Assembly: GCA_012520035.1 (NCBI GenBank)
Contig: JAAYOY010000183.1
Span: 1 to 37,649 of the forward strand
DNA length: 37,649 bases
Origin: Bacillota bacterium
GTDB taxonomy: Bacteria; Bacillota; Dethiobacteria; DTU022; UBA8154
Reading direction: 5' to 3'
Shown here: in pieces, positions 1 through 37,649 of the stretch
Numbering within the stretch: position 1 is the first letter of the stretch
Layout of the letters: each line of letters begins with the position of its first letter
Notes under the pieces: model-generated
Seen by the model: only the letters and a program-made list of their open reading frames with translations
The model's database searches: none
Told to the model about the DNA's origin: nothing
Program-made: the position numbers and the translations under genes

Positions 1-353
1 GAGCGGTGGCGAAACTCTTCCCGGGCATAAATATTGGAAAGGTGCACTTCCACCGCAGGCAGGTCAATCCCTGCCAGCCCGTCGCGCAATGCAATGCTGT
101 AATGTGTATAGGCGCCGGGGTTAATAATTATTCCATCATACTTTTCAGGTGCGCGGTGAATATAGTCCAGCAGCGCACCTTCGCTGTTGGATTGATAGCA
201 TTCCACCTTTACCGAGAGCCTTTCCGCTTCTTTATGGAGCAGATTATTTATGTCTTCCAGTGTCATGCTGCCGTAAATTCCCACTTCCCTTCTGCCCAGC
301 AGGTTAAGGTTGGGACCGTGAAGCACTAAAAAGATCTTCTTTCTAACAACCAT
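1..353 (-). CDS. aroQ: 3-dehydroquinate dehydratase, type II (partial, C-terminus beyond left edge)
   Basis: Catalyses dehydration of 3-dehydroquinate to 3-dehydroshikimate, third step of the shikimate pathway. The reverse strand translates from an ATG at 353 without a stop to the window edge, so it is absent from the ORF track. About 117 residues are visible. Family motifs are [12 protein letters not shown] near the N-terminus, [15 protein letters not shown] in the middle and [15 protein letters not shown] near the cut. The Tyr of the flexible lid and the catalytic His region are therefore present. Type II enzymes are usually about 145 residues, so roughly 30 residues are missing. AAAGGGG precedes the ATG. 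It is the last visible gene of the Tyr T-box aro operon, 128 bases after aroK. Confidence 0.95.
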
Positions 354-481
354 AGAAAAACCCCTTTGTAAATGATTGTTTGTTTCTTATCCGGACAAGG
401 ATCCCGCTGGAATACATGAATATTCTCAGATATTCTCATAGGCGGTACTCTAAGCCAAGGGGGGCTCACACCTGGCAGGCC

Positions 482-1066
482 TTACCGCCCTGAGCGGAGC
501 ACGACAGTGCCGAATATCTCTTGGGCTATCTCCTCAACGGTTTTTCCGGAAGTATCGACTGCCAGATCCGCCTGCCGGTAGAAAGGCCTCCTTTCCTGCA
601 GCAGTTCCCGGATTACTTTACAGGGATTAGCCACCCTAAGAAGCGGCCGGTTTTTTTTATATTTTATCCTGCGATAGGCCTCCTCCGCCGATACATCGAG
701 GTAAACAACAAGGCCGTTTTTTCTCATTGCAGCGATATTTTCTTCCCTCAGAACCGCCCCGCCTCCGGTGGAGACCACGCAGGTTCCCGGCGGTTTGTTT
801 CCCAGGATTCTTAAGGCTTCCGTTTCCCTGTTGCGGAAAAACTCTTCGCCGTAGCGCTTGAAGATTTCATTCACGCTCATTTTCTGTTCCCGGATTATCA
901 ATCCATCCGTATCAAAAAAATCTACTTTTAATAAATCAGCCAGCAGTATACCCACGCTGGTTTTTCCTGAGCCCATAAACCCTGTCAGAAAGATATTCTT
1001 TTTCAGCATGGGCTTAGCTGAAGAAAAGTCAATCCCCGCAGTTTTATCCCGATTAGAGTTAAGCAT
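482..1066 (-). CDS. aroK: Shikimate kinase
   Basis: Phosphorylates shikimate to shikimate 3-phosphate with ATP. The P-loop GFMGSGKTSVG (about residues 29-39) is followed by FDTDG, the RNRETEALR segment, the glycine-rich STGGGAVLR and the lid-region KNRPLL, all as expected for AroK. The 194-residue ORF starts at ATG 1066; an internal ATG at 1009 (MLKKNIFLTG) would give the more typical 175 residues. Neither start has a strong ribosome-binding site, though GCGGGG lies upstream of 1066, so the N-terminal 19 residues are uncertain. It lies 48 bases after aroE in the aro operon. Confidence 0.95.
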   Translation of the reverse strand: MLNSNRDKTAGIDFSSAKPMLKKNIFLTGFMGSGKTSVGILLADLLKVDFFDTDGLIIREQKMSVNEIFKRYGEEFFRNRETEALRILGNKPPGTCVVSTGGGAVLREENIAAMRKNGLVVYLDVSAEEAYRRIKYKKNRPLLRVANPCKVIRELLQERRPFYRQADLAVDTSGKTVEEIAQEIFGTVVLRSGR

Positions 1067-1114
1067 TTGTTAGCCCCGCAAGCTTTAATAGTTATGTTAT
1101 TTCTTAAGGTATCT

Positions 1115-2014
1115 CTATTTCTGAAGATATTTCTTTTGGTTGTTTCTCAACGCATCCTGCATGACTTCCAAAGGTGCCTCTGCCCCGGTAAAAATTTCGA
1201 AAGCTTTTACTCCCTGTCCAAGGAGCATCCCCAGGCCGTCGATGTACGGAATACCTTCCGCCTTTGCCCACTTTTCAAAAGGTGTTTGCCTTTGCCCATA
1301 GCGCAGGTCTATCGCTGCAGAGCAACCCGGCAGGTTATCTGGGAGTAACAAACCCAGTTCAACAGGATCTTCGCTTAAGGCATTGATAATCCAGGTGATG
1401 CCTGAAATACTGCCCCTGCACAACTGCTTAAGACTAATAATATTGACCTGTTTTGCGTTGAAATAACCTCCCCGGGTTAGCAGTGCGGCCAGCATTTCAG
1501 CTTTACCGGTGGTTCGGTTGGCGATAAGCAGCGCTTTCACTTTAATCCTGCCCAGGGCAAGCGCAACAGCCTTTGCGGCACCTCCGGCCCCCATCAACAG
1601 GACTCTTGCTGTTGTAAAAGAATCTCCGAAATTATTCTGCAGCAGGTAGAGAAAACCGTCAACATCGGTATTATAGCCTGTTAGTTTTCCTTCCCTGTTT
1701 ACAATGGTATTAACTGCCCTCAAAAATGTCACTTCCGGGGAAAGTTCATGCAGAAAAGGAACCGCAGCTTCCTTATGCGGGGCAGTAATATTGACACCCT
1801 GCATGTTCAGGGAGATTATGGCCTTCATTGCCGCCGGGAGATCGTTTTTGTGCACAAGAAAAGGCAGGTAACAGTAGTTTAAACCTCTAGCCCTGAAGGC
1901 GGCATTATGCATCGCAGGGGAAAGCGAATGTTTTACCGGATCCCCGTAAATTCCCACTATTTTAGTGTTTCCGTTAATGGCTCCCGGCTCAGTTGTTTCA
2001 CCGTGAGGAAGCAT
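1115..2014 (-). CDS. aroE: Shikimate dehydrogenase (NADP+)
   Basis: Reduces 3-dehydroshikimate to shikimate. The N-terminal substrate domain has KHSLSPAMHNAAF (about 28-40), the catalytic Lys in NITAPHKE and the Asn/Asp motif GYNTDVDGF. The Rossmann domain has MGAGGAAKAV, followed by ANRT for NADP recognition. Length (299) is slightly above the usual 270-285, because about 15 poorly conserved residues precede the conserved start. GGTGAG lies just upstream of ATG 2014. It begins 24 bases after the aroB stop, consistent with co-transcription. Confidence 0.96.
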   Translation of the reverse strand: MLPHGETTEPGAINGNTKIVGIYGDPVKHSLSPAMHNAAFRARGLNYCYLPFLVHKNDLPAAMKAIISLNMQGVNITAPHKEAAVPFLHELSPEVTFLRAVNTIVNREGKLTGYNTDVDGFLYLLQNNFGDSFTTARVLLMGAGGAAKAVALALGRIKVKALLIANRTTGKAEMLAALLTRGGYFNAKQVNIISLKQLCRGSISGITWIINALSEDPVELGLLLPDNLPGCSAAIDLRYGQRQTPFEKWAKAEGIPYIDGLGMLLGQGVKAFEIFTGAEAPLEVMQDALRNNQKKYLQK

Positions 2015-2038
2015 TTTCTCACCGTTCCTTCGCTTTTG

Positions 2039-3163
2039 TTATAATAGTCCCCCGTCCAGGTATTCTTCTATAACCCTTTCTATCAGGGGTGCGGGAGGGG
2101 CCTTAAAGGCCGTTGTTTGGCCGAGAGCCGTAGGAAGGATGAAAACCAGCCCGTCTCCTTCTTTTTTCTTGTCATAAAACAAGGCTTCTGTAACGTCATT
2201 GAGGTTTAACCCTCCCGGAGGGGGAGGAACATGCAGCCGCTTGAGCAGGGCGATAATCCTTTGCCCAAAGGGCGGTTCCAGGATACCCAGCAGTACTGCC
2301 AGCCTGGCAGCCATGGCCATTCCGCAGGCAACAGCCTCTCCATGCAGATAATAACGAAAACCTGTTCCCGCTTCCAGGGCATGCCCGAAAGTATGTCCAA
2401 AGTTTAAAATACGGCGTAAATCTTTTTCCCTTTCGTCCTGACTGACTATTTCCCCTTTGATAATAACAGCGCGGATAATATACTTTAACAGCCGGGTACT
2501 GTTGCTCTCCAGAAAGTATTTTTTAGGGGAAAAATTTTTGCCGGCGAAAAGCGATAACTCCAACTTTTCAAAAAGCGTTTTATCCCGGATGATGCCGTAT
2601 TTAATCAGCTCGGACAGCCCGGCGTTAAATTCACGTTCCGGGAGGGTAATAAGGGTACTCTGGTCAGCCACCACCAGCGCGGGCTGGTAAAAAGCTCCGA
2701 TCAGATTTTTCCCCAGGGGGTGGTTTACAGCAACCTTGCCTCCTACACTGCTATCGACCATCGCCAGCAGCGTTGTTGGCAGCTGGACGCAGGGAACACC
2801 CCTTAAATAAGTGGCCGCCACAAATCCCGCAAGGTCTCCAATTACACCCCCGCCGAGAGCGATTATGATCGCAGACCTGTCCAATCCCGCCTCCAGGGCA
2901 GAGGAATAAAGGGCTGAGGCGGTCGCTAAAGATTTTTCCTTCTCCCCGCCTTCCAGCACTTCCAGGAAGGGCTGGAAACCTCTCTTTCGCAAACTCTCCA
3001 TGCACATTTCCCCGTAATGTGCGGCAACGTTTTTGTCACTTACTAACAGGGTTCTACAGGCGGGTAAATAGCTGGAGATTATCCTGCCAACATTGTTCAG
3101 TACTTTTTTACCCAGTAAAACTGGATAGGTTTTCTGTTCCGTTCTTATCTTTACTTTGTACAA
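2039..3163 (-). CDS. aroB: 3-dehydroquinate synthase
   Basis: Converts DAHP to 3-dehydroquinate using NAD+ and a divalent metal. Diagnostic motifs are GGGVIGDLAGFVAATYLRGVP, TTLLAMVDSSVGGKVAVN, KNLIGAFYQP and the metal-binding GHTFGHALE. The ORF-track start (3178) is a TTG with no ribosome-binding site. A TTG at 3163 lies about 8 bases after GGGTGA and gives MYKVKIRTEQKTYPV, which fits the usual AroB N-terminus better, so I chose it (374 residues). It is followed 24 bases on by aroE. Confidence 0.95.
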   Translation of the reverse strand: MYKVKIRTEQKTYPVLLGKKVLNNVGRIISSYLPACRTLLVSDKNVAAHYGEMCMESLRKRGFQPFLEVLEGGEKEKSLATASALYSSALEAGLDRSAIIIALGGGVIGDLAGFVAATYLRGVPCVQLPTTLLAMVDSSVGGKVAVNHPLGKNLIGAFYQPALVVADQSTLITLPEREFNAGLSELIKYGIIRDKTLFEKLELSLFAGKNFSPKKYFLESNSTRLLKYIIRAVIIKGEIVSQDEREKDLRRILNFGHTFGHALEAGTGFRYYLHGEAVACGMAMAARLAVLLGILEPPFGQRIIALLKRLHVPPPPGGLNLNDVTEALFYDKKKEGDGLVFILPTALGQTTAFKAPPAPLIERVIEEYLDGGLL

Positions 3164-3201
3164 TATCTTTTCACCCAAAACAAGAAATTTTTGCTGTAGT
3201 A

Positions 3202-4386
3202 CTAGATATTCATCTTATTTTTCAGGTAACGCTGAACAAGTACCATGTAGTTTTGATAGGCCTGCTCTAATTCTATCATTGTGTCACCGGGGAATTTTTC
3301 CAGGAAAGCCCTGGCTATTTCCCAGGCGGTAACGGCTTCCCCCACCACTGAGGCCGCGGCAATTGCACAAATATCGGACCGTTCCACAGCGGCATTTCTT
3401 TCTTTGCCCGTAGCCAGATCTATGCTGGGCAAAGCCTTTCTCAGGGTCGGAATAGGTTTCATGGCAGCCCTTAAAATGAGGGGTTCGCCGTTGGTTATCC
3501 CCCCCTCAAGCCCCCCGGCATGGTTGGACGACCTCGAGATTTTCTTCTGCTCATCCCATAAAAAAGTATCGTGTATCAACGAACCGCTGCTTTCGGCAGC
3601 GCGAAAACCAAGCCCTATTTCAACGCCTTTAATACCGGGGATACTCATTAAAGCTCCGGCAAGACGCCCATCCAGACGCCTGTCCCAGTGAACATGGCTG
3701 CCCAGGCCGGGAGGGATGCCGTCCACCACGATCTCAAAAACCCCTCCTAAAGTATCCCCCGACTTTATAGCGCGGTCAATCTTCTCCAGCATAAGTTTTT
3801 CCGCTTCAGCATCAGTGCAGTAAAGAAGGGAGCCGGCCGTTTTTTCTTTAATTTCTCTTGCTTTTAAGTTTCGGTTTATTGTAGAAATCGCAATATCACC
3901 TACGGCGATAACATATCCGGCACTTTCAATGTGAAAATGCTTCAGCAATAGAGAGGCTATACTGCCGACAGCCACGCGCATGGCCGTTTCCCTGGCGCTG
4001 GCGCGCTCCAGAACATCGCGCAGATCGCGGTGTAAGTATTTCATCCCGCCGGCCAGATCGGCGTGTCCCGGGCGCGGGCTGCTGATTCTTTTTTCGGATG
4101 TCTTGTCCTGCGGCTTTACTGACATTATCTTCTGCCAGTTTGCCCAATCTTTGTTCTCAATTTCCAGCGTAAGGGGGGCGGCCGTTGTTTTCCCGAAACG
4201 CACACCGGACAGTATTTTCAGGCGATCCTTTTCTATAGCCATACGCCCTCCCCTGCCGTAGCCGCCCTGACGTCTGGAGAGTTGCTGGTTGATGTAATCT
4301 TCTTCGATTTCCAGGCCTGCCGGCAGCCCTTCAATAATACCCACCAGCGCCGGGCCGTGAGATTCACCTGCGGATAAATATCGCAT
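3202..4386 (-). CDS. aroC: Chorismate synthase
   Basis: Makes chorismate from EPSP with reduced FMN, the branch point to Phe, Tyr and Trp. Family signatures are YLSAGESHGP at the N-terminus, RRQGGYGRGGRM, FGKTTAAPLT, SSPRPGHADLAGG, RDLRDVLERASARETAMR and GGLEGGITNGEP. The ATG at 4386 gives the canonical MRYLSAGESHG start (394 residues), but it has no close ribosome-binding site. The ORF can begin at a TTG at 4422, preceded by AAGGAGGG about 24 bases upstream and by a stop codon, so the start is unresolved. EPSP synthase (aroA) is not in the visible part of this operon. Confidence 0.96.
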   Translation of the reverse strand: MRYLSAGESHGPALVGIIEGLPAGLEIEEDYINQQLSRRQGGYGRGGRMAIEKDRLKILSGVRFGKTTAAPLTLEIENKDWANWQKIMSVKPQDKTSEKRISSPRPGHADLAGGMKYLHRDLRDVLERASARETAMRVAVGSIASLLLKHFHIESAGYVIAVGDIAISTINRNLKAREIKEKTAGSLLYCTDAEAEKLMLEKIDRAIKSGDTLGGVFEIVVDGIPPGLGSHVHWDRRLDGRLAGALMSIPGIKGVEIGLGFRAAESSGSLIHDTFLWDEQKKISRSSNHAGGLEGGITNGEPLILRAAMKPIPTLRKALPSIDLATGKERNAAVERSDICAIAAASVVGEAVTAWEIARAFLEKFPGDTMIELEQAYQNYMVLVQRYLKNKMNI

Positions 4387-4470
4387 CTTTATGATGGCAG
4401 GAAGTATCAACCTGTTATGCAAAATCTATTGCCAATTTCCTGCCTTCCCTCCTTTTTACAGCATATTATA

Positions 4471-5343
4471 TCAATAAAAGGAGCGTCTCCACAATCTCCC
4501 TTGGGTAAGCTTTTTTGCAACCTCTATTTCATTTTCTTTTTGTATATGGCCATATAGTTCATTTAACTCTTCCAAAAAAAGATTAAGAGCATTACTTAAA
4601 TTATCTTTATTTGTGGAAAAGATATCGGACCACATAGACGGTTCGCCCATGGCAATGCGGGTTGTATCTTTAAAACCGTTTCCGGTAAAAGCAGGGAGTT
4701 GCTCCTGCTTAAAGCCGCTATTTTTCAAAGCGTTGACCAAAGTAACTGCAACCAGGTGCGGAAGGTGGCTGGTCAGGGCTACGAGCCTGTCGTGTTCCTG
4801 CGGATCTACGACAAATGGGAGCGCTTTGATTGTTCGGATGGCCTCCTGCAGCTTATCCAGCGCCTCCTGTGATGTCCCCCGCGCAGGAGTTAACAGGTAA
4901 ACGGAATTTTCCAGCAGAGCAGCATCTGCCACTGCGATACCGGACTGTTCCGAACCGGACATTGGGTGGCCGCCAATGCCGGTTACTCCTTGCGGCAGAA
5001 TCTTTCCCATTGCATCAACAATCATTTTTTTGGTGCTTCCAACGTCGGTAACCAGCACGCCCTGTTGAAGAAACGGGGCGATAACCTTCAGGATTTTAAT
5101 TGTTTGCTTAACCGGCGTGGAGATGATTACCAGTTCGGCATCCTTTAAAACCCTCCGCAACCCGGCGGTTTTATCCACAGCACCCTTTTCCACCGCTTTT
5201 TGCATAGCGTGAATATCTATATCATATCCCCAGCGTTCCTCTACCACATGGTATTTCCCCAGAGCCAATCCCATAGACCCTCCGATAAGACCCAGCCCCA
5301 GAATACAGCATTTTTCAAACAACGGCTTACAAGGTCCGGCCAA
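4471..5343 (-). CDS. tyrA: Prephenate dehydrogenase (no ACT domain)
   Basis: Oxidatively decarboxylates prephenate to 4-hydroxyphenylpyruvate, the committed step to tyrosine. The NAD-binding motif LGLGLIGGSMGLAL is at about residues 15-28; VTDVGSTK and GGHPMSGSEQSGI carry the catalytic-site region, and SHLPHLVA and FKDTTRIA mark the dimerisation domain. The protein stops at 290 residues, so the C-terminal ACT domain found in many Firmicutes TyrA proteins is absent. The start is a TTG that overlaps the DAHP synthase end by 17 bases, with AGGGGTGG about 10 bases upstream, suggesting translational coupling. The UAC-type T-box upstream fits its role. Confidence 0.95.
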   Translation of the reverse strand: MAGPCKPLFEKCCILGLGLIGGSMGLALGKYHVVEERWGYDIDIHAMQKAVEKGAVDKTAGLRRVLKDAELVIISTPVKQTIKILKVIAPFLQQGVLVTDVGSTKKMIVDAMGKILPQGVTGIGGHPMSGSEQSGIAVADAALLENSVYLLTPARGTSQEALDKLQEAIRTIKALPFVVDPQEHDRLVALTSHLPHLVAVTLVNALKNSGFKQEQLPAFTGNGFKDTTRIAMGEPSMWSDIFSTNKDNLSNALNLFLEELNELYGHIQKENEIEVAKKLTQGRLWRRSFY

Positions 5344-6337
5344 CGCTCTGCGCCACCCCTCTCAGCGGTTCCAGCATCTGCGCAAATCTTTGTGGAATCA
5401 GCGACTGGGAACCGTCGCAAAGGGCCTCTTCGGGAGAGGGATGCACCTCTACCAGCAGCCCATCAGCTCCGGCAGCAATTGCAGCCAGGCACATGGATGG
5501 AACCCATTTCCATTTCCCCGTTCCATGGCTGGGATCAACAAAAACAGGCAGGTGGCTCAGTTCTTTTGCTATGGGTACAGCGCTGATATCAAGGGTGTTG
5601 CGGGTGTATGTTTCAAATGTGCGTATCCCTCTTTCACAGAGAATAACGCGTTCATTCCCGCTTAAGAGAAGGTACTCCGCTGCCATTAACCATTCTTCAA
5701 TTGTGGCCGACATTCCTCTTTTAAGCAGGACAGGTTTATTCAGCTGTCCCAATTCTTTCAGCAGCTTAAAATTTTGCATATTGCGCGCGCCAACCTGAAT
5801 GATGTCAGCGCATTCGGCAACGGTATCTATGGAGTGTTGATCCAGCACTTCGGTGATCAAGGGAAGCCCTGTTAACTTCCTGGCTTCAACCATTATTTTT
5901 AACCCCTCTTCTTCAAGACCCTGAAAGCTGTAAGGCGATGAGCGAGGCTTATATGCCCCTCCTCTTAAAATATCCGCTCCTGCATTTTTAACCAATTCAG
6001 CCGCTTGAAGATAAGATTCCCCCTCTACTGCACACGGGCCGGCAATAAGGACGATTTTTTCACCGCCGATTTCTACATCTCCTACCTTGAAAACAGTCTT
6101 TTCCCTTTTAAACTCCCGGCTAACAAGCATATAAGGTGGGGAAACAAGCACCACTTTTTCTACAGAGGGTATTCCCTCCAATAGCTCTTTAACATCTTCT
6201 CTGGGTAAACCTATGGCCCCTAAGATGGTGCGTTTTTCTCCGGTGGAACGGTGAACGCTATATCCAAATTCTTTTACTTTTTCCTCTACCTCCAGGATGT
6301 TTTCTTCATCTGCGCCTAAATTCATAACAATAATCAT
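5327..6337 (-). CDS. aroF: 3-deoxy-7-phosphoheptulonate (DAHP) synthase, type I-beta, Tyr-operon copy
   Basis: Condenses phosphoenolpyruvate with erythrose 4-phosphate, the entry reaction of the shikimate pathway. The N-terminal ~70 residues match the ferredoxin-like/ACT-like regulatory domain of Thermotoga-type enzymes. The barrel follows with AGPCAVE, LRGGAYKPRSSPYSFQG, DIIQVGARNMQN, PVLLKRGMSATIEEW, CERGIRTFETYTRNTLD, VDPSHGTGK and EVHPSPEEALCDG. I chose ATG 6337 (MIIVMNLG) because AAAAGGGGAAG ends about 6 bases upstream; the longer ORF from 6358 has no such site. First gene of the Tyr T-box operon, and a paralogue of the copy at 7257. Confidence 0.95.
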   Translation of the reverse strand: MIIVMNLGADEENILEVEEKVKEFGYSVHRSTGEKRTILGAIGLPREDVKELLEGIPSVEKVVLVSPPYMLVSREFKREKTVFKVGDVEIGGEKIVLIAGPCAVEGESYLQAAELVKNAGADILRGGAYKPRSSPYSFQGLEEEGLKIMVEARKLTGLPLITEVLDQHSIDTVAECADIIQVGARNMQNFKLLKELGQLNKPVLLKRGMSATIEEWLMAAEYLLLSGNERVILCERGIRTFETYTRNTLDISAVPIAKELSHLPVFVDPSHGTGKWKWVPSMCLAAIAAGADGLLVEVHPSPEEALCDGSQSLIPQRFAQMLEPLRGVAQSVGRTL

Positions 6338-6432
6338 GAGCATCTTCCCCTTTTCCATTTATTCTTTTATCATTGCAACATAAGCAGCTTATCAAAAACC
6401 TTTTAGGCAAATAGCAAACCATTATTCACCGC

Positions 6433-6466
6433 AAAATAAAAACTTCCGCCCCATAGGGACGGAAGT
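6433..6466 (-). terminator. Intrinsic terminator of the Tyr T-box
   Basis: On the minus strand ACTTCCGTCCC-TAT-GGGGCGGAAGT forms a strong hairpin followed by TTTTATTTT. The T-box core just upstream would form the competing antiterminator. Confidence 0.88.
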
Positions 6467-6757
6467 ATAACTTCACGCGGTACCACCCTGGTTAGGCTAA
6501 ACTAGAATAGAAGCCTCCCTCTTAAAGGGTACGGACCGTAAGAAACCCGGCCTTATACCCCCTCCCTTTTAACGGCGGGAGTCTCCGTCAAAGCCTACTC
6601 ACCGGAATGAATAGTCGCTGGCTGGTTTTCGGTTTGCTTTTCAGGGGTGTATTTCGGCAACTTACGACACCGGGTCACACCTTCCCCCGGCTCTCTGCAG
6701 TCGATCAGAATGCTTACTTATCCCCGTCATCAGTTTTTTCGTGTTACTTATGTTGTC
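6433..6757 (-). promoter_or_regulatory. T-box leader, Tyr (UAC) specifier
   Basis: Riboswitch-like leader sensing uncharged tRNA. The reverse strand carries the conserved T-box AACCAGGGTGGTACCGCG (6493-6476). Its UGGU bulge would pair with an ACCA tRNA end, meaning an A discriminator. Stem I shows an AGUA turn (GGGGATAAGTAAGCA) opposite UUGC-CGAAAUACA-CCCC, which places UAC (Tyr) at 6651-6649 in the specifier loop. The distal AGAGAGCCGGGGGAAGGTG motif is also present. It ends in the terminator at 6433-6466, ahead of the DAHP synthase-tyrA operon, so uncharged tRNA-Tyr should promote readthrough. Confidence 0.93.
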
Positions 6758-6761
6758 CAAC

Positions 6762-6790
6762 ATTTTATCCATTATTAGATTTAATGTCAA
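6762..6790 (-). promoter_or_regulatory. Sigma-A-type promoter of the Tyr aro operon
   Basis: TTGACA (6790-6785), a 17-base spacer and TAAAAT (6767-6762) on the minus strand give a near-consensus vegetative promoter. Transcription would begin near 6755, just before T-box stem I. The divergent Phe-operon promoter has its -35 about 44 bases away. Confidence 0.85.
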
Positions 6791-6833
6791 GGATTATTTC
6801 GGGATTTTTCTCCGGAGAAACAAAAAAATTTAG

Positions 6834-6863
6834 TTGACACCGGCTGGTTACTTATGCTAAGAT
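6834..6863 (+). promoter_or_regulatory. Sigma-A-type promoter of the Phe (aroF2-pheA) operon
   Basis: TTGACA at 6834-6839, an 18-base spacer and an extended -10, TGC-TAAGAT (hexamer 6858-6863). Transcription would start near 6870 and run into the second T-box. It is back to back with the Tyr-operon promoter. Confidence 0.78.
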
Positions 6864-6869
6864 ATGAAA

Positions 6870-7183
6870 AAATATTAAAATAGTAATGGTAATGAAAGAG
6901 GAAAGTAAACTGGTAATGTAAGCTACAGAGAGGCGGGGCCGTGGCTGAAAGTCCTGCTGGCTAAACACCCGGTTGAAGTTCCCTCTGGAGCTGCAGGCTG
7001 AAACCCATTTTATTAAAGGTTACCGGGTAAGTAGGCTGTGCCGGTTTTTTCAACCGTTAAAAGCGAAACAGGAATCGGATTCTTTAAACGGAATCCCGCT
7101 CCTGACAGAGTGGGCTTATTTTGGCCAACCAGGGTGGTACCGCGGAAACGACTTTCTGTCCCTCAGGGCAGAAAGTTTTTTTT
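6870..7183 (+). promoter_or_regulatory. T-box leader, Phe (UUC) specifier
   Basis: Conserved T-box AACCAGGGTGGTACCGCGG lies at 7127-7145; its UGGU bulge implies a tRNA with A discriminator. Stem I can be drawn as GAGG-AAAGUAAA-CUGG pairing with CCGG-UUGAAGUUC-CCUC, giving an AGUA-type turn opposite specifier UUC (Phe) at 6979-6981. The apical AGAGAGGCGGGG motif follows the 5' strand. The base after the specifier is C rather than the usual purine, so the register deserves a check. The leader precedes DAHP synthase 2 and pheA, which matches Phe sensing. Confidence 0.9.
7151..7183 (+). terminator. Intrinsic terminator of the Phe T-box
   Basis: ACTTTCTGTCCC-TCA-GGGCAGAAAGT followed by TTTTTTT. 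It is the terminator arm competing with the T-box antiterminator. Confidence 0.88.
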
Positions 7184-7256
7184 ATAAGTTTACACTTTCG
7201 CCCCTGCGATCGTGTAAACTTTTTATTTTACCTAAAAATTTCAGGGAGTGATAATA

Positions 7257-8315
7257 TTGATCTTAATGATGAAACGCGAAGCGGATAAAACGGCAGTAAA
7301 CAGGGTTGAAAAGCAACTGGAGCAAATGGGCTGCCGTTCTGTGACCATCAGAAGCAGCGAAGGGGTCATTATCAGCGTAACAGGTGGAAACAGGTCGGAA
7401 TGCCTGCAGGACCTTGCCCTGCTCCCGGAGATTGAAAGGGTTATAGATGTTACGGTTCCCTACAAACTTGCCAGCAGAGAAATTAAAAAGGAAAAAAGCA
7501 TGCTGGACCTTCAGGATGGGGTAAGCATAGGCGGCAAAGAGGTAATTGTAATGGCCGGACCCTGTGCCGTAGAAAGCGAAAAAATGCTTTTTACTATTGC
7601 AGAGCAGGTTGCCCGCGCAGGTGCACGGGTCCTGCGCGGCGGAGCATTTAAGCCCAGGACATCCCCCTACAGCTTCCAGGGCCTGGAAGAAAAAGGGCTA
7701 AAAATCCTGGCGGAAGCCGGGAAAAGAACTGGGCTTAAGATTGTTACCGAGGTAATCAGTCCCCAGGACGTGGAACTGGTTGCCTGTTACGCTGATATTT
7801 TGCAGGTAGGCGCCCGCAATATGCAAAACTATTCCCTGTTGCGCAAGCTGGGGAAACAGCAGAAGCCGGTATTATTAAAAAGAGGCTTTTCGGCTACTAT
7901 CGAGGAATGGCTTATGTCTGCGGAATACATCCTGGCAGAAGGGAATTTTAACGTAATTCTTTGTGAAAGAGGGATACGCACATTTGAAACATACACCCGC
8001 AACACTTTGGATATCAGCGCCGTTCCGCTTGTGAAGAATTTGAGTCATCTGCCTGTAATTGTGGATCCCAGCCACAGCAGCGGGGACAGCAGGCTTGTAC
8101 CGGCACTTTCCAGGGCGGCGATCGCTTCCGGAGCCGATGGTCTCTTAATTGAAGTTCATCCGCACCCGGAAGAGGCTTTCTGCGATGGGAATCAATCATT
8201 AAACCCCAGGGAATTTCAATTATTAATGAATGACCTGGCAGATTTCACCAGGGCATGTGAACGTACGCTTAATACAGATAATCTTTCGGCAAAGAATTTT
8301 GTTAAGGCAATCTGA
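7257..8315 (+). CDS. DAHP synthase, type I-beta, Phe-operon copy
   Basis: Second 3-deoxy-7-phosphoheptulonate synthase, same reaction as the product at 5327-6337. It has a diverged N-terminal ACT-like/ferredoxin-like domain (about residues 1-75), then the closely similar barrel with AGPCAVESE, LRGGAFKPRTSPYSFQG, DILQVGARNMQN, LLKRGFSATIEEW, CERGIRTFETYTRNTLD, VDPSHSSGD and EVHPHPEEAFCDG. The ORF track begins at GTG 7248, which sits inside the ribosome-binding site AGGGAG; the TTG at 7257 has ideal spacing and gives an N-terminus matching the paralogue. The different N-terminal domains may mean different allosteric control (inference). Confidence 0.94.
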   Translation: MILMMKREADKTAVNRVEKQLEQMGCRSVTIRSSEGVIISVTGGNRSECLQDLALLPEIERVIDVTVPYKLASREIKKEKSMLDLQDGVSIGGKEVIVMAGPCAVESEKMLFTIAEQVARAGARVLRGGAFKPRTSPYSFQGLEEKGLKILAEAGKRTGLKIVTEVISPQDVELVACYADILQVGARNMQNYSLLRKLGKQQKPVLLKRGFSATIEEWLMSAEYILAEGNFNVILCERGIRTFETYTRNTLDISAVPLVKNLSHLPVIVDPSHSSGDSRLVPALSRAAIASGADGLLIEVHPHPEEAFCDGNQSLNPREFQLLMNDLADFTRACERTLNTDNLSAKNFVKAI

Positions 8316-8422
8316 CCGGTTGATTGATCCGGCGCCGGTTATACTTGCCGGGCATATATACTAGCCGGCAGTGTAATCTAAATAAATATCACAAAAAGGT
8401 TACTACAGGAGATGATGCTAAC

Positions 8423-9256
8423 ATGGGCAAAATACTTGGTTACCTGGGCCCCCCGGGAACGTTTACAGAAGAAGTATCCATAAAATATGCCGGGGATAAG
8501 GATTTATTGCTTAAATCCTTCCCTGCTCTGGATCAGGTGTTCAGCGCTGTTATGCGCAAAGAAATAGAGTACGGGGTAGTACCTGTAGAAAACTCGCTGG
8601 AGGGATCGGTCAGCCTTACCCATGATCTTCTTTCCAATTCCCGGGTGAAAATACAAGGCGAGCTGCTTTTCCGGGTAAGGCAATTTCTCCTGGCACGCCC
8701 GGGTCAAAAACCCTCCCATATCCGGGAAATCTGTTCCCATCCTCAAGCCCTGGCCCAGTGCCGCTTATACCTGGATAAATTTTATCCCGGAAGGCCGCGG
8801 ATCAACAGCTCAAGCACAGCCGAGGCTGCCGCTGTGGCGTCGCAGAATGACGGAAAAGCTGCGATAGCTTCTTTACGTGCAGCAGAACTGTACGGCCTTG
8901 AAATACTCCAGGGCAACATCCAGGATGAATCATCCAACATCACCCGTTTTCTTCTACTTGCCCTGGACGACGCGCCTCCTACAGGAAAAGATAAAACGTC
9001 TTTATTGGTCGGGCTGGACGACAAGCCGGGAACCCTTTACTCAATACTGGGCATTTTTGCCCGTTACAGTCTTAACCTGACCAAGATTGAATCCCGCCCC
9101 ATCAAGGGTGAGTTAGGAAAATATATCTTTTTCCTGGATTTTGCAGGGCACCGGAAAGATGATACAGTAGCCCGGGCTTTACTGGAAGCAGAAAAACAGG
9201 CGGTATTTTTAAAAGTACTGGGAAGTTACCCGCGTGCGGAAAAAGATGACTGTTGA
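8423..9256 (+). CDS. pheA: Prephenate dehydratase with C-terminal ACT domain
   Basis: Converts prephenate to phenylpyruvate for phenylalanine synthesis. The ORF opens at 8324, but the conserved start MGKILGYLGPPGTFTEE begins at ATG 8423, about 11 bases after AGGAG, giving 277 residues, usual for a monofunctional enzyme. Visible motifs are VPVENSLEGSV, SHPQALAQCR, STAEAA and the catalytic NITRFLLL. The ACT domain (about 195-275) has LDDKPGTLYSIL and ESRPIKGELGKYIFFLDF, the segments used for Phe feedback binding. It is second in the Phe T-box operon, 107 bases after DAHP synthase 2. No chorismate mutase domain is fused. Confidence 0.96.
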   Translation: MGKILGYLGPPGTFTEEVSIKYAGDKDLLLKSFPALDQVFSAVMRKEIEYGVVPVENSLEGSVSLTHDLLSNSRVKIQGELLFRVRQFLLARPGQKPSHIREICSHPQALAQCRLYLDKFYPGRPRINSSSTAEAAAVASQNDGKAAIASLRAAELYGLEILQGNIQDESSNITRFLLLALDDAPPTGKDKTSLLVGLDDKPGTLYSILGIFARYSLNLTKIESRPIKGELGKYIFFLDFAGHRKDDTVARALLEAEKQAVFLKVLGSYPRAEKDDC

Positions 9257-9273
9257 GGAAAAAAGTGAGAACA

Positions 9274-9313
9274 AAGAAGCACTCCTTTTTTAAGAAATGC
9301 TTCTTCTCCTTTT
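9274..9313. terminator. Probable terminator between convergent pheA and spoIVA
   Basis: AAGAAGCA (9274-9281) pairs with TGCTTCTT (9298-9305) and is followed by CTCCTTTT. It lies just after the pheA stop and before the converging spoIVA end. The internal T and A runs may let it act in both directions. Confidence 0.6.
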
Positions 9314-9354
9314 GCAAATATTTGCCTACAGTTGCTTCATTATTTAGCCAGGCT

Positions 9355-10830
9355 TTATAAAATGATCACTATTAAACCTCCGCTGCCCTCATTGATTACT
9401 TTTTCAAGGGTTTGCTGGAGTTTTTGCTGGGCATTTAGCGGCATATTGCTCAGTTTAGCGGAAATACCGTCTTTAACCAGTTCATAAAGTGATTTTCCAA
9501 AGATATTGGATTCCCAAAGTTTTTCGGGGTTTTCGGCGAACTCTTCCATCAGGTAATTAACCAGTTCTTCGCTTTGCTTTTCAGTGCCCACAATTGGCGT
9601 AAATTCTGACTTAATATCCACGCGGACCATGTGTAATGAGGGAGCGCTTGCCTGAAGCCGGACCCCAAAACGGCTCCCCTGCCGGATAATTTCCGGTTCT
9701 TCAAGGGTAATCTCCTCCAGGAAGGGCGGTACGATACCATAACCTTTTTCTTTTACTTCTTCAAGTGCTTGTGCCAGTTTGGAATATTCTTTACTGGCAT
9801 ACGAATATTCCTTTAATACTTTTAGAAGATCTGCTTCATCTTCGATTTCAACTCCGCAAATGTCCGATAATATTTTGTCATACAGGCTTTGCGGGGCGGT
9901 AATTTCAATAAATGCGCAGCCGGTACCCAGCTCTATATTCCTGATTATTACATCTTCCACTAGTTCGTTATTCTTCATCTCCGCTATAGAATTTTCGATA
10001 TCCTGCAGGCGCTCTGCGCTGAGGATATGTTCGCGTATAGCTTTTGTATATTCTGCTACAGCCCAGTGGGACGGCTCCAGCACCTCTACCCATGAGGGTA
10101 AATTTATGCTGATCTCCTGAACAGGGAATTCGTAGAGAACTTCTTTAAATAGCAAGTTGATATCGCTTTCCTTCAACTCCAGGCAATTTAAGGAGACTAC
10201 CGGCACCTCATATTTCTGTGCCAGCTCGTCTTTAAGCCGCAGTGCAGTCTGCGATAAGGGATTTACTGAATTAAGGATGACAACAAAGGGTTTCCCGATA
10301 TCCTTCAGCTCCTCAATTACCCTTTTTTCCGCATCTACATAGCTTTCGCGGGGAATATCCGTAATTGTGCCATCTGTAGTCACGACAATCCCGATAGTGG
10401 AGTGCTCCTGGATTACCTTGCGCGTTCCCGTCTCCGCAGCTGCTTCAAAAGGAATAGGATCATCAAACCAGGGAGTGGACACCATCCTTTGATTCCCCTG
10501 GTCATCATAACCCAATGCCCCTTCAACCGTATATCCCACACAATCTACCAGTCTAACGCGCATTGAGATATTATCTGCCACATTTATTTCTATAGCATCA
10601 TCGGGAATAAATTTCGGCTCTGTAGTCATAATTGTCCTTCCGGCACTACCCTGTGGCAACTCATCCTTTGTCCTTTCCAGCACATGGGGGTTATCAATAT
10701 TGGGGAGAACGAGTATTTCCATAAATTTTTTAATAAAGGTTGATTTACCCGTCCTTACAGGACCTGCAACTCCTAAATAAATATCCCCTCCCGTCCGCTC
10801 AACAATATCCTGAAAAAGGTCGAACTTCAC
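9355..10830 (-). CDS. spoIVA: Stage IV sporulation protein A, spore coat morphogenetic ATPase
   Basis: Coats the outer forespore membrane as an ATP-driven polymer and anchors the coat; known in Bacillus to be made in the mother cell. The sequence shows FQDIVERTGGDIYLGVAGPVRTGKSTFIKKFME (Walker A GPVRTGKST) at the N-terminus, a switch-region DCVGYTVEGALG, and the long middle and C-terminal domains typical of SpoIVA. The ORF runs to 10980, but GTG 10830 lies 7 bases after AGGAGGGG and gives 491 residues, matching the family length. A sigma-E-like promoter and an upstream terminator isolate it from gpsA, so it is probably a single-gene unit. Confidence 0.97.
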   Translation of the reverse strand: MKFDLFQDIVERTGGDIYLGVAGPVRTGKSTFIKKFMEILVLPNIDNPHVLERTKDELPQGSAGRTIMTTEPKFIPDDAIEINVADNISMRVRLVDCVGYTVEGALGYDDQGNQRMVSTPWFDDPIPFEAAAETGTRKVIQEHSTIGIVVTTDGTITDIPRESYVDAEKRVIEELKDIGKPFVVILNSVNPLSQTALRLKDELAQKYEVPVVSLNCLELKESDINLLFKEVLYEFPVQEISINLPSWVEVLEPSHWAVAEYTKAIREHILSAERLQDIENSIAEMKNNELVEDVIIRNIELGTGCAFIEITAPQSLYDKILSDICGVEIEDEADLLKVLKEYSYASKEYSKLAQALEEVKEKGYGIVPPFLEEITLEEPEIIRQGSRFGVRLQASAPSLHMVRVDIKSEFTPIVGTEKQSEELVNYLMEEFAENPEKLWESNIFGKSLYELVKDGISAKLSNMPLNAQQKLQQTLEKVINEGSGGLIVIIL

Positions 10831-10890
10831 AATTTCTCCCCTCCTTTTGGTTTTCAGGCATGTTATAACTAAAAATGTTTTAACGTTATA

Positions 10891-10918
10891 TTTATATGAA
10901 GATAAAAGGACAATATTA
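10891..10918 (-). promoter_or_regulatory. Sigma-E-type sporulation promoter of spoIVA
   Basis: The minus strand reads TAATATT (10918-10912), 13 bases, then CATATAAA (10898-10891), a close match to the Bacillus sigma-E consensus (KMATATT, CATACAHT). It lies about 60 bases before the spoIVA GTG. spoIVA is a known sigma-E gene in Bacillus, so position and sequence agree. Confidence 0.75.
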
Positions 10919-10920
10919 CC

Positions 10921-10960
10921 TAAAATAAAGAAAAAAGCTATCTTGTAAAAAGACAGCCTT
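10921..10960 (-). terminator. Terminator of the der-plsY-gpsA unit
   Basis: The minus strand AAGGCTGTCTT-TTTAC-AAGATAGCTTT forms an 11-pair stem (two G-U pairs), followed by TTTCTTTATTTT. It lies between the gpsA stop and the spoIVA promoter. Confidence 0.72.
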
Positions 10961-11088
10961 AAAAAGAAATAAAATGCCACAAGCGTTTTACTTATGTTAA
11001 AGGTGAAGCTATGATGACGTGAATGATGATGCTGGGTTATATTTCTGTCCCTGACCGGTTTCTGACCGTGATACCCGGTTGTTAATAC

Positions 11089-12105
11089 CTAATCAAAGGC
11101 CATTTCCTCAATTTCCCGTGTTTTATCCCTTTTCATCAAGCTTTCCACTGCATCTTGGGGCTTAACGCCCAGAAATAAAACCCGGTATACTTCATCAGTA
11201 ATCGGCATCTCGATCCCGAGCCTTTGCGCCAGCAGGTATGCTGCTTTTGTTGTTTTGATGCCTTCTGCAATCATTTTCATAGAAGATATTATCTCTTCGA
11301 TAGATTTTCCCTTACCGAGCATCATCCCAACATAACGGTTCCTGCTATGGGGGCTTGTACACGTTACAATGAGGTCTCCTATTCCTGTTAGCCCGCTGAA
11401 AGTTCCACGTTTTGCCCCCATGGCCATCCCAAGGCGGGTTATCTCCGCTATTCCCCGTGTTATGAGCGCTGCCTTGGTGTTATCACCAAAGTTCATACCT
11501 TCACAGGCGCCGGCTCCTATAGCGATTACATTTTTTAAAGCGCCGCCCAGTTCAACCCCTATAATATCCGTATTGGTATAAACCCTGAAAAAGGAAGACA
11601 TAAAGATATCCTGGACAGTTTTAGCTATATTCTCATCTTCAGCAGCTACTACTGTCGCAGTAGGAATAAACCGGCATACTTCTTCAGCATGATTGGGACC
11701 TGATAAAACTGCAACTTTACAGGATAAATCGTCTGGAAGCCCTTCGGCTATCACCTGTGAAAGGCGCTTTAGTGAACCTTCCGCCAGCCCCTTGGCAGCG
11801 TTGACTATGATTGTACCCTCCCCGATAAAGCCTCTTATCTTATTTATCAGCTCCTCAACCGCATGTGAAGGAACGGCGATAACCAGCAGATTTTTTTCCC
11901 GAACTGCCTCTTCAAGATTATTGGTAAGCTTTATATTCTCAGGTAAATAAACACCGGGTAAATAATCGCTGTTTTCCCGTGTTTTGGACAATTTTTCCAG
12001 TAAATTTTTTCTTCGTATCCAAAGAGTTACTTGAAAACCTTTTGAACCCAGCAGTATTGCCAGTGCTGTTCCCCAGCTTCCTGCTCCGATTAGTCCTATA
12101 TTCAT
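11089..12105 (-). CDS. gpsA: Glycerol-3-phosphate dehydrogenase [NAD(P)+]
   Basis: Reduces dihydroxyacetone phosphate to sn-glycerol 3-phosphate for phospholipid synthesis. The N-terminal Rossmann motif is IGAGSWGTALA; VNAAKGL, LSGPNHAEEV, the catalytic Lys in GGALKNVIAIGAGACEGMNFGDN, and TGIGDLIVTCTSPHSRNR follow. Length of 338 is normal. It follows plsY by 19 bases, so the enzyme that makes glycerol 3-phosphate sits beside the enzyme that acylates it. Confidence 0.97.
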   Translation of the reverse strand: MNIGLIGAGSWGTALAILLGSKGFQVTLWIRRKNLLEKLSKTRENSDYLPGVYLPENIKLTNNLEEAVREKNLLVIAVPSHAVEELINKIRGFIGEGTIIVNAAKGLAEGSLKRLSQVIAEGLPDDLSCKVAVLSGPNHAEEVCRFIPTATVVAAEDENIAKTVQDIFMSSFFRVYTNTDIIGVELGGALKNVIAIGAGACEGMNFGDNTKAALITRGIAEITRLGMAMGAKRGTFSGLTGIGDLIVTCTSPHSRNRYVGMMLGKGKSIEEIISSMKMIAEGIKTTKAAYLLAQRLGIEMPITDEVYRVLFLGVKPQDAVESLMKRDKTREIEEMAFD

Positions 12106-12124
12106 ATCCGATACTACCTTCCTT

Positions 12125-12721
12125 TTAAGGGATTTTTACTTTATCCCCCAGTTTTGATTCCTTGCCCTGCAGCAGCCTTTTTATATTCGGATAATGTCTC
12201 CATAAAAGAATGAAACAGACAGACAACCCAAAAATAAAGTAATTCAGGGGATACCTTAAAAAATACATGGTAAGAGGGATTAATAAAGCTGCGACTATAG
12301 TGCCAAGCGATACGTAACGGCTGATTAGAATAATAGCGATAAAAAGACCAAATACTACCAGTGTTGGAACAGGCGCCAGACCCAGGAATACTCCCAGCGT
12401 TGTTGCTGCTCCCCTGCCTCCTTTGAAAGCAAGAAATATAGGCCAGTTGTGACCAATTATTACTGCCAGGCCGCAGAGCAGTATAACCCAAGTTTCGGTT
12501 GCCAGATAAGACGATATGAGAATTGCCAGTAAACCTTTAAACGCATCAAGGATTAAGACGATGATTGCATATTTAAATCCCATTAATCTGGAGATATTTG
12601 TTGCCCCGGCGTTCCCGCTGCCAATTTTTCTGATATCCACTCCTTTTAGCGTTTTAGCAAATAAGTAGCCGAAAGAAACAGAGCCTAATAAATAAGAAAG
12701 AATGATCAGCAGTACGGACAT
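12125..12721 (-). CDS. plsY: Acyl-phosphate:glycerol-3-phosphate acyltransferase
   Basis: Membrane enzyme that transfers the acyl group from acyl-phosphate to glycerol 3-phosphate, the first step of phosphatidate synthesis. It shows several hydrophobic helices and the three conserved loops: GSGNAGATNISR, GHNWPIFLAFKGGRGAATTLG and WRHYPNIKRLLQGKE. At 198 residues it has the usual size. AAGGAGG overlaps the der end and lies about 8 bases from ATG 12721; only 2 bases separate the genes. Confidence 0.97.
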   Translation of the reverse strand: MSVLLIILSYLLGSVSFGYLFAKTLKGVDIRKIGSGNAGATNISRLMGFKYAIIVLILDAFKGLLAILISSYLATETWVILLCGLAVIIGHNWPIFLAFKGGRGAATTLGVFLGLAPVPTLVVFGLFIAIILISRYVSLGTIVAALLIPLTMYFLRYPLNYFIFGLSVCFILLWRHYPNIKRLLQGKESKLGDKVKIP

Positions 12722-12723
12722 TC

Positions 12724-14064
12724 CTATTTTCCTCCTTTCCTTTTACGAGATTTTACCAGCAATCTTAAAGGTGTACCTTTAAAATTAAAGGCTTCTCTTA
12801 AACGGTTTTCCAGATATCTCAAATAAGAAAAGTGTATCAGGGAAGAATTATTCACAAAGAGAACAAAGGTTGGAGGCCTGGTCGCAGATTGTGTCCAGTA
12901 ATATATGCGACCTTTCTTTCCGCCGGAGGTTGGTAACGGATTCACTCCCTGTGCTTCCGCCAGGAGGTTGTTCAATACAGAGGTGGAGATGCGCATTTTG
13001 TAATTTTCATGCACTTCCTCGAAGAGGTTGAACATTCTTTTTAAACGGCGGGGTTCATACACAGAGGTAAAGATAATTGGGGCAAAGGATACAAATTTTA
13101 ATTGTTCTTTAACATCATCAATCAGCTCATTAACGAGGCCCTCTCTGCGCTGTTCTTTTACCAGGTCCCATTTATTTAAAGCAATAATCAGGGCTTTGTT
13201 GCTCTCCAGGACATAACCGGCAATTTTTTTATCCTGCTCGGTTACCCCTTCGGTGGCCTCCAGCAGCAGTAAAACCAGATCAGCGTTTTCTATTGCTTTC
13301 AGGGCGCGCAAAACACTGTAGTACTCAACATTTTCAAATACTTTGCTTTTTTTACGAATACCGGCAGTGTCTACAAATATGTATTTTTTTCCGTCCCATT
13401 CCACCAGGGTATCAATTGCGTCCCTGGTCGTCCCCGGTTCATCGGACACGATAACCCTCTCTTCGCCGACCAGGGCATTAATAAAGGATGATTTGCCGAC
13501 ATTAGGGCGTCCAACCACGGCTACCCGTATAGCATCATCTATTTCCAAACTGCCGCACTCCGCCCTGCATGCGGGAAAAAAGGAGATAATTTTATCCAGT
13601 AGATCGCCGATATTCAATCCATGAGCTGCGGAAACAGGCAGGGGATCGTCCAGGCCAAGCTGATAAAAATCTGCTGTGTTCTCTAAGGCGGATTCGATCT
13701 TGTTTACCACCAGCAGCACAGGTTTCCGCTGCCTGCGAAGCATATCCGCAATTTCCTCATCGAGGGGGGTTAGGCCCTGTCTTCCATCCACAAGAAATAC
13801 GATCACTGTAGCCTCTTCCAGGGCAAGTAGAACTTGCTTATGAACCAGCGTTTCTATTTCTTCGTTATCAGAAAGAGTGAGGCCTCCCGTATCGACTACC
13901 AAAAATTCCCTATCCAACCAGTTTGCCTTTCCATACAGTCGGTCCCTGGTAACACCGGCTTTTTTTTCTTCAATAGCCCTTCTTCCACCGGTAATGCGGT
14001 TAAAAAGGGTAGATTTTCCAACATTTGGACGGCCCACGATAGCAACAAGCGGAACCACAGCCAA
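12724..14064 (-). CDS. der: Ribosome-assembly GTPase Der (EngA)
   Basis: Double GTPase needed for 50S ribosomal subunit maturation. The first G domain has GRPNVGKSTLFNRI, DTGGL and NKIE; the second has GRPNVGKSSFINAL, DTAGIRKKSKV and NKWD. The C-terminal KH-like domain ends KGTPLRLLVKSRKRKGGK. The ORF extends to 14136, but TTG 14064 follows AAGGAGAGG by 6 bases and gives a normal start just before VAIVGRPN (446 residues). A 7-bp inverted repeat (CATGCAA/TTGCATG, 14130-14160) lies in the upstream gap. Confidence 0.97.
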   Translation of the reverse strand: MAVVPLVAIVGRPNVGKSTLFNRITGGRRAIEEKKAGVTRDRLYGKANWLDREFLVVDTGGLTLSDNEEIETLVHKQVLLALEEATVIVFLVDGRQGLTPLDEEIADMLRRQRKPVLLVVNKIESALENTADFYQLGLDDPLPVSAAHGLNIGDLLDKIISFFPACRAECGSLEIDDAIRVAVVGRPNVGKSSFINALVGEERVIVSDEPGTTRDAIDTLVEWDGKKYIFVDTAGIRKKSKVFENVEYYSVLRALKAIENADLVLLLLEATEGVTEQDKKIAGYVLESNKALIIALNKWDLVKEQRREGLVNELIDDVKEQLKFVSFAPIIFTSVYEPRRLKRMFNLFEEVHENYKMRISTSVLNNLLAEAQGVNPLPTSGGKKGRIYYWTQSATRPPTFVLFVNNSSLIHFSYLRYLENRLREAFNFKGTPLRLLVKSRKRKGGK

Positions 14065-14178
14065 TATAAACCTCTCCTTAATAATTGCTTGGATAACCTT
14101 AATGAAAAAGGATAATGCACGAAAGCAAACATGCAAAAAATTATCGCTTCAGGTTGCATGTAATGTACTTAAGCGTTT

Positions 14179-15504
14179 TTATGCTCTTTGGGGGTGGCCA
14201 ATCAAATAGCTCCTGATCTCCGACAGGTGGTTTACGGGTACTATCTGAACTTCTAATTTGCTTGCGAGTTCCCTTAAGGAAATGTCATCCAGGAAGAGAT
14301 CTGTTCCTTCCCTAAGCATAACAGCGGGAATAAAGACAACCTGGCCCAGCTCCTTTTGGGCAAGGCCTGAAAGCAGGTCGCTCCCCGTTAACAATCCCGT
14401 GACCGTAACATTTCCTCCCCAGAATTCGTTGGTGAGGACATGCAGGTTTGCCTTGATACCCCTTATTTTTTCTAACTCGGCCAGAAATAATTTTAAAAAC
14501 GGGCTGCCGGATTGAGCTGTAACAAGAGAGATTTGTATTTCCCCGGGCAGGGATGGCGCAGGAGTTTTTCTCCACTGCTCGAGTTCATTTAAAAACAGCC
14601 TCCCCAGCCCCACCCCGTTTTCTACCTGCTCGTAATTCCCGTAATGTTCATCGGAAGGTATGGGGAAACCGGAAAGAAGGTAAAATTCATCAGCAAGGTA
14701 TACGAACGGGGTCCCCAGGTTCTTCTTAAATTCTGCCTGCAGCCCTGAATAATACTTTACTATATCGGCTGCATCCGCTGGTGTAATACCTTTAAGCGCG
14801 GGGAGACCTTGCCTGTATCTGGTTAAACCGACCGGGACAAGGGCTACTGTCCTTAGAGCAGGATGCAGTTTTGAAAGATCCCTGACAGTCTTCTGCAGGT
14901 GTACACCATCGTTGAGACCGGGGCATACTACTATCTGCCCGTGCATCACTATCCCCGCAGAAGCCAAACGGGACAGTTGTTCCAGAATCCGCCCGGCAAA
15001 ACGGTTCCCCATCATCTTACGTCGGATAGCGGGATCGGTAGAATGTATGGAAATATATAATGGGGATAGGCCTCTGCGGATAATCCTCTTTAAATCCAGG
15101 TCTCCCGTATTCGTCAAAGTAATATAATTGCCGTGAAAAAAAGAAAGGCGGTAATCATCATCTTTTTCGAATAATGAAGGCCTTAATACGGGAGGCTGCT
15201 GGTCAATAAAGCAAAACACGCAGTGGTTCCGGCAGTACCTGACCGGCCCGATGGTAGGCGAAATAAATTCCAGGCCCAGGTCTTCGTCGTATTCTTTTAT
15301 AACGCGGTATTCCCGGTGGATACCTACTTTTTTACGTATGGTTAATGTTAACTCCCGTTCTGCGCAAAGATAATAATAATCAAGCAGATCATAAAAAGGC
15401 AGGCCGTTAATCTTAAGAAGACTATCACCTGTCTCAATGCCCGTCCTGTCGGCCGGTGTTCCTTTTTTTATACCGTTAATTATGAATCCCCTGTCTTTAA
15501 GCAT
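14179..15504 (-). CDS. DUF512 family protein with PDZ and radical-SAM-like Fe-S motif
   Basis: Function unknown. The N-terminal ~70 residues resemble a PDZ domain (IINGIKKGTPADRTGIETGDSLLKING). A cysteine cluster CRNHCVFCFIDQ at about 110-121 fits an Fe-S/radical-SAM-like core, with NYITLTNTGDLDLKRI, LYISIHSTDPAIRRKMMGN and VVCPGLNDG following the TIM-barrel pattern. The C-terminal half matches the DUF512 region. At 441 residues it is a typical full-length member. It commonly sits next to der in Clostridia, as here, suggesting a role linked to ribosome assembly or growth, but no reaction can be assigned. Confidence 0.85.
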   Translation of the reverse strand: MLKDRGFIINGIKKGTPADRTGIETGDSLLKINGLPFYDLLDYYYLCAERELTLTIRKKVGIHREYRVIKEYDEDLGLEFISPTIGPVRYCRNHCVFCFIDQQPPVLRPSLFEKDDDYRLSFFHGNYITLTNTGDLDLKRIIRRGLSPLYISIHSTDPAIRRKMMGNRFAGRILEQLSRLASAGIVMHGQIVVCPGLNDGVHLQKTVRDLSKLHPALRTVALVPVGLTRYRQGLPALKGITPADAADIVKYYSGLQAEFKKNLGTPFVYLADEFYLLSGFPIPSDEHYGNYEQVENGVGLGRLFLNELEQWRKTPAPSLPGEIQISLVTAQSGSPFLKLFLAELEKIRGIKANLHVLTNEFWGGNVTVTGLLTGSDLLSGLAQKELGQVVFIPAVMLREGTDLFLDDISLRELASKLEVQIVPVNHLSEIRSYLIGHPQRA

Positions 15505-15539
15505 TGCCGCAGTTCACCAAGTGAAATCTTGATAAAATC

Positions 15540-16034
15540 TTAACTCATTATCCTATTAACATTCCTTTCTGTCAAGGCACTTACTTTCTTGTTTTTTACC
15601 CGGTTCACGACCTTTACAATTTTATTAAAGGCTATTCTGCAGCCGGGAATTAAAAAAAGCCTGCCCACAGTTTCCAGGTGCAGGCTCCTGGAAATAAAGC
15701 CTCCCACCCTCATCAAGATATTGAGACAGGGAACTGTGTCCACTATCATTATTTCGTCCGGATTAATCCCCTTAATTTTGCAGAAATTTATTAGCGCCCG
15801 TTCTACAATATAACCGGCGTTTTTACAGCCCATAATAAATATTTCATGGCCTTTTTCATCTTGACCCATATAAAATATCTTTCCAAAGTCTGCACTGCTC
15901 TGCCGGTCAAAATAAGGAAGCGCCAGGAGTTCTTTACCTGCCGGTTTCCTGTCCCCGGGTAAAAGTTCAAGATGAAGGGAAGCCGCCATTACAGAAGAAT
16001 GTGTGCCCCCGTAGCAGTGGTAAATAATAATCAT
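15540..16034 (-). CDS. DUF3189 family protein
   Basis: Function unknown. The 164-residue protein starts MIIIYHCYGGTHSSVMAASLHLE, a pattern I associate with DUF3189 in spore-forming Firmicutes. It continues with IFIMGCKNAGYIVERALI and a Pro/Cys segment VDTVPCLNILMRVGGFISR. No signal peptide or clear membrane span is seen. It has TAGGGGGA just before the ATG and is tightly packed between the DUF512 gene and the YIEGIA partner gene (8 bases), so co-transcription with the latter is likely. Confidence 0.75.
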   Translation of the reverse strand: MIIIYHCYGGTHSSVMAASLHLELLPGDRKPAGKELLALPYFDRQSSADFGKIFYMGQDEKGHEIFIMGCKNAGYIVERALINFCKIKGINPDEIMIVDTVPCLNILMRVGGFISRSLHLETVGRLFLIPGCRIAFNKIVKVVNRVKNKKVSALTERNVNRIMS

Positions 16035-16042
16035 AAGTCCCC

Positions 16043-16231
16043 CTAGTGTTTGACGATTACATAAGTTCCATTTTCAAGGTCATGGACAATGCCCTCCATG
16101 ACTCGCGAGAGGTAGGTAGCCACCTTGTCCTGTTCTTCTTTAGTTGAAGCATAAAAAATGGGCGCGCCACACCCGCCTACTTTCCCCGCATCCAGAGTAA
16201 CAATCGCAACTATATATTTTTCAAGCTCCAA
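16043..16231 (-). CDS. Small capping-complex-type partner of YIEGIA protein
   Basis: 62-residue protein (ELEKYIVAIVTLDAGKVGGCGAPIFYASTKEEQDKVATYLSRVMEG...). It matches, from memory, the small family annotated as capping complex subunit for YIEGIA, found only in spore formers. GGCGAPIFYA is the striking motif. The start is TTG 16231 with GGGGGA about 11 bases upstream. It is directly downstream of the YIEGIA gene (17 bases), the usual arrangement. The biochemical role is unknown. Confidence 0.75.
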   Translation of the reverse strand: MELEKYIVAIVTLDAGKVGGCGAPIFYASTKEEQDKVATYLSRVMEGIVHDLENGTYVIVKH

Positions 16232-16248
16232 ACTTGATAGTCCCCCTT

Positions 16249-17145
16249 TTAATCTGCAGCTTTCCTGCCCAGGTAGCTTTTTAGAGGCGTGCTTACGGCG
16301 CTTTCCAGTACAGGGACTCTTTTTACCGCTTCCAAAAGATACTCGATGTCTTTTTCTAACGGAACGAAAATCAGCGCCAGCCTTCCGGTATCAAGATCCC
16401 TCCGCACTATTGGAGTGAATTCCGGAGTATCTACATCTTTGTAAATTCCCATTAAAGCGGCGGCATCGTGGGCGATTGCAATACGTTGGCCATTATTTGC
16501 CAGTGTTGCCCGGCCATCATCGTTATACGGCTCAATGACTACGCCCAGCGCTCTTTCCAGGTATTCCTTCCTCACTTTCTCCATCCCCAGGTTCATTAAG
16601 TGTATATCTTCTACAAAAAGGTTGGGCCCTTCAAAAGATACCCTTCCTTCTCTCACACGGGCAATGTCGCCTAATACTTTTCCTCCCATCAGTTTTTGTG
16701 AAACCAAATAAGCAAAAAAACCGGCCACCAGACCATAAAAAATATTACCCCAGTAAGTTGCACCGCCTACTAATAACGCTGCAAACATCACGAGATAATT
16801 TCTCGCTTCAAAAACCCTGGCTATGCCTTCTATATAGTCAGGTCCCCTGGGGACCAGATTTGTTTTATCCAACTCCTCCAGCATAATTCTTTCCATTGCC
16901 CGCACTTCTCTGAACTGGGTTGCCGCCAAAGCCAGAAAAGTAACCGCAGTGTATTCCTCTTCCATTAAGGCAGGTATCGCTATAGCCCCGATCACAGCCG
17001 CAATAAAAGCCATGGAAAGGTGGGTGATTACTCCATGTGGATAACTCGGATACTGGCGGTAATCTCTTTTGAGCAGGAAGTAACGAATTAGAACCCCAAG
17101 AATTACCCCGTTTAATACTGCCTGCAGATAAGAAGAATTTATCAT
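16249..17145 (-). CDS. YIEGIA family sporulation-associated membrane protein
   Basis: Named for its own motif, here DYIEGIARVFEARNYLVMF at about residues 103-121. N-terminal hydrophobic stretches (LNGVILGVLIRYFLL, LSMAFIAAVIGAIAIPAL) and a central one (MFAALLVGGATYWGNIFYGLVAGFFAYLV) predict several membrane spans; the C-terminal ~150 residues are soluble. The family is restricted to spore formers, but its molecular function is not established. The ORF-track GTG at 17157 lies inside the GGGGAG region; ATG 17145 has better spacing and was chosen (298 residues). It lies between spoIIP and its small partner gene. Confidence 0.85.
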   Translation of the reverse strand: MINSSYLQAVLNGVILGVLIRYFLLKRDYRQYPSYPHGVITHLSMAFIAAVIGAIAIPALMEEEYTAVTFLALAATQFREVRAMERIMLEELDKTNLVPRGPDYIEGIARVFEARNYLVMFAALLVGGATYWGNIFYGLVAGFFAYLVSQKLMGGKVLGDIARVREGRVSFEGPNLFVEDIHLMNLGMEKVRKEYLERALGVVIEPYNDDGRATLANNGQRIAIAHDAAALMGIYKDVDTPEFTPIVRRDLDTGRLALIFVPLEKDIEYLLEAVKRVPVLESAVSTPLKSYLGRKAAD

Positions 17146-17166
17146 CGCTGTGTGCACTCCCCGGAA

Positions 17167-18327
17167 CTATTCGCTGCCCTCACCTTCCCTGTTTCCTTTT
17201 CTGCCAAATTCCGCGAACTCCTTTTTAAAGAAATGTGCCAGTTTGGCACGCAATTCTTCTGTACTACCGGTGCCAATAAGCATATATACGCCCAGGGCAA
17301 CTGCGGCAATTAAAATTATCCAGAGAATGCTTCGCAAAGCAACCATACCCAGGCCTTCTCTTGCCTCTGCACTTTCTGCTCCAAAATAGGCCCCTACCGC
17401 ATCAGCAAAAAGAGCAACTGAATTTTCCGCCCCTTCTTTTGTATTTTCATGCGCCCCTACCTCCAGCAATATTGCCATGGGCAGCATATCCTGGTTGTAG
17501 TTTCCTCTGGCCATAAAAATTCCTTTAATCAGGTTAGGATACTCTTCATCGGTAATTTTTTTAAGACTCTCGGCAAAATCCCTGTTGGCTTCGAGATTCT
17601 GGTTTTGGCGCCCGACAACAAGCTGTATCTGAACCTCTTCTTCATTGTTGACAACTTCAATATACTCCTCCGGAGGGACAGCATCGCGGTGAACATCGAA
17701 TAAAGCTGCGGCCCCGGATCTGAGGAGTTCCTCGGCAGTTCTCCTGGATCTTTGATAGGCCATGGCATCGTGCGGTACATGTGTCTCAGTTGAGTGTATG
17801 ACCTTAAAACCCTTTTGCTCCAGTGCATGCGCAAAGTTGTTCCCGACATCGATAATTCCGCCGCCCTGCGGAATGCTTTCACTTCCATCCGAAGGGACAT
17901 ATGACTCCGCACCATGGGAATGATATATTCCCAGCACCGTCTCACCGGTTTGCTCTTTTTGTCCCTCCAAAAAATATGTATCGGTATTGCCTATATTGCC
18001 TAAAAAAACTTCCCGGTTAAAATCGGAGAGTGTAATCTTTCCAAGATTGCGTGCCCAGGCGGTATTCCCTTCTACACGCTCAACACGGTACAGAATATTG
18101 TCCTGGTTAATATATTCATCGTCTGTATGTATCAGCCTTGCAGTTTTCATGATTATTTCCTCTGTTTCCAGATCTCTCATAGAATAAAATCCCTCTTTTG
18201 AAGAACGTTCATCGAGAATATCAGGAAACCCTGCAGCTTCCGTGCATGGCACAAAGATAACCATTACCATCAAAAACGCTGCCAGTAGGCAGATCTCCCG
18301 GTACAATTGTTTTCTAACCAGTATCAT
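17167..18327 (-). CDS. spoIIP: Stage II sporulation protein P, peptidoglycan hydrolase for engulfment
   Basis: SpoIIP works with SpoIID and SpoIIM to degrade septal peptidoglycan during engulfment. The protein has an N-terminal membrane anchor (LLAAFLMVMVIFVPC), a variable region, then the amidase domain: IYHSHGAESYVP (zinc-site His), FDVHRDAVPPEEY, VGRQNQN and EVGAHENTKEGAENS. A second hydrophobic helix near residue 340 is followed by a charged tail. ATG 18327 has AGGTG 6 bases upstream; the track GTG at 18336 overlaps that site. It is 21 bases ahead of the YIEGIA start. Confidence 0.93.
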   Translation of the reverse strand: MILVRKQLYREICLLAAFLMVMVIFVPCTEAAGFPDILDERSSKEGFYSMRDLETEEIIMKTARLIHTDDEYINQDNILYRVERVEGNTAWARNLGKITLSDFNREVFLGNIGNTDTYFLEGQKEQTGETVLGIYHSHGAESYVPSDGSESIPQGGGIIDVGNNFAHALEQKGFKVIHSTETHVPHDAMAYQRSRRTAEELLRSGAAALFDVHRDAVPPEEYIEVVNNEEEVQIQLVVGRQNQNLEANRDFAESLKKITDEEYPNLIKGIFMARGNYNQDMLPMAILLEVGAHENTKEGAENSVALFADAVGAYFGAESAEAREGLGMVALRSILWIILIAAVALGVYMLIGTGSTEELRAKLAHFFKKEFAEFGRKGNREGEGSE

Positions 18328-18447
18328 TATCAACACCTGCCTAAAAAAATTTCAATATTTTATTCCAATAATATTGATGAAAAACTACAAAATCTGTAAT
18401 TGGAGTTGTTTTTTTTCACCGGAGTTTGTAATGCGCCGGCAATTTTA

Positions 18448-18479
18448 ACGGTTCATCCTTCAGACGGTTCATCCTTCAG
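18448..18479. repeat. Perfect 16-bp tandem duplication over a stop codon
   Basis: ACGGTTCATCCTTCAG occurs twice back to back (18448-18463 and 18464-18479). The second copy contains the TGA stop of the DUF1614 gene. On the minus strand the unit reads CTGAAGGATGAACCGT. Confidence 0.95.
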
Positions 18480-19200
18480 TATGGTTATCCTCTTCAGCCG
18501 GTTGATTTTCTTCATCAGCTTTTTGTTTAAATTCTTGATTAGAATTTTCGGCCGCATCGCCGGTATGAATATCGTTTCCTTTTTTTTCTTCCCCTCCTGT
18601 TTCGAGGTTTACCCTTTCAACTGTCTCGCCGACTAATTCTGCCAGCCCAAGGGCAATGAAACCGGAAATCACCACAGCATCAAAGACACCGGCGCCTCCG
18701 ATGGTAATGTTGGAGGCGGCTCCGGCAAACATATTTTCTATCAACGCCGCCAGATCATTAATTACTATGGCCATTGAACCGGCGATAAACGATCCCCTTC
18801 TTGTTCTTCCCGAAGCGTAAGCTACCAAACCGGATATTAATGCAATAATATACAATGGATCTAAAAAGAAATTATAAGTGGGTTCCAGCGGCATAATCTT
18901 CATTGCTGCATATACTACAGCTGAAGTAATTATTACAGCAGCTATGGATCTGCTTACCTCAGACCTGTCACATTTACTCCAGAGGTAGACCGCAAGGATA
19001 ATCGGTATTACACCGCCCCCCAGGTTAATGCTGGCATTTCCGCCCAAAGGTATATCCGGTAAATAGGTTCCAACAATCATGGCCACCAGAAAGAGCAGGG
19101 CTGTGCGGTCATTTAAACGCAACCTGTCAAGCGCTCTCTGTGCAAATCCAAAGTATACAATAACGGCAATTACAAGCAAAAACACAACACCAAAATTCAC
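18469..19200 (-). CDS. DUF1614 family membrane protein
   Basis: Function unknown. From GTG 19200 (AAGGGGCGACGG upstream) it is 243 residues and begins with a strong membrane span (FGVVFLLVIAVIVYFGF). At least five more hydrophobic segments follow, with the conserved IVGTYLPDIPLG, NLGGGVIPIILAVYL, NDLAALIENMFAGAASNITIGGAGVFDAVVISG. The tail after residue 200 is very acidic and low in complexity (GGEEKKGND..., EENQPAEEDN). The longer ORF to 19296 has no start support. It precedes spoIIP in this sporulation-rich cluster, so a spore role is plausible but unproven. Confidence 0.8.
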   Translation of the reverse strand: MNFGVVFLLVIAVIVYFGFAQRALDRLRLNDRTALLFLVAMIVGTYLPDIPLGGNASINLGGGVIPIILAVYLWSKCDRSEVSRSIAAVIITSAVVYAAMKIMPLEPTYNFFLDPLYIIALISGLVAYASGRTRRGSFIAGSMAIVINDLAALIENMFAGAASNITIGGAGVFDAVVISGFIALGLAELVGETVERVNLETGGEEKKGNDIHTGDAAENSNQEFKQKADEENQPAEEDNHTEG

Positions 19201-19293
19201 TATCCGTCGCCCCTTTTTTTCTGATAAAACGTTATATCCTTCAAATAGATTTACCCTGAATTGTATTAATTTATGCGCTGCGGTTATCCTCGC

Positions 19294-19325
19294 CAAAAAA
19301 AAACCGGCCTTTTGGGGCCGATTTA
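19294..19325 (-). terminator. Terminator after ispH-S1
   Basis: The minus strand CGGCC-CCAAAA-GGCCG is followed by GTTTTTTTTT. It lies about 45 bases after the ispH-S1 stop and before the DUF1614 gene, closing the cmk-plsC-ispH unit. Confidence 0.85.
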
Positions 19326-19365
19326 CTGAATCTAAAATAAAAATAAATTCGATTTCGGGCTGGCA

Positions 19366-21390
19366 TTATTTTTCAGCCTCATCCGCATTGCCGGACTGGC
19401 CGTTAAAAAGATCTCCAAAAACATCCCCGAGAGTAACATTTTGATTTTCACTTTCTCCCTGCATGGAATGTGCAGAGTAATCCCTGGGAGCAGGCCGTGC
19501 TTTCTTTATACTTAAGCTGATTCTTTTATTTTCTATATTGATATCCAGGATTTTTGCTTCAATTTCTTCTCCTTCCTGGATAATTTCCGAAGGGTGCTTG
19601 ACATGAAAATCAGCCATTTGTGAGATATGCACTAAGCCCTCAACTCCGGGAATAAGCTCTATAAAAGCACCAAAATTTACAATCCTGGTTACCTTACCCT
19701 TGATGATATCCCCGGCGCTGAACTGCTGACCGGCTGTAACCCAGGGATCCGGCTGAGCCTGCCGGATACTGAGGCTGATCCTTTCTCTCTCCGGGATTAC
19801 CTCCAACACCTTAACATCTACCTGCTCTCCGACCTTTAAGACATCCTGGGGATGGCCTACCCGTTGCCAGGAAACTTCAGAGATATGGACTAAACCGTCA
19901 ATGCCTCCTACATCAACAAAAGCCCCGAAGTCGGTCAATCTCTTAACGGTTCCGTTGATGATTTCTCCTACTTTTAAATTTTCTATTGTTTCTTTCTTCT
20001 GTTTTGCTATTTCTTTTTCCAGCATCTGTTTTCTGGATACGATTACCTTGTCCCTATCCCGGTTTAATTCTATGACGTTAAAAGAAAATTCCTGCCCTAA
20101 GAACTGCTGAAAATCGGGAATATAGCGTACATCTACCAGAGAACCGGGCATAAAGCCCTCTATTCCGCAGCCTAAATCAATTATTATGCCGGCAGGAACT
20201 ACCTCTTTTACAATACCTTTCATAGTTAATCCTGATTCCACCGCTTCTTCAAGCTCTTTCCAGCGCCTTTCTCTGTCTAAGCGCTTTTTAGAAACGATTA
20301 TTTTTTCATCCTGTTGTTCTATTTTTAATACCAACAGGTCGATCTCTTCCCCCTCGGAGTATTTTTCTTTCAGTGTGGTTTCGCCCTCTAAAAAAACTTC
20401 GTTTCGGGGAAGAACTGCCTCAGATTTGTAACCGATATCGAACAGAACCTGATCATCCTCCACCAGCACAACCTTACCTGTGATAATATCACCCGGCCGG
20501 TACACTCTAGCCTCTTCAGCGGAAAAAGTTTCTTCTGTTCCGGTTTCTAAGTTGCCATCTTCCAACATAACCATGACCTCCTTTGTCGTCCAGGATGGGG
20601 TTGAAGCCCCTGCGGTTACCCCAACTTTTTTGATCCCCACCAGCCACTCCCTCGAAACGTCCCGGGCTCCGGCAACCTGGTGAGTTTTTGTTATTTCACG
20701 GCAGACCTCTGTCAGCTTGCAGGTATTGGAACTCTTAACGTCACCTACTACAAGCATCAGGTCTACTCTTGAAGCCAGTTTAGCAGCAGCTTCCTGCCTT
20801 TGCGCAGTTGCTTTACAGATTGTATTGATAACCTTAAGATCCGGGCATATTTTTTTCAACTTTCCAGCTGCCTTTAGAAACCCGGCTTCCTGCTGGGTTG
20901 TTTGTGAAATAAATAAAGCCCTGGAAGAAAGGTTTAAATTATTTATATCCGGTCCGGTTTCGTCCGGCTCAATCACCCTAGCTTTTTCCCGGGACCACCC
21001 GAGCAAAGCTTGTACTTCGGGATGTTGACGGTTGCCATAGATTAAAATATCAAAACCTTTTTGCTCATAATTGCGGGCAAGCATTTGTACCCGCTTAACA
21101 AACGGGCAGGTGGCATCAATTACTTCAAGATCGCCCCGCTGAAAAAGGCGTTCAAGGATATCCGGCGCAACACCATGCGTGCGAATTATTACGGTGCAGC
21201 TCTCAAACTCATCCGGGCTGTCGGCGCGCTCTACACCCTTTTCGCGCAAGAAGCGGGTTACGATATCATTGTGTACCAAAGGGCCCAGTGTGACAACTTT
21301 TTTCCCGCTGCCGGCTTCCTGAAGGGCAATTTTAAATGCGTTTTCGACACCTTTACAAAAACCCGCATGTTCTGCCAGAAGGACCTCCAA
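19366..21390 (-). CDS. ispH: HMBPP reductase (IspH) fused to a four-S1-domain protein
   Basis: Bifunctional 674-residue protein. Residues ~1-282 are IspH (LytB), the 4Fe-4S enzyme making IPP and DMAPP in the non-mevalonate pathway. The three cluster cysteines are in EHAGFCKGVENAF, DATCPFVKRV and NTICKATAQ, and the substrate-site NRQHPEVQALLGW is present. After a short linker come four S1 RNA-binding domains, starting about GDIITGKVVLVEDD, MKGIVKEVVPAG, GEIINGTVKRLTDFGAFVDVGG and GDIIKGKVTRIVNFGAFIEL; the last two are the best conserved. This fusion is known in Clostridia. It starts at TTG 21390, about 8 bases after GGGGAGG and 3 bases after plsC. Confidence 0.96.
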   Translation of the reverse strand: MEVLLAEHAGFCKGVENAFKIALQEAGSGKKVVTLGPLVHNDIVTRFLREKGVERADSPDEFESCTVIIRTHGVAPDILERLFQRGDLEVIDATCPFVKRVQMLARNYEQKGFDILIYGNRQHPEVQALLGWSREKARVIEPDETGPDINNLNLSSRALFISQTTQQEAGFLKAAGKLKKICPDLKVINTICKATAQRQEAAAKLASRVDLMLVVGDVKSSNTCKLTEVCREITKTHQVAGARDVSREWLVGIKKVGVTAGASTPSWTTKEVMVMLEDGNLETGTEETFSAEEARVYRPGDIITGKVVLVEDDQVLFDIGYKSEAVLPRNEVFLEGETTLKEKYSEGEEIDLLVLKIEQQDEKIIVSKKRLDRERRWKELEEAVESGLTMKGIVKEVVPAGIIIDLGCGIEGFMPGSLVDVRYIPDFQQFLGQEFSFNVIELNRDRDKVIVSRKQMLEKEIAKQKKETIENLKVGEIINGTVKRLTDFGAFVDVGGIDGLVHISEVSWQRVGHPQDVLKVGEQVDVKVLEVIPERERISLSIRQAQPDPWVTAGQQFSAGDIIKGKVTRIVNFGAFIELIPGVEGLVHISQMADFHVKHPSEIIQEGEEIEAKILDINIENKRISLSIKKARPAPRDYSAHSMQGESENQNVTLGDVFGDLFNGQSGNADEAEK

Positions 21391-21393
21391 TCA

Positions 21394-21984
21394 TCAGACC
21401 TCCCCCATATTAGCAGCAAGCAGATTTATTTCTTCCATGATTCTAAAGCTAACTTTTTCTAATACTTCACTTTTTAGTTTGCCCTCTTCTTTAAAATATA
21501 TCAAAGAACCTATACCGACCTTCACGGGCTTAAAAAATCGCGACGGCCATTTGATAAATACAGGGATGACCGGCTTATGGCTTTTCAAGGCAATGAGTGC
21601 TGCTCCATGATGAGGGCTTCCCAGTTCCTTTGTCTTAATCCTCGTTCCCTCGGGGAAAAGAGCAAGAATATCGCCTTCCTCCAGAACTTGAAGCGCACGC
21701 CGGATTGCTGCTCTATCTGCAGTGTTTCTTTTTACCGGAAATGCATAGAGTTTTGTAATTATATACCCAAGAATAAAGATCTTGAAAAGCTCTTCTTTAG
21801 CCATAAAACACAGTCTGTTCCTGGAAAACACACACCCCACAAGAGGCGGGTCAAACCAGCTGGTATGATTGGAGCAGATTATATACGGACCGCTGGAAGG
21901 AATATTATCCGCTCCATACACTTTAACTTTGTAAAAAATATTAAAATAAACGGTGAATAACCATCTCAATATTTTATAAAGCAT
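21394..21984 (-). CDS. plsC: 1-acyl-sn-glycerol-3-phosphate acyltransferase
   Basis: Adds the second acyl chain to lysophosphatidate. The catalytic HX4D motif is in SNHTSWFDPPLVG, followed by FMAKEELFK, the RRALQVLEEGDILALFPEGTR block and a KPVIPVFI segment, all as in PlsC. An N-terminal hydrophobic helix (LYKILRWLFTVYFNIFY) would attach it to the membrane. Length 196 is normal. It lies 18 bases after cmk and 3 before ispH, an order common in Clostridia. Confidence 0.95.
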   Translation of the reverse strand: MLYKILRWLFTVYFNIFYKVKVYGADNIPSSGPYIICSNHTSWFDPPLVGCVFSRNRLCFMAKEELFKIFILGYIITKLYAFPVKRNTADRAAIRRALQVLEEGDILALFPEGTRIKTKELGSPHHGAALIALKSHKPVIPVFIKWPSRFFKPVKVGIGSLIYFKEEGKLKSEVLEKVSFRIMEEINLLAANMGEV

Positions 21985-22002
21985 GGCAGCCTCATCAGCA
22001 TA

Positions 22003-22686
22003 TTACGATTCTCTACATGTTTTTTGCCCGTCAAGAATATAATTTAATACAATTTCAATGACCTCTTCCAGGGAATATGAAGTCGTATCAATTATATAAG
22101 CTTCGGGAGCAGCCCTTAGAGGTGATTCTTCTCTTTCCTGATCGATGCGATCCCTCATAGCGATTTCCTCTAATACTTCGTCAAATAAAACGCCGCTCTC
22201 CTTTAAATTTCTTTCCAGCCAGCGTCTGTTGGCACGTTCTTTTATACCGGCAGAAAGAAAAATTTTATAATCCGCCCCTGGAAGGACTTTTGTTCCGATA
22301 TCCCTGCCTTCCATGACAATACCCCCGCTTTTTTCAGCGACTTTCTTTTGAAGAAGTACAAGTTCCTTTCTTACCTCCGGGGTTTTGGCAACCAGGGATA
22401 CGTGTTTATTTACTTCGGAGCTCCTTATTTTTTCGGTTACATCTTCCCCGTCCAGGATTATTGATGTCCCCTTATCTTCATGATATTCAATTTCCATATT
22501 GCATTTCCGCACAAGTTCGCCAAGCTTTTTACCGTCATTTACATCGATTTTTTCTTTCAACGCCTTATAGGTAATAGCACGGTACATCGCTCCCGTATCA
22601 AGGCATTTCAGGTTCATTCGACGGGCAACTTCTCTTGCTACGCTGGTTTTTCCGGCGCCGGCAGGACCATCAATTGCAATTTGCAT
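22003..22686 (-). CDS. cmk: Cytidylate kinase
   Basis: Phosphorylates CMP and dCMP. The P-loop is AIDGPAGAGKTSVAREVA at the N-terminus; LDTGAMYRAITYKAL and GRDIGTKVLPGADYKIFLSA are diagnostic, and MRDRIDQEREESPLRAA follows. The ORF is open to 22794, but ATG 22686 is preceded by AGAGGTGG and gives the standard MQIAIDGPAG start (227 residues). It heads the cmk-plsC-ispH unit after a leader of about 270 bases containing a candidate small ORF. Confidence 0.96.
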   Translation of the reverse strand: MQIAIDGPAGAGKTSVAREVARRMNLKCLDTGAMYRAITYKALKEKIDVNDGKKLGELVRKCNMEIEYHEDKGTSIILDGEDVTEKIRSSEVNKHVSLVAKTPEVRKELVLLQKKVAEKSGGIVMEGRDIGTKVLPGADYKIFLSAGIKERANRRWLERNLKESGVLFDEVLEEIAMRDRIDQEREESPLRAAPEAYIIDTTSYSLEEVIEIVLNYILDGQKTCRES

Positions 22687-22765
22687 TTTTCCACCTCTAT
22701 TAAAAACAGAACTAATTTTCTTTTTGAAAAAAATATACCGGATATCTCGGCATCCTTTTCCAGGA

Positions 22766-22918
22766 TTAGACAAAAAAGAAAGACCTACCGACAAATGATC
22801 CGGTTATTTTTCCCTTATTTATATCTAAAGTTTTTTTTGTTTCTTCAAAAAATGATATAGATACACTCTCAAAAAAACTTTCTGCCCCTTTAGTGTTCTT
22901 CCACCCAACATACTGCAC
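22766..22918 (-). CDS. Candidate 50-residue small ORF in the cmk leader
   Basis: Too short for the ORF track. Minus-strand GTG 22918 is preceded by GAGGTGG with 7-base spacing and reads (M)QYVGWKNTKGAESFFESV..., ending FVGRSFFFV with TAA at 22768-22766. The predicted transcription start from the promoter at 22962-22989 lies about 40 bases upstream, so it would be the first ORF on the cmk transcript. It overlaps the out-of-frame upstream extension of cmk, which I consider non-coding. The sequence is hydrophilic with many Phe residues; I recognise no family. It could be a real small protein, a leader peptide or chance. Confidence 0.35.
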   Translation of the reverse strand: MQYVGWKNTKGAESFFESVSISFFEETKKTLDINKGKITGSFVGRSFFFV

Positions 22919-22961
22919 CTTGTTACCACCTCATAGAGAAAAAGAAAACTCACCATAGCAA

Positions 22962-22989
22962 TAATATACTATTCTCTTCTTTTTGACAA
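22962..22989 (-). promoter_or_regulatory. Vegetative-type promoter of the cmk-plsC-ispH unit
   Basis: The minus strand reads TTGTCA (22989-22984), a 16-base spacer and TATTAT (22967-22962). It lies just after the end of the 23005 gene and about 275 bases before cmk, implying a long leader. Confidence 0.55.
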
Positions 22990-23004
22990 CCCTAACATTA
23001 AATT

Positions 23005-23529
23005 TTAAGGTATGATCCAGGCTAAAAGTTCTTTTTCTCCAAAGGAATTAACCTCCAGGCCCTCTTTGGGGGCTCGCAGTTCTCCATAAACTTTCACAAT
23101 TTTGACTGTGGCGGGGGTGTTCCCCGGGACTTCGCCAACCAGTTCCAGTATATCACCGGGTTCTACCGTAACATATATATCCGCTTCTCCAAATTGCGCA
23201 TATATCTTGTTGTTAATTAATAGAAAAAGTTCTATTGAAACCCCTTCGGGGGGCAGAAGCCTTAATACCAGAGCTTTTTCTTCTGCTTTTTCCTCGGCAG
23301 TAACCGGAGATGTTTCTTCTTCTACGATTTTTTTTCCGATTACATCCTGGATATTTTCCATAACAGGTATTCCTTCAAACTGGTGTGTTTTGCTGAGAAA
23401 TAGCCGTGCATCATCTTCCATGAGCAAAGTTTGAATTAGAAAAAGCAGAACAACCAGTCCAAGGGCAAGGCGAAAAATTATTTTTTCTACCTTTGTAACA
23501 AAGCGTTGTAACCATTTATCAAAATCCAT
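23005..23529 (-). CDS. Unrecognised membrane-anchored protein
   Basis: 174 residues, family not recognised. A short cytoplasmic N-terminus (MDFDKWLQRFVTKVEK) is followed by one hydrophobic span (IIFRLALGLVVLLFLIQTLLM, about 17-37). An outside region of ~135 residues follows, acidic in its first part and with a beta-rich second half (ADIYVTVEPGDILELVGEVPG). AAGGGGGGC precedes the ATG. Topology suggests a single-pass protein with an extracytoplasmic or intermembrane domain. Lying among sporulation genes in the same orientation it could be sporulation-related, but nothing shows this directly. Confidence 0.7.
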   Translation of the reverse strand: MDFDKWLQRFVTKVEKIIFRLALGLVVLLFLIQTLLMEDDARLFLSKTHQFEGIPVMENIQDVIGKKIVEEETSPVTAEEKAEEKALVLRLLPPEGVSIELFLLINNKIYAQFGEADIYVTVEPGDILELVGEVPGNTPATVKIVKVYGELRAPKEGLEVNSFGEKELLAWIIP

Positions 23530-23603
23530 AAAAATGCCCCCCTTATTACATATTTTTATGCAGAAAGGGGAGCTTTATGCTATTTTAGCGATGGAACATC
23601 AGC

Positions 23604-24098
23604 TTAGCGGTTGTTTTCCCTGAGAAGAAAGCTTATCCTGTGCTGTAAATGTTCGTTAATTTTAAAAAGAAGCCTTTCTATTTCCCTGTTGTTGAGAAGA
23701 ATACTCGCCGGCTCCAGGATTTCGATGCGCCTGAATTCTTCTCTGATAATAAAGCGCAGCAGATCTTCCAGTGAATCCGCGCTGACTATCAATTCCAGGG
23801 GGGCATAGGCGATCTCCTCGTTGGATTCCTCATCATATACGCTATATATTTCACCCAGATCCATATTTTCTACATTTATTCCCTGTAAAGGCACATTCCG
23901 CCAGAGTTGCACCTGCTGTTCCCTGTAATCATGCGCGACATTTTCAGTTTTTTTACCGCCGAAAAAAAACCTGGCCGGTTTAGGCTTTCCTTTATAATCA
24001 AATCTAACCTTAAATTTTAACTTCGAATTTGGATGGTTTTCATGCAGGTTATTATTTTCTTTCTCCCTATCCCTGGAATTAATTTCAGTTCTCAACAT
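23604..24098 (-). CDS. Unrecognised soluble protein
   Basis: 164 residues, not assigned. The N-terminus is polar and Asn-rich (NSRDREKENNNLHENHPNSK). A basic segment KFKVRFDYKGKPKPARFFFGGKK follows, then an acidic, helix-prone C-terminus with DLLRFIIREEFRRIEILEPAS and REIERLLFKINEHLQHRISFLL. No signal peptide or membrane span. GAGGGGTAGG precedes ATG 24098. It lies 74 bases ahead of the membrane-anchored protein in the same direction; the two may act together, but this is only inferred from position. Confidence 0.68.
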   Translation of the reverse strand: MLRTEINSRDREKENNNLHENHPNSKLKFKVRFDYKGKPKPARFFFGGKKTENVAHDYREQQVQLWRNVPLQGINVENMDLGEIYSVYDEESNEEIAYAPLELIVSADSLEDLLRFIIREEFRRIEILEPASILLNNREIERLLFKINEHLQHRISFLLRENNR

Positions 24099-24270
24099 TT
24101 CCTACCCCTCCCCCGAAAAAGTGCCGGGTAAATGAGTTATTTTTTCCAACCCTGCCTGATACTATTTTAACCCTTTTACGTGGATCTATTCGAGAAAAAG
24201 AAACAATTTCCTTCCGGTAAAACTGCTTGTCCTGTGAAACAAGTCCAGAAAAAAAATAAGGATAATATGT

Positions 24271-25008
24271 TTATTTTTTTAAACCTGTCAAAACGAAAAG
24301 TTTTTCGATCTCTGCAGGGGTTAGTTCCCTGTATTCACCCTGCCTTAGTCCGCCGAGGTTTAAAAAAGCCAGAGAAATTCTCTTCAGTGACAGTACAGGG
24401 TACCCCAGCGCTTTACACATGCGTTTTACCTGCCTTTTTTTACCTTCATAAAGCGTAATGAGCAGCTGCGCGTTTCCATTATCTGCAGAGAGCACTACGG
24501 CTTCAGCGGGTGATGTGTACCCGTCTTCCAGCAGTATTCCCTTTTTAAACATTTGCAGATCTCTTTCTGTTGGAATACCTTTAATCTTAGCAAGGTATTT
24601 CTTTTTTATTTTAAAACGCGGGTGGGTAAGCCGAAAGGCAATTTCGCCATCATTGGTAAGCAGGAGCAGACCCGTAGTATTTAGATCCAGTCTGCCAACG
24701 GGAAAGAGACCCTTCTGCAGTTCCTCAGGGAACAAATCCAGCACAGTCGGCCTCCTAAAAGGATCTTTTACCGTCGTCAGGTATCCTCTGGGCTTATTCA
24801 GCAGGTAGTATCTTTTTTTTTCGGCTAAAGTAACAATACAATTATCAACTTCAATTTTATCACGAAAGGCATCTACTTTAGTTCCCGTTTTTTTTACTAC
24901 CCTGCCGTTGACTTTTATCCTTCCACTCTCGATCAACTTTTCGGCAGCGCGCCGGGAAGCCACACCTCCGGCTGCCAGGAATTTTTGCAGCCTCATTAAA
25001 TTGCTCAT
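24271..25008 (-). CDS. rluB: 23S rRNA pseudouridine synthase, RluB family
   Basis: Isomerises a uridine in 23S rRNA. The N-terminal S4 domain (MRLQKFLAAGGVASRRAAEKLIESGRIKVNG) precedes the catalytic domain with LNKPRGYLTT and the catalytic-Asp motif VGRLDLNTTGLLLLTNDGE. EGKKRQVKRMCKALGYPVLSLKRI closes the core. Length 245 is normal for RluB. It lies downstream of spmB, as in Bacillus (ypuL after spmAB). The start is ATG 25008; a second ATG at 24996 would trim four residues. Confidence 0.93.
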   Translation of the reverse strand: MSNLMRLQKFLAAGGVASRRAAEKLIESGRIKVNGRVVKKTGTKVDAFRDKIEVDNCIVTLAEKKRYYLLNKPRGYLTTVKDPFRRPTVLDLFPEELQKGLFPVGRLDLNTTGLLLLTNDGEIAFRLTHPRFKIKKKYLAKIKGIPTERDLQMFKKGILLEDGYTSPAEAVVLSADNGNAQLLITLYEGKKRQVKRMCKALGYPVLSLKRISLAFLNLGGLRQGEYRELTPAEIEKLFVLTGLKK

Positions 25009-25065
25009 GCCCAGAGTCCCTCTTAAAAACAGTTTTAATGCTGATAAGCATTTGAAGTATTGAAA

Positions 25066-25152
25066 CCGGACGGCATCTAAGGTATCTACATCTATAATCT
25101 ATACATTTAAAGGTTACTTTATTTAATACTAATGAGAACTATAACCGTCCGG
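25066..25152. repeat. 8-bp inverted repeat in the rluB-spmB gap
   Basis: CCGGACGG (25066-25073) and CCGTCCGG (25145-25152) are perfect inverted copies, 71 bases apart, in an otherwise AT-rich gap. The arms could close a long RNA stem. No T-run follows on either strand, so it is not an obvious terminator. Confidence 0.6.
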
Positions 25153-25191
25153 GGCTGAATAAATTATCCATTCGTTATTATATTATATACT

Positions 25192-25731
25192 TCAGGCAAA
25201 AACCAGATTGCAAATAAAGACGGATGCCAGAATACCCGCCAGGTCGGCTATTAAACCAACAATCAGGGCATAACGTATTTTTTTTATACCAACCGCCCCG
25301 AAATATACTGTTAAAACATATAAGGTGGTATCAGTGCTCCCCTGCATGGTAGCCGCCATGCGCCCAAGGAGCGAATCGGGTCCGTGGATATTCATTATTT
25401 CTGTGGCGATAGCCAGGGAGCTGCTGCCGGAAGCAGGTCTCATAAAAGCCAGGGGAAGGATATCGGAAGGTATCCCCAGATGACTCAGCAACGGTTCAAT
25501 TAAACTGCTGAGCAGTTCCATGGCGCCGCTGCCTCTAAACAAACCAATAGCAACCATCATCCCAACCAGAAAGGGAATCAGCCTTACGGACATTCCAAAA
25601 CCTTCTTTTGCGCCTTCGACAAAGGTATCAAATACTTTTACCCCGCGAAAATATGCATATATTAGTGCCAGAAGGATAAGTCCGGGTACAATCCATACAG
25701 AGATAACATTAATAATCGCGTAAAGATCCAT
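25192..25731 (-). CDS. spmB: Spore maturation protein B
   Basis: Membrane protein required, with SpmA, for normal spore core dehydration in Bacillus; the mechanism is not established. The 179-residue sequence has several hydrophobic helices and family segments KVFDTFVEGAKEGFGMSVRLIPFLVGMMVAIGLFRGSGAME, LPLAFMRPASGSSSLAIATEIM and GRMAATMQGSTDTTLYVLTVYFGAVGIKK. It is a nucleoside-recognition (Gate) domain protein. It begins 16 bases after spmA, in the conserved dacB-spmA-spmB order. Confidence 0.96.
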   Translation of the reverse strand: MDLYAIINVISVWIVPGLILLALIYAYFRGVKVFDTFVEGAKEGFGMSVRLIPFLVGMMVAIGLFRGSGAMELLSSLIEPLLSHLGIPSDILPLAFMRPASGSSSLAIATEIMNIHGPDSLLGRMAATMQGSTDTTLYVLTVYFGAVGIKKIRYALIVGLIADLAGILASVFICNLVFA

Positions 25732-25747
25732 CTTTCAACCTGTCACT

Positions 25748-26368
25748 TTAATGGAATTTTTTATGATTGGAGATTACACCTTGCTCTTTCTTTTTGCTGT
25801 AAAAACGAAAGAACCTGTCGCCGAGGATGGCTACCGTTATGGAGCATAAGCTCGCTATGATCGTAGTCCCGACAATGTCCGTGGGGTTTTGCGCACCTGT
25901 AGCCGACCTGATGGCAATAATTGTAGTAGGAATCAAGGTAAGACTGGCAGTGTTGATAGCTAAAAAAGTACACATATTGTCCGAAGCGGTATCGCGGTCG
26001 GGATTTAGCTGTTGCATTTCCTCCATCGCCTTGATACCGAACGGCGTGGCAGCATTTCCCATACCAAGCAAGTTGGCGCTCATATTCATCAACATGGCGT
26101 TCATGGCTTTGTGATTGCGCGGAATGCCTGGAAATAACCAGTAGGCCAGTGGTTTTAAAAAAAAGATTACCAGATGAATAAAACCCGATTTTTCAATAAT
26201 TTTCATAATACCCAGCCAGAAGACCATAATACTGATCATGCTTAAAGAGATATTTACCGCGTTTTCTGCCGAACTAAAAATAATTGGTGTAATTGTCTCG
26301 ATTTTTCCGTTTATTCCGGCAACTGCAATCGCGATGATAATCATTCCTGCCCAGAGTAAATTTACCAC
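25748..26368 (-). CDS. spmA: Spore maturation protein A
   Basis: Membrane partner of SpmB in spore dehydration. Visible features are the N-terminal MVNLLWAGMIIIAI span, AVNISLSMISIMVFWLGIMKIIEKSG, the family motif NHKAMNAMLMNMSANLLGMGNAATPFGIKAMEEM, and MCTFLAINTASLTLIPTTIIAIR. At 206 residues it matches the family. It starts with GTG 26368, one base after the dacB stop, preceded by GAGGGGGG inside dacB, so the two are probably translationally coupled. Confidence 0.96.
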   Translation of the reverse strand: MVNLLWAGMIIIAIAVAGINGKIETITPIIFSSAENAVNISLSMISIMVFWLGIMKIIEKSGFIHLVIFFLKPLAYWLFPGIPRNHKAMNAMLMNMSANLLGMGNAATPFGIKAMEEMQQLNPDRDTASDNMCTFLAINTASLTLIPTTIIAIRSATGAQNPTDIVGTTIIASLCSITVAILGDRFFRFYSKKKEQGVISNHKKFH

Positions 26369-26369
26369 A

Positions 26370-27518
26370 TCATTCCCCCCTCCCGAAATACCTTTTAATA
26401 CGGCTCCAAAGACTTAATCTTTGAACCTCGTCGCCGGCCAGCAAATCAACTACACCTGCCAGCTCATCCTCAAAATAAACCTCCAGCTCTCCAATTCTTT
26501 CACCTTTTTTTAAAGGAGCTTTTAAGGGTTCATTTAAAACAAAACGGTATGATACCTTGGCTTCCTCCAACGGCTGCATCGGATAATAATAGTTTCCGCC
26601 GGCAACGGCTTTTATTTTTTTCTGCATGCCATCTGCTACCGCAACCGATTTTAAAAATTGGCCATCTGTTACAAGGTTTCTATTAGTAAAGTAATTGTAG
26701 CCATAGTCCAGTAAAGCAACAGTATCCTCCCACATCTGCGGGGCGTTTAAGACTACGGAAATCAGCCTGCGGCCATTTCTTTCGGCCGATCCGACAAAAC
26801 AACGCCCTGCCGGGGTAGTCCATCCGGTTTTTATGCCTTCAGCTCCCTCATAAAGATCAAATAATTTATTCTGGTTATAGAGATAGCGGGACCAGGGATG
26901 TCCCGGCCAGGAAATAGTTTTACTGGGGGTCGAAATAATATTACGAAATTCTTTTAACCCCATGGCATGCGCGGCAATGACCGATAAGTCATAAGCGGTG
27001 GTATAATGCTCAGGATCGTGCAGGCCGTGGGGATTGCGAAAAGAGGTATTTTTTGCCCCCAGTTCTCTCGCTCTCCTGGTCATTAATTCGGCAAATGATT
27101 CCACGCTTCCGGAGATATGTTCGCTGATTGCCACCGCAGCATCATTCCCGGAGCGCAACATCAGCCCGTACACCAGTTCTTCAAGAGTTTTTTTCTCTCC
27201 CTCTTCCAGCCAAATTGATGAACCTCCGGTATTAGCGGCCCTGGGGCTGGTGATGACCTCTTCGTCCATCTTACCCCTTTCCAGGGCGATAATCGCAGTC
27301 ATTATTTTTGTTGTACTGGCCATATATTTGGGTAAATGCGGATTTCTGGCATAGAGGATTCTTCCGCTGTTCCAGTCTAGTAAAATCGCCGCTTCAGCAG
27401 AGATTTCCGGTGGTGCTGTTTTGGCCGCGGCAGTCTTTACACCGGGTACGGCGGATAATAATGTACATGTAAACAACAAACAAATAGAGAAAAAGATAAT
27501 AATAAATCTTCTGGTCAT
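26370..27518 (-). CDS. dacB: D-alanyl-D-alanine carboxypeptidase, sporulation type (S11)
   Basis: Trims the terminal D-Ala of peptidoglycan stem peptides; beside spmA/spmB it corresponds by position to Bacillus DacB (PBP5*), which sets spore cortex cross-linking. A signal peptide (MTRRFIIIFFSICLLFTCTLLSAVPGVKTAAA) is followed by the SxxK motif in MASTTKIM, SxN in LRSGNDAAVA and KTG in EGIKTGWT, then the C-terminal beta domain of PBP5 types. 382 residues. GGGGGAAG lies before the ATG. By sequence alone it could also be called dacF; synteny favours dacB. The leader is rich in CAG/CTG-type runs. Confidence 0.92.
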   Translation of the reverse strand: MTRRFIIIFFSICLLFTCTLLSAVPGVKTAAAKTAPPEISAEAAILLDWNSGRILYARNPHLPKYMASTTKIMTAIIALERGKMDEEVITSPRAANTGGSSIWLEEGEKKTLEELVYGLMLRSGNDAAVAISEHISGSVESFAELMTRRARELGAKNTSFRNPHGLHDPEHYTTAYDLSVIAAHAMGLKEFRNIISTPSKTISWPGHPWSRYLYNQNKLFDLYEGAEGIKTGWTTPAGRCFVGSAERNGRRLISVVLNAPQMWEDTVALLDYGYNYFTNRNLVTDGQFLKSVAVADGMQKKIKAVAGGNYYYPMQPLEEAKVSYRFVLNEPLKAPLKKGERIGELEVYFEDELAGVVDLLAGDEVQRLSLWSRIKRYFGRGE

Positions 27519-27665
27519 TTCTTCCCCCTGAAGCGATACGCAGCAGAAACTGCATACTGCAACCGCAGCAGCAACAAATTACTGCTATGCGGCAGAACTG
27601 CAAACTTGAAGCGATCAGTTTCTCTAGCTATATTTATTCTGCTCTGAAGATAATAATTCATCATC

Positions 27666-28106
27666 TCATAGTTTGGTGATATTGCTTTTTGACCTGTCCG
27701 GTTTAATTAAGTCTTCAAGATGTTGAAATAGCTGAGGTGCAAGATCGATCAGCCTGTCAAAAACCGCGCTGCGGTCAACCGGTAAAAGCCTCACTTCACC
27801 CGTACCTACAACCAAAAAGGCTATCGGCTGAATAGAGACTCCGCCGCCACTTCCCCCCCCAAAGGGAAAACCAACCGACTGATTTTGGTTCTGGCTCTGG
27901 TTCTGAGCAGCTCCCTTTTGCTGCTCTTCCAGAACATCAAACTCTGTTCCACCTGCTACAAATCCAAATGAAACTCTGGAAACCGGAATGATAACATGGC
28001 CGTCAGGGGTCTCTACAGCATCCCCGACTATTTTATTAACATCAACCATCTCCCTTAAGTTTTCCATCGCCGTAATCATTAAACCCTGAATAGGATGTTC
28101 CGCCAT
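27666..28106 (-). CDS. ytfJ: GerW/YtfJ family spore protein
   Basis: Spore protein family; Bacillus YtfJ (GerW) is needed for proper germination with some nutrients. The start MAEHPIQGLMITAMENLREMVDVNKIVGDAVETPDGHVIIPVSRVSFGFVAGG is strongly conserved. A glycine-rich segment (FPFGGGSGGGVSI) and a final domain with VGTGEVRLLPV follow. A Gln/Asn/Ser run (QNQSQNQNQSV) separates the parts. The ATG at 28106 is preceded by GGGGGTG and lies 65 bases inside the end of the DUF2953 gene, a long overlap suggesting coupling. Confidence 0.95.
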   Translation of the reverse strand: MAEHPIQGLMITAMENLREMVDVNKIVGDAVETPDGHVIIPVSRVSFGFVAGGTEFDVLEEQQKGAAQNQSQNQNQSVGFPFGGGSGGGVSIQPIAFLVVGTGEVRLLPVDRSAVFDRLIDLAPQLFQHLEDLIKPDRSKSNITKL

Positions 28107-28737
28107 TTTTTATACACCCCCATATTTTTTTAAGATACACGGCAACTGCTAATTCCAGGAAGAGCCTTATTGAGTAATAAATGACCCTTAATCCGTTAAA
28201 GCGAAATTCTGCATTAAAAGTAAAAACAAGCTCTTTTTGAAAAAAAGAAGGGTAAACAAATATTCCAGGCCTCCGGCGAGATCCTGTTGTTTTTGATATG
28301 TATAAGGACAGCATGTCGGACAAAAAACTCAAAAAGCCTGTTATTATCCCGGTCCAGGATGGATCACCGGTTCCCAGCTTGACATGCAGATCCATCCTTT
28401 CCCAACCAAATGCAGTTATTAAACGGTAGATGATTAATAAGTGCTTTTTTATTCCTCTTTCGCGTGGCTCTATCCGGCCCTGCTTTTTCTTCATAAATGA
28501 AAGCAGCAACGGGAGTAGGCCCTCTTCTTCCTCCTTTAAAGAAAGCAGGTGTCTTTGATATGAAAAAAGTTTAAACCTTCTCCAGAAAAAAAGGTTCAGT
28601 TCAAAGAATACGGTATTAGTTTTCCGCAAATTATTTATTGATATGCGTATCTTTAAAGGCAGCAGGAGAATAACCAGTAATAAGGAGAGCAACAATAAAA
28701 GGAGAAACAAAAAATAAAAAGACTTTTCCGCTAACAT
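28042..28737 (-). CDS. DUF2953 family membrane protein (YtfI-like)
   Basis: Function unknown; the gene normally sits beside ytfJ in spore formers. An N-terminal hydrophobic span (FYFLFLLLLLLSLLLVILLLPLKIRI) is followed by a Lys/Arg-rich region, the DUF2953-type middle (DLHVKLGTGDPSWTGIITGFL) and a final beta-rich part with FNAEFRFNGLRVIYYSIRLFLELA. ATG 28737 has AGGTG 7 bases upstream; the track GTG at 28746 lies within that region. Its last 65 bases overlap ytfJ. Confidence 0.8.
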   Translation of the reverse strand: MLAEKSFYFLFLLLLLLSLLLVILLLPLKIRISINNLRKTNTVFFELNLFFWRRFKLFSYQRHLLSLKEEEEGLLPLLLSFMKKKQGRIEPRERGIKKHLLIIYRLITAFGWERMDLHVKLGTGDPSWTGIITGFLSFLSDMLSLYISKTTGSRRRPGIFVYPSFFQKELVFTFNAEFRFNGLRVIYYSIRLFLELAVAVYLKKIWGCIKNGGTSYSGFNDYGDGKLKGDG

Positions 28738-28802
28738 GAAGAACACCTGCTTTTTAGTTAAGTCTTCTTATTTTAGTTTCTCCAATTTAAGGATAATAAG
28801 TA

Positions 28803-29342
28803 TTAAGTATCCAGATTCATTAATTCCTCTAATTCTTTAGAATCTTTAATACCGAAATAGTGCAAGAACTTTTCAGTTACTCCATAAAGAAGAGGTCTCC
28901 CCAATCCTTCCTTGCGCCCAGTTATTCTGATTAACCCTCTTTTTAACAGATTATCAATGACTCCATCTGCTTTAACACCGCGGATATTCTCAATCTCCAA
29001 TCTGGTGACAGGCTGTTTTGCAGCGATAATTGCAAGCGTTTCCAATGCTGCTTGACTCAAAGGGGTGTTAATTTGGTCTGCGGTAAATAATTTTTCTACA
29101 CAGGCCGCTGTTTCCGGTTTGGTTCCCAATTGGAAACCTTTCGAGGTTTCCAATAGGACAAGCCCTCTTTCATTTCTTGCCAGATCTGCCTTTATTTTTT
29201 GCAGCGAATCTTTGATTACAGCAAGGGGTACTCCACAAATCTGCCCCAGTTTATCAAGGGGTAAAGGTTCCTGGCTTAAAAAAAGAGCAGCCTCTATGAT
29301 CGCTGTTGTGGTTACTTTTTGTCCTGCGTCGTTTCCGCGCAT
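28803..29342 (-). CDS. scpB: Segregation and condensation protein B
   Basis: Kleisin-associated subunit of the SMC-ScpAB complex that compacts and segregates the chromosome. Two winged-helix domains are seen: IIEAALFLSQEPLPLDKLGQICG and the core QAALETLAIIAAKQPVTRLEIENIRGVKADGVIDNLLKRGLIRITGRKEGLGRPLLYGVTEKFLHYFGI. Length 179 is normal. CGGAGG precedes the ATG. It follows scpA by 85 bases, as in Bacillus. Confidence 0.97.
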   Translation of the reverse strand: MRGNDAGQKVTTTAIIEAALFLSQEPLPLDKLGQICGVPLAVIKDSLQKIKADLARNERGLVLLETSKGFQLGTKPETAACVEKLFTADQINTPLSQAALETLAIIAAKQPVTRLEIENIRGVKADGVIDNLLKRGLIRITGRKEGLGRPLLYGVTEKFLHYFGIKDSKELEELMNLDT

Positions 29343-29427
29343 TATATACCTCCGCCAAGCCGGATCCGAAGATGAAAAGCACTGTTTTCAGCTTGAAATA
29401 CACCTGTGGTTTATGTCTGATAGTAGA

Positions 29428-30204
29428 TTACATTTTTTTAGACACCTGAATCCGATGGGAATTATCCTTCTGATGAAGAGAAAGCTTTCCTCGTTTTGCC
29501 AGCTCCAAAAGGGCGGCAAATGTTAAGATTATCTCACGTTTCTCAAATTTTAGAAGGAAATCTTCCAGGAAACAGGTGGTACATTCTTTTAACCTGGAGG
29601 CAATATATCTGACTTTTTTAAGAAAGGATATTCCATCCGGCAACCTGATTTTTCCCCGTTCCGCTTCTTTTTTCGCTTCTTTTTTGTGCTTCCTCTCCCT
29701 GATGTTTAACAATGCCTGTTGTAGAACTCCTAGATCATAACCATAAAAATTTAACTGCGTGTTAACCATTAATATTTTCGGCGGCCCTGGTGAACGTAAA
29801 AAAATTTTATTCTGCTCCTCTTCCCTGTTTTTTAGTTTCGCAGCAACAGACTTATAAAAATTATATTCCAGCAGGTGCCGCACAAGCTCTTCTTTTGATC
29901 CAAAAAAAAGGGCCTCCTCCTCCCTGCCCTGGAGAAAAGAAGGAGCCTGCGGCAACAGGATTTGCGATTTTAAATATAAAAGGGAAGCGGCCATAACTAA
30001 AAAATCTCCCGCCCTGTCGGTATTCAATTGGGGTAAAGAATGCAGGTAATCGAGATACTGGTCAGTAATTTTACTTAAAGAAATATCCCGGATATCCACT
30101 TCTTCTTTATTTATAAGGTGAAAGAGGAGATCAAAGGGACCCTCGAAAGCGGACAACTTTACGTAATAAGGGTCCACTTGTTCCTGTTTGAGTAACGTTT
30201 CCAT
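29428..30204 (-). CDS. scpA: Segregation and condensation protein A
   Basis: Kleisin subunit bridging the SMC heads. The N-terminal motif YYVKLSAFEGPFDLLFHLINKEEVDIRDISLSKITDQYLDYL is diagnostic. DFLVMAASLLYLKSQILLP follows, a charged middle section (RERKHKKEAKKEAERGK), and the winged-helix tail FEKREIILTFAALLELAKRGKLSLHQ. 258 residues is normal. GGAGG lies about 14 bases before the ATG, rather distant. A 214-base gap containing hairpins separates it from trpS upstream. Confidence 0.97.
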   Translation of the reverse strand: METLLKQEQVDPYYVKLSAFEGPFDLLFHLINKEEVDIRDISLSKITDQYLDYLHSLPQLNTDRAGDFLVMAASLLYLKSQILLPQAPSFLQGREEEALFFGSKEELVRHLLEYNFYKSVAAKLKNREEEQNKIFLRSPGPPKILMVNTQLNFYGYDLGVLQQALLNIRERKHKKEAKKEAERGKIRLPDGISFLKKVRYIASRLKECTTCFLEDFLLKFEKREIILTFAALLELAKRGKLSLHQKDNSHRIQVSKKM

Positions 30205-30336
30205 GCGTTATTCGTATACCTCCATAACCCCCTGTACGAACTTGCCGACGGATCCATTTATAAAAACCTGCCTATAGTAAACTCCTTGCTGATCTGCTCC
30301 ATTTATACTAAACGGGGCACAATACGCTTAAACAAC

Positions 30337-30392
30337 GGGGATTCCCCTTTGATGAGTGCCGACTGGAGGAATTCCCCCAAATGCACGGCACT
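30337..30392 (-). other. Stacked GC-rich hairpins between trpS and scpA
   Basis: AGTGCCG/CGGCACT (30392-30355 on the minus strand) encloses GGGGG-AATT-CCTCC, giving a two-tier stem. A second hairpin GGGG-AAT-CCCC follows at 30347-30337. No T-run follows, so it does not look like a simple terminator. The rest of the gap (30205-30336) shows no convincing gene or promoter, only a TATAAA without a good -35. Confidence 0.55.
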
Positions 30393-30418
30393 TAGCGGGC
30401 AAGCTTTATACGCTCCGC

Positions 30419-31408
30419 CTACACGCCCATTGCCTGGCGGACCTCCTCCATTGTTTTACGGGCTACCTTTACGGCTTTTTCCCTTCCTTCTTCCAGAATT
30501 TCATCGATTACCCGGGGGTTATTTTCTAATTCCCTGCGCCTATCATAGACCGGTGCCAGGAAATTTTGCATCCAGCCGGAAAGGTCCTTTTTACATTCCA
30601 CACAGCCAATCGCTCCTGCCCTGCAGGATTCTTCAATACCGGAAAGACCGGCAGTGTTAAAAATGCGGTGAAAGGCATAAATACTGCATATTTGCGGATT
30701 ACCCGGATCATTTTTTCGAATACGGCCCGGATCGGTTACCATCATCCGCACTTTCCCCGATATTTTTTCCGGCGGAATCGATATCTCGATGATGTTATCA
30801 TAACTCTTGCTCATTTTCCGATTATCAAGACCGGGAACCACTTTATATTCGTTTAAAATAGTAGCCGGTTCCGGAAAAATGGGTTTTTTATACAGGTAGT
30901 TTGCCCTGCGGGCAACCTCCCTGGTAAACTCGATGTGGGGTGCCTGATCCTCGCCGACAGGAACAGCATCTGCTTTGTAAAGAAGAATATCCGCCGCCTG
31001 CAAAAGGGGATAGCCCAAAAAACCGTAGGTCGCCAGGTTGCGCCCCTCGATTTGCTTTAGCTGTTCTTTGTAAGTCGGCACCCGCTCCAGCCAGGAAAGG
31101 GGGGTTATCATGGAAAGCAGCAGGTGCAGCTCCGCATGTTCTTTAACATCGGACTGCTTGAATATCACCGACTTTTCAGGATCTATTCCGCAGCTCAGCC
31201 AGTCAATAACCATTTCCTTAACATTATCCCTGATATCCTCAGTATCTTCATAGGCCGTTGTCAAAGCGTGCCAGTCCACCACACAGAAAAAACAGCGATA
31301 CTCATCCTGAAGTTTAACCCAATTTTCCAGAGCGCCAAATAAATTCCCCAGGTGAAGTTTCCCCGTTGGCCTCATTCCGCTGAGGATTGTCCCTTTTTTT
31401 GATTGCAA
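30419..31408 (-). CDS. trpS: Tryptophanyl-tRNA synthetase
   Basis: Charges tRNA-Trp. The class I signatures are PTGKLHLGNLFGALENWV (HIGH-type HLGN) and DNRKMSKSYDN (KMSKS). SMITPLSWLERVPTYKEQ and YPLLQAADILLYKADAVPVGEDQAPHIEF are typical TrpRS segments. 329 residues is normal. The start is TTG 31408 with AAAGGG about 9 bases upstream. No T-box is seen; the gene is downstream of the M50 protease by 34 bases and probably part of the cca operon. Confidence 0.97.
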   Translation of the reverse strand: MQSKKGTILSGMRPTGKLHLGNLFGALENWVKLQDEYRCFFCVVDWHALTTAYEDTEDIRDNVKEMVIDWLSCGIDPEKSVIFKQSDVKEHAELHLLLSMITPLSWLERVPTYKEQLKQIEGRNLATYGFLGYPLLQAADILLYKADAVPVGEDQAPHIEFTREVARRANYLYKKPIFPEPATILNEYKVVPGLDNRKMSKSYDNIIEISIPPEKISGKVRMMVTDPGRIRKNDPGNPQICSIYAFHRIFNTAGLSGIEESCRAGAIGCVECKKDLSGWMQNFLAPVYDRRRELENNPRVIDEILEEGREKAVKVARKTMEEVRQAMGV

Positions 31409-31442
31409 GTCAGATCAACCCTTTCAACTTTCTTTTGCTTTA

Positions 31443-32093
31443 CTAAAGAAATGGACTAACTATAATAGAAACAACTGTTTCATAAAGATTAATGATAAAA
31501 AATCCAACAGGACCCAAAATACTTCCCAACCCGCCAAAAATTAGGAGCAAAATAAGCAACAAAGGCCCATAAGGTTCAATTTGGTAATAAGTTTGCAGAT
31601 TCCGCCCTTTCAGCATTGTAGATAGTATTTTAGAGCCGTCAAGAGGCGGCAACGGTATCATATTAAAAATTGCCAGGAAAACATTATAAATTACCAGATT
31701 AAACAGGATACTGTCCAATATGCTGTACAGGCTGCTTCCATAAATATTATGCGCGGTTATTCTAAATACAATTAAGAAAAACGTAGCCAGGAAACCCAGG
31801 ATCAAATTAATTCCCGGCCCGGCAAAAGAAACCCAGAACAGGCCTTTCCTGCGATCCTTGAAGTTGAAAGGGTTAATGGGAACAGGCCTTGCCCAGCCAA
31901 AACGGACGATAACCAGCATAAGCAGGCCAATAGGATCCAGGTGGGCTAAAGGATTTAAAGTCAGTCTTCCCTGGAGTTTGGCTGTCGGATCACCCCAGTA
32001 GTATGCCATCCTGCCATGGGCATATTCGTGAAAGGTTATTGCAATCAGCAAAGCGGGTATACGTCCCAGTAAATCTGTAGGCAATGAAAACAT
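31443..32093 (-). CDS. Site-2-protease-like M50 membrane metalloprotease
   Basis: Intramembrane zinc protease. The zinc motif HExxH is in TFHEYAHGRMAYYWGDPTAKLQGRLTLNPLAHLDPIG near the N-terminus. The second metal motif is in FNMIPLPPLDGSKIL at about 155-170. Around five hydrophobic helices are present and there is no PDZ domain, so it belongs with the short YwhC-like group rather than RseP. The substrate is unknown. The ATG overlaps the cca stop by one base (TAATG), showing tight coupling. A spore-specific role such as SpoIVFB is not indicated by sequence or context. Confidence 0.9.
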   Translation of the reverse strand: MFSLPTDLLGRIPALLIAITFHEYAHGRMAYYWGDPTAKLQGRLTLNPLAHLDPIGLLMLVIVRFGWARPVPINPFNFKDRRKGLFWVSFAGPGINLILGFLATFFLIVFRITAHNIYGSSLYSILDSILFNLVIYNVFLAIFNMIPLPPLDGSKILSTMLKGRNLQTYYQIEPYGPLLLILLLIFGGLGSILGPVGFFIINLYETVVSIIVSPFL

Positions 32094-33409
32094 TAATTAT
32101 CCCCTTCCCCGGCTTCTTCACATATTTTATTTTTTTTTATAAGAAAGGTGACAAATGCTAATTCCTCTTCTTTCCCCGCAACTTTCCCATCAAGGACAGC
32201 TTCATAGAGGCTTTTTAAGACCCTGTTAAAGGCAGGCCCGGGTTTTAAACCCTTTTCCAACAGATCTTTCCCGGTTATTAACGGCCGCCGGCAAGCCAGT
32301 TCCTGTTTAAAATAAGAGATCTGCTCACAAAGATGCGGATCCCTTTCCAGTACCGTCATTAGCGCAAGTCCTTCTTTCGGCAATTCATGAAGGAGAAAAT
32401 AAAGCTGCGCCGGGCTGACAGACGCTTGCTTAATTTTAGATATAGCTTCAGGAACCTTCTTTAAAATAGCAAACAAAGCAAGGCGTTCCTTCCTTTTCAG
32501 GCGCATGAGATGGCAGAGATAAGCAGTATCATGTTCGGATAAATCGTAAAAAAGGGCTGAAAGATAGAGAATAAAGTAATTACAATTTCCTTCAAGGCCG
32601 CTTTCCGCTGGTTCTGCAATCCTCTTTTCCAATAGAAGCAGCCTTTCTTTGAGTTGACCATTAAATTCCAGGCGAGGGAAAATATCTTTGAACAACTGCA
32701 GTTCATTCAGCCGTATTAAGATCTTTAGAGGAGAAGGTTCTTTGAAAACTAAACGGATTTCGTTATAAAGGCGTTCCTTGCTTACCTTTTCAAGCATCCT
32801 ATTCGCTATGGCTTTGCGCAGCATGAGATACGTATCTTCCTCAATTATAAAATCAAACCTTTGTTCAAAGCGAATAGCCCGGATAATGCGCAGGGGATCA
32901 TCCACAAAGCTCAGATTATACAGGATTCTGATAATTCCTCTTTCCAGATCTTCCCGTCCTCCAAAATAATCATAAAGGCGTCCAAACTTTTCAGGATTCA
33001 GGGCGCAGGCCATGGTATTGATGGTAAAGTCCCTGCGGTAAAGGTCGTTTTTCAAAGATGAGCGTTCAATATCCGGCAGCGCACCGGGGCCGGCATAAAA
33101 TTCTTGCCTTGCGGTTACCAGATCAAAAATAATTCCCCTGGATAAAATCAATTTGGCTGTACCGAATCTCTCAAAGCACTGGAGCCGCCCCGGCAATATT
33201 TTTGCTACATGCTTTGCATACTCTGTAGCAGAGCGATCGACAACTAAATCCAGATCGCGGTTTTCTTTACCCAGGAGAAGATCCCTGACAAAACCTCCCA
33301 CTGCAAAGACCTTAAATGACTCCCTCTGAGCCAAATATCCCAGAAGATAAATTGTCGCATGAAGCTCTTTGGAAAGGGAACTATTGATTAGCGGGGTAAG
33401 GTTGGTCAT
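32093..33409 (-). CDS. cca: tRNA nucleotidyltransferase (CCA/poly(A) polymerase family)
   Basis: Adds or repairs the 3' CCA of tRNA. The class II nucleotidyltransferase head has FAVGGFVRDLLLGKENRDLDLVV (catalytic Asp pair), FGTAKL and RRDFTINTMACALNPEKFGRLYDYFGG. DDPLRIIRAIRFEQRFDFIIEEDT marks the neck. The C-terminal half is weakly conserved and no HD domain is obvious. With 438 residues it could be a CCA-adding or only an A- or CC-adding enzyme; sequence alone does not decide. ATG 33409 has AAAGGG upstream. First gene of a likely cca-M50-trpS unit. Confidence 0.9.
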   Translation of the reverse strand: MTNLTPLINSSLSKELHATIYLLGYLAQRESFKVFAVGGFVRDLLLGKENRDLDLVVDRSATEYAKHVAKILPGRLQCFERFGTAKLILSRGIIFDLVTARQEFYAGPGALPDIERSSLKNDLYRRDFTINTMACALNPEKFGRLYDYFGGREDLERGIIRILYNLSFVDDPLRIIRAIRFEQRFDFIIEEDTYLMLRKAIANRMLEKVSKERLYNEIRLVFKEPSPLKILIRLNELQLFKDIFPRLEFNGQLKERLLLLEKRIAEPAESGLEGNCNYFILYLSALFYDLSEHDTAYLCHLMRLKRKERLALFAILKKVPEAISKIKQASVSPAQLYFLLHELPKEGLALMTVLERDPHLCEQISYFKQELACRRPLITGKDLLEKGLKPGPAFNRVLKSLYEAVLDGKVAGKEEELAFVTFLIKKNKICEEAGEGDN

Positions 33410-33485
33410 TATAATAACCCTTTGATTTTAATAAATGTTTACTTAAAAACGCTCGTTAACTGGTAACTTGTCCAAACTTCTATTG

Positions 33486-33514
33486 ATTATACCATATAAT
33501 AACAAAAGAAAAAA
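33486..33514 (-). promoter_or_regulatory. Possible cca promoter
   Basis: A perfect TATAAT (33491-33486, minus strand) in the GGTATAATC context lies about 75 bases before the cca ATG. The -35 region at 17 bases is only T-rich (TTTTTT), so recognition is uncertain. Confidence 0.4.
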
Positions 33515-33562
33515 TATCAGAGAGAATCATAAATCACCGCCGCAATTAACCGCTAAACGAGA

Positions 33563-33581
33563 GGTAAGATTAAATCTTGCC
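33563..33581. repeat. Palindrome upstream of cca
   Basis: GGTAAGATT-A-AATCTTGCC is a 19-bp near-perfect dyad (one mismatched pair) centred about 80 bases upstream of the TATAAT. It could be an operator. It lies in the 390-base cca-spoVAF gap, which otherwise holds only the possible promoter and the 21-bp array. Confidence 0.5.
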
Positions 33582-33652
33582 CAATGCAAGGCGTTATCAG
33601 CTCTATTGAAATGCATTAGAGAAGAATGAAAGCAATTACACGATATATTGAT

Positions 33653-33799
33653 AAATTACCAGTTAATTTCTGGGTATTTCCAGTAATATTTTAGCAATTA
33701 CCAGTTATTATTTGGTAACTCCCAGTTAATAATTGGCAATTTCCAGGTAATTATTGGATTGTGCCAGGTAATTTGAACTGTTCTCCGGTAATAAATGCC
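33653..33799. repeat. Seven-unit array with exact 21-bp period after spoVAF
   Basis: The CCAG/CCGG anchors fall at 33659, 33680, 33701, 33722, 33743, 33764 and 33785, all exactly 21 bases apart. Units are diverged variants of AATTNCCAGNTAATNATTGGN and contain small dyads (CCAGTTAATAATTGG, TGG-NAATTN-CCA). The array fills the 147 bases directly beyond the spoVAF stop. Read in the spoVAF frame it gives heptads such as IITWKLP and IINWELP, interrupted by two stops. A weak eighth copy may lie near 33633. Confidence 0.92.
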
Positions 33800-35284
33800 T
33801 TATTTCTCCCCCGGAGGTGAAGTGTCGGTATCACGTGTCCGTAAAAAGGAAGGCCTGAACCCCTTAACCGGTACCGGTTTTCGAAATAAAACATTAAAAA
33901 GAGCTTTGCCGTTGAACGGCAGTAGAGGCCATAAATAGGGAAGGTTAAATGAGCGGGTGGTAGCCAGTCTGAGGAACACAAGCAATAAACCGGCGACAAA
34001 CCCATAGATTTGAAAAAACCCCGTTAATAACAATAACAGAATTTGCACCAGTCTGTTTGCCAAACCCAGCTCCCAGCTGGGGGTCGAAAAAATGCCGATC
34101 GCTACCAGTCCTATATATAGCAATACCTCGGGTACAAAAAAACCTACTGTAACAGCGATATCACCGATTAACAGCGCCCCGACAAGACCCAGGGCGGTGG
34201 CAAGCGGAGACGGAGTATGAATGCTGGCCATTCTCAGTAAATCAAGGCCGATATTTGCTACAATAAATTGCAGAAAAAGGGGGAGGGCAACCTTTTCTTT
34301 GGGACCAATAAATTGTAAAGCCTCCGGCAGCATCTCACTGTAATTTACTAATAAAAGCCAGAGGGGAACCAAAAAAATTGAAATAAAGATACCCAGCAGG
34401 CGAACCCAGCGGATATATACCCCCACAATGGGGTTATGCCTGAATTCCTCCGCATGCTGAATATGATGAAAATATGTAACGGGGGCAATCATCACGGAAG
34501 GGGATGTATCTACGATAATACACACATGCCCCTCCAGTAGATGCACTGCGGCTACATCCGGCCTTTCCGTGTAACGTACCTCGGGAAAAGGATTCCAGAA
34601 ATCACCGGTGATAAATTCTTCAACTGTTTTTTCCGCCATCGGCAAACCATCAACATCTATTTTTAAAAGCCTGCTTCTTATCTCTTCCAGGATGGCAGGA
34701 TTTATGATATCTTCGATATATAACAGCGCAACATCCGATAAAGACCTGCTGCCGATAGTAATAGCCTCGACCCTCAGTTTCGGGTCCCTCAATCTTCTTC
34801 TTATGAGGGCAACGTTAAAGAGCAGCGTTTCTACAAAACCATCTCTCGAGCCGCGGGTAATTTTTTCGATATCGGGCTCATCGGGTTGCCTGGAAGGATA
34901 CTGCCGTATATCCAAAATGATAATTTTTTTTTCGCCATCTATTAAAAATACAAGCGGGCCGCCTAAAACCTCATTGACCGCTTCTTCCAGATTATCAACC
35001 AGGGTGATTTCTCCATAAGGTAACAGTTTTGCTGTTATTTTCTCCAGCGGATTGGGCACAATGTCTTCCTGTTTTGCATCCAGGAGCGTTTGCATGATAT
35101 AGATAATTACCTCTCCGTTGGCAAAACCGTCGAGAAAGATAAAGGCTACCTTTTTGCGGCCAATATTAAACTCCCTTAAAATAACGTCAAAGCTAATGCC
35201 GATTCCTAATTCCCGGCGAAAATAATCGATATTGTCCTCGATTTTAGGATAGATAATCGTTTTATCTGCTGTCTTTTCCGGCAT
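33800..35284 (-). CDS. spoVAF: Stage V sporulation protein AF (GerA-family spore membrane protein)
   Basis: Spore inner-membrane protein of the GerA A-subunit superfamily, linked to the SpoVA channel for dipicolinic acid release. The N-terminal soluble part (~1-280) has FLDGFANGEVI, GGPLVFLIDG, RGSRDGFVETLLFNVALIRRR and PFPEVRYTERPD. Membrane helices follow (LGIFISIFLVPLWLLLVNY, PLATALGLVGALLIGDIAVTVGF, LLYIGLVAIGIFS, LVQILLLLLTGFFQIYGFVAGLLLVFL). The protein is 494 residues, the usual size. AGGAG precedes ATG 35284. It ends at the edge of the 21-bp array and is the last gene of the spoVA unit. Confidence 0.93.
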   Translation of the reverse strand: MPEKTADKTIIYPKIEDNIDYFRRELGIGISFDVILREFNIGRKKVAFIFLDGFANGEVIIYIMQTLLDAKQEDIVPNPLEKITAKLLPYGEITLVDNLEEAVNEVLGGPLVFLIDGEKKIIILDIRQYPSRQPDEPDIEKITRGSRDGFVETLLFNVALIRRRLRDPKLRVEAITIGSRSLSDVALLYIEDIINPAILEEIRSRLLKIDVDGLPMAEKTVEEFITGDFWNPFPEVRYTERPDVAAVHLLEGHVCIIVDTSPSVMIAPVTYFHHIQHAEEFRHNPIVGVYIRWVRLLGIFISIFLVPLWLLLVNYSEMLPEALQFIGPKEKVALPLFLQFIVANIGLDLLRMASIHTPSPLATALGLVGALLIGDIAVTVGFFVPEVLLYIGLVAIGIFSTPSWELGLANRLVQILLLLLTGFFQIYGFVAGLLLVFLRLATTRSFNLPYLWPLLPFNGKALFNVLFRKPVPVKGFRPSFLRTRDTDTSPPGEK

Positions 35285-35302
35285 AAAATATTTCTCCTCT
35301 TT

Positions 35303-35656
35303 CTATCCTTTTGGCTTAAAACATAGCGCCATAATAAAACCAAAAATAATTGCGGCTGTTATTCCTGTGGAGGTAAGTTCAAACATACCGGTTAACACCC
35401 CAATTACCCCGGTACGGGCAGCCTCCGACATGGCGCCTTTTGCCAGGGAATTACCGAAACTGGAGATGGGCAGCAGCGCTCCTGCACCGGCAAAATCAAT
35501 CAGACGGTCATAGAGGCCGAGCCCTCCCAGGATACCTCCTCCTATGGTAAAGCCGGTTAAAATATGACCCGGGGTTAATGGAGTCAGGTCAAATAACAAC
35601 TGTCCGATAATGCAAATAACACCGCCTACTATAAAGGCCGTTAAATAATTACCCAA
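35303..35656 (-). CDS. spoVAE: Stage V sporulation protein AE (SpoVAEb type)
   Basis: Small membrane subunit of the SpoVA complex that moves dipicolinic acid into and out of the spore. The 117-residue sequence has hydrophobic helices YLTAFIVGGVICIIGQLLFDL, TIGGGILGGLGLYDRLIDFAGAGALLPISSFGNSLAKGA and GITAAIIFGFIMALCF, matching the SpoVAC/AEb fold. The start is TTG with AAGGGGTG upstream. It is 22 bases after spoVAD and 18 before spoVAF. Confidence 0.94.
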   Translation of the reverse strand: MGNYLTAFIVGGVICIIGQLLFDLTPLTPGHILTGFTIGGGILGGLGLYDRLIDFAGAGALLPISSFGNSLAKGAMSEAARTGVIGVLTGMFELTSTGITAAIIFGFIMALCFKPKG

Positions 35657-35678
35657 TGATTACACCCCTTCAGCGTGA

Positions 35679-36698
35679 TTAGATTTCCAGTGAAACGGCA
35701 TGAGCAATACAGGGAATGCTTTCCTGCTGCAATACCGTGGTGGGACTGTGAAGGGCTCCGGTGGCTACGAGCAGGACTTTACGGAGTTCTTTTGCCATCA
35801 TTTTACGATAAAAATGGCCGAGAAAAACCAGAGCCGAGGAGGCGCACCCGCTGGCTCCGGGACCGGCTTTCTGGTGTGGATAATACAATAAAACGCCGCA
35901 ATCGGCATAATTGGCCTGAATATCATATCCCTTAGCCGCAAGGATATCTTCATTTAATTTTTTTCCAACCCCGCCCAGATCACCTGTGAGGATTATGTTG
36001 TAGTAAGACGGATTTCTGTCCAGATCTCTAAAATGGTTGTAAATTGTATCCGCTGCTGCTCCCGCCATTGCCGTGCCGAGGGCAAGAGGGTCTTTGATAC
36101 CGGTATCGACTACTTTGCCTGTAGTAATTGATTCCACACGGGGACCTTCCCCCCCGCTCCCCAAAACAACCGCCCCTGCTCCTGTTGCGGTCCACTGCGC
36201 GTAACCCGGCCTCTGGAAACCATATTCCGTTGGATAACGGTACTGTCTTTCCGCACTGCAGTTATGGCTGGACGTACCGGTAAGTATATGTTTGGCAAAA
36301 CCGCCCTCGATCAACATTGCTCCCAGGGATAACCCTTCCGCAAAGGTTGAACATGCACCATAGATGCCCAGGAAAGGTATAGCAAGCTTTCTGGCACAAA
36401 AAGAAGCTGTCACCACCTGGTTGAGAAGATCTCCGGCGATAAACAAATCTATATCCTCCGGAGTAAGCTTTGCCTTTCCCAGTGCCAGGTAACATGCCTC
36501 CTCCAGCATGTGGCACTCTGCTCTTTCAAAACTTTTTTCTTTAATAATATTATCGCTGCAGATGCGATCAAAATCGGCCGACAAAGGCCCCAAACCTTCT
36601 TTGGGGCCTGCAACCGTTGCTGAAGAAAGCAACATTATATCTTTTTCCAGAAGCACACTCTGTTTTCCAATTTTCCTTTCAACTGTAAGAGTTTGCAA
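35679..36698 (-). CDS. spoVAD: Stage V sporulation protein AD
   Basis: SpoVA subunit with a thiolase-like fold that binds dipicolinic acid in Bacillus. Recognisable segments are GPLSADFDRICSD, FERAECHMLEEACYLALGKAKLTPEDIDLFIAGDLLNQ, FLGIYGACSTFAEGLSLGAMLI, TSSHNCSAERQYRYPTEYG and TGDLGGVGKKL; these are the SpoVAD landmarks. 339 residues is normal. It begins with TTG 36698, 6 bases after GGGGGGAG, and follows spoVAC by 27 bases. Confidence 0.97.
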   Translation of the reverse strand: MQTLTVERKIGKQSVLLEKDIMLLSSATVAGPKEGLGPLSADFDRICSDNIIKEKSFERAECHMLEEACYLALGKAKLTPEDIDLFIAGDLLNQVVTASFCARKLAIPFLGIYGACSTFAEGLSLGAMLIEGGFAKHILTGTSSHNCSAERQYRYPTEYGFQRPGYAQWTATGAGAVVLGSGGEGPRVESITTGKVVDTGIKDPLALGTAMAGAAADTIYNHFRDLDRNPSYYNIILTGDLGGVGKKLNEDILAAKGYDIQANYADCGVLLYYPHQKAGPGASGCASSALVFLGHFYRKMMAKELRKVLLVATGALHSPTTVLQQESIPCIAHAVSLEI

Positions 36699-36725
36699 TA
36701 CCAGCTCCCCCCCTTGCCGGCTTCC

Positions 36726-37226
36726 TTAGATTAATGCCGATATCAACCCCACAACAAAAGCGGTCACCACGCCGAAAACGATGATCGAGCCGGCCAGGGC
36801 GAACATCTTGGACCCTGTTCCTGTGACTAACCCTTCTCTTCTAAATTCCATAGCCATGGAAGTTACAGAATTGGCAAACCCTGTTACAGGAACTGCAATG
36901 CCCGCTCCTGCAAGCTGTGCAATATTATCGAAAACGCCTGCGGCAGTGAGCGATGCTGCAATAAAAATAACCGTTGCTACAGTCGGGTTTCCCGCTTCCT
37001 GTTGAGGAACGCCTAAGGAAACATAAATATTTAAAATAAGCTGGCCGAACATACATATCAAACCTCCAAAAATAAAAGCATAGATGATATTTTTTATTAT
37101 TGGAGGTTTGGGTTGTTTTAGCCGCTGCCAGTTGTTAATCCAATTTCTGTCAATTAAGATATCCTCTGTTTCTTTTGCGGTACTAATAGTCCTCACTTCC
37201 CTTGCAAGCCGACTACTGGCGTACAC
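36726..37226 (-). CDS. spoVAC: Stage V sporulation protein AC
   Basis: Membrane subunit of the SpoVA channel; in Bacillus SpoVAC acts as a mechanosensitive channel. Conserved parts are RLKQPKPPIIKNIIYAFIFGGLICMFGQLI and the C-terminal AAGVFDNIAQLAGAGIAVPVTGFANSVTSMAMEFRREGLVTGTGSKMFALAGSIIVFGVVTAFVVG. The start is unresolved: no ATG precedes the conserved region. The GTG at 37226 overlaps dodecin by 14 bases with a weak ribosome-binding site; GTG 37196 sits too close to AAGGGA. First SpoVA gene here; no spoVAA or spoVAB is visible. Confidence 0.93.
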   Translation of the reverse strand: MYASSRLAREVRTISTAKETEDILIDRNWINNWQRLKQPKPPIIKNIIYAFIFGGLICMFGQLILNIYVSLGVPQQEAGNPTVATVIFIAASLTAAGVFDNIAQLAGAGIAVPVTGFANSVTSMAMEFRREGLVTGTGSKMFALAGSIIVFGVVTAFVVGLISALI

Positions 37227-37416
37227 CGAAAGCCAGCTTTACATTGGCTTTGAATTCCACAACATCGCCGTCAGACACATTTGCCGTCAGATTTAATACT
37301 TCGACCCCTGTAATTCCCTCTACAGTATCAGAGGCCCTACTTACCGCATCCCTGACCGCATCCTCCCAGCCCTGAGTTGATTCGCCGATTAATTCAATTA
37401 CCTTTGCAACTCCCAT
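37213..37416 (-). CDS. Dodecin family flavin-binding protein
   Basis: Small protein of the dodecin family, which forms 12-subunit shells that store and protect flavins. The 67-residue sequence MGVAKVIELIGESTQGWEDAVRDAVSRASDTVEGITGVEVLNLTANVSDGDVVEFKANVKLAFGV shows the beta-alpha-beta-beta pattern and the conserved Trp that stacks on flavin. AAAGGAGAAA precedes the ATG. It lies directly ahead of spoVAC and may overlap it, so it is probably co-expressed with the spoVA genes. Confidence 0.9.
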   Translation of the reverse strand: MGVAKVIELIGESTQGWEDAVRDAVSRASDTVEGITGVEVLNLTANVSDGDVVEFKANVKLAFGVRQ

Positions 37417-37479
37417 TTTTTTCTCCTTTCTATTGTTTGGATTTGATAAGTATATTGATTTGGATTGTTAATTGGATTC

Positions 37480-37496
37480 GGTTAATATATTTAACC
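37480..37496. repeat. Palindrome upstream of dodecin-spoVA
   Basis: GGTTAA-TATAT-TTAACC is a perfect dyad centred about 70 bases before the dodecin ATG. Possible operator or promoter element. I could not identify a convincing sigma-G or sigma-A promoter in 37417-37649. Confidence 0.5.
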
Positions 37497-37537
37497 TTCC
37501 ATTCTTCGATAGTTTACCTCATTATTTTATCTTCTAT

Positions 37538-37593
37538 TCTAATGCGATATCTAATGCGATAATCAAATGTGATAAAGATCTTCTAATGCAATA
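37538..37593. repeat. Cluster of 12-bp repeats (TCTAATGCGATA)
   Basis: Two perfect tandem copies (37538-37549, 37550-37561) and two variants, TCAAATGTGATA (37563) and TCTAATGCAATA (37582). They lie upstream of dodecin-spoVA in an AT-rich region. Confidence 0.75.
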
Positions 37594-37620
37594 AAGAGCT
37601 ATGACATGGTGCTATAGAGT

Positions 37621-37649
37621 GCGACAGTGAGAACCGTCCCCTTTGTCGC
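37621..37649. repeat. REP-like palindromic element at the right edge
   Basis: GCGACA (37621-37626) and TGTCGC (37644-37649) flank GTGAGAACCGTCCCCTT. The AGAACCGTCCCC-with-GACA/TGTC pattern resembles dispersed palindromes seen in several Clostridia and associated with REP-type transposases. The element reaches the window edge and may continue. Confidence 0.6.

Follow-up and report, generated by a model that had tools for sequence, protein, structure and literature searches.

A conserved, lineage-specific array of 21-bp repeats behind spoVAF, a putative row of protein-binding sites

A tandem array of 21-bp units follows the sporulation gene spoVAF in the window analysed here, a stretch of 37,649 nucleotides covering contig JAAYOY010000183.1 of a Bacillota bacterium. 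The array is genuine, conserved, specific to a lineage and previously undescribed. On balance, we favour, as reasonably probable when taken as a whole, its interpretation as a non-coding, vertically inherited row of putative protein-binding sites, which would be occupied cooperatively on one face of the DNA and form a local nucleoprotein element.

On the forward strand of the window, CCAG starts at positions 33659, 33680, 33701, 33722, 33743 and 33764 and CCGG at 33785, and every spacing among these seven anchors is exactly 21 bp. The self-identity of the array is 0.60 at lag 21 and 0.58 at lag 42, against 0.42 at the next best lag. None of 5000 dinucleotide-preserving shuffles equalled this periodicity, either at lag 21 or at any lag from 19 to 23, and the periodicity was likewise unmatched by shuffles in three relatives. 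TRF recovered the array with a period of 21 and 5.7 copies, and its period-42 version of the same array reached the top score of the window (102). Anchor positions, lag identity, shuffles and TRF thus confirm that the array is real and bear out the preliminary description of this DNA, which had reported seven anchors exactly 21 bp apart. On the minus strand, which is the sense strand of spoVAF, the array core consists of six contiguous 21-bp units (33651..33776), each carrying CTGGnA: unit 1, TCAAATTACCTGGCACAATCC (33756..33776); unit 2, AATAATTACCTGGAAATTGCC (33735..33755); unit 3, AATTATTAACTGGGAGTTACC (33714..33734); unit 4, AAATAATAACTGGTAATTGCT (33693..33713); unit 5, AAAATATTACTGGAAATACCC (33672..33692); and unit 6, AGAAATTAACTGGTAATTTAT (33651..33671). 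A degenerate unit 0, CATTTATTACCGGAGAACAGT (33777..33797, minus strand), in which CCGG replaces CTGG, adjoins the spoVAF stop codon. The array had been said to abut this stop exactly, which was loosely put: the stop codon lies at 33800-33802, one degraded unit follows, and the first full CTGGnA unit comes about 24 bp on.

We read the 3' end of spoVAF in 15 genomes of the family, in which the array-bearing genomes are MAG species. An array was present behind the gene in five: the window genome (G000) and G001, both of genus g1, G006 of g6, and G007 and G013 of g7, with 6, 5, 4, 4 and 3 CTGGnA units, respectively. Across these five genomes, 15 of the 17 intervals between units measure 21 bp; the exceptions are one of 23 bp in G001 and one of 31 bp in G007, the latter arising from a 10-bp duplication and lying near three helical turns. 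Among the genomes read, no array was found behind spoVAF in four genomes of g2, three of g4 and three of g8, where the gap after the gene is short (3-124 bp). Absence or drift of the spacing in sister strains had been named as the sign of a transient slippage product; neither was observed in the near genera g1, g6 and g7, the array being missing from g2, g4 and g8. The tree built from spoVAF proteins gives no firm branching order for g1+g6, g7 and g2, and the AU test allows the array bearers to form a single clade (p = 0.365); on the best tree, parsimony requires two changes. Vertical inheritance of an array specific to this lineage is part of the explanation that we favour. In one array-less g8 genome, G014, a search of the 700 bp behind spoVAF did not find cca. 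Inspection by eye also showed terminator-like hairpins that overlap or directly follow the spoVAF stop in two array-less genomes of g8 (GGGGAAC-AAATA-GTTCCCC in G008; GAGCAG...CTGCTT followed by T's in G014).

The genes on the minus strand of the window follow the order dodecin, SpoVAC/SpoVAEB-family, SpoVAD, a further SpoVAC/SpoVAEB-family gene, SpoVAF, the array, cca and an M50 protease (assigned by Pfam), beyond which lie open reading frames that, judged from their translations alone, read as trpS and scpA. spoVAF itself (33800..35284, minus strand; GerA family, PF03323, E = 6.8e-156) ends at the array, and cca, encoding the tRNA nucleotidyltransferase (32093..33409, minus strand; PF01743), adjoins downstream in g1 and g7, unlike in g6. 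The cca promoter TTATGGTATAAT, with its -10 element TATAAT preceded by TGG (33486..33491, minus strand), is situated downstream of the array, and this -10 element also precedes cca in relatives, whether they bear an array or not. In the g6 genome the array lies behind spoVAF, yet the next gene encodes a DUF2229/HGD-D protein and not cca, which ties the array to the end of spoVAF rather than to cca. DUF2229/HGD-D-type genes stand between spoVAF and cca on contig 163 of that genome, and a gene resembling the g6 DUF2229/HGD-D gene follows spoVAF in g2 and the outgroups; the disappearance of this gene from g1, g4, g7 and g8 apparently placed cca beside spoVAF. At the other end of the cluster, the dodecin gene (37216-37416, minus strand; PF07311, E = 1.4e-24) is directly upstream of the spoVAC-like gene that heads the spoVA operon, and is itself preceded by a small repeat of 12-13 bp, TCTAATGCGATAA (37538-37575).

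An alignment of 21 units from the five genomes, anchored on CTGG and leaving out the degenerate edge units, yielded on the spoVAF-sense strand the consensus ...(C)CTGGnAATTnCCa plus an A/T spacer. Positions C9, T10, G11, G12 and A14 are invariant in all 21 units, against an identity of about 50% over the remaining positions, an invariance that is somewhat inflated by the anchoring and by the omission of edge units. The nCC half is kept in most units (C19 in 17 of 21 and C20 in 16 of 21), and the spacer columns 0-6 have a GC content of 4% (96% A/T) against 32% elsewhere in the gap. With the dyad centred where it scores best, TGG pairs with CCA and the free positions 13 and 18 mirror each other; a dyad as good was obtained in 112 of 5000 column shuffles (p about 0.02), and the symmetry is therefore moderately supported. 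Mean unit identity is 63% within genomes and 62% between them (883 of 5000 label permutations), indicating that the units have not been homogenised, that the array is old and not the result of fresh slippage, and that concerted turnover is no explanation of the consensus. Moreover, neutral simulations in which units diverged evenly until they matched the observed level never produced five invariant columns. The pattern of the aligned units is that of an old array under constraint. Of the earlier suggestions, which are thereby supported in part, that of a protein-binding array with same-face spacing withstands the comparison with relatives that had been put forward as its check: the array and its 21-bp spacing are kept in three genera, and the constrained positions are partly dyadic.

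These features have to be weighed against readings in which the DNA is not a row of binding sites. A neutral minisatellite, produced by replication slippage without selection, would account for copy numbers ranging from three to seven, for degenerate edges, for the 10-bp duplication in G007 and for the several genera devoid of an array. Nevertheless, we regard it as improbable, given that CTGGnA stays constant in all 21 units from three genera amid nearly random neighbouring positions, that G and C are retained in an otherwise A/T-only repeat, and that homogenisation within genomes is lacking. Another proposal was that the array is a decayed or read-through tail of spoVAF coding for TWxLPxx heptapeptide repeats. 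In g6 and g7 the Trp frame runs through the array without a stop, and in the window it is in phase with spoVAF, as the preliminary description had it; across the five genomes, however, its phase relative to spoVAF is 0, 1, 2, 2 and 0, and because the phase varies among relatives, the agreement in the window is a coincidence. In addition, units of g1 contain in-frame TAA/TAG codons, a stop in G006 precedes the first Trp by four codons, none of the codons between being a start, and the third position C9 is invariant while first positions 7 and 13 are free, the reverse of codon constraint. With an open frame not kept in phase across relatives, a coding heptapeptide repeat is rejected and the array is non-coding; the probability that we would still grant to such a tail, decayed or read through, is close to nil. 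A further reading places the action in RNA, the array, transcribed at the 3' end of the spoVA mRNA, folding or binding an RNA-binding protein and serving as terminator, stabiliser or insulator. In such a role the array might substitute for terminator-like hairpins of the kind that array-less g8 relatives show at the spoVAF end, and it would fit that the sense strand folds more strongly than its shuffles in two genomes, the window (z = -3.2) and G007 (z = -3.7). We nonetheless hold it to be unlikely: no consistent structure appears in G001 (z = +0.3), G006 (z = -1.8) or G013 (z = -1.3), both strands fold about equally, as expected of any dyad array, and positions 13 and 18 show no covariation, so that a stem is not maintained by compensation. 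Rfam returned no match beyond chance, only chance matches to eukaryotic miRNAs far below the cut-offs, and with neither a conserved fold nor an Rfam match the array does not qualify as a structured RNA family.

The array occupies a single locus in each of the five carrier genomes, which rules out a dispersed intergenic repeat family. No second array was detected in these genomes by a two-unit pattern with two mismatches, by the profile R1 or by the exact 13-mer CTGGNAATTNCCA. The two-unit pattern hit 59 places in the genome of the window, and those that were read (C20 and C120) are both in genes. The 13-mer occurs at 26 places in the five genomes, and its sites outside the array all fall within open frames, so that no regulon or autoregulated regulator gene is recognisable. 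R1 revealed no further array in the order (71 genomes) or the class (98 genomes), its sole extra match in the class, G074, being inside a radical-SAM-like gene and not an array. BLAST of the array against phage and plasmid sequences gave no match, and viral contigs contained no exact two-unit pattern. Four-fold CTGGnA was present at at least 120 loci of the viral contigs; the best weight-matrix score among the matches listed was 38 bits, compared with 47 bits for the plasmid array described below and a training mean of 67, and none of the viral matches listed scores like the array of the window and its relatives. A literature search on spoVAF repeats and 21-bp palindromic arrays found nothing relevant.

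Over 399 sampled genomes of the phylum, R1 identified one other array, on contig 3 of G272, which is identical to the Caldicellulosiruptor bescii plasmid pBAS2 (NC_012037.1). It spans positions 188-275 on the minus strand and comprises four CTGGnA units at a pitch of exactly 21 bp (CCAG at 192, 213, 234 and 255), with E = 4.1e-7 for one genome and its 47 bits reached over three units; the CTGG half is kept in these units and the CC half mostly not. pBAS2 encodes RepL and a weakly scoring tyrosine recombinase. pYA01-1, a sister plasmid with 79% identity to pBAS2, has no counterpart of the ~140-bp stretch that holds the array, and no array was found in other genomes of the Caldicellulosiruptor family. 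For pBAS2, 21-bp direct repeats near rep have been mentioned (PMC3643907), which we take to be a different pair, at 3265-3306. Many GTTAGC/GCTAACG repeats in inverted arrangement are also found on the plasmid, at ~380-470 and 3370-3650, around a non-coding part.

That the only other R1 array in the phylum sample sits on a plasmid, at the very same pitch, raises the question of whether the chromosomal array is a plasmid-type element, an iteron or centromere array that entered an ancestor's chromosome and persists there as a fossil or in active form. We judge this quite improbable: pYA01-1 retains RepL and the integrase without an array, which means that those proteins do not require it, the pBAS2 units mostly lack the CC half, and the chromosomal array has no rep, par or integrase gene beside it. 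Its units are indeed tandem direct repeats within the 18-22 bp of iterons, but a linked rep gene and origin were not found, the neighbours being the spoVA genes, cca, the M50 protease and the ORF read as trpS. The same pitch also recalls tandem sites for a response regulator of LytTR type (AgrA/VirR-like). A LytTR site consists of direct repeats of 9 bp separated by 12-bp spacers, hence a pitch of 21 bp (PMC6193735), and direct-repeat operators of the family include those of AgrA, the VirR boxes and those of HdrR/BrsR (PMC6193735, PMC2838878). This 9+12 bp geometry fits our array, in which 15 of 17 intervals have the pitch given by two ~9-bp direct repeats and a spacer of 11-13 bp, and the repeat ACCAGTTAT listed in Table 3 of PMC6193735 is identical to ACCAGTTAT on the forward strand of the window. 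The LytTR reading fails all the same, because PF04397 was not found in G000, G001, G006, G007 or G013 while the same search scores in G018 and five control genomes, and because the consensus core is not kept, g6 and g7 having CCAGGG/CCAGGA in place of CCAGTT (GTT to GGG). Nor was a suitably oriented adjacent promoter found; a promoter scan gave only a 9/12 match, inside the array on the minus strand, and fewer matches than in shuffles. With no LytTR domain in the five array genomes and a changed core in g6 and g7, a LytTR operator is mostly refuted and, in our estimate, highly improbable.

According to the binding-site reading that we prefer, each 21-bp unit would contain one site, CTGGnAATTnCC(a) on the spoVAF-sense strand, in which CTGGnA is the strong half and nCC a weaker half mirroring it, with the A/T spacer preceding the next site. 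The pitch corresponds to two helical turns and would set all sites on one face of the DNA, so that dimers of a DNA-binding protein could occupy neighbouring sites and build one cooperative nucleoprotein patch of about 60-130 bp. Binding of a protein to the array is likely, judging from the constraint and geometry of its sequence, and the protein is probably a dimer that binds cooperatively. The patch may act locally as a roadblock or boundary between the sporulation operon and the next gene, and not as a classical promoter operator; we infer this role from position, since the array keeps its place at the 3' end of the spoVA operon irrespective of the gene downstream and lacks its own promoter. 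As a counterpoint to a functional array, genera g2, g4 and g8 live without one. A more specific scenario, which we put forward as rather unlikely, is that a sporulation-linked protein binds this lineage-specific, single-locus element at the end of the spoVA operon and there insulates the forespore operon, or anchors or condenses this part of the chromosome in the spore. If true, a conserved binding array that closes a sporulation operon once per genome, away from a promoter, would indicate a novel DNA-binding protein with one site of action, either keeping a spore operon apart from a housekeeping gene or organising the spore chromosome.

Multi-site repressor operators form a general class in which binding is cooperative and on the same face. 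The array is like them in that dyad sites are repeated at an integral number of turns, but it is not at a promoter, and the genome holds no further exact site in intergenic DNA. Plasmid iterons and centromere arrays are direct repeats of about 20-22 bp; with these the array shares several two-turn direct repeats in A/T-rich DNA, and a similar array does occur on pBAS2, whereas ours is chromosomal and limited to one locus with no rep or par beside it, and the pBAS2 array is missing from a sister plasmid that keeps rep. LytTR operators resemble it in their direct repeats, 21-bp pitch and use of one DNA face, and in the window repeat that equals a listed LytTR repeat. However, they are pairs of sites just upstream of a -35 element, whereas the array has 3-7 units at the 3' end of an operon. 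Its core reads CCAGG(G) in sister genera, and a LytTR protein was not found in its carrier genomes. Tandem binding sites in helical phase are a known kind of element, and it is the place of this array and its single-locus habit that are unusual.
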